This document shows positions 1 through 64,000 of a stretch of DNA of 64,000 nucleotides, piece after piece. Position 1 is the first letter of the stretch, and the number at the start of each line of letters is the position of its first letter. The stretch spans positions 2,062,028 through 2,126,027 of the forward strand of contig OZ020519.1 of assembly GCA_963971425.1 (NCBI GenBank). The letters run 5' to 3'. The position numbers and the translations under genes were made by a program. The notes beneath the pieces were generated by a model. The model did no database searches. It saw nothing but the letters and a program-made list of their open reading frames with translations, and was not told where the DNA came from. The DNA is from Bryoerythrophyllum caledonicum (Eukaryota; Streptophyta; Bryopsida; Pottiales; Pottiaceae).

Positions 1-3000
1 CTTCCTCTTGATGTAGGACAAGGATGGATTGATTACAATATTTGATGTTGGCGGCTTGTGTAAGTGCTTTGAATGTGGTGGGGTTCATTTTGGATTTGTT
101 TGGACATCCTGTGGCGGCCCATTTTTGGGTGCCAACATCCATTCCGGACCAATCGCAAAATTTGTCAATTTTATTGAGTTGGATTTGTAGTGATTTAAGT
201 TTACCGGCTATAGAGGCAAGGTCGTCAGCGTATGCGGCCAAGATTATGGTGACTTGTGATGTTCCAAAGGTGTAGCTATTTTTTCCTCTTTGTATCCATC
301 TTAGTTGTGGTTCTAAGAAATAATAAATAGGCATGGGCTTAAGGTATCGCCTTGTATGATTCTACGTTATATGGGCATAAGACGGGTTGTTCCAAAATAT
401 TCTCCAACGTATGAGGTGGACGATTGAGAATAGATGTTTCCAACTAGTGCCACTACGTCGGTGGGATATTCTAGGTTAGACATTATTGCTAATAATTGTA
501 CGTGGTCAATAGAACCAAATGCATTTTTGAAATTGATGTATAAAATATGTATGTCTTGGTTTGTAAATTGTACATCTTTGAGTGCGGTTATTATGGTTTA
601 AAGTTGTCTAGCGGTACTTCTTTCCACACAAAAGCCTTCTTGGCTCTCGTGTAGGATTTGATGTTTTTCTCCGTATGAGGATAGTATGGATGTGAATGTA
701 TTTGTGAAGAGTTTATAGATAGTGTTGGCTAAGGCAATTGGTCTATGGTTTGGAAGCATTGAAGGGTCACCTTTTTTCTAAAGTAATACTTTTTTCTAAA
801 ATAATACTTTAGAATTAGTTTTCCACCAGGGTGGGATTTGTTTTTGTTTGTAGGAGTGAGAGAAGAATAGGGAGAGAAGTTTGTGGAATCTTGGGGGCAT
901 TAGTTTCAATATTGAATTTGGAATGCGGTCTGGCCCTAGAGCTTCATCGTTTCCCAGCTTTTTGAGGCATGTATTGTATGTGGCTCGGTTAAAGTAAATG
1001 TGTAGCAGGATTTATGGTTCACCACTTTTATCAATGGTGAAGCCGTCATGGTCATGCCATGGATATTGTCTTACGGCACATGTACAAGTGTGTGGGTATT
1101 TTGGTAAATAGTTGTATGTAGGTACGGTAGGTCTATTATTTTTGCTTGTTGGTTATATATTTCATTTGCAATGTCTACTCACCTAGTTATAATATTATTG
1201 TATTGGTTGGTGATACAGACTAGCGGTGGAGATTTAGTGTTTTTGAAGGCTTTTTGATTGATTTTCTTAGGGCTAGTTTTGTACAATAGTATGTATTTTG
1301 ATATGGCTTTTTTGATATTTTCTTGGGCTTATTCAGTAGTTGTTTTTGACCTTGTATGTTGGCATTTTTTTCAATTAATGCAATGTCACATATCCAAGAA
1401 TCATGTGATATATGAGCAGGGGGGGTGGTGCCGGGATTTGGGTGTGTTGGATATTGAATATTTCATTACAGATCGGATAATAATGCCATTGGAGGTTATT
1501 TTTTACAATTTGGATTGGTTTTTGTATTACATGGTATGTGGCTAGGTGTTGTTTCCATTTTTTTGAGAGTATATGACGTAGAAAACCTCCTCGTTGAGAT
1601 GTGTGGTTTGTCATTTGGGGTATGGGTGTGGCTTTGCAAGTTTGTATAAGTGTATTAGAAATGTTGTTGGTGAGTAGGTTGAGAGTGTGGCATGCATCGT
1701 GCCATTGTGGCTGAGAGAGTTGGGCGTCGTTTTTTAGAGTGTAAATAAATCATGGAGTCAATTTGTGTGGATTTTTTTCAAATAACTTTATATGAAAGTT
1801 TTCTATGTTGTTTTTTGGGATGGGGTTAAGTATATGTACGTTGTCGTTATTTATGGTAATATTTGTTCAGCTGATTAGTATGTTATTGGGGATGTGTAGT
1901 TGAATTTGTGAGTGATCTGAGTTGAAGATAATGTTTTTGTTTGTTGTAGAGGTGTATTGTGTATGGTTGGGTGTATGGATATAGAAACCATCGATTAAGC
2001 TACGATCACTGTAGTTGAAACCACCTTGTCTAGAGTACTGAGTATGTGCATGAATGTATTTGAAGTTTAAGTTATCCGTAAAGATGTGCCATTGGTGGTC
2101 TGCTCTATTTGGAAGAGGTGGTGTGGTTTCTGTTTTGTCAGCCGATTAATGCTATCTCTTTAATAAAGTCCCCACATAATATGTATGTGTGGTTAGGATT
2201 ACTGTTGATTTGGAAGGTTATTGTATTTTTTATATCTCTGGTGAATTCAATGTCTTCGAGGTGGAATGGTATGTAAGTATGAAAGATTAACCATGGTTGT
2301 AGTGGCTAATTAGCAATCTTTATGATTTGCAGGTGAGGGGATATATGTATTGGATTAGAAATTTATGCGATGTTGTCGGGGAAAGCATATTTTTATGTAC
2401 TAGTGTGAGATGGCCACCACGTCGTGGCGTAAGGTCTACGTTGTTAAATGCATCGTATTAGTGCATGTGTGTTTTTAAGAATAAGTTTGTAGTTGGAAAA
2501 TAATTTTTGTATGTATTTTGTTGATTTTGTGGCGAAGATTTTAGTTTCTTGTATGACTATGAGGGTTGGTGATATGTTTGTATGAGTAGCAAGACTTTGT
2601 AGGCTGGGGACGGCCGTGTTGAGGGATGGGGCGTTCCATGTAATCATACTCGTGTTTATGTTGTTTATGTTTTGATTTTGATTTTGTGGAGGATGATGGA
2701 GAGGTGGGAGAGGTGGGAGAGGTGGGCGTGTGTATTATGGTATAGGGTCAAAGCATTTTAATGATTTGTTACATAGATTATTTGAAAGGTAGAAGAAGTT
2801 TTGTTTTATTGTCTCGTTAATAGGGGATGGATTGTTACTATGTATGAAGTTGTATATTTTCTTGTAGATTGATTTTTCGTGAGATATAATGTTTTGGTTT
2901 TCCTCTAGGAATGTTGTACAAGGGTATGGGGTGTTGATGTGTCTTTTAAGCAGGTTGTGAAGATTGGCTAGGGTGTATAGAAGGGTATAAGTCCATTGGA

Positions 3001-3504
3001 TAATATTTGGATTGTGTAGGGCTAGAAGATAGTTACATTTTTCTATGGATGGGTGGATAGTGGTTACTATGTGTGATGGTGGGTGTGTACGTTGTTGGTG
3101 GATGTATTGAGCGATGTGTGAGTATGTGGTGTTGTAGAGGTGGTGTAGTGTGTGAGTGACTTTTAGTAAGGGTGAAAAGGTGTTGGCAATGTGTTGATAT
3201 TCTAGGTGTAGTTTGATGGTGTTGAGGATAAAATATGTTTTAGCCTTTTTTTAATGTATTGCCGGGTGATGTTTTAAATGTTTGGCATAGGTCCAAAGTT
3301 TGTTTCAATGTCTCCTCCGAGTAGGAGTAAGAGTTTGTGGTGTATGGTTCTATTGGTATTTTGTATGTTTATTGATTTGTACGTATATAGATAATATTTT
3401 TTTGTTTTGGTGTCTTTTGTGGTTGTATGGGTTTTTAAGGGTATAGTTGTATTTTTTATTTTTATATTTATGTGAGTGCTAATATCGATTTTGGGCATGT
3501 TCAT
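1..3504 (-). mobile_element. Degenerate LINE (non-LTR retrotransposon), truncated at left edge
   Basis: On the minus strand the pieces run in LINE order. Bases 3504-3274 hold a short 5' ORF ending in a 2A-like motif. Bases about 2647-1890 hold an AP-endonuclease domain, beginning TWNAPSL with IVIQETKI, and ending near 1910-1922 with NSDHSQ, the conserved SDH. Reverse transcriptase follows at about 1260-1: INFKNAFGSIDH near 481-540, an RIIQGDTL block near 335-370, and the catalytic YADD at 221-232, followed by a CDWSGMDVG-like block. Stops and frame changes interrupt the reading throughout, so this is a dead copy. Its 3' end lies beyond base 1. The motifs leave little doubt that it is a LINE; the clade is not assigned. 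Confidence 0.85.
3274..3504 (-). pseudogene. LINE 5' ORF fragment ending in a degenerate 2A-like motif
   Basis: A 76-codon reading frame (ATG at 3504) ends in HHKLLLLLGGDIETNFGPMP. The spacing matches 2A ribosome-skipping peptides found near the start of some non-LTR retrotransposon proteins: a leucine-rich run, then D-x-E-x-N-x-G-P. The position normally holding proline before Gly-Pro is phenylalanine, so the motif as seen is probably inactive. The protein is Thr/Lys/Ile-rich because the strand is A/C-rich. The role is inferred from family knowledge and position upstream of the endonuclease. Confidence 0.55.
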
Positions 3505-4440
3505 GCTTGTGTTGGTATGAGTGTTTGTTTTTACTTGTATTTGTGTTAGTTAGTATGTGGTGTTTGTAGTTGTTCTAGTGTTTGTTGGAAAAAATGTGGT
3601 TGAAGTTTATTGTATGTATGTGTTTGTGTTTATATTTGGGTTATTGTTGATGTATGTATGTGCAATTGTGTGTATGTTTGTATAAGTGTGTGTATATGTG
3701 TGTGTTCTTGAGAGTGATTGTAGTTTTTTGTATGTGTGTATTTATGTATGTATATGTGTTTAGGTAATTCTTTAGGTGTGTATCTGTGTTTTTATTTGTG
3801 CAAGTGTGTATATGTATGTGTGTTTGTGTGGATGATTTTATGTATGTACGAGTTTGTATATGTGTATGTATTTGTGTATGTATACATGTATTTATTTGTG
3901 TTTACATTTGTACAAGTGTGTAAATATGTGTATGTGGTTTAATGGGTGAGTGAGTATGTATTTATCTGAAGATTTGAGTTTGTAGTATAATTGTTTATTA
4001 TGTATATTTGTGTGGTTGTGTGAATTGTACATGTGTTTTGATGTGTAGGTGTATTTGTGTATATGAGTTTGTGGTTATAGATATTTGTGTAGGGTTTTGT
4101 ATAGTTCATGAGTTGTGTTTGTTGTATATTTATGTTTTTGTATGTATATGCATATGTATATTTTGTATGTGTAATTGTGTTTGTATTTGTTTATATATTC
4201 TTTGCATATTCTTGAGTATTGTATATAGTATAATCTCTGTATTGGATACAATACGTAATACCATATTTGTTTTTTGTATATAATTTGTATTTAGTATATT
4301 ATCTATTACACCTTTTGATATTTGTATGTTTATACTAGTATTCTACTATGTATTCATATACTTGTAGTCTATTATATGTAGAATAGGCTATAGCTATGTA
4401 TCATACCTATGGTATGTTATACAGTAATTAATAGTTACCG
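3505..4440. repeat. TG-rich low-complexity tract
   Basis: This stretch is dominated by imperfect tgtgtatgtatgtgtttg-type repeats on the plus strand, especially 3600-4250. It adjoins the 5' end of the LINE and may be its leader or a microsatellite expansion beside it. The open frames here (such as 3736-3942 and 4008-4283) are Cys/Val/Tyr-rich products of the repeat and are not genes. The last 150 bases turn AT-rich with nothing recognisable. Confidence 0.7.
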
Positions 4441-4455
4441 AGTAGTCTTGAAACC

Positions 4456-5706
4456 TCACATGTTTGATGGATCTTTGTCTTCAAGTGACAAATTCTTCTT
4501 CTCTCTGATGAAAAATATGCTTTTGAGTACTCCAATCAAAGCATCTTGAAGGTTTTTCATTTCTCCCTTCAGTTCCTTATGCATCTCGTCGGTGTATTCA
4601 CAAGTCTCCATCCTAATCTTGTTGTTTTTGTCCTCCAAAAGTTCCACCATGTCTTTGGTGAGAGTCTCATTCTTGTTTTGTAATTTGAAGGTTGAAATGG
4701 TACTAACAATTGCGGTGTTGATGTCATTAAAACCAAAGCTCTTCACTTCCTCTTCGATGGAGTGGTTGATGCCTTTGAAGCTTCTCCAGTGCGCTGCAAA
4801 GTCCACATAGTTGCCATTTAAAACAAATGTCTTGTGTACAAAGGTCCTTATTTTGGTTTCCACCACACCATAAGCTCCCTTAGTATCAAATGCTTGCTTT
4901 GCTTGCAACACCTCACCTCTCATGGTGACATTGTGTACAAGCATTTTCTTTGTTTGTCGAGGTGTTGTAGCAATGATAAACGCGTGTGCATCTCCATGGC
5001 TCTTTTGTACACGAAAGACCTCAAACTCATGGCTACGGTGGAAGCTACTCTCAAAACCTTCTTGAAGAGGGCTTGGGCTGAAAATTCCACCAAGCTTTTG
5101 CTTTTCACTTTCACGGAGAGGTTAGCACCCGTTTGCAATTCCAAGGTAAGACTTGCATGTTTTCCCAATAACAAGCTCATCAATAATGTTAAGGACAAAT
5201 GGCCTAATACCTTTTAGAAGCAATAAACCATCATATTCGGGTTCGAGTAAGTGCATTCTAAGACTTCCTCCCCATACTCCTTTCATTACTCTTTTCTTGA
5301 TGCTCAAGCATTGAATTGTAAGAGGACCCACAATGTTTTTTCTAAGTGCAATATCCATTTTAATCAGACTAGTATGAACCATCTCTTTAACCTCATCATG
5401 CATGAGGCGGGTTTTAGGGAGCTCAAAGTGAATGAAAATATGGTAGTTAAGAGACAAACCAAAGCTTTCATTGATCTTAATGTCAAAAGGAATTTGAGTT
5501 AAATTAAAATGTTGTCCTTCAATTCCTTTCTTTGACATAGAATAGAGAGTTTGTGGGATTCTAGGAAAGGCTACTCTTGCATTACATACCTCTTCCGCCT
5601 CCTCCTTTTGCATGCCCCTAGTCATCATATCCATCACCGTTTTGCCACTATAAAGCTCCTCATTACCTTCCTCCACCGCTAAGGCCTCCATAGCTTGAAA
5701 ACCCAT
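4456..5706 (-). pseudogene. Unrecognised gene with one in-frame stop (416 codons)
   Basis: From an ATG at 5706 one minus-strand frame runs for 416 codons to 4456, interrupted only by a TAA at 5122-5124. Before the stop are 194 residues starting MGFQAMEALAVEEG. After it the frame continues coherently through HAFIIATTPRQTKKMLVHNV into a Lys/Glu-rich, coiled-coil-like end (about 4700-4456: MVELLEDKNNKIRMETCEY, then KELKGEMKNLQDAL). A TAA codon is upstream in frame, so the start is plausible. I do not recognise the family. It could be a transposon-borne gene, since it sits between mobile elements, or a host gene recently inactivated by a single change. Confidence 0.55.
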
Positions 5707-5988
5707 CCAAAATTGAAATTAGGTTAACTCTGGCACTTGAATTGACTTATCTTTTTTCACAAGAGAGGCTCTACTTTTCTTGCTAGTGCTTGTTGTTTCC
5801 TCTCCCTTCCTTGATGTTTTTGAGCTTTGGGCCTTGAATCGGCTCCTCTCTGGGAACTCCACCTCTGTTCTACGTTCCTCATGGTATTTTATGTCATGGT
5901 AAAAGTGGGACTAAGCTGACCGTTGAAGAAACGTGGGGTGAAATGTGGGTTGGTTGGAGCGGGCTTTGGGCCTGACGCTCTCCTCGTC
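5707..5988. other. Spacer, nothing recognised
   Basis: This is a short spacer upstream (minus strand) of the interrupted gene at 4456-5706. It could hold that gene's promoter, but no element is evident. Confidence 0.5.
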
Positions 5989-6307
5989 ACTAGCCAGCCT
6001 CGAAATCGAGGATTGGCTGTGGCCAATCATCGCCGTCGATCTCATTTGAGATGATCCTCACCCTTGAATTCAAACACCAAGGTATACGCAATATACCCCA
6101 AGGAAATGAGTGAATCCATATTAAAGTAGGAGACCATTAAACAATTGATTCATCAACCCTAAGCGCCGTGCGAGCGCAGGTGGCTATTTGGCCTACCGGC
6201 CAAGGGACAAGATCTTCTTTTGGCAGCCATCGATGGCCGTCGATCTCCCAGCCAGATTGACGGCCAGATCTTCTCCCAGCCAGTCCTCGAATTCGAGGTT
6301 GGCTAGT
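5989..6307. mobile_element. MITE-like element with 31-bp inverted repeats
   Basis: The 31 bases at 5989-6019 are the reverse complement of 6277-6307 with three mismatches. Each arm contains its own near-palindrome (CCTCGAAATCGAGG on the left, the perfect palindrome CCTCGAATTCGAGG on the right). Flanking sequence on both sides contains a gacgctct motif, so the true ends may lie slightly further out. The interior repeats gccgtcgatctc-like words. There is no coding capacity. The size and structure fit a MITE or foldback element. Confidence 0.65.
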
Positions 6308-8181
6308 CGCGAGGTGACGCTCTTCCTCAACTAGCGGAATTCAGGACTGAGAGGCGAGGGTGTCCATGATTGGGTTGAGTATTGTGGCTGTTTTGGGTGG
6401 AGCCTCCAATGCCTCATGGTCTCTTTTGCTTCTCTTTGAGTTCACATTGACTTCCTCTTGCTTCTGTATCTCTATATACTTCTCTATTCGTGTCTTCAAT
6501 CTCTCCTATGATTGTGTATTTGTGTCCCCCGCCGTTTGAGGCTGCGGGTTGTTGTTCCGGCGATGAGATCTTCTAGTTGAAGGCAAAGCTTGGCCCTTGT
6601 GTGTCTGGGCCTGGAGTTAGCCACGAGCAGTTGAGAAGTTTGATTAGGAGTAGCATCGAGCTTAAATATAGGGCGGAGCAGTTGATGTAGGCTTTTGATG
6701 TGGAGGACGGTGAGGTTGGTGTCGGAGGGGGAATCTTTGTGTCTATAATCTGCATACTAGCAGTCTTTGCGCTGGCAGACTTTGAGCCTATAATCTGCGT
6801 GTCTAGAGTCTTCTAGGGCTTGTTGTGGTGCGTTGCTTGCTTGTGGTTTTGAGTCTTCCATTTTGCGGTGGTTCTGATGCTAATGTTGTGTTGTTGATTG
6901 TGGATCTATTTGTCTGAATGTGTTTTTTCTTTGGTGCTTGCAGATTCGAGGGGTTGTTGAGGATTGTTGTGGATATTGGCAGCAATTTTGTCTATAGAGA
7001 TTCAAGCTTCCTTTTTGCCGACTTGGTCAAATCTCAAGTAAGTTGAATCTGCATCAATTAGGGGTGGTATTGAGGATGGTAATAATATCTTACCTTAAAC
7101 TCGGTACTTGTGCGTGTTGTTGGGTATAGGTGTCTCCGCTATGTGGAGTTCTTACGAAATGCAGGTTGCATGAGTAGAGGCGGCATTTCTGCTTGAACCA
7201 CCATGTGTTGATCACTAGAGTTGTGAAATTAGATCTAGTTCTAGAGAGAATTGTTATGCTATATCAAGTGAGTGTATATGTGCCGTTTCGATCTATAGTA
7301 GTACGTGCAAGAGCATGATTACAAAGGTTGGTTGTTACAAGGCAAACATAAAATATGCAAGAATGGAAAGAGGAGGGTATGAAGTTATCTTGGTTGATGA
7401 TGTTGGCTCGCAGGTGGGGTGGTATACGCGTTGGGTATTGGAGTTAAGGACTACTGCCAGGTGTTTAGTGTTGTTCTCGGGTCTGTATTGAATGTTGTTG
7501 GATACTGCTTCCGGATCTGCGTTGATTAATGTTGAGTCTTGCTTCCTAGTCCGAGTTGCAGTCTGCATTGTGTTAGGCTTGGGCGTTGCTACTGCACCTG
7601 GATATTCTCGATTACAATTAGAACGTAAGAGCTTGGTGTAAGCAGCAACCGTTATCTTGAGAAGAAAATATACTTTGAAAAACGCATGTAAGTGATGAGC
7701 TGGAATGGACTCGTAAGGAGGTGAGGGATAGCTTGATTGTAGGGCTTGTGATCTTGTACTCATCTAGAACATATGTGGGCTCACAGTAAAGCCAACAACC
7801 TCTTACTCCATGTAGTTCTAGGTCCTCAGATTAAGTCCTTGTGCCTCTTGTCACCACGATATGTTGAGCTTACTCACTAGTTCTCCTCATCTCTCACTTA
7901 ATGTTCGGACTAAGGCATTCTAGAGGAATCAATACTCTATTAATAAAATTTTGAGAATGTAATCATAAGATCTTCTAAACTTATATGAGATGATGCAGTA
8001 AAATTTTTGCGAGTTTTGACCGTACAGATTGAAAGATACTTGTAGTCAAAGCAAAATTGTTTGTACCCCGAGGTACCCTTGGTCCTCTAGGAGCTAAGGT
8101 TGACATATGAGACAAAATTCCTATAATTTTGTGACATTTGAGATATAAGTTTCAACTTACGTTAACTGTAGATTTTAGGAG
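6308..8181. other. No supported gene
   Basis: I see no conserved domain here. A minus-strand open frame at 7763-7335 (142 aa, ATG start) has a Ser/Thr/Pro-rich composition and no recognised motif. It may be chance or a transposon remnant. No convincing LTR pair or tRNA was found by eye. Confidence 0.5.
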
Positions 8182-8577
8182 TTAACCCCTTAAAGGTCGG
8201 TGGGGGACCATATATACGGTCACGTACTTTACTCTCAACATCCAATGAATGTATTAAAATTTAGCAAGACATTCACCTTTGGATTGAATATTCTTCAACT
8301 AGCATCTTTCATTTGGAGGTCAATTCAATATCTCAACCTTATCATGCTCAAATACAACACCATACATGTAGAATGCATGGCCATTTTGCAACTTCTCAAG
8401 CATGTAGTAGATGCAATAATGATCTAAATTAGAATTGTCATGTGTCATTAGATTGGACTCAACACAAATACAAACTTTTGTAATTATTGTATACATCACT
8501 TCCTACTCTTTGTATGTTGAATACACAAAAAACCATGTAGCAACCCAAAGGTGGCTTCTCCGATCTTTAAGGATTAA
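8182..8577. mobile_element. TTAA-flanked MITE (396 bp)
   Basis: TTAA occurs at both edges (8182-8185 and 8574-8577). Immediately inside are inverted ends: CCCCTTAAAGGTCGG on the left, and on the right CCGATCTTTAAGGA, whose complement is TCCTTAAAGATCGG. A TTAA target duplication with CCC-type ends is characteristic of piggyBac-type elements. There is no transposase inside, so it is non-autonomous. It is related in end sequence to the larger TTAA elements at 30,263 and 53,324. Confidence 0.7.
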
Positions 8578-9853
8578 ATGGGTGCAAAATTTGGGGATGG
8601 AGGGAGTATGAGTTGTTAGGCAAGCCTAAAGCAGTGTGCGGAGAGTTGGGAGCGGTGGTTGTAGGGCCTAAAGCATAAAAATCAATCAATGCATATGAAT
8701 TTTGGTTGGAACAAACACTATAAGAAACCCGTGTTTTTTGTTATGTCCTTAATCATGTCAGCGTGTTTTTTTGATGTCTTGGAGCTAGCCAGTAATGTCC
8801 CCGTGAACGTGAGGATGTCCACGCGTCAATAATGAACAGTGGAGGTGGGAGGGTCCCGAAACGCGCGTGCGAAAGAGGAGACGCGACGATGTCTCCAACA
8901 ACGCGCCCGTCTCCGAGGACGTCATCGAGGACATCTTGGGTGACTCAAAACTGCCACGCTGGCAGCGGACAAGCGTTTCACCTGGGGTAAGAATGTCGAA
9001 GTTATTGTTGTGCAAGGTAGAAAACAGCCCAACATTAAAAAAAACAGCGAAACGGGTAGCGGTCTGCAAGAGGAGAAAAAAGGGCACGAGCCTTATAAAA
9101 CAAGATTTTTTTATAAAAAAAATAAAAAAATAAAGTATATAAAATTGAAGAATATTCTGATTATATTTATTAACTTTGATCCTCTGAAATTTTTTATTTG
9201 TCCACTTCGTATCAAAATGGTTTCCAAAATAAAATAAAATTTTAAATATTAAAAATACAAAATATCAATTAATATTATAATAATATTCTATGAAAACTGA
9301 TTATTCTGTAATTAAAGCGGACATATTAAATTCAGTACTGTATATTTAAATATTAAATAATATTAATTAATTAATATAATATTAAAATACCACTTTTCTA
9401 CCAAAACCATAATTATAAGGAATTTAGGGTGATTTTGTAAAGTCCTTGGTGGCTTACCCATGTGGACATATTATATATTTTGTAGTTTACAGCACTTCAT
9501 CTACATGGCAAACACAACTCCATGTCGGATAAGGTGACACGTCATTCTGTGTATAGGTCCACGTCACTTGAGACATCCAATTGAAGATGTCTCGAGTAAC
9601 ATCTACATATCTTTGAGGACATCCCACAGAGACGTCTTCGAAAACATCAGCAGTGTTTGGCAAAACATTGACATGTCCTGGAAAACATCATCGTGTCTTG
9701 CAAAACATAACCATCAAGTAGGATGAATTTCGTCAAGTTCATAGGATGAATAGAGGCGGCGAGGGTTAGCTGCTGCAGCCATAGTTAGGTCATGAGACCT
9801 TTAAGTAAAATTTGAGGTTGCACAAAGCTCACTTTGGTCTTCATTTCTCCAAG

Positions 9854-10030
9854 TAGTTAGAGTTTAGAATGTAGAGGTTGGAGTTTTAGAGTGTAGACTG
9901 AGTTTACAAGTTAGAATGTTAGAGTTTAGAGTGTAGAGGTTAGAATTTTGAGTGTAGAGGTTAGAGTTTAGAATGTAGAGGTTAGAGTTTTGAGTGTAGA
10001 GGTTAGAGTTTTGAGTGTAGAGGTTAGAGG
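9854..10030. repeat. 21-bp minisatellite inside the CACTA element
   Basis: About eight imperfect copies of a unit close to gtagaggttagagttttga lie head to tail. Read on the minus strand they give a seven-residue peptide repeat (LYTQNSN), which is a by-product and not a protein. Confidence 0.85.
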
Positions 10031-10382
10031 TGCAGTGTTGGACATGCAATGTGCTGTGAGCGACATATAGACGTGACCATGTTGTAGAAGACGTATGCCG
10101 CAGCACTTAGGAAACGCACGGACGTCTTTTGAAACATCCCCGTGTCTATGGAGACATTCCTGGACATGTTCACAAACACGGCAATGTTTTAGGCTACGAT
10201 GTTGTGACACTTTAGTGATGTTCAATTTTGAGTACAGTGTAGGCTGTATTCGTCTATGTAATGACTATAAAGTGGAAGGCATTCATATTTTAAATTGCGT
10301 GTATATCATATTACCACATTTGCAAGTAGGCCAGTAAGCATAAATTTGGATGAATGTACATGTTACATGTATGATGAGGTAT

Positions 10383-10460
10383 TCATGTCTTGTACTCATG
10401 TCTTGTACAACATACTCATGTCTTGTACAACGTATTCATGTCTTGTACAACATGTCTCGA
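10383..10460. repeat. About 20-bp tandem repeat inside the CACTA element
   Basis: Four adjoining copies of a tcatgtcttgtacaacat-like unit, with small length differences. This belongs to the internal part of the CACTA element. Confidence 0.8.
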
Positions 10461-11142
10461 TGTCCCTCCAAAATACCATCACATACACAGCGTCAGCAAT
10501 ACCATGCATCAGGGGATGTTACATCAGACACGCATAAGTTCTTTGAGACGTCTGCGATGACACCCTCATTGCCGACGACCATGGGTCGGCAACGTATTGG
10601 AGGACGCGATCATGTCCATCGCCACGTCCTCTAGGGCATGGCGATGTTCAACGAAATCAGCATCAAAATCCAGGTAGCGTTGGCGTAGACATCGAACAGG
10701 ACATTTCCACGTCAACCCGGGACGTCTTTAAAAACACAGCCATGTTACCAATGATGTCCCCGCAAACACGAATCTGAAAAAAAAACCACGCAAATATCTG
10801 CTGACGTGGCCTGCCACGTCACTCTTTCCCGGGTCCAGGTCAGACGCCACGTCAGATTCCACGTCACCATTGGATCGGATGAAATTCCCGGCCATGTGGC
10901 ACTGCCCGTCATCCTGCCGCTTAGGTGTCGTCTACGTGGCGCCCAGTTGGCACCATTTCCAGCCTCCCTAAATCTCCGAAAATCGTCCCTGTCGTAGGGA
11001 TGTCCTCGCGTTTTTGGTGATGTCCCCACGCGTTATAGCGTGTTACACGCGTTGGTATGTCAGAGGGATGTAAATTCGGATGTCTACATGTCTCCTGGGA
11101 CATGATTCAGGACGTGACAAAAAACACGGGTTTCTTATAGTG

Positions 11143-12102
11143 AAATATAATGTAGAATTTAAAATGTAATAAAATGTAAATTTAATATAAAAGTGGGATC
11201 TATTACACTGATTTGATCATCTATTGTCTATAGAAATGTATTAGTATTAGTTGTGTATAAAACCAATGAAGTGCAAAGGTCATTATAGTATTAAGCCTTA
11301 AAGGGCATTTTGCCCCTCGGGGGACATTTTGAGATGGTTCCTATGTTATCAATTTTGATCACAAATTTTTGAATTTTTCTATAAAGATGTACCATTTTAA
11401 GAGTATATTAATTATCCTAATGTTGTAGTCTATAAATTAGAGGATAAAAAACATGAGAAGGTGTTCTCCTTTATTATACTATACATTATAATCTTTTCAT
11501 GATAAATGGAATTTAAAGAAGGTGACTTGACTGGAGAGAGGTGTAGGATAATTAAATGTAGTCCACTCTTGAAGGGCTTTTGTTTGTATAGTGTAGGGTA
11601 TAGTGTAGTACATTAATTGCCATTTTCATTTATGCATTTCATTCGAGCCGAGAATGAAACCATGGTAGTTTTGTAAATGTTTGAATTTAGGCAACAACAA
11701 TTAGGAGTTTGACTTAAAGACAAATTTTAATAATCTAGGGCTCTCAATTTCATTTCTAGATGAGTAGAAAGCTCTACAATATCGTATAGTCTTTCAAAAT
11801 GTACGATAGCTTGATAGGGAAACTTCTAACTACTCTCCAAAAAAAAAACATATTCTTATGACTACCAAAATAAGTAGTGCATATATCTCTCTATGAAACA
11901 AAATATTGTATACAATTTCTTACTTGGTGAAGTTGAAACCTAGGTCACTCAAAAGGTACCTCGATGCAAGCAAATACTGAGAGGAGAGTGAAGACCAAGG
12001 GAGCCGGAGCTTGAACGCGAAGACGACCATGGTAGCCATTGCAAAACATAAGCGTTCGAGGAGAGGAAGTGAGAGAATATTAGAAGTGTGCACGTTCGGC
12101 AT
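11143..12102. other. AT-rich spacer, nothing recognised
   Basis: No coding region, RNA gene or clear repeat is recognised. A short TTAA-element-like motif (agccttaaaggg near 11,295) may be a worn MITE end. Confidence 0.5.
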
Positions 12103-12799
12103 AACCCTTTAAGGTAGGATGACCTATCACCACCATGAACCCCAGAACCAACAATCTAATGTGGACCAAAACCACCACCCACCCACCCCATTTCCGAAAT
12201 TTTAGGAAGTCAGTTATGATTGGGTGTCAGTTTATGATTGGTTCAAAGCTCTCGGTTTTTAGTCTCTTGCAGAAGTGGTCATTAGTACAACCTACTGTGG
12301 AAATAGAGAGTTTTGTATGTCGAGAATGGGTCACGACTTACTATCCACTTTGAAAATTTGTAGCAATTTCAGTATGAAGAAATAAATGGTCACGACAATT
12401 GCAATATTCATGAAATCCTACTTTGAATTCCCAAAAAAGTCTTACCACGTATACAAATGCTATAAATAGGTCAGCAAGCTTAAGTTGGTGGTCATAGGTC
12501 ATCCAACCTTAGCGCCAATGAGCTTCAAAAGGCTTGGGAGAATCCTAGAGGGTAATAGATCATGCACAACAAAATCTACACATAGGGTACACTTCACTAT
12601 TAACCACACTTCATAGAAATTATTGTAGCTTGCCAACAGTTGCACCAATGCGCCAAAGAATTGTTCCATTTGAAGTGAATGACCTAGTGCCAGACATGTT
12701 GCGGCCAAAAAAAGTGCATCCAACTTATATTCAAGGAGCTATAACCGGATTTGCACCAAAATCAACCCAAAAACGACCATCTCAGCGCTAAAGGGTTAA
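12103..12799. mobile_element. Probable MITE with TAACCCTTTA ends
   Basis: The left edge reads ATAACCCTTTAAGG (from about 12,102) and the right edge reads GCTAAAGGGTTAAT (ending near 12,800). This gives inverted TAACCCTTTA ends, with TTAA preserved on the right and ATAA on the left. Its central part (about 12,520-12,660) resembles 33,320-33,470 (gagct..aggcttgg.agaatc, then gtaatag.tcatg), so the sequence is dispersed in the genome. There is no transposase. It is weaker than the other TTAA elements because one flank is imperfect. Confidence 0.5.
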
Positions 12800-13331
12800 T
12801 GATCTGTATATCCTACTATCGCTCCATTGTCAAGAAGCGCATCCTCAATCCGCTGTTTTTCTAGGGCTCTTTTTAGGGTTTGGCGCTCAAAACCCTAATC
12901 TCGGGCGTTTCGTTTGGTGTGCTCAGATTCAGAGGATTCTCTTCGTCCGCCCACTGATATGAAGCGCAAACAATAATTTCTTTACTGATACCCACCGACA
13001 CTCAAGTTACTTTAGTTTGATGGCCATTAAGATACCCGTATTATGTACTCTTGTGGGCTTAAAAGAGTAAAATACATGCACTCGTAGTATTCTGGGGCAT
13101 TCTGGAGTTTGTGGTGTTGGTAGGTGCCAGATCTTGTAATGAGGATTTGATTACAATATGATTAGGATCTGGGGTGTATTATCATCAGGAGTTCTCATTC
13201 GGCAACATGACATGAAACAGGAGACGCTGCATGTATCCATAATGCAGGAACATTCATGAGGATTATGGAGCTTCATAATTAGGAATAGGGTGTTGTAACT
13301 CACTTGAGGTCCATATCTCAACAGCTGCATC
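12800..13331 (+). promoter_or_regulatory. IFT122 upstream region with paired telo-box motifs
   Basis: A TTAGGGTTT (12873-12881) and an AAACCCTAA (12890-12898) form an inverted pair about 440 bases before the start codon. Telo-boxes of this kind are common in plant housekeeping promoters and leaders. No TATA box is obvious. The transcription start cannot be placed. Confidence 0.4.
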
Positions 13332-16300
13332 ATGCGAGCCGTGGTAGCCTGGACAGAGCATGTGGTATGTATCCACACTTTTCGTATGGAGCCCTAAGTA
13401 ATCCTAAATGGGTCACTCTTTGTTGTAAGAAATTCTGACTCAAGCACGATTATGGCAGCCGGAGCATGATGGAGTTAGGAGTGTGTGCTTTGACATTGCA
13501 TTCCGGCCAGGTACTTACACCAACGGAATGCGTCTGATGTTTAAAGCATCTGATGGTTTGACATTCAGTCTGTCCAGCCCTTAACAACCTGGACAGACTG
13601 GATGGTAAACCATCAGATGCTTCACCAACAGATGGAACCCTAAACACCCTGGACAGGTATTTACACCAACAACAACATGTGATTGTGTTGCCCAATCTGA
13701 TTCCATGGATTTTTTGTTGTAGATGGGAGTCACTTAATTGCAGCAGTTGGAAGCAGAGTTCTCATGTACGATGCAGGTGATGGGGACCTCCTTCACTCCC
13801 TCAAAGGTAAAATAGCGGCTTCCAAGGTGACATAACCCTGCGTTTCACATGGTCTTAGGGTTTCATCTGGTTGAAAGGCTTTTAGGGTTATTGCATCTGA
13901 TGGTCTTAGGATTTCATCTGTTTCAAAAGGTCTGCATCGGAGAGCATCACATGATTTTAGGGTTTCAGGGTTAAGCATCTGATGGTTTGAGGCCTTTCTC
14001 TCGTTTTTAAAGGTTTTTAGGGTTGTTCATGCAGGGCACAAGGGCGAGGTATACTGTGTGGCGTACTCAAGGGATGGGAAGCGGTTTGCCTCGGGAGGAG
14101 CTGACAGAACCATCATCATTTGGACGCACAAGGTTGATACATGTGTAGAGTTTTTGTGCTTGTGTCTGTTGCATTGTCTGCATTTTTTTTTTCTGTTAAG
14201 AGTGATGATGGTGGCATGGTGAAGGCAGAAGGCATCCTCAAGTACAGCCATGGGGACTCCATCCAGTGCTTGGCCTACAACCCCGTCACTCAGCAGGTGA
14301 GCCTCAAATTTGAATGTCTCCCGTACTTTGTTGAGCCATTTGTAAAGTCACCCAAAGTTTCAATAAAAATTTCCCTTTTTTAATTTTAATACATGTGTTA
14401 TTAGATCAAAATGGAAGACCGTGAAGGGAGAAAGAGAGGTCATGTTTGAGTTCTTTCAAAAGTCATCCAAAGTTTCCATAAGACACTCTCTTTTTTATTA
14501 TTATACTACTCGTTTCTCAGCTATTAGATCAATGAAAGAGCTTGATGGCCTCTCAACTAGAATCCTGATTAAGCATGGAAGAGTTTGGTGTTTTTGAACT
14601 CAAGTTAGAACTAGTTTTTGCTTCTTTTGAGAAGGAAGAAGGAGAGGTCATGTTGTACCATGAGTCTTAGCCACCTTTTTCCTCTTTGAGCTGATTTTGG
14701 TTATCAAAAACAAGAAAATAGTTCCAATTTCTTGGTATCGTTGCCTCACTTTGTAAATCATCTTGGACAATTGTTAGCGGGGTAGAATTATCGTCCTCTT
14801 TCAAGGGTAGGCACTCTAAAACCATAGTTTATCATGTCTAGTTAACTTTGCTTCTTGATGATGTGCAGCTTGCAAGTGGGACTGCATCCGACTTCGGAAT
14901 CTGGTCTCCGGAGCAGAAGTCTGTTTCCAAGCACAAGGCTCCTTCTAAGGTAGGCAACTCATCAGTCAATCCACTACAAAGTTATACACTTCTAACGGTA
15001 TTACACGCCTCCTGAATCAGTAAAATGCAGTCAACAATTACTGACTGCAATTCAAGGTGGTAAAATGAACCGTATTTGATTTCAGCTGTGTTTTTCGAGG
15101 AAAAACTTTCTTATAATGTTTCCTGCGATGTGGATTGATTTCATGGTTTTTGGACGGTCAATGGCTATGCAGGTGTTGTGTGCTGCATGGACTGCAGACG
15201 GGCAGCATCTTGCTCTGGGGATGTACAATGGCCACATTTCCATCTGCGACAAGAGCGGTGTCAAGCAGGTACTTGCATTCTCTCACCTTCTCGCACATTA
15301 TGACCATAACTTACATCATGATTATGCACTCCCAGGCGGTGGTAGAGAGGCCAGGACCAGTGTGGACCTTGCAATGGAACACGCTGCAGAACAAAACCTC
15401 AGACACGCTTGCTGTCGGGTGCTGGGACAGCACCCTCTCCTTCTATGATTTATCAGGCAAGCAGGTTTGCCCTCACTTCCTCCACAAAACAAAAAAAAAA
15501 AATTAAAATTAAATTCCATAACAATAGTCATCAAGTCACCCATATAGTAGACTGCTTTCTATAGTCACCTAAGGTTTCAGTATGATACCCCCTCTTTTTG
15601 TTTCAATACTACTCTTTTGATAGCAAAGAGCTTGGTGATGTCTAAGTCCTAAGTTTTAGCTCCCTTTGGGAAGGGAGAAGGAGAGGTCATGTTGTATCAT
15701 GAATTTCAGCCATCCATGAACCTCGGCCATCGTTGTCTTCTCTGAGATGATTATAGAAATTTAGAGCTATTTAGGGCTGATTTTAATAATTCAAATGAGA
15801 AACGAGTTCAACACTCATGGTATCCTTGCCTCACTTTACGAGTAACTCTAATTATTAAAAAAAAAAGCATTCCTATCATCACTTTTTTGGAGACTTTTTA
15901 ATTTGTAGTGTTGGTGGTTGATTCTTGGCAGATTGGGAAATGCAAGCCCTTGGATTTTGATCCCTGCAGTGTGACATACCATGATAGCAAGTACCTCTGT
16001 GTCGGTGGCTCTGAAAAGAAGGTGCATGGATAAAAAAAACAATATAACTAGTTTATAAGATAGGTTGATTGGCATTTCACATAATTAATTTGTATACGGT
16101 ATATTTCATATTTTTCTATAAGATAGATATTAATTTGATCTAACATGGTTTCTCAGGCATCATGTATGTAGGTGTTTCTGTACTCAAATGATGGTGTGAA
16201 GTTGACCACCATGTTTGAAACTGGAGATTGGATTTGGGCCATTAGGTCGCGGCCCAAGCATGATTATGTGGTAGTGGGATGCAATGATGGCTCCATTACC

Positions 16301-19300
16301 ATGCTACAACTTCTCTTCTCAACTGTAAGAATATATCTCATCCTCACATTTGTTTCGTCCAAGTTTTTACAGCTATTAACAATTATAGCTATAAAACAAT
16401 TATAATCTATGAGATAGGTTGATTGACTTATGGCTACATTGGCAGTTTTCGTAATGATTGGCACTTTGTTATGTCTAGCAATTTGCATTCCCAGATGTTC
16501 TATCTCTCCCTGTCTAAATTTAGAGATTACTTATGTGTTAGACTTAAGCATGTTCAGGATCCAATAAGAAGAGAGTGTGAATGGTGCTAAAAACCACCAA
16601 TATAACACTTAGAGCCGTTGCTGTCACTTGGGCTACCACTCTTTTGAGCCGTTTGTTACCTTTTGGAGTGGTTTTAGTAAATGATTGAGCTCTCGAAGGT
16701 TGTATAAAATGTTGTTAAGGAAGGGAGAAGGGTTGGGCATGATGATGGAAAGACCAGGTGCATGGATTATACCTGGAGCGCTACGCCTTCCGGGACGCCA
16801 TGACTGATGTTGTCATCCAACACCTCCTCTCTGATGAAAAGGTACCATCCTCTTGGAAGTGAATAAATTCATTTGTAAAGTCACCCAATGTTTCCATAAG
16901 ATACATCTTTTTCATATTTTCATACTACTCTTTTCCTTACTCACAATAGCTAATAGGTGAACGAAGAGCTAGGTGGTCTCTCAACTTAAATTAGAACTAG
17001 TTTTACCCGCCGTCAAGGAGGAAGGAGAGGTCATGTTTGAGTCATTTGTAAATTCATCCAAAGTCTTCATAAGACATCCTTTCCTCACTCTTAGTAGTTA
17101 TTAGATCAATGGAAGAGCTTGGTGGTCTCTAAACTCAAGTTAGAACTAATTTTAGCCGCCTTTTAAAAGGAAGAACAGGTCATGAATCTTTGCCACCTTT
17201 TTTTCTCTTTGAGCTGATTCTATATTAATTGAGAGGCTGGTTTTGATAGTTAAGAATGAGAAGAGGTCAAAACACATGGTATCTTTGTCTTTGCCTCACT
17301 TTACAGATAACTTGAGTGTTAAAAGTTGAAAAAAATATTTATAAGAATAATTTGTTGTGAGGTTTGTGGGTGCAGGTGAGGATCCGGTGCATGGATTACA
17401 TCAAGAAAATAGCGGTTTACCAGGAGCGTGTGGCGGTGCAGCTCTCCAACCGCATTGTTGTGTATGAATTAAACAAGGGTGGTAGTGGTAGTAATTCTGG
17501 AGCAAGAGCTGCGCAGTACCGTGTATACGCGAGAATCAACCGCTCTATGGACTGTAATCTCCTTGTGCTCACTTCAGAGCACATCACTCTCTGCCAGGTC
17601 CTTATTTTCATCAAACTAGTAGATTTGTAGTTATATTTGCGGTTTTTGGTACTACTGAAGGCTCCATTTGTTGAAATTAGCGGTTCTCATTCTGCCAATT
17701 GTGCTATCTTCTTTGACCAATCATTGTATTTTCTTTTCGCTACTCATGTGATAAATCGAACATGCCCTGCTGCATCTACACAATAGAGCCTATTTGGAAT
17801 ACACAAACAGTATCAGTGCTCATCACCTTTTCCATTTTAATGGTGTGCAGGAAACTAAGCTGCAGTTGTTCTCCTTGGATGGAGTCATGGAGAGGGAATG
17901 GCTCCTGGAGTCTATCATCAGATACATCAAGGTAAATTTCCCTTGATGTTAGATAAGAAAAGCACGAGAATTTATTCTTCAAGGAGAATGAGTACCTTTA
18001 TTCTAATTTGAGCTAAAACAAACATAAAGGGTATGAAATTTTTTCAATTTTGTAAATATACTTAACCCTTATTCACTGTTATAGTTCATCAAGTCTTATA
18101 TGGGAGAGCATGCTTTTGTAGCGTATAGGACTAGATTGGAGCGCTTGTACACTTGGAGGTTAACCTCAATAGCAGATCTTGTTATCTTGGTATATTTATT
18201 GCCAATATCTAGTACAAAAATTGGCAATGAAACATGATAGGTTTGTGGGGGTCCTCGTGGAGGCGAAGGTCTACTCATTGGAATGAAGAATGGATTGATT
18301 GTGAAAGTGTGGATAAACAGTAACTTTCCCATCCGCCTCTTCAAGCACACGAATGGAATCCGTTGCCTTGACCTCTCATCTAATCGTGTCCGCCTTGCCA
18401 TTGTCGACGAGGCTGCCAACATTGTGGTGTATGACATTGAGGTTAGTGTTTAGAATATATTTGTTTTGTGGTATTCTCTATTTCTAATTCATTTGAGGCC
18501 ATTTTTAGAGATTTTTGGCTTAGAGAAATTAATAAGCTCATTTTTTGAGTGGTGAACTCATCCACCAAACCGCGGCTTGTGTATTCATTGCCTTCTAGAC
18601 GTAAAGCTTGCGTTCATCAACGTGAAACATTAAAAATTAACATGCAATTGCACTAACTATCACGTCATGACTCATTTATACCTTGTAGACAAAAGAGATC
18701 TCTTTTGAGGAAGAGAGCGCGAGCTCTGTAGCATGGAACACAAACATGGAGGACATGCTTTGCTACTCCGGAAGCGGAATGCTCAACATCAAGACTGCGG
18801 ACTTCCCTGTGCACCGACAAAAGCTCCAGGGCTACGTAGTCGGGTTCCAAGGCTCCAAAATCTTTTGCCTGAACCAACTCTCCATGCAAACAATCGAAGT
18901 CCTCCAATCAACAAGTATGCGCCATTATATGGAGAGGGGGAATTTTGGAGACGCTTACAAAGTGGCGTGTTTGGGCGTCACGGAGGCGGATTGGCGAATG
19001 CTAGCCCTTGCGGCGCTCAAGGGCTCCGCGTGGGATGTGGCCAAGAAGGGGTTCATTCGGTTGCGCGATGTGTGTTACCTTGACTTGTTGCACAGGCTTG
19101 AGCAAGGTCGGTGCTCGGATGTCGAGAAGTCGACGATCGGCGCCCTCGTGCTTGCGTATCAGGTAACGTGGTATCGTTCACATCAGAGGTCCTTAAACAG
19201 AAGGCCATCGTACCACTGCTTCTAGAATGTTATGAACTTCGAACGTTTTTTTCTATCCATCTGAAATACTTGATATTTTATACAATAGTTGCAGAAGTCG

Positions 19301-22052
19301 CATTCCTTACTAATGGGCTTACAAACATCCTCAGTTTGGCCCGCTTTCAGGGAAAGTTCAAAGAGGCAGCGGACGCGTACATAGAAGCAGGCCAGGTGAG
19401 CATGGCCGTGGAGATGTACACGGATCTCCGCATGTTTGAGGAGGCCAAGGCACTCGCCGAGACGACGGTGCGGCCCGAAGTAGCGAACAGTGATACCACT
19501 ACCACCACTACCACTACTACCACTGCCGCTGCCGCCGCCGTTCCGAGCAAACGAGAAGCGGATGTTCAGGAAATCATTCAACGTCAAGCGGAGTGGACGG
19601 AGGAAGCTAAGGACCATGAAACTGCAGCTGATATGTACCTTGCGGCCGGGCAGCCCGAGAAGGCTCTAGCTCTTCTTCTGGAGCACGGCCCAGCCTCCAA
19701 ACTCATTGAGGTACCAAGTTCATAACATTCCATAGCTGGATGCACCTTTTCATTTGTGATGATGGTGAATCCGGGGGATAATTGAGTTGTTTGTTAGATT
19801 CAATTTCTACTGTTGGTCATCTTTAGCTTAAGTTGAACACAAGAAGAATAGGTGATTTGATGGAGTCCAAACTTTCCTGGATATCATCTCATCCTTTGCA
19901 ACCTTGCAAACACGAAATCCACAAGACCAGGAGACCCACACGCTATCATTAATATATCTACCTTGTTAGTACGATGTCATCTTGCGGGTTCAGGCTCCAA
20001 ATGAAAAGCCACCGTTAGAGATAGATGAGGGAATTTGTGACTGGTAGGAATCATCACATGTAATCAAATAAGTGTGTCAATTATGAGACTGTATTTCAGG
20101 TTGCAAGACGGCTAAAGAAGACCCAAGTGAAGGAGCTGTTGCGGTGCGCAACGTTGATGAAACAAGGAGGCCAGTTTGCACATGCCTTTGAGACATACAC
20201 AAAACTTGGCGACTTTAGGTGTGTCCCAAGGACCCTTGGCTTATCAAATAGTTATTATACTCATTCATTGGCACTTTTGTATAAAATTTCCTGGATGCAA
20301 ATCCTAACATAGGGTAGATGCAGTTCGGTATAAGTAGAGAAAAATGGATTCAAGCGAGATAGCGCAATTGGCAACATGAAAACCATGAATGAAACGGACA
20401 TAACGAGGGCTTAATATAACATCAAATCACGGAGGAATCTGAGGCTTTCATACATGAGTTGCAGTTGAAGGATTCCTCGTGTTGTGGATTTGCTTACAGG
20501 TCCATTCTCGCGTTGCACGTGGAGCTGGAGCAGTGGGACGATGCGTTCACCATCAAGAGGCTGCACCCCGAGCTCGCGGACGATGTTGCGGTCCCCTACG
20601 CGCAGTGGCTAATCAACCACGACCGATACGACCACGCTCGCTTAGCGTATTGTCACGCTGGCAGACCGGATCTGTCAGCGCGCTTGCTGACTCAACTGAT
20701 GGAAAACGCAGTAAGTTCACACATCCCTGTTTGATTGCTGCCAGGCGTGCTGTGTGGCTTGCTCATGTGGGGAAATGGGCCCCAGTTAAAGGAGAAGCGG
20801 TTCACGGACGGAGCGCGGCTCTGCAGGACGCTGGCGATGGAAACCGGCAATGAGCAGGCGAAGTATGTTGAGCTCGCGGATATTCTATTCGCATATTCGT
20901 TCATACACCAGTCTATCAACGAGCCGTTTCGCACCTTCATGCCTGAGACCTTGTTCAACATCTCCCGCTTCTTGCTCGCGAGGATTCCTGAAGATCCCCC
21001 ACGAAGAGTCTCCCTTGTCAACATCTTGGTCACCCTGGCCACGCACAGCGAACAGCTTGGTAAGAAGCACAGTCTCATGGGAAACACTGAGAGCATGGAG
21101 AGGCATTGATTTACATGTTGCGTTTCCTCTCTAGGATTCTACAAGATATCGAGGCACGCTTACGAGAGGCTGCAGAAGTACAAAGTGCCACAGAGCTGGG
21201 TGGATAAAGTGGAGGTGGCGACGTTGATGATGCGAGGGAAAGCGCGAAGGAAGGATGAGCCCAAAATGGACTTACCCGTGTGCTATGCATGCTCCTCGCC
21301 CTTAGACTCCGTGTCGACCAGCGCTGAAGACAAGTGCAGCGTCTGCTCTCAGCCCATCTTCCGCTCCTTCATCACATTCGACCAGTTGCCACTGGTAAGA
21401 TAGTTCAATGGAATTAGCGAACGTTCTAGTACAAATATTATGTGTTGATGGTGAGCATTAACAGGTGGAGTTCGTCCTGGACGAATCTATCTCGCACGAG
21501 CAAGCAATGCAATTAAGTGGGGGTAGAAAGGATGAGAGCGGAGTCACCAACCCGATGGAGCTGGGGCAGCAACGAGCGTCCGACCTGGGTCCTGTGGTGG
21601 CCACCAGGGCCATGCTCGCGAACCTGCAGGCGCCACAGCTGCTGGTGCAAACATGTCACGAGAGCCCAAGGTACTTCTACGCAGTGGATCCCACGTTCGC
21701 TGTGACACAGTGCAGCTCCTGCAACCATTTCTACGAGCAGGAAGAGATGGACCTGGCGATGCTGGAGTACGGGTGCTGTCCGTTCTGTGGAGTCCCGCCC
21801 TCCAGCCTCCCAGTCTCGAGTACCGTCTCGTTGCCGAGCTCGCTGGGAGGTGAGCACCACCCCCAAGCTAGAACCCTGCTGCCGCTGCCTCCTCTGCCAA
21901 GCGCCAGGAACCACTGGAGCCAAGACCTGAAACCAAACAAGAGGAAAGCCGCGGACATCAAACAACCCAAGCAGCAGTCCCAGGGACTCTTCTGTATGAC
22001 CCGCCAGGAAAATACACTCCCTGTTGCCAATATTAGTGAGGACCGCCGTTGA
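13332..22052 (+). CDS. IFT122: Intraflagellar transport protein 122 (IFT-A subunit)
   Basis: IFT-A core subunit for retrograde flagellar transport. Exons: 13332-13364, 13459-13510, 13723-13806, 14035-14132, 14201-14296, 14869-14949, 15173-15268, 15336-15464, 15932-16021, 16172-16324, 16758-16841, 17376-17597, 17851-17931, 18241-18441, 18689-19162, 19351-19710, 20100-20218, 20500-20710, 20786-21059, 21135-21394, 21465-22052. All join in frame to 1,261 aa (human about 1,240). The N-terminus MRAVVAW matches the family start. WD40 repeats fill roughly the first half ([40 protein letters not shown]). Then comes an alpha-solenoid ([15 protein letters not shown]) and Cys pairs at about 1029/1032/1047/1050 and 1149/1152/1171/1174, likely zinc sites. 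A run of ten Thr and five Ala (about 707-721) is a lineage-specific insertion. The least certain boundary is the start of exon 19, where the protein is shorter than human. Introns carry dispersed repeats. Confidence 0.95.
13544..13622. repeat. Stem-loop inverted repeat in IFT122 intron 2
   Basis: Arms 13544-13577 and 13589-13622 are 34 bases each and complementary except for three central mismatches. The loop is 11 nt. The arm word GCATCTGATGGT recurs twice in intron 3 (near 13,892 and 13,977). A copy of the exon-2 donor context (aggtatttacaccaac, about 13,656) follows. It could be a small foldback element or a hairpin RNA source. Confidence 0.8.
13840..14030. repeat. Telomere-motif minisatellite in IFT122 intron 3
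   Basis: Repeated tttagggtt and catctgatggt words occur in a loose tandem pattern through the intron. Interstitial telomere-like sequence of this sort also occurs in helicase intron 2. Confidence 0.6.
14339..14757 (+). repeat. Dispersed repeat, copy in IFT122 intron 5
   Basis: It begins TTTGTAAAGTCACCCAAAG and ends GCCTCACTTTGTAAA, so the ends are short inverted repeats (TTTGTAAAGT / ACTTTGTAAA). Internal landmarks are tagatcaatgaaagagctt, aggaagaaggagaggtcatg and ctttgagctgatttt. The same order recurs at about 15,530-15,845 and 16,870-17,312, inverted near 22,080-22,250 plus 23,020-23,165, and inverted at 52,790-53,190. This looks like a MITE family. Confidence 0.7.
15530..15845 (+). repeat. 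Dispersed repeat, copy in IFT122 intron 8
   Basis: It has the same landmarks as the intron-5 copy: a caagtcaccca start, gagaggtcatgttg inside, and a gcctcactttac end. It is shorter and more worn. Confidence 0.65.
16870..17312 (+). repeat. Dispersed repeat, copy in IFT122 intron 11
   Basis: It starts tttgtaaagtcacccaatg and ends gcctcactttacag. A second internal start-like segment at about 17,040 (ttgtaaattcatccaaag) suggests a nested or partly duplicated copy. This is the third copy of the family inside one gene. Confidence 0.65.
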
Positions 22053-22079
22053 CTAGTGATCCGTGCTGCATCTTTCCAA

Positions 22080-23165
22080 TTATTTGTAAGGAGAGGCAAA
22101 GATACCAAGAGTTTTGACCTCTTTTCTCATTTTAAACGATTTAAATCAGCCCTAAGTAGCTCTAAGTATCTACAACTACCTCAAAGAGGAAAAAGGATTC
22201 ACAGTACCACATGACCTCCCCTTCTTCCTTCCCGAAGGCCGTCAAACCTAGAGTCAGCTCTCTTTATACAAGCAAATGATTCAACAACAATTTTGTTGTA
22301 ACAATCACTTGAAATTAGAACCAATCTTCTCCCTTTATAATAGCAATACTTGGAGTACAATCATTTACCCCCCCCCCCTTCCATTATAACAACCTCTCAA
22401 TGTAGCAGGCAAACCCAACAAGGTTGTAAAGGGAGCCGACTGTACACTATGGCTTGCATTTACCGTACTATGTAGTAATTGCAAACTACGCAATTAGTGT
22501 AGTTACAAAACAATTCACTAAATGCCAACTACTACACTATTTGTCAATTTTTGGAAAGATTTCAAAATTATTTTTTTCACTTGAGCACATTTTGTGTATC
22601 AATGGTAGAAGTAATTAAAAAAGGTCCAGAAGTCGAGGGATGTCAGAGTATCTTATCAGCTATCTTCTAAAGATTATAACTCACTCATAGAGTATCCGAA
22701 TTGGGCATTTGAGATGTTTTTGACATCTACAAAAAAATGTAGGTCTCAGAAACACCTCGTATGTTTGATTTGGACAAAACTTGAGTAAGTTTTGGCCATT
22801 TGAAAGTTGTGAATGAAGAGAAGCATGGATTGGCCGCCGATAAGAAATCAGAGTTTAAGCTTTCTAATATTTTCCCAAATGACCATACTTTCTAGATTTT
22901 GTTTGATATCCATTATAGTAGGTATCATTAATGATATTGGTGGCTAACACTAGTTGTCAACTTATTCACAAATAGTGTACTAGATATTTGTACCACTACA
23001 CTAGATGCAATCTTTAGTGTAGTTCTAACTTGACTTTTTGAGACCACTAAGCTCTTCCATTGATCTAATAACTAGTATAAGTGAGGAAAACATAGTATTA
23101 AAGTATCAAGAGGAGGTATCTCATTGAAATTTTGGGTGGCTTTGCAAAGTTTTAATATTGGTAGT
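22080..23165 (-). repeat. Inverted copy of the dispersed repeat, split by about 770 bp
   Basis: In reverse orientation the family's 3' half lies at about 22,080-22,250 and its 5' half at about 23,022-23,165 (ending ggtggctttgcaaag). About 770 bases separate them that other copies lack, so a second insertion probably split this copy. The split-in sequence has no coding region; it contains repeated gtgtagtt words and a short C-run (about 22,370). Confidence 0.5.
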
Positions 23166-24450
23166 GAAAAATGTAGATTTTATAGGGTGTACTACTTCAC
23201 CAACCAATAAATCTTACAGAAGAATTCATTAAGAAAATAGACAAGGTTTAGACGTGCACTATGTTGAGAGCTTTGCATTGACATACTACTAGACATGAAA
23301 TAAACATTAATTTTATGCTTGATTTCCAATGAAATTTCATTTTCATATTATGTCTACTTGAAAGTTGTTTACAAAGATGTTCCAAAACTCAAATTTACAA
23401 ATCAAAATATTTTTGCTCATAGTCTTGAAAGAACATCCAAAATCTTCCCAGTGTCCAGGTGTCTATCCCAACATAATTATTGTAGCTTTCTTAGTTACCT
23501 AAAAGCTATAATTGTAGAAACCTGTATATCAAATCCTCCTTCTATTTAACAAGGTTGGCCTCTTCAATCAATTTCTCTTGCCTTTGACACTTGATGCAAA
23601 CTTTGCGTAAATGTGTTGTTTCCAACATGGTACGAGAGTGACCACCTCAGTCCGCTCCTTGTGATATAATGTAGTTATTAGAGACATAAAGTTAGTGTAG
23701 CAATGCTCCTAACAAAAATATAACTTAGAGATACAATCACAACAAGATTGATAGAAGAGACTTTGACATCAACCTCAAGAAAATTTTGTCCATAGTGCTG
23801 AAAATTTATCTCTACTGTAAGCTAGATTAAACCACCTTTTGGACCTTGGTTGAATGATTCATTTTATAAACCCACAAAAGGTTTGTGTATTTTTTGTTAA
23901 TCAAAACTATGTATGTATGCCACCACACTAGTACTTTTTAACACCAACAACACACAATTAAGCAATTATGCACTTAGCCAAGTACATTGATTGTCGATCA
24001 AAAACGGCAATTTTTGGCTCAAAATTTAAAATTTTAAAAAATCCAAGAATTTTGTATGTTTTTTGTACTGAATTTAGACATCTTGTCATGTTAAACAATG
24101 GCTTCTTCATGTTCACATAAGTGATATATTTTCTCTGTTTATTAGGAATTTTTTAGAAAATACATGATTCCTAATCTAATTCACAATTCCTTCTACAAAA
24201 CTACAATCATGTACCTAAAGAGATGATAAATGTGTTCTATATTATTATAGGATTTTAGAGTATCTCACTGTAAATACAATTAATAAAAGATACAATAATA
24301 AAATACTCAATTTAGTGAGAACTTATGAAGTACCTCACTCTTTATTATATGCAAAAACATACATAATTAAACAATTCAACACTACTGCAAAGATATATTA
24401 AAATCAAACATATCATATGGACCACTCAATATATAATTGTACATCACCCA
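23166..24450. other. AT-rich intergenic spacer
   Basis: No gene, RNA gene or recognisable repeat is seen. Short open frames look random. Confidence 0.5.
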
Positions 24451-25060
24451 CCAAAACTATAGAAGCATCTTGAATTGCATTATTAAAAACCTATTTGCAC
24501 CTATACAACATGCATGCTTAACTATAGTATAACTCCAGGGCTCCTAGCTCATTTTCAAACAAATCCTAGCTCCTTCCACCTGTCCTATGGCGCTCCCTAC
24601 CAAAGCAAACAATTCATGATCCTCCATTGGACGATCTTCCATATCACCAAGATTAATGGACGCACACTCAACATACCTGTAATTGCGAGGCACACCCTCC
24701 TGCGTATGTCTTACGCTATCATCATTGTAGTAAAAGACATCCTTTGTATTAAATGACATCTCTTGCTCTGAGGAGAAGGCCTCTCAAAATGCAATGATGT
24801 CCTCCAATATGTTGGATCCTGGAACGAAAGGCAATATTGGCTCGGTATTACATTGAGTACCTCCAGACTTGGCATGTATCTTTGATTTTCGCTCTGGTTG
24901 AGAATGCACTGAAGGTTGTGGAAACTTCCTCTACACCAAAAACAATGCAGGTGGGTCGAATTCTTCTGCCTCTGTCTCAAGCCCTTGAGGGGCAAGTGCA
25001 TCCCCACCTCCTATCAGTGCCACTGAACAAACATCCACCACACGAGTATCTTGCATCCTC

Positions 25061-26140
25061 CTAATATGTATCGTAGACGTCTCCCTCAAAATATCTTCCA
25101 ACGTTGGCTGTGTTGATGGAATCCTCTCTTGGAGGAGACTGGTCCACTTCTTCTTCATCGGTGTTTAAGTGCACAAAAATCGAGCTACTACCAGATGCGG
25201 AATCTTCAGTGGTAGAAGAACGTGACAATCTCTCTTCTACACCTCCTTCATCCGCATTGTCGTCCTCATTCCTCACTCTACAAACCGCCTATTTGGTCTC
25301 CTACATGATATTGCAAGCATTGTTTGTTCCACCGGTCCTCATCAACAATTGTCTCTAGAAATTGTCGGTCAACTCATTGTATAGGAATGAAACCTTGTCC
25401 GCACAATCGTCAATGATAAAAATCTCAGATCCGTAGAAATCTCCTTGAAGGATTGTAGAAATGGCCATAGACATCTTACACGCCACTAATCCCCAGCCCT
25501 GGAGCAAGTATGAGCCCACTAGTCTTGCCAGTTCAGAAGGGGATTTCTCAAGAGGATCAACTTCGAAAGGTTGCCGCAACACACTTCATTGATCCAAGAA
25601 TATAAGTGGAAGTGGAAGGTCCTCAGAAACATAGTTTGGGCTATGAAAAATACCCATAGGGTGTTGCATACGGATCACAACATCGCCAATTGGTTGAACT
25701 ATTTGTTGCAAACGCCCACTCTCTGAAAAATCGAGAGCATTGGAATTAATGGAGTTGGGATCAAATGCCTAGCATCCACGTCGCATAGTACACCCCTCTG
25801 GAAGCTTCACCTGTGTGAACAACTCTTCATTGTCGTACATGGCTAGTGGTAATAAGAATATGACGTTCCATCGTGTGATGTTTGTCATCCATAATACCAG
25901 CTGTGCAAAAGCTATGGATAATTGGTTGTCTCCCAAAAGACCATCTATATGCCTCCCACCGCCATGCCGACAATCAATCACCGACAAGCATAGTTTTCCC
26001 AGTTGTATGTAGTCGGTACAAAATAAACCTCTTCTACACCGAATCAGAAGAAGATTGTTTGTGTCATTTTGGCTTGACCTTTTGACTTCCATCTCCCACT
26101 CCCAATCAACAGTATTCAAACCTCCCACATCCACGGACAA
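25061..26140 (-). pseudogene. Unrecognised decayed gene (single frame with a few stops)
   Basis: The open segments 26140-25769, 25582-25355 and 25276-25061 all lie in the same minus-strand frame. Coherent sequence also lies between them (for example LQQIVQPIGDVVIRMQHP near 25,700-25,650). The frame is about 360 codons, broken by a few in-frame stops and without a frameshift over that span. The N-terminal part has a SVDVGG and GGGRHIDGLLGD region, the middle has LVGSYLLQGWGL, and the C-terminal part is acidic and Ser-rich. Upstream sequence to about 26,600 may continue it. I cannot name the family. Intron structure or transposon origin is undetermined. Confidence 0.45.
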
Positions 26141-26689
26141 TCCAATATATCAATGCCCCCCTGCAGCAATGTCACCATTAGAAAACCAGATGAAAGGGAG
26201 ATGAAGTAGGCTATGTCTTCTAGTTTAGACACCTTCCCCTACACACGAGTAGTCCAAGCTGCTTTTGTAGTATCATTCAAAAGCTTTCTAAGGATATCAA
26301 GCTGCTCATTGCCCCTCTAAAAATACTTCCCAACACAAATACAAAAGAACTCCTCCATAAAATTAGGTGAACATTCTTGGTTCTCCACCATCAGCCAACG
26401 GATGGTATTCATCACAATTGCTCGTCTCTGATATCGATCAACCGCACCGGCAATAGTACAAGGATGTGGATTTGGGTATTTTACACCATTGAATTAATAT
26501 GCTTGACGAAGTCTCCGTCCATCTACTTTCACCGACTTAGCCACGAAAGACTTTGCCATCCGTAGATAATATGAATCCAGAAACCTACTAAGCGGCCTAA
26601 ACCAATTTTGGATCATCAGCTTCCGCGTCGGTTGTACAGTAGGGTGACATTCAAATTGGCATGTGGGCAATTCGAGGGATGGTGTCCCA

Positions 26690-27590
26690 CACTGCTGCCA
26701 ACTTTGACACCTTTCACAGAGCTAAAAAATTGTTATTTTACCTTGAAGTTTTGGAGACAACATCAAATCTATGTTGAAAACATGAATATCAAATTTCAAA
26801 CCCAGAGGACTTATGAAACAAAAGATATTGAAGATTAACCACCGTGGGGTAGCTGTGAGAAAAGTTTCACAACTACCAACTTTGACACCCTCCCAAGGAT
26901 TGAGGAAAAAAAAAATTCCCATGGAATTTTTGGAGTAAAAACGTCATTATATTTATTATATGTGTGGAAATTTTCAAGTCCAAAAAATTTACTAAAAAAA
27001 TCACATCCCAAATCTACCAACATGTGTAGTTGTGAGAAACAAAGGGGAAAATCATTTTACTACTTCCAACTTTGACACCCTCCCTAGAGCTGAGAATTTG
27101 TTATTTCAACATGAAAATTTTGGCACATGGTTATCTTTATGTTGATAACATGTGGAAAAATTTATAGGCCAGAAAATTTATTCAAAAGAAGATATTCAAA
27201 ATCTACTAACATGGGGGTTAGCTGTGAGAAAAGTTTCACAACTGCCCACTTTGACACCCTCCCAAGAATTCAAAAAAATGATTTGTCCATTAAATTTTGG
27301 GTATGAAGTCATCTTCACGTCAAATACAAGTGTGGAAAATTTCAAATCCGATAGATCTACACAAAAAAACATATACCAAGTCTACCAACATGTATTGTAG
27401 TGAGAAACAAAGGGGAAAGCTTACCAATACTTCCAACTTCAACACCCTTCCTAGGATTGAGTTTTTGTTGATACATAATGAAATTTTGGCCACAAGATCA
27501 TCTCTATGTTGGAAACATGTGAGATAGATTTCAAAGCCAAAAGATGTATATACAAAAAAAAATTATTCCATATCTACCAACGTGTATGTC
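26690..27590. repeat. About 183-bp satellite with dimeric higher-order pattern
   Basis: A ccaactttgacaccctcc-like anchor recurs at 26698, 26877, 27066, 27245 and 27432. Spacings are 179, 189, 179 and 187 bases. Alternate monomers differ in the same way: one type has gctgtgagaaaagtttcac before the anchor, the other tgtgagaaacaaagggg. The true repeat unit is therefore a dimer of about 367 bp. Monomer length is close to a nucleosome repeat. Five monomers are present, ending against the Tc1/mariner remnant. Confidence 0.85.
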
Positions 27591-27597
27591 CTCCTTT

Positions 27598-28580
27598 AGC
27601 ATCAATCACTGCTTGTAACCTTGAGGGCATAGAATGACATAGTTGAAGGAGCTTTGTACCACTGACCAAATTCCACTCTCTTTCAAGGAACTACCTTCAA
27701 CACTTCTAAGTTTCTAGGGCATTCCTTGCCATGTTGCACAACATCTTTTAGCATCCTCTAGACATTCTCGATTGGATTGAGATCTGGAGAGTTTGCAGGT
27801 CAATTGAGCTTTTTGAGTTGGTGGGTTTGTCTCTATTGTTCACATGTTTTGCTGCAATGGACAAGTGCGCCATCTTCCATAAGCACACCTTCTGGAATTC
27901 TATCCAAGAAATGAATCAATTTTCCATCAAAGACCACTTCTACAAAATCCTTAGCAGAACGTCCACTTTTTGGCATAAAGACAAGTTGTGACTTCTTTCC
28001 TCCAGCAAATGCACCCAAAATCATCAAAGATGTCCGTCCACTTTTAAAAGTAGGAACTATACAACTTGATGAATAGCGCTCATATGCACTTCTCAAAACA
28101 TGAATTTGCCAAGAACTTTTTCCAATCTCAAAAGTAGATTCATCTGTCTAAACAATACGCTCCCACTCTTCTCGACTTCATCTACGGTACTTCTGAGCAA
28201 AAGCTATCCGCTAAGACATGTGACGGGGTGTCAAGAAAGGTTCTTGACTGCTATTCGACTAAAAATACGACTTTTATGTAATACCCTTCGAATAGTACGT
28301 CTATACACTTAAGTACGACATATAGTAGTAATCTCTGAGACCGAGGAACAACAATGAGTTTTGCGTAACCCACAATACTATGCACAACTCTCTCACTAAG
28401 TTTTTTAGCGTGACTTCCATCACAAGGTTTGCGCCTGTAAGTTCCATCTTCTTCAAACATTTTTACTAACATGTGAACTGTTCTAAAAGAAACTCCGGTA
28501 ATGGCTACAATTTGAACTCTTGTATTTCCTCCCTCACTCAAACCTATGATGCAAGCACAAATTTCATCTGAAATTGCCAT
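27598..28580 (-). pseudogene. Tc1/mariner-family transposase, inactivated
   Basis: The minus strand starts at an ATG at 28580 with a helix-turn-helix region (MAISDEICACIIGLSEGGN, then AITGVSFRTVHMLV). It runs on through the DDE catalytic domain. WERIVWTDEST carries the first Asp near 28,170, VLMEDGALVHCSK the second near 27,865, and NSPDLNPIENV near 27,790 the third acidic region. The order and spacing fit Tc1-type transposases. Several stops and frame changes (within about 28,350-28,190, 28,215 and 27,840) show it is dead. Inverted satellite-like copies of ttattccatatctaccaa lie outside it at 27,564 and 29,354 and may be its ends. Confidence 0.85.
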
Positions 28581-30262
28581 TCTGGACTATTTTTTATAAT
28601 GTTGATACGATATTAAACGCTCATCAACAAGTAGTCAATATAACACTCAACCTATGGCAATTGGATTATATGGATTAGTGAATACGAAGGACTAAGCCCA
28701 TGGCAAATGCACTAAGTAAATCATTCAACAATATAATACTCACACTGGCATGTGCATTAGGTGATCACTATGGCATGTGCATCAATTGAGTGAACTAAAA
28801 AATACTCTAAGTTGGACATACTCATACCACATGTGATTTGTCCACACTCAGTAAATCAACCAGCAACACTCCACCAGAAAAATTATATGTCCACTCAATG
28901 AATCAGCCTATATGTGATATGTCCACTCAATCAGTCAACAATACTCAGCCCATATGTAATATGTCCACTCAACCCATATGCCCTACATCTAAATTAACAC
29001 TCATGCATCACAGTATGACATTTTTTGCTCTCAATATCATCTCAACATTTAGTCTATCACAAATCCCATGACAAAACACACACAACATTTCCTTTACGTA
29101 GTGCTCATAGATATTTGGAGGAGAAAACTCGTCATACGTACATAATGCACACCTTATGACCAAGTGGATTCTTCTACATGAAACACATCTTCACTTCTAC
29201 ATGTAGATTATAGAGAGATTATATTGATCTTTTCCAAAAGCATTTATGTTTGGTTGCTTAGTCACATGAATAAAATCAATGAGGAGCACGAGGTGTCAAA
29301 GATAATTTGACATTCTCACTATGCCCCTTCAATATAGTTTCTCATTGTTACAAACATTGGTAGATATGGAATAATTTTTACATGGTAGATATGAATAATA
29401 TGAAACATTGGTAAAATTGTACAATGCTAATCAACATGTCTTTCTTGGTAATTCAATGCTAAAAATTTGAACAACCGGGTTCCTTTCCTTTGTCTCACAA
29501 TTTCAACCTTTAACCTTTAAACGTCAAAATGGCCTGTTGGTGGCCACATTACTCTATATGTGTGGCGTTGCATTAAAACTTGATAAGGTTCAGATATATA
29601 AATGACCTCCAAATGAAAGATGTTGGTTAAAAAATATGTCAATCAATCCATAGGTGTATTTCTTGCTATTTACTAAAATGTTTTTTTGTATTCTACACAG
29701 TAAAATATGTGACCATATATTCAATCCCAACGGTTCATTTTAGGCTTAAAAAGGAAGAAGGAAGGTCATGTTGAACCATAAATGTTATCCGTTTTTGTGC
29801 TGATGAATTTCACGAGCATAAATACAATATAAACCTGGGAAGTGTTAAGAAAACAACACAAAAAGATAATAGAATCAAAGCCACCATAAAATTATGGTAT
29901 GGCAGAAGAATACATCATCTTATAACATTTTCCAAGATATTAATCCTTAAACGTTCGAAGGTGCCACTAGTGGCCATAGTACATGTATGGTGTTGTATTT
30001 GAACATGATAAGGTTTAGTATTGAAATGACCTCCAAGTGAAAGATGTTAGTTGAAGAATCTTCAATCCAAAGGTGTAAGTCTTGCTAAACTTTCATATTT
30101 TTTTATATTCTACATATTATATAATATGCGCCTATATTGAGTGTTCCCGACTGACGTTTAATTGTTAAGCAGGAAGAGCATATGGAAGGAATGATCATTA
30201 TATGAAGAAGTATTCCAACTAAGAATGAATTTTTACTTCGGTCACCTCAAAGTAGATGCTTT
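28581..30262. other. Non-coding spacer with repeat fragments
   Basis: Degenerate atatgtccactca words recur between 28,840 and 28,990. An inverted satellite monomer fragment lies at about 29,320-29,400. A fragment of the gagaggtcatgttg dispersed repeat lies near 29,750-29,800. No gene is seen. Confidence 0.55.
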
Positions 30263-31218
30263 TTAACCTCTAAGAGCCCAAGTGTATATGGGGTGTACGT
30301 TTGGATTTTGGGCATGTTCCTAAAATTCGATTTTCTATTTTTATTTGATTTTTTTGGAAGCTATTATACTAGATTTTCCCTGAAAAGAGCTCCATGGAGA
30401 TATTTTTAATATTATTTTTGGATTCATGGTTTGAAAGTTAGTACCACTCAAAGTTAGAAATGGGGACTTCGGGGAGCTCCAAAATTTTGCTAGAAGTCTC
30501 TATTGACATTGGGATTATCCATACATGTGGAGAATATTACCTTCTTTGAAGATGTCAAGAAAAAATTCTTTGTCTTTAGTGTTAAAAAACATTTTAACTC
30601 AAGTCAAACATTTTGACATATTTTGGGCAAGTGGGGGAAAAAACTTCATCTTTTCTACATAAAACCTAGAGATCTTCATATTTTTCACTTTTTTATCTTT
30701 TCTACAACAACATGCGGTGTAAACCTTCTTATTGACCGATGAGATTATCATTCTAAAACATATTAAATTCTTTAAAAAATAAATCGTGAATTAACAATTT
30801 TTGAACCTCCACTCCTTGCACACTTGTTTTGAATATGCTACACCCCTTCTCTACCTCTAAAAATCGATATATATATATATATATATATATAGAACTAACA
30901 TCATGCTGAACACTATTGTAAAAGAATTAGACCTTGTCTAGTGCAAAAATTTAATACCAAGTGAAGTCAAAGTCTGTTGATCCACTCAATGCAGGAAAGA
31001 AAATAAACCATCTTCTTGACTTCAAACACTATAATCTTTCAATCCGTGCAGTCAAACCATGTGAAATTTTGTAGGTATGTTACCTAATAAGTCTTAATGG
31101 AGATCCTACGGTCAAAAGGATAAATAGAAGGTTTTGTTTCCTTCCTTACTCATTGCACTAGAATCAACAATATTGAAGTGTTTGTGGTGTGAAATCATCA
31201 CGGGCTTTTAGGGGTTAA
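30263..31218. mobile_element. TTAA-flanked non-autonomous element (956 bp)
   Basis: TTAA at 30263-30266 and 31215-31218 bounds inverted ends (CCTCTAAGAGCCCAAGTG on the left, CACGGGCTTTTAGGGG on the right). The body matches the elements at 53,324-54,253 and 41,340-42,120 over most of its length, sharing words such as aaacactataatctttcaat and ccttactcattgca. It contains an (AT)n microsatellite at 30,866-30,890. No transposase is present. The TTAA duplication points to piggyBac-type mobilisation. It ends about 460 bp before the NFU start codon. Confidence 0.8.
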
Positions 31219-31679
31219 TACAACTGATACTTATTTTACCTTGTATTCGATGAGAACAATGAGCGCAAATACCGAGTCATGGCGGACATAACACGAGTCC
31301 GCCACCCGAAAACCGTTACAGCACCTCAAATCCACCATCATCTACCCAGGACGTACACCCCGTCCATCCGGAAATCCACAAAATTCGTAGACTCCTTCCT
31401 CTCACAACAAAGTAAGTGTCGCTATCAAAATGCAAGCCTCCACATCGCGCCTTCACTAACGAACAGTAGCGGCACTTGCACACTTCAAAGCACACTTCAC
31501 AGCACATTCTCGTCGATGGCTGTCCACGATCCACCGTGAAATTGGGTCGTTAGTTCCTCCGAGAATGCAATCCGTCGACAAGTCGAAGCAGTGTGCGAGT
31601 GTAGAATTTGTTGTTTGCTGAGGAGGAGTGGAAGTGGAGCGAATTTGAGAGAGTTAGGGTTTGGGGGAGGATTGTGGCG
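31219..31679 (+). promoter_or_regulatory. NFU promoter and leader with telo-box
   Basis: This is the spacer between the TTAA element and the NFU start. A TTAGGGTTT at 31654-31662 lies 18 bases before the ATG, so it is probably in the transcribed leader. No TATA box is certain. Confidence 0.4.
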
Positions 31680-32516
31680 ATGGCGACTTGGATGCGCGCA
31701 GTGCAGGTGCTCGGGAGGCGCGCGGCAGTGCGGCCGCTGGTGCAGGAAGGCGAGCGCGTGGCCGCGCGGCGTCTTATCAGCAGCAAGAGCACGGCGCGCA
31801 AGGCCGGTGTGGTGCACCAGGGCTGGTCGTTCTGGAGTGCCCGCGGTGGCCTGGCAATGGCGGACGAACGAGTGATGGCGCTGCAGCAGCAGCAGCGGCG
31901 CGGGATGTTCATTCAGGTGGAGTCGACGCCGAACCCGCAGTCGCTCATGTTCTATCCGGGGAAGCCCGTGATGGAGGTCGGGAGCTCGGATTTCCCGAAT
32001 GCACGCGCGGCGATGGCGTCGCCGCTCGCCAAGGCGCTGTTCGTCGTGGACGGCGTGGTGCGCGTCTTCTTCGGCTCGGATTTCGTGACCGTGACCAAGT
32101 CCGAGGAGGTCTCCTGGGACGTGCTCAAGCCGGAGATCTTCGCGGCGATCATGGACTTCTACTCCATGAAGCAGCCGCTATTCTACGACGCGCAGTCGCA
32201 GGCGTCGGACACTGCGATTCATGAGGACGACGATGAGACGGTGGCGATGATCAAGGAGCTGCTGGAGACGAGGATCCGGCCTGCGGTGCAGGACGACGGG
32301 GGGGACATCGAGTACCGCGGGTTTAACACCGAGACGGGGATCGTGTCGCTCAAGATGCAGGGCGCGTGCAGCGGCTGCCCGAGCTCCGCTGTCACTCTCA
32401 AGTCTGGGATTGAGAACATGTTGATGCACTATGTCTCGGAAGTGAAGGGCGTGGAGGAGGTGCACGACGGAGACACGGACGACGAAGGGGAGGTACAGAA
32501 GAGTGAGACTGGTTGA
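31680..32516 (+). CDS. Mitochondrial NFU-type Fe-S cluster scaffold/carrier
   Basis: NifU-like protein that carries Fe-S clusters to mitochondrial client enzymes. A single exon encodes 278 aa. I start at the ATG at 31680 (context GCGATGG); the frame stays open further upstream but without a usable ATG. Residues 1 to about 70 are Arg/Ala-rich and look like a mitochondrial presequence. Residues about 76-165 are the Nfu N-terminal domain ([21 protein letters not shown]). Residues about 185-262 are the NifU C-terminal domain with the cluster-binding C230-x-x-C233 in GACSGCPSS. The acidic tail is unusual in length. It is closest in layout to plant NFU4/NFU5. The absence of introns is notable beside heavily split neighbours and could reflect a retrocopy. 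Confidence 0.93.
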
Positions 32517-32552
32517 TAAGCGTGCATTCTTTGCATTTAGGTGAGAGCTCTC

Positions 32553-33090
32553 TCAAGTTCTTTGCCTTCACAATGACATACTTTTGGCAGTTCCTAGATA
32601 CCGATTATCTGTACAGTTACCGGCACTGTTGTGGTGAAACTGCGCAATTGGCTTGAAGTCGGCTGACAGGTCTAAATCCCTAGATTGAGGTCCAGCTTTA
32701 TGTATAGATATTTGACTATATTCTCCCTGATTTAAACAATATTTCTTTTGCATCGTTGGATACCAAGTTCTTTGCTATTCCTTAGCAGTGATATACTTTG
32801 AGAGTTGACAACACCTAGACGTCAATTTTCTGCACAGTTATTGGTCATACTGCACAGGGTCTAGGATTCAGTTTTTAGCATAGACGAGAACAATTTTTCT
32901 TATGCATTACTGGAACCTTTCTGATGGTTCGATCTATCAAGCCCTTTGTCTTTCCTTCATAGTGTCACTCTCCAAGTTAACAGGTTCCTAGATAGCAATT
33001 TGACTGACAGGGTTTTAGATTCAGCTTTGTGTACAGACAAGACGATACAATTCATAAGTGAGAATTTCTATCATGCATCGCTCGTAATAG
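32553..33090 (+). repeat. Tandem triplication downstream of NFU
   Basis: Three degenerate units begin at about 32,553, 32,763 and 32,937 (caagttctttg / caagttctttg / caagccctttg). Each then runs through a cctagata- or cctagacg-like word, a gattcagctt-like word and a tatgcat-like end. Unit lengths are about 210, 174 and 155 bases. They start 36 bases after the stop, so they probably lie in the 3' UTR. Confidence 0.65.
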
Positions 33091-33687
33091 TGTGAAAATT
33101 TAGTAGGTAGCTTGCTTGTGGTCTTACAAGCTAATATATAGAGGGCATGTGAGTTGAGATAGTTTCATGCATATTACTGTAACAGGCTTAAAAAAAATAT
33201 GCAAAATGACTTGTAACTATTTGTCTCTGTTTGATAGAAAAACAAAAATTAATGAAGAGGAAGGACAGCTTGAAGCCAGTTCTGATATCATTGGATGAGC
33301 AATACAGTTCTGATATCATTGGATGAGCTCAGGAGGCTTGGAAGAATCTCCGAGTGTAATAGTTCATGAGAACATCATATACATCATATACAGGATACAT
33401 TTCATTGCGACCCCATTTGATGGAAATCACTGTAATTCGCCTGCATCAATTTTTGCATCAATTTTGGTGGACGCTCATACTAGATACCGTGATAATACTA
33501 GAAAAATTGCAGTTGAAGAACTATCGTTGAGATGTCTAAAATATGATACAACTCAGCCGAGCTAAATCACCAAAAAAGCACACCAACAATGTCCTTGAGG
33601 CAAGAGAAAAAGCCAAACTATTTACATGCATAACCCTCTATAAAACTTTACAAGCCCTACTTTACAAGCATTTACCTCCAGAAAAAC
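33091..33687. other. Convergent intergenic region between NFU and the helicase
   Basis: No gene is seen. A 23-base word (agttctgatatcattggatg and its next bases) is duplicated 30 bases apart (33,276 and 33,306). Sequence at 33,320-33,470 resembles the middle of the 12.1-kb MITE. Confidence 0.5.
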
Positions 33688-36600
33688 TTACACGAAGCTG
33701 AGGCTGTCAATAAGCTCTGCAGGAAAGAGTCCACTTGCTGATAAGAACCACTTTGACGTCTCATCCAGCTCAAACTTGGGCACTTCTTCCTCATGTTCAA
33801 CAACAGCTTTGATATTTGATTCTTCCTGTTGATTCACAGACTGGGAGCTGGAAGGAATGGTTTTCTGGTCACTTGATGAACAAATCACCTCTTTTGTCTT
33901 GGCCCTCTTTTGTGAGCGCTTCTGTGACACTCCTCCCACGTTTACAACCTTCTCATTCCGATGAGCATAAAGTACACCTGCAGAAAAGCAACCATTACAG
34001 TGAAGAGAGTTGATCTTTTAGTAAAAAGCACTTCTGGCATGTGCCATTATAAAGAGGCCAAGAACCATTACCTGCATCTTCCAATATGTTCTCGTCCTGG
34101 CTTTGAGAGAGATTCTCAATCTCATCAGCACTTTCTACTTCCGAGGTTTCACTGTCCTCAATTTCATCTTCAAGCTCGCCTTCAGCTTGTTTGGTGCTAA
34201 AAGCCTGCTTGTCCATAAGTTCCAGTTGAGTGCTTTTGCTAGAAGGATTGCCTGTCACCCTCTCGTTGTGCTTTTCAATGATGTCGCTGGTGAAAACTGT
34301 GTCTGAGAGGTCCCGGAACAAGTTGCTGATTCCGAAAAGCTCACCCTTGTGGATTTTGGAGTCCTGCAATAATAGGGGTCAAATGCAGTTTCTTATCAAT
34401 GTCTAAGGCGGTTTTCGACGACAAGTGGAATGAGAAATTTAATAAAGTAATCAAGATGTGGTCCTAATGATACAAAGAGCTTTCAGATGTGGAACATAAG
34501 ACTTACAAGGGATACTAATAAAGAGGAAACTTATATGATAACTCACCAAGACACCTTTAAAGTAACGCTTCTCAAGGGTGCCATTAGTAAGGTGCTAACA
34601 CTAAGGTCCCATACCGGTTTCAAGGGAATATTGATAAATTTAAACTCTACATGATGACTTCTTAGGTGTTTAAAACTCACCGTGAAGTTGTAAGGTTTAG
34701 GACTCAGGGAATACTAACAAAAACGATGACTTATAAACTGACCTGGACGCCTTCAAAGTAGCGCTTCTCAAAGGTGCCATTGACGCCGATGTTGAATAAC
34801 TGCTGCTTGTAGATCTGGCGAGAATAGACGAGCTCCTCAATGGAGCCCGCCGCGAGCAACCTGTAGACCGTGACATGGCGGCGCTGGCCGTAGCGGAAGG
34901 ACCGGTCTTGCGCCTGCAAGTCCTGCGCAGGGTTCCAGTTGGGGTCGAAAATGACCACTCGATTTGCACTCACCAGGTTCAGGCCCAACCCTCCCGCCCG
35001 GGTGGAAATCAAAAACACCTGAATGAAAAGAAAAAAAACATCAGAAAACGAATCAGTAAATACATCTAAGAATGTACCCTAAACCCTAGAGCCTAAACCG
35101 TAAACCTCACGGATAAGAATCACTGATAACAAGAATAGAGTCCCCCAAAGTTTTCATAAAATACCCCTGTTTTGACTAATAGCATAACAAGAAATACCAC
35201 ATGCCCCACAGTGAACCCTTTGGCTTTATGGTATTTGAGGCTCTCTTTGACGGCAGCTTTTCTAAAGAATAACAACATTTTGGTTGTTGAAAAGGGAATC
35301 TTGACTTAAAATTACTTGATTGGCAAATGAGATGGAAATCGACCTGCTTACTGGGGCTGTTGTTGAATTCGTCCACAAGGGTCTGGCGCATGCCCATGGG
35401 AGTGGATCCGTCCAGACGACAAAAGCTGTACGCTTTGCGAACCAAAAACTTATCCAGAATATCTAGCATCCTGCAAAATGGCAAGCCTATCATTTACACC
35501 AGTCACCAAATAATATGGGCACAAAATCGCTCATCCAAAGACATGAGAATAGTCAGGCATTCACTTGACAGAGTAATTAAACAGAGGAATCTCCGAGAGC
35601 CAGAAACCTAAATCTTGAAAGCATAACCCCTAAAAGCACCTAACAAGACAGGAGCAAGAGAAGACAGGTTTCGATCACTCACTTGACAGAGTAGCTGAAG
35701 AGGAGCACTTTGTCGCCCTTGGAGAGCCAGGTCCCCAGAAGTTTATCCAAGGCTCTCATCTTGCCGCAGTGCTGGGCGTCACTCAGTCCCATGAAGCTCT
35801 CATCCTGCTGCAGTCCGCCCACCAGGGCCGCATCCTCGCCTAGCGCGGCTGCAGCGAATCGCTCATCCTTTTTCTGCTTCTCGGGGTCGTCCTTTGGACT
35901 GGGCTTAATCAGCTCCAGATGATTACTCACCTGCATGTATAATGCCAGAGCTTGATTTCAACTCGATACTTTCGCAAAATGAGGGTTTGAGGTTTAGGAT
36001 GGAATCACTGACCTGCTGTAGCTTGGTCAAGCATGGGAGGACGATGCAGAAGGGGCACCACTCGCAGCCACCCTCGGCGTTCTCCTGGTGCAGATACCGC
36101 CAAATGACGCCCTCGGGCGCGGTGCGGTGGCAGCACTCCACGCGGGTGAGGTGGCTGCCGCAGCTGCAGGGCGCGTCCTTGCGAATGAGCAGCTGGAAGT
36201 CCGGGCTGCACAAGAGGCGCCGGTACACGCGCCGCTGCACGTCGCTCATCTGGCAGAACACCACGTTGTCCGCTTTGCCGCGCATCAGATGCCCGATGGT
36301 CTCCTGCTTCGTCCGCCGCAGGAGGTGGCGGCTCAGGACCTTCACCTATGGAACGAAGGAGAATCAGGTGAATGTATTAAAAAGACATTTCCACAGGGGT
36401 GATTCCAGTAGAAATGGAGCCCCTCCAAGGTTTCCCTGAAAGAGGCTTTTAACATAGAAGTAGGAAGGGCAGGGACCTCCACCACTTCGCCGTTTTGACA
36501 TGACAAGCGAGCGTGGGATTTGTGCGACACTTATGTACACTTAAGGAGGGTCGGTGTCGACCCTTCTTGAGAGTTTTTAAGTGAATCGCTTCTCCAATGC

Positions 36601-38778
36601 TCGCTTGTCATGTCAAAGCGGTGAAGCAGTGGAGGTCCCCGCACTTCCTACTTCTATGTTAAAAAGCCTCATTCAGAGAAACCTTGGAGGGGCTCCATTT
36701 CCACTGGAATCACCTCTGTGGAAATGTCATAATGAAACTCACAATGGACGATTCTCGTACCAGGTGTTTTTTCCGCTCCTCTGCGATCCTTACGAAGCGC
36801 TCGGGGGCGCTGATCCGCTGGCCCTGCTTGAGAGGCTCCCCGTAGTAGTCCCGGAAGTGCTCGCGGGGCCCGAGGCTGCCCGGAGCCGCCCAGTCGAAGA
36901 CGTTGAACATCTCCGTGTACTTGTTCTGCATGATGGTCCCGGTGAGGCCGAAGCGGCGGAGCGTCTTCATCTGCGTGCAGGCCTGGTAGAGCTGGGATTT
37001 CTCGTTCTTGAGCCGGTGGCATTCGTCCACTATCACGCAGTCCCAGTTTACGTTACAGAGAGCGGGTAAGTTCAAGCGGAACATGTCGTGGCTTGTCAGG
37101 AGTACCTGCACTATGTCAGAAACATCGGAGATTAAACCCTACACCCTAAAGCCCAAATCCTAATTTCTAAACCCTGAACCCATGAAGATCCACAAACAGA
37201 GGTTGACAGGAATTTATGCACAAAACTCCAGAGGACGGTTCACAACAACTTCAGCAGAGGATGTGGATCCTAAATCCTAAACCCCAAACTTTAATCCCTA
37301 ACCCCTAATCCATGAATATATAGAAACAGAGGTTGACAGGAATCTATGCACAACGTAATTCACAACATGAGAGAAAGGTATGGTTCATAACATCAGAGGA
37401 TGCAGAGGTTAAACCCTAAACCCTGAAGACATACAGACAGAGCTTGACAGAAATCTATGCGCAAAACCTCAGACGATAGTTCACAACGTCATCATGCACA
37501 AATGAAGGGCTCCATGACGACAAACATAAAGAAACTGATGCACAGACCTCGAAGGACGGTTCACAACTTCACCAGAGAATGCAGACCCTAAACCCTAAGC
37601 CCTGAAAACATTATCATACAAAGCTCGATGCGCTGACCTCGAGCTCCTTGGCCTGGACCTTGTCTAAGACGGCGTCCCGGTTTGCGCCATGGTAAATGCC
37701 AACCCGAAAAGAGCCCCACGCCTGAAACTCCTGCTCCCAATTGTGCAGCACGGAAGTGGGGCACAGAATGAGAAACACCTTCTGAGAATCCGGCAACCGC
37801 CGCATGGAGCCGATGGCGCCCACCTCGCCGTCCTTCTGCAGCAGCGCCGCAATCAGCGCTATGGTCTGAATCGTCTTGCCCAGGCCCCTGTCGTCAAACG
37901 GAAACAAACATGAGAGGGAAACCTAATCAGGGTTTCCAGAACAAGAAACATGAAAGCGAAACCTGGACGAATAACCCTATCTGAGCTTGTTTTCCAGACT
38001 GTGCCACTTACATGTCGTCTCCGAGGATGCCGCCCCGGCCCTCTCGGTAGAGATTGTAGAGAAACTTGACGCCATCTCGCTGGTGCGGCAGCAACCGGGC
38101 GTTGATGGGCGCCGGCACCTGCACGACGCGACCATCTTCCTCCCACAGCACCAAGGGCTCATACGGCCCCTCCTTCTCCGACTGGATGAACAGCCCCGCC
38201 TCACTATCCTGCACATCCTCAATGGCCGGCTCCACATCCAAGCTCACATCACTCTCCGCCTTCCTCTTGCGCTTACGCATACGATCAACATCCTCATTCT
38301 TAACTTCAACAAGTGGGACATCGACTTCTTCTGCTTCTGCAACCCTCACTTTAGCTCCACTCTCCACCTTCCTCCTGCGCTTCCTCACACGGCCATCCTC
38401 ATCCACAACATCTCCCTCAACATGTGCAACATCTTCTTCAACTCGTGCTACATCTTTCTCAACGTGTGCAGCATCGCCTTCTTCTGGATCTGCATCCCTA
38501 ACCCTACCTCCACTGCCTTGATAACGCGACCTTGGCGACACTGATTGGATGTCAATGGATGGCAGGTGCGGTTTCAGAAACGAGCCCCCGTATGCGCCAA
38601 ACTGTTCCCTGAGGCTTGTTTTAGGAGGCCTTCGAGGTGCTACAGCTTCAGGAGCAGGTTTGAATTCGCCTTCGGAAGCACGTTTGGGTTCAAAATCAGA
38701 TGGTGATGGTGATGCGCGTCTGGTGCGTCTGTGAGCGCTGCACGCCTGGAGTGACTCCTTGAAGGCCTTCAAGGACAT
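33688..38778 (-). CDS. CHR9: SNF2-family helicase, CHR9/SWITCH2 (ERCC6L2-like)
   Basis: Nuclear SWI2/SNF2 DNA-dependent ATPase of the Rad26/ERCC6L2-like group. Exons (minus): 38778-38012, 37887-37638, 37105-36743, 36345-36013, 35930-35683, 35470-35344, 35018-34743, 34363-34072, 33977-33688. They total 981 aa in frame. The start MSLKAFKESLQ resembles the Arabidopsis protein; a longer reading to 38799 lacks an ATG. The N-terminal 230 residues are basic and low-complexity with KRKRK-type signals. Motif I is DDMGLGKT (about 254-261). Motif II is DECH (366-369), where relatives have DEAH. Next is a Cys cluster (520, 522, 531, 532, 554, 557, 560), then helicase-C motifs FCRLDGSTP, STRAGGLGLNLVSANRV and QAQDRSFRYGQRR. 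The tail is acidic. Intron 3 is almost entirely a hairpin. Confidence 0.95.
36385..36727. repeat. Long hairpin filling helicase intron 3
   Basis: Arms 36385-36513 and 36599-36727 are about 129 bases each and about 90 percent complementary by eye. They are separated by an 85-base loop. The host intron is 36346-36742, so the hairpin leaves only 39 and 15 bases beside the splice sites. Both arms read ARLSCQ.GE.VEVPALPTSMLK on their own strands, a consequence of the inversion. It could be a foldback transposon or a double-stranded RNA/small-RNA precursor. Confidence 0.85.
37130..37620. repeat. Telomere-motif and minisatellite repeats in helicase intron 2
   Basis: Units of about 110-130 bases containing gaggttgacaggaatctatgc and aaaccctaaaccctga words repeat about four times with decay (gttgacagg near 37,202, 37,332 and 37,442). 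Confidence 0.7.
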
Positions 38779-41339
38779 GATGATGATGCTCTCAAGCACT
38801 CATGGCTATGGCTGCGACTCCCTCCACCTTACGCAAACGCTAGTTCCTTCATGGATTGCATTCTGAGGAAAAGAAAGCAATTAGCTCTTTACCCTAAACC
38901 CTAATTCCCCCTCGTTACTCTAAATCCTAGTTCCTGTATGGCTTGATGGTTTTGCATTCTGAGGAAAAGTAAACAATTCGCTCTCTACCCTGAGCATGAA
39001 TTCGACTGAATGGAAAATCATCATCCACACAATCGATTGTAAATTAAAGCAACTCAAAGAAACTCCACATAATCGACCTAAGTCCATATAATCCACAAAC
39101 CCTATGAACTGAAGCGTTCTAAAATGAAACTGTTGTCACCCACCTCATGTACTTCGTCCAAACACTCATTTCCACGCCATAAACCATCCATCGCCCGAAT
39201 CATAAACCTGCTCGGAAATTGCAGCACCTCAAATGAAACTCCACTCGTATCCACATCATCCACAAATTCCTACTAATCACAGACACACTTACCCTAAACA
39301 TGAAGTACTCATTCCCTTGGATCCCTAAACGAGCAGACGCTGGTTGTAAGTTGCAGCAATGAAAAGAAACTCCCAACAATCGAATACATAATCCACTTGA
39401 AAACCCTCCTGATCTAATCACAGAGCATTTTCACCACATGCAATTCTTTGGCACCCACCTCTCCACATAAGTTGAATTCCGATCACGAAATCAATAAAAG
39501 CATCGTCTCCACGCCGCAATAGCAATATATTCACAGGAGCAATAAAGTTACCAAAATCGATACCAATGAATTAGGTCACCGCAGTATCAACTTCTCAGGT
39601 ACCAATAGCTAGGTTATGAACCGAAAGCATCATGTGTCCCACAATTTCATCAGGATGTGCTCTGATTCTCAAAAACCCACATGACTTGTATGCACAGCCA
39701 CCGAAAGGCGCACAGATAATACTCAGTCAATGGCATCTTGTTGAGCTTTCCCACCATATTTTTTCTCTAGGGTTTCATGATTGAGGGTCTGTTGTCTCAT
39801 GCAAATACTTGTGTCCCGCTTCATTACAGGGATGTGGGGATGTGGCCTTGGTTTTAGGGTTTGCGTTGTTGGGAGAGTTTTGGGAAAGTCAGGGTTTTGG
39901 GTTTAGGGTCTTTCAAGAAGTGGTCGCCGATTGTTGTGTGCAGAGGTTTCATCATTTCAAGGCCCATACCAGCATTTTGGACGGGGATTTTGCAACACAG
40001 CGTTCTCACTCATTTGATGCTTTCTGTTTTATCAGCTTGCATCAGGGGTGGTTTAATAAATATTTACTCCTGTTCTAGTTTTTCCTAAGTAACGCCACAT
40101 AAACTCCAACGCATGGAATGTGCATTTCATCAGTTCGGATACCCATTTCAGTGGTCCATTCCTGTTTGAAGACCAAATAGCTTGTAGGCCCTGCCTCTTC
40201 ACACCTGTTATTGATAAGCTGATAGTCAGTTAAAACCGCTAACAGGAATATTCATATGAATCCATCAGGTGTGTACAGCACAGAAATCTGATACACTTCG
40301 CCTTGTTATGTCTTCTTATTACAGGGCCAAACAAGACTAGCGCTGTTCCAAAGTGATTTCATTGGCACAGGAAAAGCGAGAATGAGAATTACATTTTTCT
40401 CATGAGAAGTTCACCCTTTTTTCCTCTTCCATTAGAGTATATTCACATTTTCAGATGCTCAGTGTCATGCAAAGCTTGTCACTTGGCAGTTTTTCTTTGA
40501 AGTGGCGGACTTCGAGGAGACAACTTTGCAAACTTTACTGATATGACTAGGCAAGAATGGTTAGACTCGGTTGTTTTCTACATGTTTTCCGCTGCACAGA
40601 TCTGGACAAGCTTCCAGGTAGCATGTACATAGTATCACGTAACCTTGCATCTCTCGATTCTCTGCAGATTCTTTCATGGAAAACAACAATTTCATCCCTC
40701 GATGCATCTAGAGAGTATGAATCAATTCTTTCATGCCTTACCCTTGAATGTGAGAAAAGGCTAGATTGTATATCCATGGGACAGAAGAAAGTCCATGCTA
40801 CAACAGAAGTTCTAGAAAAGTCCTGAGTTTAAATTCGATTTATTTAACTGATCATTAACAAGTGTTGTTTTTCACACCATGGATGCATTCTGATGAAACT
40901 GGTGCCCATGGATCGAAAGCGGCTGTGTCTCTGTTAAAACACAGTCACTCAAGTTTGATGTTCTAGGACCACCTCTGAAATTTCTATCAGACACGACAAC
41001 GTGGGGCTTAACTTGTCGATTTTAGGGGGCATACCTTATAGGTGAAGGAATGTGCATATATGGAGAGAGGAGATAAATTTTATACTGCTATTTTTCAGTG
41101 ATAGCCAATAGAATTACAATTCCAACCCAAGTGATTTCATTTTTTATTTTTTTTTGATGAAAACTGAATTAGTTGTGAATTTTCAAAGTGTGCAGCCATG
41201 TTTAGTGGGTGGCCAGACTCGGGCACGGTCCCATGGATGCAATTTATATTTGCAATTCTTGAATTTTTGTATAGAGATGCAAAAACACAAGAGGTATGTG
41301 GGATTATAATTTTCATTCCAATTGGATTCATAGAAAAAA
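38779..41339. other. Helicase upstream region and spacer
   Basis: ACCCTAAACCCTAA at 38891-38904 is a telo-box cluster in the helicase leader or promoter. Further out (39,000-41,300) no gene is supported. An 89-codon plus-strand frame at 40,557-40,826 has no recognised motif. Confidence 0.45.
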
Positions 41340-42120
41340 AAGGAATGCCACCTTTAAAAAAATTGTTGAGTGCGGGCACGTCAGGCAACTCCAAAAACTT
41401 TTGCTAGGACATTATAGTAAATTTGAGATTTTCAATACTAGCAAGGAATATTATTTCCTATCATACTGTCAAAAAGCATTTCTTGTCTTTAGTGGGAAAA
41501 TGCATTTTATCCCAAATCAAAGATTTTCACACATTGCCACACATTGTTGGGGAAGGAACCCAGAAAAACTTCTTCTTTTCCACATAAAACTTTGAGATCT
41601 TCAAATTTTTCACTTTAATTTTTCCAGTTACCCGACGTGATGTAAACCTTCTTATTGACCGTTTGGATTATCATTCTAAAACATATTTTGTTCCCAAAAA
41701 ATTCAAATGTGAATTGGCATTTTTTGAACCTCCACTCCTTGCACAATTGTTTTGGATATGCTACACCCCTTCACTACCTTTGAAAATTGGTGTACAAGGA
41801 GTTAATATCATGATCAACACGATGCTATAAAATTTAGACCTTGTGTAGTGCAAAACTTTGACATCAGTGAAGTCAAAGTCTGCTGATCAAACGCATGGAT
41901 GAAAATGGACCATGTGTTCTACTTCAAACACTATAATCTTCCAATCCGTGTAGTCAAAATTGATGAAATGTTGTGAGTATGTTATTTAGTAAGTGTTTAA
42001 TGAGATCCTATGGTTAAGACTAGAAATACAAGTTTTTGTTTCCTTCCTTACTCATTGCACAATAATCAACAGTTTTGAAGTGTTTTTGGTGTGAAATTGT
42101 CAAGGAAATTTAGAGGTTAA
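41340..42120. mobile_element. TTAA element, left end eroded
   Basis: From about 41,340 the sequence tracks the elements at 30,263 and 53,324 (ggcaactcc, cttgtctttagtg, aaaccttcttattgac, cactataatctt). It ends with AAATTTAGAGG before TTAA at 42117-42120. The left 170 bases or so are diverged or replaced, so the left TTAA could not be placed. Confidence 0.65.
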
Positions 42121-42743
42121 ACTATGATCTGTAGTAGGAACTTATTTCAAGGGACAACTTAATTACATCCCAGATTTACATAGGAGAAGATTTATCCACA
42201 TAAAAAGAAGATAGAAGAAGAATAATGTTGGCCTTGTTGACCGGCATGAATAAAGAGTCTGTTGGGAGTAGAGCTACTGGAAAAGTAGCACCAAAGATTT
42301 TAAAAACCATGAATGTGGGAGCTCCTACATCATGAGGTGGATGGGCCAGATTCAGGAAGAGTGGAGGAAGTTGTGGGATGAGACAACTTGGGCCTCATCT
42401 TTCAATCAGCATCATGTTCTTTTCCACACATCCTCATCAAGGGCCATAGCAACAAATTGTGGAGCAGCCTGTTATGGTCGCCTACAATTCACTCTTTCAC
42501 TCATCTGATAGCTGCGCCTGTTTACAGTTGGATTTGGAGTTGGTTTCCTTTCATTCCAGGCTTGTTTTTATACTCTTACACATTTCTGGCTGAGTATAAT
42601 TGTGAGCTTGTGATCATGGTTTGGTGACGAATCTTGTAGCAGCTCTCTAGGATTGAGAGTCTCTCATTTCTTCTCTCATTTCTCTGTCTGAGAGGTTTTG
42701 ACAGAATATTTCTGGACAACAACCAACTGGAGCGGTTTCAGAC
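42121..42743 (+). promoter_or_regulatory. Upstream region of the HMA-protein gene
   Basis: It contains a word (gaataaagagtctgttggga then gtag.gctact, 42,249-42,283) that recurs with few changes at 63,302-63,336. It is probably a small dispersed repeat. No core promoter element is certain. Confidence 0.35.
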
Positions 42744-44670
42744 ATGGCGGAGGTACTCCATTTCCTTGTTTCCTTTGCTAATTTCTTGTGTTGATTGTAG
42801 GACCCTTTTCCTTACCTTGTGTCATTGTACCTCGTTCTCCACTGATATCCGTTGTGAGAGCATCACTTCGGCTTGTCAGATGTGTTTTTCACTTTTGGGG
42901 AAGTTATGAGATATGACTAGGTTACAAGATAAGTGCTCGTTAGATGACAGGTTGCTTGAAACGAAGCTCACATACAAGTAAGATGTGGAGGAGAATTATG
43001 AGCTGTAATGATCGCTCTCCTTGTAATGCTCAGTTATAAGATGAGTTTTCTTTAGGTGACGAACGTCGCAGCTCAGAATGAGAAGGGCGATTATGAGCCG
43101 TAATGATCACCCTCCTGAAATCATCGCTTCTGTCTTTGTGCCTGTCAACGTAGGCTTTGAGAGAGTGGGTATCAGCACTTTGTGATATGGGCAGACACAG
43201 TTTTGGTGCCTGGAAAACCGCGCACTTGGTCGGCTGAATAAGACTGGGTCAAAAAAGTAACTCTAAATACTCTTGATTCTTTTGCAACTTGGACTCTGAA
43301 GCAAGGTGAAAAAGAATGTGAATTTATTTTTCTTGTGCAGGTGGTGCCTGTGGTGGAGTTGAGCGTGGTGATGCATTGTGAAGGATGTGCTGGAGCTGTG
43401 AGAAAAACTCTTCGACGGATTCCAGGTACCACCATCTCCCAAAACAAAAGTCTTCTTTAAAGTTAAGAGCGTACTTTTCCATCTTATATTTGCGAACTCC
43501 ATCAAGAGTGTGCAACCGCAGCTGTGAGGAAACTCTCAGAAGAATCCTGTAGAACCTCACGATTAGTTGAGGGAAAAAAAAAGTCCAGACATACCTTAAA
43601 GTCGGTACACTAAAATTGAGAATTAGTGTAACCACACTAATTAATTTGTAAATGCTATAAATTCTTACTTTAGATGAAGGTTTTTACTATGGGCACAACT
43701 ATTGATACTATTCGACGAGGGGAATCATTGTAAACATCATTGGTAAAAACATTCATCACAAGTGAAAACTTATTAACATTTTAGATCATTTACTGTGCTT
43801 AACACTAATTCTCAATTTTAGTGTACTGAGTTTCAGGTACTTAAACCGCAGCATCTACGCAAAGGCTACATATGTCCCCACATTAACAGATTCCTTGTTC
43901 CTGGTAGATACCGCTGGTTTCTGGTTACTTTCCTCGGTGTAAAGCAAAACTCACCTTTAAAGTCACTCATACTTTGAAGTAGATGACCTTTGTGTGCAAA
44001 CGTCCAGCAGAAGACAACAGTTCTAGTCCCCAGTTAGATTCTGGTTCTCTCCATCAGACCACGAAGCCACCTTTTAAGACATGACCTACTTTAAAGAATC
44101 TCACCTTCTCTTAAAATAACTAACCTTTTGATGCTCCCAGGCGTCCAGTCCTACACAGTGGACTACACACAGCAGAAGGTACTCGTCGTCGGCACCGCAG
44201 ACCCCGAGGTAATCCTGAGTGCCGTCCGCAAGTCCGGCAAGATGGCGTCCCTGGTCGTCAAGGGCGAGGCCCCGGCGCCACCTCCAGCGGCGGCCGTGCC
44301 GAAGGCCGCTCCAGGCCAGGAAGAAATCAAGAAGGTCGCCAAAGGCCAGGAAGAGATCAAGAAGGCAGACTCCTCCGAATCTAAGGAAGAGAAGAAGGAC
44401 GAGAAAGCGCGATTCTCGTTCCGCAGCAAGATGCCGAAGCTGCCTCACCGGCCGAAGATGGCGGACCTGCGGCAGCGCATGTCCGGACTGAAGATGGCGG
44501 ACCTGCAGAAGAAGATGCCGGACCTGGGCAGCACCGTGCCCAAAAACTTCATGACCAACGCGTGCCGCGAGTTCCTCACCAAGGGCGTGTTCTATGCGGC
44601 GACGGACGAGCTCTCTGACTCTGAGGACTCCGTCTCCTTGAAGAAGGGCGGGGAGCCCCTCAAAGCGTGA
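42744..44670 (+). CDS. HMA-domain metal-binding protein
   Basis: Small heavy-metal-associated (copper-chaperone-like) protein. Exons are 42744-42752, 43341-43425 and 44141-44670, total 207 aa in frame. The HMA domain spans about residues 5-70 (VVELSVVMHCEGCAGAVRKTL). The metal-binding motif is C16-x-x-C19 (MHCEGC), in the beta-alpha-beta order expected. After residue 75 there is an Ala/Pro linker, duplicated GQEEIKK units, a Lys/Glu stretch, and two repeats of a K-MADL-(R/Q)-(Q/K)-(R/K)-M motif with PDLGSTVPKNF. The C-terminus lacks the CaaX box of plant HIPP proteins, so it is HPP-like. The first exon is only nine bases (Met-Ala-Glu); it is supported by the in-frame donor, but a different upstream start is possible. 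Confidence 0.85.
43493..43550 (+). pseudogene. Relic duplicate of HMA exon 2 inside intron 2
   Basis: Shortly after exon 2 the intron contains gcagctgtgaggaaactctc followed by agaagaatcc. This parallels exon 2's gagctgtgagaaaaactctt and cgacggattcc, and is preceded by gtgtgca like the exon's gatgtgct. It lacks a clean reading frame. It is best explained as a decayed exon duplication. Confidence 0.5.
43605..43826. mobile_element. 222-bp MITE with perfect 25-bp inverted repeats in HMA intron 2
   Basis: Bases 43605-43629 and 43802-43826 are perfect reverse complements, with words gtacactaaaattgag and ctcaattttagtgtac. Weaker complementarity continues outward for about 12 bases (accttaaagtcg / tgagtttcaggt). 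There is no coding capacity. The target duplication is unclear. Confidence 0.75.
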
Positions 44671-44699
44671 CCCTGGCCCAGGAAAGCGTCGGGTGACCG

Positions 44700-45100
44700 G
44701 GAAAAGCTGAGGTTTTCTTTAAAGTAGGACGGTAGACGCTTGTGGTGAGTTATGAAAGCTTCAGGTGAGCCTAAGTAGTCTAGCCATTTTGGAGCAATGG
44801 TATGCCCTTGCGGCGAAGCTTGAGAGGAGCCGGGAAAGTTTGCTTGACTTTAAAGGTAGACTGTAAATGCTTGGGGTAGGCCTAATTAGGCTGCCCATTT
44901 TGGACCAATAGTGTAACTCTTAGGGGAAGCTTTTTGAGGAGCCTGGAGAAGCTTGGGGGCAGATTGGAAAAGCTTGTGGAGCCTTGGAAAGGAGGAGTAT
45001 ACTTTAAAAGTAGGACTGTAAAAGCCTCTGAAAGCTTTAGGTGAAATTTCCGGTGATTAGTGTGGCCATTTTAGATGAGTGGGAGAATCACTAGACCACC
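44700..45100 (+). repeat. Degenerate tandem triplication downstream of the HMA-protein gene
   Basis: Units begin near 44,718, 44,849 and 45,003, each with tttaaa.gtag.actgta-like sequence, an aagctt word and a gcccattttgga-like word. Periods are about 131 and 154 bases. They begin within 50 bases of the stop codon. Confidence 0.55.
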
Positions 45101-46315
45101 TGGCTACTTAGGGATATGACCTCTTTTTTCCTGACTCCGAGGCTGTAAATAAGAAATACAAATTCTGATGACTGTAAAGTTCACATAATTATCAAGTGAT
45201 CCTTTTCACAGCCATTAGGATTATCAAGTGGTCCTTTTCTGGAGAATTCTCAGTTCAGACTTTACTAGGATAACCCTTTAACGACGAGCAGTACCAGAGA
45301 CAAGCGAGGTGTTTATGGTTGTCTCCATGGAGAGTACCAATGACGAGCGAGGTATTTATAATTTGATCAAGGCTGTCCACATTCGCCTGCACCTCACGTA
45401 CCGATTGCGCTTTCCCGATTTAGTTTTGGCCGGTTGAATTGCACTTTCAGCATATTTCAAACTTGCCGCAGAAACCACAGTCGTCCTTGAAGGGTTCAGC
45501 TTCAGAGCATTGAATTGCAGGTCTGTAACACGATTAAAATTGAAACAGCTCATGAACTCGATTGCCAGAAACTTCACAATATTTGAAACATATGACACAC
45601 TATCTGAAACAAGTGGCATGATTTCAATGCCACTGGAGTTCATAAATAGAGGCCGGTGCAATTCTAATGTGTCTACTGCATTTGCAATTCTAGAAATTGC
45701 ACTAGCCTCTACTTTCGATTACAATATATAGTTAAAAACAATAAGCACAGATACAGTACATACAATGCCAGGCTAGTGCATATAAGGTCCTATGCAAACG
45801 AACTTAAATCATACCCACAATTGAGGATCTTTATCATATGTAAGATTCAGCAAAACACTCAATAAAATGAATCAGTGTAATCATCTATAAGCCATGTGAA
45901 ACTGGGTCTTACAAGTCTTGCTTACAGCGAACAATTTCAAAGCTGATGACACACAAGTTTGCATCTCTAGACCTCCAATTGATCCTTAAAAATAGCTGTG
46001 ACTAACCTGTACCATCGTCTAGTAAAATGACCACGAAGGGTTAACAATCTTTGAAAGTATTGAAAGAGGAGGGCGACTCTTCACAGTGCTATCTTCAGCA
46101 ACTGTTTGCACTAACAGGTTGTATCCATAGATCTAAAGCGAAGTAAGCTGTCCGATTTGATGTTAGAAAAGGGACGATTCATATTATTAACCCCTCGGTC
46201 CCCAGGCCTCGATCTTCAAAGGCAAGAAATAAGGTCAAAATTGAAAGAGATGAGAAATGGAGCATCTGAACTGCAGCTGGAAAAACTTACAGTGAGAAGC
46301 TCACAAAGAGAGCGC
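45101..46315. other. Intergenic, nothing recognised
   Basis: No supported gene or element. Downstream regions of both convergent genes (HMA protein and metaxin) must lie here. Confidence 0.5.
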
Positions 46316-47305
46316 TCATTCGTCGTCGTCGCCACCGTCGTCGTCACCTTCAACTTCAAACCCAGCAAAAACAACGTACATCACCACGGCAACAAACTGC
46401 GTAATCACGAAGTACTTGGCACGCTTCCTGAACAGGATGTCCTTCTCGCTCCGGGGCTTCTTCGCCGGCTTCTCCCGCTCCTTGGCTGGGGTTGCTCTCG
46501 CAGACGGAGGCGGAGGCGGAGGCGCCTTCGGCCGGAACGCAGGCGCGTCGCCGTCGCCGTCGCCGTGCAGCAGCTGCTTGCTCCACGACTCCGCGTACTT
46601 CACCAAGTTCTCGTGCTTGTAAATCTCTCCCTTCAAGGTGGAGACCTCGAACGGCACGTTCATGTGAAAGAGCAGGTGTCCAAGAACAAGCGCGTCCAGG
46701 CTCGTCGGGCGTTTATCAAAGAAGAACTTCTGGTCGCCAAGAAGCACCGAGAGCGCGGCGTACGCATTCGCGCCCTTCCGGAAGAGCTCCTCCGACCTCA
46801 CCACAGCATTCTCCGGCGTCACGCCAAGGCGCTGCATCACCGCGGCGCGCTGCTTCCAGTCCAGCGCCTGCACCAAGCCCCAGGGCAGCTGCGCATAGTA
46901 CACCTCCTTGCACTGCCGGTCATTATCGCGCGTCCAGAGCTCGCACGCGCTCGCGTCCGCCACCCACGACTCCATCATCGCCTTGCACGTCTCCAGCTCC
47001 GCGCGCTCGCTCTCACTCAACCCCTCATCCAGGTCCACGACGCTCTCCCTGCGAAGAAACTCCACCACTCCGCCATTCTCACTCGCGAATCCCACGCGCT
47101 CGCCGTACTCCACCGAGGGCAGATCCTCCGAGTCCGGCTCCGCCGCAGTAATGTACTCCTGGAACGACACTGCGCCGAGGCGGAGGTACAGAAAGGCAGA
47201 CAGGCACGCCGGGCAGGCTGTTGGCAGGCCGTAGGCGGGCGGGCGCATGACCAGCACTAAGTCGCCCGTGCTCCCTGACGGCGATGCCATGTCCAACATG
47301 CTCAT
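46316..47305 (-). CDS. MTX1: Metaxin (mitochondrial outer-membrane import factor)
   Basis: Outer-membrane protein tied to import and assembly of beta-barrel proteins. A single exon encodes 329 aa, starting at ATG 47305 (context CGCATGAGC). The family opening is clear (RPPAYGLPTACPACLSAFLYLRL). It is followed by the GST-like fold and the C-terminal GST region (FFFDKRPTSLDALVLGHLLFHM). After a Pro/Ala-rich linker with a six-proline run comes a basic KKPRSEKDILFRKRAKYF segment. One membrane span (about 297-315, VITQFVAVVMYVVFAGF) and an acidic tail close the protein, as in plant metaxin. The size agrees with Arabidopsis metaxin (about 315). There are no introns. A telo-box (47342-47350) lies about 37 bases before the start. 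Long frames on the opposite strand are GC-rich shadows. Confidence 0.93.
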   Translation of the reverse strand: MSMLDMASPSGSTGDLVLVMRPPAYGLPTACPACLSAFLYLRLGAVSFQEYITAAEPDSEDLPSVEYGERVGFASENGGVVEFLRRESVVDLDEGLSESERAELETCKAMMESWVADASACELWTRDNDRQCKEVYYAQLPWGLVQALDWKQRAAVMQRLGVTPENAVVRSEELFRKGANAYAALSVLLGDQKFFFDKRPTSLDALVLGHLLFHMNVPFEVSTLKGEIYKHENLVKYAESWSKQLLHGDGDGDAPAFRPKAPPPPPPSARATPAKEREKPAKKPRSEKDILFRKRAKYFVITQFVAVVMYVVFAGFEVEGDDDGGDDDE

Positions 47306-47947
47306 GCGCGGTGAGAGAGATCAATCGTCCGCGTTTTGAGCTTAGGGTTTTGATGACCCCGCCATAGCCAGAAAAACTCTGCAACGGCGTCAAGCTCGGT
47401 AAGCTCTGTCTCCTCGTCACTCTCTCCCTCGCGTGCGGAGCCAGTACGCGGTTGATACCTTGGTCCGTCAACAAGGTACCGTGGCTGATACCCTGTGGAG
47501 TGAGATAGACACCCGTCTACCTAACATAACAGGAGCTCCCACAGCTCATGGTGTAAGTGGGCCACTCATCACCGCCTCCCTCTGCCGCAACATGACGCTA
47601 TAATCTACCGCAAGAATGCATCACGATTCACAATCACTTTCACCTTAACGCCGCCGCGCGCCTGCGTCACAAGACAAACTAGCATCATTCTCATCCGCCG
47701 CTGAAGAAAAACCCGTGGACCTTCGCTTTCACTTTACTGTTAGGCTTTCGGCGTCGGGTATTCGCAGCTTCCTTGTCGCCGTCATGGCCTGATGCTTTCC
47801 AGGCTCGCTCTCCTGTGCCCTTGTTTCCACCCTTTTGCTCTTTAGAATCTGCCACAGTGGAATTTGGAGCTCCGAGCATCGCCTCCAGTACGGTTGCAAT
47901 TGATGGTGTGAGCATCCAAAGCGTTGAGATTGAGTAAACTTTTGGCC
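47306..47947. promoter_or_regulatory. Bidirectional promoter region (metaxin / HOZ)
   Basis: The two genes are transcribed away from each other from this 642-bp region. The metaxin side carries TTAGGGTTT at 47342-47350 (AAACCCTAA in the metaxin direction). No TATA box is obvious on either side. Confidence 0.5.
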
Positions 47948-50620
47948 ATGGATGTTCTTCGGAGTTCCAGTGCGTTGGGAGCAATCGGGTGCGGTACTGC
48001 GACGAGAAGAAGTGCAGTAACGACCCAGTCTGCGAAAGTGCGCTTTGCTTCGTCTTCGGCCTTGTTAGATGATTTGAAGAGTAGCGAGGATTTTGGGTAA
48101 GTGGGTATGCGTTTCCCTTGTAAAGGAGGGAATCGGATGTTTTCTTACACGGTTTGTGATCTGGCAGTTTGAAAGCTGGGAAATCGTGGAAGCAAGAGAA
48201 GTGTAGCGGTAGTCGTTTCGAAGTGTCAGCTCTTCTCAACGGCAAGGACAATTGCGCCCCACAGTTGAATCCCAAGCCTGCCAAGTCCGATGATAGCGCC
48301 TTTGAGTTGAAGATAAGCACGCCGTCTGGAAATGCCAAGCCTCAGAATGGGAATGGGAAGAGGGGCTCTGAGAATGGGGCGGTCAAGCCTCTAGACTCCT
48401 CTGCACAGGTGAGTTGGAGATAAGTCGATTGCTGAAATGCGATTTCATGACCTAAATTTAGGTTATATCCATTCATGTCAACTTGCGAAACTTCGGGATG
48501 GAGTATGAAACTTGAGGGAATATTGAGGAGTTACCTGGCTCCTGATTCAGAGCACCAGGAGCTCGGATCAGATTGACTGCAATGGCGCCAACAGCAACCG
48601 CTCCGGGCTCATCCGCACACCGATATCTGGAGGGGTGCAGAGTGCGACCTCGTCTCACAACCTTCCTGCTCCCGCCGTCGCCGTCCGCAACCTAATTGAG
48701 CAGGTAATGGAAGCACAGCAAAACTCATTCAAATTACAACACGAGACTGTTCCAGCCTTGAGTACCCCCTTTTCTCGTTAGATTAAGCTATGCAGCAAAT
48801 TTATAAGAATAATTCCTAATTCTGTAAAACAAATATGGATAAAACTCAAATTCGTTGTCCGCTTCAAATTAATTGACTCACTATGATTTCTCCATGAAGT
48901 AAATCTTGTAGATCTCTAGTAAGCAGACCCATTTTTTTTCACACACCATACACTAATCCCCTACCACCACTTTGACCTTCCATAATCAAGTACAAGATAA
49001 CTAAATTATGAAGTGAAAGAGTTAAACACAAGTGAATTTATAAGAGATGGCCACAGGAACAGTATGCTCTACCTTACATACTCATCTGACCTTCAGTATT
49101 GCGTGTACAGGCCCAATTTGCCCACTTGTGCACCGTCATGTCGCGCATGCACCACCGTCGACAAGGGTACCCGTTTGGCTCGTTCGTGGATTTTGCTCCA
49201 GACGACTCTGGACGTAAGATTATACATTTTTTGTAATGGGTGTGGCTTCTGGATCACTATGGAATCAGTTTGAACCTCGATTATTAACTCAAGGATGTTA
49301 TTGCAGATCTAATCTTCTCCTTCTCTGCTCTCGCGATTCACACAAGGAACTTGCTGGTGGATCCAAGGTGTACAGTAGTTATTCAGGTTTGTTTCCTTTG
49401 GTTCGAGGTTAAAAGATAAGTTGAAGTTTAGATCTATGTGAACTATGAATCCCTACTTTGGATCTTTTGTTAGGTAGCACATGGCAAACATAAGGCTTTG
49501 TATATACTACTCCCATGGGACGTTTAGGGTGAAGTGCTTGTTACTTCACTCCATTATCATTGCTTGGGTTGGGATGGAATCCTTTCTGGATTGCTAATTT
49601 TATTCTGGTTGTGGGCAGCTGCCAGGTTCCAGTGGTTTGGGAAACGCAAGAGTCACAATCTTCGGTGATGTGCATCCTTTGTCCCCCGATCAGCAGGTGA
49701 TTACTCTATCAGATCTAATTATCATCACTTTATCTTTAGGTTGATACTCACCGCTTGATTCTAATTGAGTACATGAGCAGGCGTTGGCGCATAAATTCTA
49801 CAGTAGAAAACATCAACATTCTCCTTCACATCAGTGGGGCAACTTTACGTATTATCGTATGCATAATATAAGGTGGGTTGCCATTCACCCTTCTACTGTT
49901 GAATTGCAACGTATACTCGTCTGGGTAATAACACAGATGAAAACAAATGGCGTGTTATTTTTATGCAGTGATATTTACTTCGTGGGTGGCTTCGGTACAG
50001 TTGCATGGGTGGATGTAAAAGAGTATGAGAGTGCTAGACCTGATATCATTGCCGTGAACGGAGCTGAGAACATCTTGAAGGTTTTTTGACTCCTCTCCAT
50101 TTACGCTGTGATTTATCCTGTGCTGTTGTCTTCATCACACCACTTTTGCATTTCAGTTTTCAAGGGCATGAATATTTTTACATTGATTTGTCTCTGGAAA
50201 ATGAGATGGTGGTTCCTAGCCGTTTGTGACGGAATCTCATACGTATCTGGTTTGCAGGAGTTGAACGCAAGGTACTCAATACCTTTGCGGGAGGTGTTGA
50301 GTGCAGAGACAGAAGTTGACGACGTTGCTCTGATTTCAATAGATAGTAAAGGAGCCGATATCCGTGTACGTCAAGGAGTTCAGGTAATTCTCATTTTCAG
50401 TTCTTCTTAATTGAGCTTATCTTCGGTGATAGAAAATACTACAGTTGACTGAGCTCAATGTTTTTCCTGACTTGAGCATGGCTTTTGCAATGGGGTGCAG
50501 TTTCACGTGCAAAGAGTTTCATTTGATGAAGTCCATGCTGTAGTGACCCTGGGGCAGGCAATGAAAGCGGTACAAAACGTGTTGGACCGAGCTTATGCCT
50601 GTCTAGCTTATGCAGATTAG
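47948..50620 (+). CDS. HugZ-like FMN-binding split-barrel protein (plastid HOZ type)
   Basis: Resembles plant plastid FMN-binding proteins of the HOZ/HugZ-like family (pyridoxamine-phosphate-oxidase-like split barrel plus a DUF2470-like C-terminal domain). Exons: 47948-48096, 48168-48408, 48551-48703, 49111-49213, 49307-49386, 49619-49696, 49781-49872, 49969-50080, 50258-50383, 50501-50620. They join in frame to 417 aa. The Ser/Ala/Arg-rich start looks like a transit peptide. Residues about 60-165 are a poorly conserved linker. The barrel starts at about 169 (AVAVRNLIEQAQFAHLCTVM, GYPFGSFVDFAPDDSG). Next are VTIFGDVHPLSPDQQ, HQWGNFTYYRMHNISDIYFVGGFGTVAWV and VDDVALISIDSKGADIRVRQG. It is related to haem-degrading HugZ, but plant members are thought to act in oxidative or tetrapyrrole homeostasis. 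The start of exon 3 is chosen to avoid a stop. Confidence 0.9.
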
Positions 50621-51313
50621 CCGACGAAACCATTAATACATTGAAATGCAAATTACATTTATTGTTGGAGGGTGAGCTTCGAACCGACTCAGAACTCCAT
50701 TGATCAAACAAAACATTTACAAGGTACTGTTTATACATTGTTTTTAATTCATGTTTCGAGATCTTCCTACAGTGTCTCACCTTTGTCTGCCATTGCGCTC
50801 CATGAATTAGCTTTTGATTCTCTTGTGAACCTTTGCCTAGAGAAATGATGAGCTCTTGTTGGTGCAACGAAGTGTAACAGTCACTTGTGTTACCAGGTCC
50901 ACTATCGTGCAAGGCGCCTTGAGCCTTCATTTCTATTCTAGACTTTAGAGAACTGCAAAACGTTCAGATTTTTTGGGTAACATGAGCAAAATACCTTACC
51001 CATGTCCGAAATGGAGGCCCAATTCGTTGACGTGAAACCAAGTCTGCTTCGCCCTTTGTCGAAGATGAGTTGGTGATTCTGTTGCATCACATTTCCTATG
51101 ATGTTATACGATGAAAAACCTGAGTCCATGTGTCTCGAAAGCATAGCCAAGCACAGGATGGTCTCACTCTCCTCCATATACATGAACAGATTTCCTGCTG
51201 AGCAAGAGTAATCCTTTTTTATAATGTTTTTTGAATTTGGTTCTTGGGAGAGTTGTTTAACGTTAGTATCTAGCGTCCTCTCAGCCAACCGCGTGATGAC
51301 ACATATGCAATAT
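50621..51313. other. Downstream region of HOZ, no gene
   Basis: Minus-strand open frames at 50930-50439 and 51366-50938 lack recognised domains. The first overlaps HOZ exon 10, so it is probably chance. The second (142 codons) is undecided. Confidence 0.4.
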
Positions 51314-51520
51314 TTAATCCCCGAAGGATCATTGTCCCTTAGGAGGACGATTTTGATTTTGGGCAAGTTTCTAGTACTAAAATAAAAAAGTCTTTTTAAT
51401 TTTTTTTAAGTTTTTAAAAACTAGATTGCCCCTATAAGAACTTTGTGGAGATTTTTTTATTTTTTATTTTATTTTTGGATTCATGGATTGAAAGTTATTA
51501 ACCTTCAAAGGAAAAAAAGG
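51314..51520. mobile_element. Left-end fragment of a TTAA element
   Basis: TTAA (51314-51317) is followed by TCCCCGAAGGATCATTGTCC and a gattttgattttgggca block, as in the left end at 53,324. Similarity stops after ggattcatgg..gaaagtta at about 51,500, so it is a truncated copy. Confidence 0.6.
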
Positions 51521-52789
51521 GAATTGCCGGGCCACCTTGGCACCCTTGTGAACTAATGAAAGGAGTGTTAAAGAGGGGCAATGAGTACGGGCACAAAGGG
51601 TGGATGAAGGGTGGGGCAGCCTAAATCATTGGTGAGAAGAAGTTGAAGGGAAGGCCTCACGAAGTCCAAAGAAGAAGGATAAAAAAAATCATACAAAAAA
51701 ATATAGATGGCCCGTTGACAAGGCCCGACAGCTTATGGACTTTGCCGCATGTCAGAGGTTGGGTGGGCCCAAAATCATGGGAGCCATTGTGGCTTGTGGG
51801 GCTAGGAACCGGGCTGGACTCACGGCCCTAGGCTTGAGACCGGGCTCCAAAATTATTATTTTAATATTACTTCAATGTAGTGCCTTATAATATTTTTATT
51901 TTATTAATTATTTCAGTATTATTTTTGTTTCTAACATATATATGATGATACATATGTCATATACATAAATATTTCTAATTTTACAATTCCTTGTCATTTA
52001 TATTTATTCAATAATACTAGAAAGACAAAATACAAAATTGACATTCTTACCTTGCTACTTTTAAGATAATCACAAATTTAGTAGGTATTCAAGCTTGGAT
52101 ATACAATTCTTTCAATTCCAAATAGATTCAATATCACAATGCCTCTACATCAAGAACCACAACTTAGAAAATATAGAATTCGCTAATATTTATCATATCT
52201 CCATGGAAAAGTATTATCCACATGGAATTATGTAATAGTTTTGAACACAAGGTTTACATAATTCAAGGGGATGAAATATAAAATTAACATATGGAAAATT
52301 TGTTTTTTTAAAGGCCCCAAAACATGGACTAAGCACTTTTGAAGCGATTGAGCTTACTGAAATGCGGTTGAAGGATGTTTTGGAAGTACAGACAATATTG
52401 CTAATAAGCAATGTCCTTTTGTCCAAATAACGGTTTTCACAAGAAATATTGGCAATGCTCATGACATCTAGATGTCCGACTACTTTAGAATTTTTGAATA
52501 GTGATGTCTCATCACTGTACAAAATTAAGGAGCAATTACTCCACTGGAGTTGTTGATGGATCCATGTTCTTCCTAAACATCACCTGGTACCATGTCAGCC
52601 ATCAATCAAACTTTGGAAATCATGCACCTTGAGGCTTGCCACATTGTACTCTATGTTTTTTTCTTGTTGGTTCGTGTGATATTGCTCTATTTCCAAGCCA
52701 AGCGTTCATGATGCATGCGTAGCCAGTCATTGGAAATTGGTAACTTGCCATATCTGTATGCACTTAGGTTACTAGAATACTAATAGTAC
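51521..52789. other. Spacer, nothing recognised
   Basis: AT-rich in 51,850-52,300. No gene or clear repeat is seen. The minus-strand frame at 52522-52214 has no recognised motif. Confidence 0.45.
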
Positions 52790-53190
52790 TCTGTGAAGTT
52801 TATAACCAATAGGGCTAAAAAGAACCTCCAAAGAGGTATTGGTGAAATGAGGCATAGATATACTAAGAGTTGTGATTGTTTTATCATTTCAATTTATCAA
52901 AATCAGCCTTAAATATCTACAATTTGTATGACTACAATGAAGGTAGCTAAGATTCATTACATTGGAATTTCTTTTTCTTCCTTTGCAAAGAGTTCTAAAA
53001 CTACTTCTAATGTGAGTTTAGAGATCATTGAGGTCTTTTCTTGATTGAACTAAACAATTTAAGTTAAGACACTACCAACCCTTCCTATTGATCTCATGGT
53101 GATTAAGAATATCAAATTACTTGTATTATAAATCCAAAGACTAGTATTTTGTGGGAACATTGGATGACTTTACAAATACCTCAAACGTCG
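52790..53190 (-). repeat. Dispersed repeat, inverted copy
   Basis: In reverse orientation it shows the landmarks of the IFT122 intron repeat (tgaaatgaggca, ttcttcctttgcaa, attgatctcatgg, ggatgactttacaaa at the end). It lies about 130 bases before a TTAA element. Confidence 0.6.
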
Positions 53191-53323
53191 TGGCCAATTT
53201 TGCCCTAATCTTTGGCATAACTTGTATGAAGTGGAGGCATGTGTCAAATAGTTACGAATAAAAGCCAACATTTTGAAATTGCAAGTCAGAAGTGGCACCA
53301 TCTATGAACTCTTTGGTTCTATA

Positions 53324-54253
53324 TTAACCCCTAAAGGACCAAGTGTCCCTTTGGACGGATGATTTTGATTTTGGGTAGGTTTCTAAATTTGAAAAAAATT
53401 TAAAAAATAGGGAAATTTTTATACTAGATTTTCCCTAATAAGAGCTTTGTGGAGGTATTTTCAGTATTATTTTTGGATTCATGGTTTGAAAGTTAGTACC
53501 ACTCAAAGCTAGAAATGGGAACTCTGGGCAACTTCAAAATTTTGCTAGAAGTTTCTATAGACATTGAGATTTTTCATGCATATAGAGAATAATACCTTCT
53601 TTGAAAATGTCAAAAAAATTCTTGTCTTTAGTGTGAAAAATCATTTTAACCCAAATCATACATTTTTACACATTTTGGGCAAGCAGGAAAAAAAACTTCA
53701 TCTTTTCTATATAAAACCTAGAGATCTTCATATTTTTCACTTTTAATTTTTTCAACAACAATATGTGGTGGAAACCTTCTTATTGACAGTTTGGATTATT
53801 ATTCATAAGCATACTAAATTCACAAAAAAATAAAACCTGAACTAGCAATTGTGGAACCTCCACTCCTTGCACACTTGATTTGAATATGCCACACCCCTTT
53901 TTTACCTCTAAAAATTGGTGAATAGGGAACTAACATCATGCTCAACACAATTGTAAGAGATTTAGACCTTGTGTAGTGCAAAAATTTAACACCAAGTGAA
54001 GTCAAAGTCTGCTGATCCACTTAGCGCAGGGGAAAAAATGAATCATTTGCTTGATTTCAATCACTATAATCTTTCAATCTGTGCGATCAAAGTTTATGAA
54101 ATTTCGTGAGGATGTTACTTTCTAAGTCTTGATTAAGATCCTACGGTCAAAACTAGAAATATAAGTTTTTGTTTCCTCCCTTACTCATCGCACCAAAATC
54201 AACAATTTTGAAGTGTTTTTGGTGTGAAATTGTCACGGGCCTTTAGGGATTAA
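53324..54253. mobile_element. TTAA-flanked non-autonomous element (930 bp)
   Basis: TTAA (53324-53327 and 54250-54253) bounds CCCCTAAAGGACC on the left and GGGCCTTTAGGGA on the right, near-perfect inverted ends. The body aligns with 30,263-31,218 through shared words (ggattcatggtttgaaagtt, ttttgctagaag, cttgtctttagtg, cactataatctttcaat). There is no transposase. This is the best-preserved member of the family. Confidence 0.85.
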
Positions 54254-55092
54254 CCCCTCAATGTTCATGTATGCACTTCAAGATTGTGTAACTAATGTGA
54301 ATCTTTGGGTTAAATATTCAGTATCTTTATTATATTTTGAGATGTTTCATTACTTTGACACTAATTTAATATGTTTGGCCCACAAACCTGATGTGTGGAG
54401 AAGGGCGAAAGCTCTTGATGGACCCCAGTTCTCACTGATTGAGGCATGTGATTCCTCAATCAACTTGTCAGAAGTACACACAACTCTTCAAGGATTTGTT
54501 TATTCTTAATTGCTTTTCAATCAGTGGGAGAGCTGGGTGGTGCCTTGACTAGAATCTTTCAATTCAAGTCGATGAAGCATCAGTTGCCGGTACGAAAACA
54601 AATTACATTACAGCTTATAGCACGAACATCCATATGTCAAAACATGTATTCAGAAATGGTCTAATCGCTGACCACTTACATTACGAACATTGACATCGGA
54701 ACTGGCACTCAATTTGGAGACTCTAATCTGCAATGTTGACATAAGCGATCGTAATAAGAATGCCAATATAATCAGGCTACTGGGATGAAGAAATCTACCG
54801 GGCGCAACTTGATAGACAAACACCAATTCTAAAGATAGACCTGAAAACATTTAGGACCGCTACAAAAGTCTTCAGCTAATGCTGGGTGAAACGCAGAAGA
54901 GCCAAACAGAATGACGTTCTCATGAAGGAATAATTCCAAGTAATACCTGTGATTGCCGAGAAGTAATCTGAGCCTCGGATATCATCATCGGGTTTGCTTT
55001 GAAGCTTGTCAAATAAGAGGCCTTTAACTCTGTAAGGAACATTCATGCTAGATGTCGACATTCCTGATCCCGGGAATATCAAGTGGCGCTCA
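54254..55092 (-). other. Region after the importin-9 stop
   Basis: Probably includes the importin-9 3' UTR. An open stretch reading through the stop continues to about 54,950 (NERHLIFPGSGMST in another frame), but it would need a 25-base intron, so it is not annotated as coding. Confidence 0.4.
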
Positions 55093-58000
55093 TTATCTGG
55101 TCAGAGCAGATTGAATCACACCTTTCTCTGAATCTGTGAGAGTCTGCAGAAATACAAGTAGACATTAAACATGAGCATAAGAAAATCATCATCGGACAGC
55201 AACAACAGGAATAATAAAAATGGAAGAAAATAGTAGACGTAATCAAGGTCATGCAAATGACACTGTCAGCGAGAAAGCTACCTGACACAACTGCTCAAAT
55301 GATACTCCGTCTCTTTCCCAGAGTTGCTTGATGAAACCAGACACATATACTGTAAGATTTATCTGCAAATCAACAAAATATATGTTGTGAGGCTTGAGCC
55401 CAACTATAAGGTCACACGTTAGGGAACTTGAGCGAAGTTAACATCAGTATGCCACTTTCAAAAATCGTTACATGCAAGCAGAACTGCTTCAATTGAATAA
55501 TACCTTATTCAGAGGGTCAGTAGCAGCACATGGATCCTCTTGGTAGTCTTCATCCTCAAGCTTCACATCACAAAAAAAGCATTTTCAGCACAATTAGAAA
55601 CAGCAGAGGTTGAAAATCATCAACAATTTCACTACGAAAAGACCTTCGGTTGGTTAAAATACCTCTAAAAAAGGATCATGTGTTGTCTTTGTACAGGAAT
55701 TCAGTCTAGAATATTGCAATCAACGATGTACTGCCACTTCTCAACCTCTAACGACCATTTCAATCAAAATTTATTATGTACCTCGTCTGTCAATAAGTGC
55801 TCAAATCCTGAGAGTTCCTTGAATACAGATGAAGGCTCTTTGTTTAACTTGACATCCATAGCACCAGCGTCTTCTTCCTCGTCCTCATCATCCTCATCCT
55901 CGTCTTCGTCAGCATCCTCCCATTCTTCGTCCTGTAATAAGTGATAGTACGTCAGCTCAGTGCCTCCGTACGTGATCCCTTCCCATAATATTTTCACAAC
56001 GCTCAGTACAACAGGAAGAAAACAGGAAATTACTGACAAAATGACAATGAGATAGCAAGTGATACCCAAGCATTCAATTATACACTTACATTGTCAAGTG
56101 CAGCAGTTGCACCCCTTTGTTCCTGGGCTTCCACCAAAGAATCAGCTAGCAAGGCAAGAAGCTGTACATGCATAAAATAGTGCGAGTTAATTTCTTCTCG
56201 AATTCTTGTGAGCACTAATCTTGGTATGGCATGAAAACACATTCAAATGTGAACTGGAGCAGCCATTGCTCTGATGACAATGCCGATCATCTATTCTTTG
56301 AAATATTCTTGACCTCGACCGTGTATCAATGCCAAAACCTACTATTCACACATTCCATATTTAAAGTGACCTATCTACTGTTTTGGTTCTTCCTAGACTT
56401 GAACAAATGAACTTGAAACAGTAACAGCTTGCAATAATCACTAAGAAATTACACACAGTAAATGAATTCTATACGTTGAACCAGAAAGAGATACCTTAGC
56501 CTGAAGAGGAACACTCGTCCATTGGTCAGGAGTAACCTTAGCCCGCGAGCGAGTGACTATTCCAGTAGTACTTGACTGAATAAAACCAAGAAAAGCATCA
56601 GGTAACAAAGAACCTTGAAAACAGTGACAACGTTCAGTATTTTCAACGGTAGCATGAGACTTGAACCGAATCCTGAAAACGACATTTGCTTCCAGATCAG
56701 CATGCATCGACATCTAGACAGAGAACGAAATAATACTAGTCATCTAGAAACTAACTCTAACCGACTCATCATCTGATATACCTTGATGATATGTCCTTGC
56801 ACATAAATTTGCGATAGCTGGGGGTGGCCGGATGCCAGCAGCAACGCCAGAGCAGTGGTGGTAACCTTGATTTGATATGACCCCTGTATTTCACCTGCGA
56901 GACAACGCTTGACCACAATGTTCAAACCTCTATCCAGTAACACAAACTATGTGATGACTTTATTATGACTCACAGAGACTCATACAAAATTGCAAATGTA
57001 AAGCTTCGCTGTGAATGAGGTGCAGAGGAAGAGCCATCCAAACTGATGTACAGGATGCCTTGAGGATTCAAGATGAACGAAGTCTATAAAGGAGGCTTGA
57101 TCGAACCACAGCTTCCTTACTCCAGAAATTGTAAAAGAAACACGCGCAATATAGAGTACATCTTCCAAACCCAATAGTACATTCTAACACAGGATCCGTA
57201 TCTGCAGGCTACTTCAGAAAAACTCACCTTGATGCATTACCCACTCCGACATTATAAACGAAAGTGCATTCTCATGTTCTTTGGCAGGAATGGCTGCCAG
57301 AAGGTCAATAAGCTGCCCCACATTTGGAGATGCCATATGCACCTGCAACCGTCAAAAGTAGAAGGTTAGATCATTGTTATCATCTCTAGAGATTAAGGCA
57401 TAGAGATGGAACTCTGTGCTACGGAACGAAATAAATGGCACTTACATCGACAAGAACATGACTATACCAATAAATACTGTGCAGCCAGAAGTGAAATCCA
57501 AAGAACGGGGACGTTTCTCTACCAATCTTGCAAACACAATTAGCAGTGTTGTTTTGAACACAGCAACTGTGGTAGACTGCATGCGAATGATGAGAGCAGC
57601 AATCAGATCCCGAATATGCGGCGCCATTCGCACAGACAGTTGCATGATAAGTTGTGTCACTAGGTTTCCAACAAACAAAGCAGACGAGCTGTCTTCTTCT
57701 GGGTTCAGCAACCTACACATATACCGAGGCAAGTATCAGGTACGCGTACGGCTACAGAAGGCTATAATACAGGTAAAAATCATAAATATCCTTAATCAAT
57801 CTGTTGCATTGCATAAATGCACATGGAAAAATAGTCAGAAGCAGCGCTGGAAAGTCGATCAAAATACAATGTAAAAGAACAATTCAATAGACCAGAGATC
57901 AATTCGAATTAAAAAATCATTTAACCTTCTATTTAAACTACCGGTATGTCGAGACTGGGAAAATAACGCTAATAAAGTGTACCTTGCAACTGTATCTAAA

Positions 58001-61000
58001 AGCATACGCATGGTCTGGTCTGCATCCCCGCCCCACTCTAGTAAAGCTTCACCTCCTTCTCTAACACAGGCTGCCAGGCACTCAGTTCCGTTCTGAAGAT
58101 CAGCAATGTACACAGGTTAGTGCAAATCACCTTCAGAAGGAAAATAGAGGTGCAAAAATGGTAAAATCAAAACTAACATGCAAAAACACCAGATCCAATC
58201 AAGGTAATGCATAGTTTTGCATCAAAACACTGAAAGTTCAATCTTCAGCTGAGTAGTTTAAACAACTAACGTGAGAGATATGAAGTAATTATGAGTTCGA
58301 AATATTCACCTGAAGCTCACTTGTGTCACCGCTTTGAAGAACTATGGCAACCACAGATTTGAATGAAGAATCATGTGCTGCTTTCACAACTTCCAAAGGA
58401 GCTTTCTGCAAGCGATGTTAGTGTGGATAAATTACAATCAGTTCCATTATAACAAGGTGTGGCATGTTTGGATAAATCATATCACGTTGGACGTTTTAAA
58501 ATTTAAAATTTTGCGTCATCAACACCAATAAAAGACTCAATTTTTCAGCCTGGTCCTCAGACCTCTGAAGCCGTGACATATCCAATAAATAGCAATACGC
58601 TTCATCTAACCTACATGCCGCATACTTGAGGGAACGTTCGACAGCAAGGAGTGATGATAGTAACACAAATTTTGATGTGACAGGAAGTACAGTACTTGCC
58701 TTGAGCAGCATGGTCAGAAGATCGAGAGCCCCAGTCACAAGGCCCTGCGGCTGATGCTGAGGCTGGCAGAAATAGAAGAACCACAGCAATTATCAACAAT
58801 ATTCAAAATCATGATACCTACTAAAACATAGCTTGATGTTCGACATTCAAAGTAATTGTGGAATCTATTTAAAGCTTCAGCCAGATACGCAATAACATTA
58901 ATGAGTTTGACAGTGGAAAAGAGGCGGCGCTTGAAAAAGTTTCTTAAACAAAATATATCCCAGGTCGTCACTCCTATACAATGATTTCAAACCCGTTGGA
59001 CTTAATCCAAGTCAAGTAAAATTCAGCGCACAAGCAAGTCATGGGAGCATGTACTTACACTGGCCAAAATAGTCGCCAAAACAGGTAAGGCACGCAGTGC
59101 AAGTGGCTGAGCACATCCTGGAACGTTCTTCAAGGACTGCGAGTGCAATTACAAAAACAAAGAAAAGGTTTTGAACAAACATTCCAACTGAGTTATCAAA
59201 ACTTATGACGAAAACACAAAAAAAAGAATCTGCTAGATAACTACAACAAACTCCATACAGATACATGTGTGCCACGATAGACATGCATAAGACAGTGTAA
59301 ACCCTTTCATAGCTCAACAATAAGGCTTTAGTTTTGGACTAATCCTAGACAATGCAACAATCTAAAGGCAACGACGATATTTCAAAAGTGCAATAGTTGA
59401 ACCTTACCTCGAGAGTGTCGAGTGAATCAAAACTGATAAAAGGATCAGACACATTAAGAGCCCAAATATTTAGAAGGAGGGGAGATATGACGGGCTCCGC
59501 TGCTGCCGCTGCTTGATCGTCTACAGCAATCAACAGATTCAAGATCTTAGACCCTTTGTACATAGGTTCAACATATTGAGATAGTCAATTCAAAATCATA
59601 GAGATGATGCAATTAAAGCAGGTGACTGCAGCTTAAAGAAAAACCTAACCTGCTTTAATTGCAGCTTGCAAAGTCTCTAAAACAAGATGCAACGTCTCAT
59701 CCGACGCCTGACATGAAAATTGCAAATGTCAATACGACAGCACCAGAAGTCACAGAATAAACCTAGTTCTACTTCCAGAACCAATTCAAGATACTTTTCA
59801 CAACAAAAACTTTAGTACTCTCAACGTCTTAAGCTTTCACTAAGATGAACCGGCTTCTATCGACTACACGAACATCTATGATGTGAGATCTTCATGCGGC
59901 CCAAATGTCAATTCACTCACAGTCCCACAAGCTCGTGTGGAGTTTCATGTTACAAACAGTGAACGCTCAGCCACATGCTACAACTGCAAAATGATTTTAC
60001 ACAGGAGATTTCACTACTTAGAAACTTCAAACTCACCTCCTGAAGTAACTTCGCGAGGGCAGCAAACACTGACCCAAGATGCGGCCTCAAGCTGGGAACA
60101 TCAACCTGCTCCAATAACTGAGCAAGCGCCCGACAAGCACCGACTTTGATAGGTGCAGGCCTACAGCCACCAAAATAGATCTTAATGCACAATTTAAGTG
60201 CTAAGTTTAACCAAGTAACGACATGACAAATAATAACAAATACACATTCAAGAATATCTTGAAGAGTGGGTAAATGTCAAGAGCTTTATTCTCTATACGC
60301 AAAAGAAAAATATACTCAATACATTAAATATACTCAATATACTCAATATTTAAGATAAAATATACTTTGATAGGTGCAGGCCTACAGCCACCAAAATAGA
60401 TCTTAACGCAGGATATTTAATGGTAAGCCCTCAAACCATTTAAAGAAAAACCTGCATGAAGAACTTACATTCCATCGCCTAAACCCAAAATGGCTGCATA
60501 AAAGAACTTCTCCGACCTTGTTTTGTCTATCTGCAACAGATATCCGATGGTATTATAGAAGTACATGGCACATAGATAGAGTCAAATAAAATCAGATAGA
60601 TATATAACCTTGAGTCCAGTACATGTGCACGATCGTGCAACTCATCCGTAGATGGAGAATCTTAAGGAAATCCAGAAGAAACACTTAATGAACGATTTAT
60701 GGCTTCTCAATACTTGGATTATTAGGGAACGGCCATACCATAACAAAGATCATGATGTTAGACCGCATAAAATTCATTGGGAATTGATTAGACCACGGTT
60801 GACTGAACAAATTGAATATGAGATTACTGCGAAACTTGTTTCAAAGATAAGAATCGAGCTTGCAAACATTCGAAATACCACCTTACAGAGAACACTTAAC
60901 ATCATGCTGACTCCATCTAATAATGATATTTACCAAATATTATTAAGAAGTAATTTAAGAAAAATACTAGAAAATCAAATTTATAATTGCCTAGAACTTA

Positions 61001-63794
61001 CTGCAGTCGAAAACTTTGCAGCAGCCCACAAGGCGCGACCATGAAGAAAGGGACATTCTTGAACACCTGGAGAATCAGACGATTAAATACAACCTAAAAT
61101 AATCAACGAATTAAATCTAGAGGGAAGATACTCTCCCCCTAACAGAAAGCTAAAAGAATTGAAGTCTTGGGTTAACAAATGCGTTACATTGAACAAGCAG
61201 CTTAGCAAATCCAAGAAAAACTGCAGGAGCAACCCATCATCAATCTATCTACTAAAATAATTTCCAAAAAAGAGACAGTTTAAATACTTCAAAATCACTC
61301 ACCTGCTGATCCAAGGTCCTCGGCTAAAATGCTATCAAGAAAGGGCTCAAAGTTAAACGTAAGTGAACCAGCCTGCAGATCACCAGAAACCAGACTCAGG
61401 GGTTATCAATGAATAGGCCCCTTCTGAAAAAACGCACAAACGATACAAATGGTGTGAAAATTTAAAATCGAGCAGGCAAATACTGAGCCCAAGTAAGGTT
61501 ATAAGTTACCTTTGACTCGTGTACTGTAGTAGACACTTCATGAAGCGAATTAGCCACAGTACCGATTGCAAGGATAGCTGCCTCTCGTAGCTGTCAGTTC
61601 AGAAAAGAAAATGAGATGTGTGAGTAGCAAGAAGAAGATGCTAATGATATGCACCTGTAAACAGAAACATTAGAGGATTAATCAGGAGAAATATTAAGGG
61701 CTGTTATGTACCTTCCACCAGTCAGTGCGACCTTGAGTTTTTGCTTGGCTAGCTTCAATTAGTCGTTGTTGTACAGCTTCAACTATCAAGCGAAGACCAT
61801 CCATCTCAAAGACTTCCACTAGATCTTCTAAAAGTAGAATGCCTGCCACAAGAAAAACCGCTCTAAATAACGTCATTCTTGAGTTAACAAGACTACAAAC
61901 AAGGTATACTCACGCAAGTCCCATTCACGTACACAATTGTAATAAATGTAAGCATTGAAACCAGGGAACTTCTCAAGCCTTATACACCGTCAACCACGCT
62001 TTTGGACTGAATGACAAGAGAAAACATTAGTAGAAAGAGAACCAGGTACACTATCAATTGGTACTTCTTAACGGTATACTTGGCCACTCCAGAAGAGAAA
62101 ATGGGGTTCCTAAAAACAAACATTCATAAAAAGTAAACGACCTTGTTCAAGAGAAGCGGAACCCAAGTGGCAGCAGTATGACTAGAACCCAAACTACACG
62201 AATGGCCAGAAAACACAAGATAACCGTACAACTGAGAGAGAAAGAGGGACAAATGGTCATATATTCCAACCTGATACGCGACAACTGTAAGTGACATCGT
62301 CTTCATCAGCAACGTATTGATTTGGATCAGATGACCAGGTTTGGACCTGGAAAAAGTTTAAGCAGAAATAATGTATATTTGCGTGTAACTTTGAGCCCTT
62401 TCTTGAAAGTATTTTGGTGAAAAAACACTAAACAGAAATCAATTTCAATTCAACGGAATCGTACTGGATATTTCTAAGAATGTCTACAAATCGGTGTAAA
62501 AGGAGACTACTATTCCTGATAGCGTAGAAAGGAACAAGTACCTGTTCTTCAGTCATCTGCATGTAACCCACGGTATAATAGACCAGTTCACCAACGGTTT
62601 TCCGCACTATCTGCAAAGCCGAGAAAGATGTCAATACTAAGCTCAAGACAAGTCGAAAAGCGGTAAATCCGTAAATTCAAATTTGGTATTTTTTAGTTAA
62701 ATCAGTAACCAGAGAATATTTGCCTGGAAACACACCAGAACGACAATTTTCCTTCGTTATTACACTAGCACTCCATACTGAAAGTACAGAAGGATTAACA
62801 GAAATACACGTAGATCTGACCGAAGCAGTATACCTTACTGAAGCGAGGACTAGAGACGGCTGTCAGCAAGAACTCAAAGAGCTGCACAAAAAAAATCACA
62901 AGCAGGATGTAAATTTGAGTATTAATGTAAAGTTAAACTTATATATGTCTGAACAACCATTGGCATCACAAAATAGGAGGGTTGAGAACCAATACGCTAA
63001 GACAGATCTGGCATTTAGATCTAAGTGACTTAAAAAATCAATGCATAAATGTGCCGAACGTTAAGAACCTGAATAGCAAAAGATTCTAAGCTTTGGTCCG
63101 TGCCATCTGAGTCTGCCATGCCCGAAAATGACTCTTCAACCCCCTGAACGCAGGCTTGCTCGTATACCTTCAAACCTGAGACAAACGTCTGCCATAGAGG
63201 AACAAGAATCCCTGGACACAAGCATTGTCAGCCAACAAAGGAACACATGCACAATCGTTGAACAGAGAAGGAGAAGAGTAACGCTGCCCTGATGACCAGC
63301 GCGAATAAAGAGACTGTTGGGGGTAGCGCTACTACTTAGATCGCCAGAACCTAGATAGCGCATACTACCCTGACTACCTCCTCTCGAAGGTAGACTCTCG
63401 TAACAAACGTTGAACAGACACTTGGTATGAAACAGCCTCCATTATTTCTAGGATAGTTCACCAAGAATAAGAGGGGGAAAAGGACCTTAGTGATGGAATA
63501 ACATATAGGATATAATGTATTAAATAGCGGCAAAAATAATTTAAAATCTTTCTAATAAATATACGACACTACTAGCGATCACCGGAACATTTCACCACAG
63601 GCACAAATCTCACGAGACATATAATATCTAACACTAAAGAAACATGGTTATTAATGACGAGTAATGGCAACATTAACACTTTGAATTTCCTTTATGACCA
63701 ATACTAGAAAAACCGTGAACATTCCAATACCTGGAAATTCTCCTGCAGCCAATTTCGGAAAGTTCTCGACTATTCTCATCAGAACTTTGAAAGT
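55093..63794 (-). CDS. IPO9: Importin-9 (karyopherin-beta), N-terminus beyond window
   Basis: Importin-beta-type nuclear import receptor (histones and ribosomal proteins in animals), all HEAT repeats. Exons (minus): 63794-63731, 63211-63069, 62881-62834, 62610-62542, 62346-62271, 61842-61712, 61590-61510, 61372-61303, 61066-61002, 60530-60469, 60160-60037, 59707-59650, 59520-59408, 59136-59059, 58762-58700, 58405-58310, 58092-57983, 57712-57523, 57342-57228, 56894-56782, 56575-56495, 56161-56090, 55931-55782, 55560-55504, 55362-55282, 55143-55093. Phases match throughout. Landmarks: YMQMTEEQVQTW, CPFLHGRALWAAAKFS, GVVTRSRAK-like VTRSRAKVTPDQW, then an acidic loop (DEEWEDADEDEDEDDEDEEED) and the C-terminus LTDSEKGVIQSALTR. 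Roughly the first 240 codons are missing off the right edge. The intron after exon 58762-58700 has a GC donor (gcaagt). Confidence 0.92.
60144..60410. repeat. Direct repeat of an importin-9 splice-acceptor region
   Basis: About 46 bases (60144-60189), spanning the acceptor and first 16 coding bases of the exon 60160-60037, recur at 60365-60410 with one or two changes. The copy lies within the same intron. The 170 bases between them are AT-rich with repeated atatactcaat words. Confidence 0.8.
60652..61044 (+). other. Unexplained 130-codon ORF opposite an importin-9 intron
   Basis: ATG at 60652, immediately after a TAG, opens 130 codons. About 116 of these lie in the AT-rich intron 60531-61001 and the rest cross exon 61066-61002 on the other strand. 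Composition is protein-like (Ile, Leu, Asn, Lys, Arg rich; WELIRPRLTEQIEYEITAKL, IRIELANIRN), not low-complexity. I do not recognise it. It may be part of a mobile, viral or organellar sequence inserted in the intron, or a chance frame. Confidence 0.35.
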
Positions 63795-64000
63795 CTGCAT
63801 AAGGATGTAAGGGTTAGAAAACACAAAATTGCAAAACACTGGAAAAAGTGACAATACACAGTTTTGACTAATTCCTATAGATGACGATGTTGGTTTCCAT
63901 CTGAACTTTTTAAACAGGAGTTCAGAGAAAATACTAAAAATACAGGTGTAAATGCATGTGTAAATTTAATATCCTCTAGTCGCATTGCTACATGCAGGTA

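What the first reader, a model, noticed from the sequence alone, without database searches (positions are those of the whole stretch)
36385..36727. Near-perfect 129-bp-arm hairpin occupying almost a whole helicase intron
Two 129-base arms about 90 percent complementary, with an 85-base loop, leave only 39 and 15 bases of intron on either side. The spliced-out intron would be a long double-stranded RNA, a natural Dicer substrate, inside a chromatin-remodeller gene. It may be a foldback transposon that settled in the intron, or a hairpin-siRNA locus able to act on other copies of the arm sequence.
Basis: partly seen in the sequence, partly recalled or inferred. Interest (0 to 1): 0.75.

Follow-up and report, generated by a model that had tools for sequence, protein, structure and literature searches.

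The report
Plant intron hairpins that self-repair
The hairpin is one copy of a scattered family of short hairpin-shaped mobile elements found mainly inside introns, probably of a plant; the two halves of each copy keep matching each other while copies drift apart, and in one gene such an element may itself have become a new intron.

Summary
The hairpin is real and longer than described: a near-complete palindrome (36384-36728, 4-nt centre) filling most of a 415-nt intron (36346-36760) of a SNF2 helicase gene. It belongs to a dispersed family in this 437-Mb, probably plant, genome. I examined 36 loci: 29 hairpins, 7 single arms. At least 21 of 29 hairpins lie in introns of unrelated genes. The shared end TAGGGGTGTTCACAG looks like a hAT-type miniature transposon (MITE).

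Arms of one copy are more alike (85.5%) than arms of different copies (68.5%); they are sisters in 26 of 29 elements, share indels, and in 9 of 29 the palindrome runs on into locus-specific DNA. RNA-level selection leaves no trace (G-U v A-C mismatches 102:102). I infer DNA copying between arms.

At L024 (receptor kinase) the hairpin intron is absent from 27 of 27 paralog matches with at least 60% identity and bracketed by a 7/8 direct repeat, though the element's 3' end fits loosely: possible intron gain. At L028 and L038 paralogs have the intron without the element. Small RNAs could not be tested.

The parts
33688..38778 (-). Host gene: SNF2-family helicase, modelled with nine coding exons, 975 aa
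   Evidence: Gene model; Pfam SNF2-rel_dom (4e-60), Helicase_C (6e-25)
36346..36760 (-). Intron 3 that holds the hairpin (415 nt, GTACGA...CCATAG)
   Evidence: Pfam SNF2 domain runs across the junction (residues 232-506, junction after 454)
36384..36728 (.). Near-complete palindrome (hairpin)
36384..36393 (.). Left palindrome extension past the consensus element end, GACATTTCCA (10 of 10 matched on the other side)
36394..36718 (.). Element proper; outer end CAGGGGTG (left) and CAGAGGTG (right, read inward); family consensus TAGGGGTG
36719..36728 (.). Right palindrome extension, TGGAAATGTC
36514..36598 (.).
36737..36742 (-). Alternative 5' splice site GTGAGT (would add VRESSI in frame)
36761..37105 (-). 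Exon 3
36013..36345 (-). Exon 4

Best explanation
The hairpin is an old, noncoding, palindromic DNA element (MITE-like, with hAT-like ends) of a family that, among the copies read, lies mainly in introns. Shown: the family, the intron location of most hairpins, a centre asymmetry shared by copies (one hairpin ancestor), arm-to-arm matching that exceeds copy-to-copy matching, shared indels, and palindromes that run into locus-specific DNA. Inferred: the arms are kept alike by DNA copying from one arm to the other (template switching at the replication fork, or gene conversion in a folded strand), which also copies flanking intron DNA to the other side and can erase target duplications. Most insertions are probably neutral passengers removed with the intron; at L024, and perhaps L023 and L034, the insertion may itself have made the intron. 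In the helicase gene the hairpin is most likely such a passenger; whether its intron is older than the hairpin is open.
For: Family. Introns: joined exons carry a Pfam domain across the junction in 14 of 29 hairpin loci (window, L012, L014, L017, L024, L028, L029, L034, L037-L042), the FtsZ/tubulin domain is split in register by L027, and 6 more have an open joined frame only (L011, L016, L023, L030, L043, L044): 21 of 29. Arms: mean 0.855 within v 0.685 between elements, 22 elements; 262 sites where both arms share the same non-consensus base v permuted mean 54.6, maximum 72 in 500; arms sister in 26 of 29, permuted maximum 5 in 2000; 30 indels shared by both arms v permuted mean 3.5, maximum 8 in 1000, 58 unshared, among them a 17-nt deletion in both arms of L034. 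In place: L026 and L018 are paralogous over ~8 kb; five consensus-to-derived changes are in both L026 arms, and the arms disagree at three sites. Growth: 9 of 29 palindromes extend 10-58 nt beyond the element; a 60-nt query from L042's extension matches only its own two arms in the genome. No RNA selection seen: 102 v 102. Centre: 10 of the 15 elements classifiable on both sides are A/B.
Against: Seven of 36 loci are single arms, so the half element also exists alone. A target-duplication-like repeat is seen at one locus only and imperfectly (7 of 8), so hAT membership is unproven. By plain identity 7 of 44 arms (of L023, L030, L036, L037) lie nearer to another element's arm. Sister arms alone would also follow from separate inverted duplications. 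In several loci with an extension (L010, L017, L033, L039, L042) the element end was extrapolated. Ten of 17 new loci were not fetched, the seven fetched were picked because both arms matched, and 53 of 93 candidates were not scored, so the intron share may be biased. No small-RNA, transcript or population data.
Confidence: 0.72

Rival explanations
1. Each hairpin arose separately in its intron by inverted duplication of a dispersed half element, which makes arms sisters and includes flanking DNA from the start.
For: Single-arm copies exist (7 of 36 loci); palindromes include locus-specific DNA; sister arms.
Against: An asymmetric centre (A half and B half) is present in 10 of 15 classifiable elements, which separate duplications would not give; L018/L019/L022 are best read as having lost an arm, since their paralog L026 has both.
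Confidence: 0.15
2. The hairpins are functional RNA genes (hairpin-siRNA or microRNA precursors) whose pairing is kept by selection after transcription with the host gene.
For: Long stable stem, matched changes in both arms, location in transcribed introns.
Against: No excess of G-U over A-C mismatches in gene sense (102:102); both orientations; no Rfam match at gathering threshold in the window; arms co-vary along their length, including indels and non-family extensions.
Confidence: 0.08
3. The family only inserts into introns that already exist; the gene-specific introns at L024, L023 and L034 were gained otherwise and received the hairpin later.
For: At L028 five of five intron-bearing PLD paralogs have the intron at the same codon without the element; the close eIF4A paralog of L038 has the intron without the element; paralogs of L041 and L012 show a gap at the same place by coordinates, not read. 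At L024 the last 37 nt of the intron match the element's end only loosely: a local alignment leaves 16 nt unexplained. L034 has 27+47 nt of non-element intron.
Against: At L024 27 of 27 paralog matches with at least 60% identity run through without an intron, one read at DNA level; the non-element remainder (8-9 nt plus 0-37 nt) is shorter than any intron read here; the bracket is GGTACGTG/GGTACTTG. L023's intron leaves about 4 nt by extrapolation, with 29 of 29 covering paralog matches intron-free there.
Confidence: 0.4

Closest known systems
hAT-type MITEs of plants
   Same: About 320 bp, noncoding, dispersed, inverted-repeat ends of the form TAGGGGTG (the hAT end motif is recalled, not from a call).
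   Different: Whole element is a palindrome; arms of one copy agree better than copies do; no clear target duplication at the loci I looked at except L024; at least 21 of 29 hairpins in introns, whereas a survey (PMC12550479, passages) finds MITEs of Rosaceae, Brassicaceae and Poaceae first in promoters and downstream regions, then intergenic regions and introns.
Introners (introner elements; PMC9860276, passages seen)
   Same: Similar elements filling much of the introns of unrelated genes; terminal inverted repeats; at L024 a gene-specific intron with a target-duplication-like repeat that carries the donor.
   Different: Several host introns are older than the element (L028, L038). The survey passages report no introners in land plants.
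Template-switch maintenance of RNA hairpins (PMC8794818, abstract, outline and passages)
   Same: Stem changes copied to the opposite arm while the loop sequence is kept.
   Different: There helices of RNA genes; here stems of up to about 200 bp in noncoding elements, with growth into flanking DNA.
Long hairpin-siRNA loci of plants (recalled)
   Same: Long inverted repeat in a transcribed region.
   Different: No small-RNA evidence and no strand-specific pairing bias here.

Membership tests
MITE of the hAT superfamily | Terminal inverted repeats of hAT type (YARNG, recalled) | tested here: met
   Consensus end TAGGGGTG in both arms; clean at both ends in L034 and L040
MITE of the hAT superfamily | 8-bp target site duplication | tested here: inconclusive
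   7 of 8 at L024; not seen by eye at L034, L040, L012, L015, L030, L036 or the window copy
MITE of the hAT superfamily | Autonomous partner encoding a hAT transposase with the same ends | not tested
   No search made
Introner | Many similar introns in unrelated genes | tested here: met
   At least 21 of 29 hairpins in introns of different genes
Introner | Intron absent from homologs without the element (intron gain) | tested here: inconclusive
   For: L024 (27 of 27 matches with at least 60% identity; DNA), L023 (29 of 29 matches that cover the site, of 35 paralog rows), L034 (23 of 23 covering, of 26 rows, 27-46% identity). Against: L028, L038, and by coordinates L041, L012. Mixed: L017. Uninformative: window gene
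Introner | Splice sites supplied by element ends or target duplication | tested here: inconclusive
   Fits at L024, with a loose 3' end; in the other 22 introns the non-element remainder sums to 4-337 nt
Hairpin-siRNA or microRNA locus | Phased or precise 21-24-nt small RNAs | not testable with these tools
   No small-RNA reads
Hairpin-siRNA or microRNA locus | Selection for pairing in the transcribed strand | tested here: not met
   G-U type 102, A-C type 102 mismatches over 27 elements

The most novel reading that the evidence does not exclude
A hAT-like palindromic element that makes introns in a plant: it inserts with an 8-bp duplication whose upstream copy serves as the 5' splice site (5 of 23 introns have an extrapolated 7-8 nt between donor and element), with the acceptor AG formed by the element's last A and the duplication's G. 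Afterwards the palindrome repairs itself by arm-to-arm DNA copying, which keeps a long hairpin in the intron for long times and overwrites flanking intron and target duplications. (Lowered from 0.35 on review because the 3' end of L024 fits loosely.)
Probability: 0.3. Interest if true: 0.85.

Novelty: new variant of a known kind. Interest (0 to 1): 0.62.

Why it matters
Long palindromes are expected to decay; here 29 hairpins, at least 21 of them in introns, keep their arms matched, nine have grown into flanking DNA, and a paralog pair (L026/L018) shows matched change in place. That gives a replicated test of template switching or conversion as a source of compensatory change, a pattern usually read as proof of RNA function. 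If the L024 type of insertion is confirmed in related species, it is also a case of intron gain by a MITE-like element in a plant, a group for which a broad survey found no introners.

Tried and rejected
Other copies in the window: none found. Copies in viral and prokaryote collections: one exact arm pattern, 0 in viral contigs; another 19-base pattern, one match in a bacterial genome, about what chance gives by my estimate. Known RNA family: none at gathering threshold. tRNA: none. A coding origin of the arms was not searched. PDB search with the helicase stretch: no match. Paralog test for the window gene: only three distant matches (29-31%), which run through the site, uninformative. L017: one paralog with a gap at the site, not read; eight matches run through; left open. 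At L028, besides the five intron-bearing paralogs, 13 further matches run through the site, so that intron is shared by a subgroup only. Literature: searches listed nothing that I recognised as a plant intron-confined MITE family with matching arms; this covers only the open library held. Early gene models with wrong exon ends were corrected. Intron enrichment: no measured intron fraction; 21 of 29 would have probability 4e-4 even if 40% of the genome were intron.
Full report
What is there. The window gene on the minus strand is a SNF2-family helicase, modelled with nine coding exons (38778-33688, 975 aa; Pfam SNF2-rel_dom and Helicase_C). Its third intron, 36346-36760, contains a palindrome at 36384-36728. 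The outer 129-base arms are 91% alike, and the inner part also pairs, so the whole 345 bp is one hairpin with a 4-nt centre. Its folding energy is 23.5 standard deviations below shuffles.

It is a family. The assembly holding the window has 437.4 Mb. The arm finds 42 matches at 29 places; a consensus query finds 64 matches, with 40 of 93 candidates scored, and 17 further places. 29 are hairpins and 7 single arms. The shared end is TAGGGGTGTTCACAG, which resembles hAT ends (recalled). The host genes (AMP-binding 4-coumarate ligase-like, ureide permease, PMT-like methyltransferase, FtsZ-like, many receptor kinases; some names are my reading) suggest a plant; the species is not known.

It sits in introns. 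I joined flanking exons at GT/AG-type sites chosen by eye in 20 loci (19 hairpins and L031) and in 7 more. A Pfam domain crosses the junction in 14 of the 29 hairpin loci (L042 only just above the cut-off), an FtsZ/tubulin domain is split in register by L027 (profile 1-82 and 82-127), and 6 more have an open joined frame without domain support (L011, L016, L023, L030, L043, L044), giving 21 of 29. L015 and L021 have a domain that breaks off at the element. L010, L013, L025, L026, L033 and L036 are likely by my reading of splice sites or flanking frames but not proven. Of the single arms L031 is in an intron (TrmE_N domain across the junction), and L018/L019/L022 share the position of L026 in paralogous regions; L020, L032 and L035 are unresolved. 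I have no measured intron fraction for this genome.

The arms of one copy stay alike. Mean identity of the two arms is 0.855 within and 0.685 between elements, and 37 of 44 arms have their own partner as nearest arm (22 elements). With 29 elements, both arms share the same non-consensus base at 262 sites, against 54.6 on average (maximum 72) when partners are shuffled; one-arm differences number 210. In a tree the arms are sisters in 26 of 29 elements. Thirty indels are shared by both arms, against 3.5 on average (maximum 8) when partners are shuffled; 58 are unshared, and 19 of 29 elements have a shared one. The centre keeps an asymmetry common to copies (A/B in 10, B/B in 4, A/A in 1 of 15 classifiable on both sides), so a hairpin ancestor is more likely than separate duplications.

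It happens in place. L026 and L018 lie in paralogous regions of about 8 kb. L018 retains one arm. L026 has both; at five sites where L018 has the consensus base both L026 arms carry the same other base, and the two L026 arms disagree at three sites. In nine of 29 hairpins the palindrome continues 10-58 nt past the (in part extrapolated) element end, 83-100% matched, into DNA that shares no more than 10-nt matches with that of other copies; a 60-nt query from L042 finds only its own two arms in the genome. The window copy has 10 such bases on each side. Mismatches between arms show no preference for G-U over A-C in gene sense (102:102, 27 elements), so selection on a sense-strand RNA stem is not detected. 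Copying between arms at the DNA level, as described for RNA hairpins by template switching (PMC8794818, abstract and passages), explains substitutions, indels and growth together. The copying itself was not observed.

Did it make introns? Eight loci were tested through paralogs, besides the window gene. L028 (phospholipase D): five of five intron-bearing paralogs (43-53% identity) have the intron at the same codon, without the element; 13 further matches run through. L038 (eIF4A-like): the close paralog has the intron without the element, while more distant matches run through. L041 and L012: a paralog shows a gap at the site by coordinates (about 70 and 270 nt; not read). L017: mixed. L034 (glycosyl hydrolase 17): 23 of 23 matches covering the site run through. 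L023 (glyoxal oxidase): 29 of 29 run through, one read. L024 (receptor kinase): 27 of 27 matches with at least 60% identity run through (two of them with stop codons; only 150 of 870 candidates were scored), and one read paralog aligns without a gap. At L024 a global alignment lays the consensus element over the 339-nt intron from nt 9 to its end, between GGTACGTG and GGTACTTG. That is what insertion of an element with an 8-bp duplication into an exon would leave, with the donor in the first copy. Two cautions: the GGT part of the repeat is partly forced by splicing, and the last 37 nt match the element's end only loosely (a local alignment leaves 16 nt unexplained). In favour, what is left without the element is too short for an intron of the sizes read here. 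In the other 22 introns the non-element remainder sums to between 4 nt (L023) and 337 nt (L010), most of them as expected for insertion into existing introns. For the window gene (90 nt remaining) only distant paralogs exist (29-31%), so the age of its intron is unknown.

Comparison. Plant MITEs are common, but in Rosaceae, Brassicaceae and Poaceae they lie first in promoters and downstream regions, then in intergenic regions and introns (PMC12550479, passages). Introners were reported absent from land plants (PMC9860276, passages). I file this as a new variant of MITE with possible introner-like cases, not as a proven hAT family or a proven introner family, because target duplications and intron gain were each shown only in part.

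Verdict. The unexpected part is the maintenance and growth of the palindromes within introns, and the L024 intron.

Noticed in passing
window 37106-37637: Intron 2 of the helicase gene holds several degenerate telomere-like stretches (TTTAGGG-type) among repeated short phrases; a similar stretch lies in intron 6 (about 35080-35110).
   Followed up: no
window 43592-43839: Another imperfect palindrome (259 columns, 73% self-complementary) with ends TACCTTAAAGTCGGTACACTAA / TTAGTGTACTGAGTTTCAGGTA; not this family by BLAST.
   Followed up: partly
window 13544-13622: Short palindrome with 34-nt arms, 91% complementary.
   Followed up: no
window 26846-27521: About 1.8 tandem copies of a 367-bp unit, 77% matches.
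   Followed up: no
L018, L019, L022 (contig C1) and L026 (contig C8): Three copies of a gene region on C1 (96-99.7% alike) and one paralog on C8; the C1 copies keep one arm of the hairpin, and the intron seems to use a GC-type splice donor (my reading).
   Followed up: partly
L013:5585-6732, L017:6341-7224, L032:6391-7068: Other inverted repeats with arms of about 250-430 bp near family loci, so hairpins are not rare in this genome.
   Followed up: no
window 31605-32516: Long open frame resembling a NifU-like scaffold protein (my reading of the translation).
   Followed up: no
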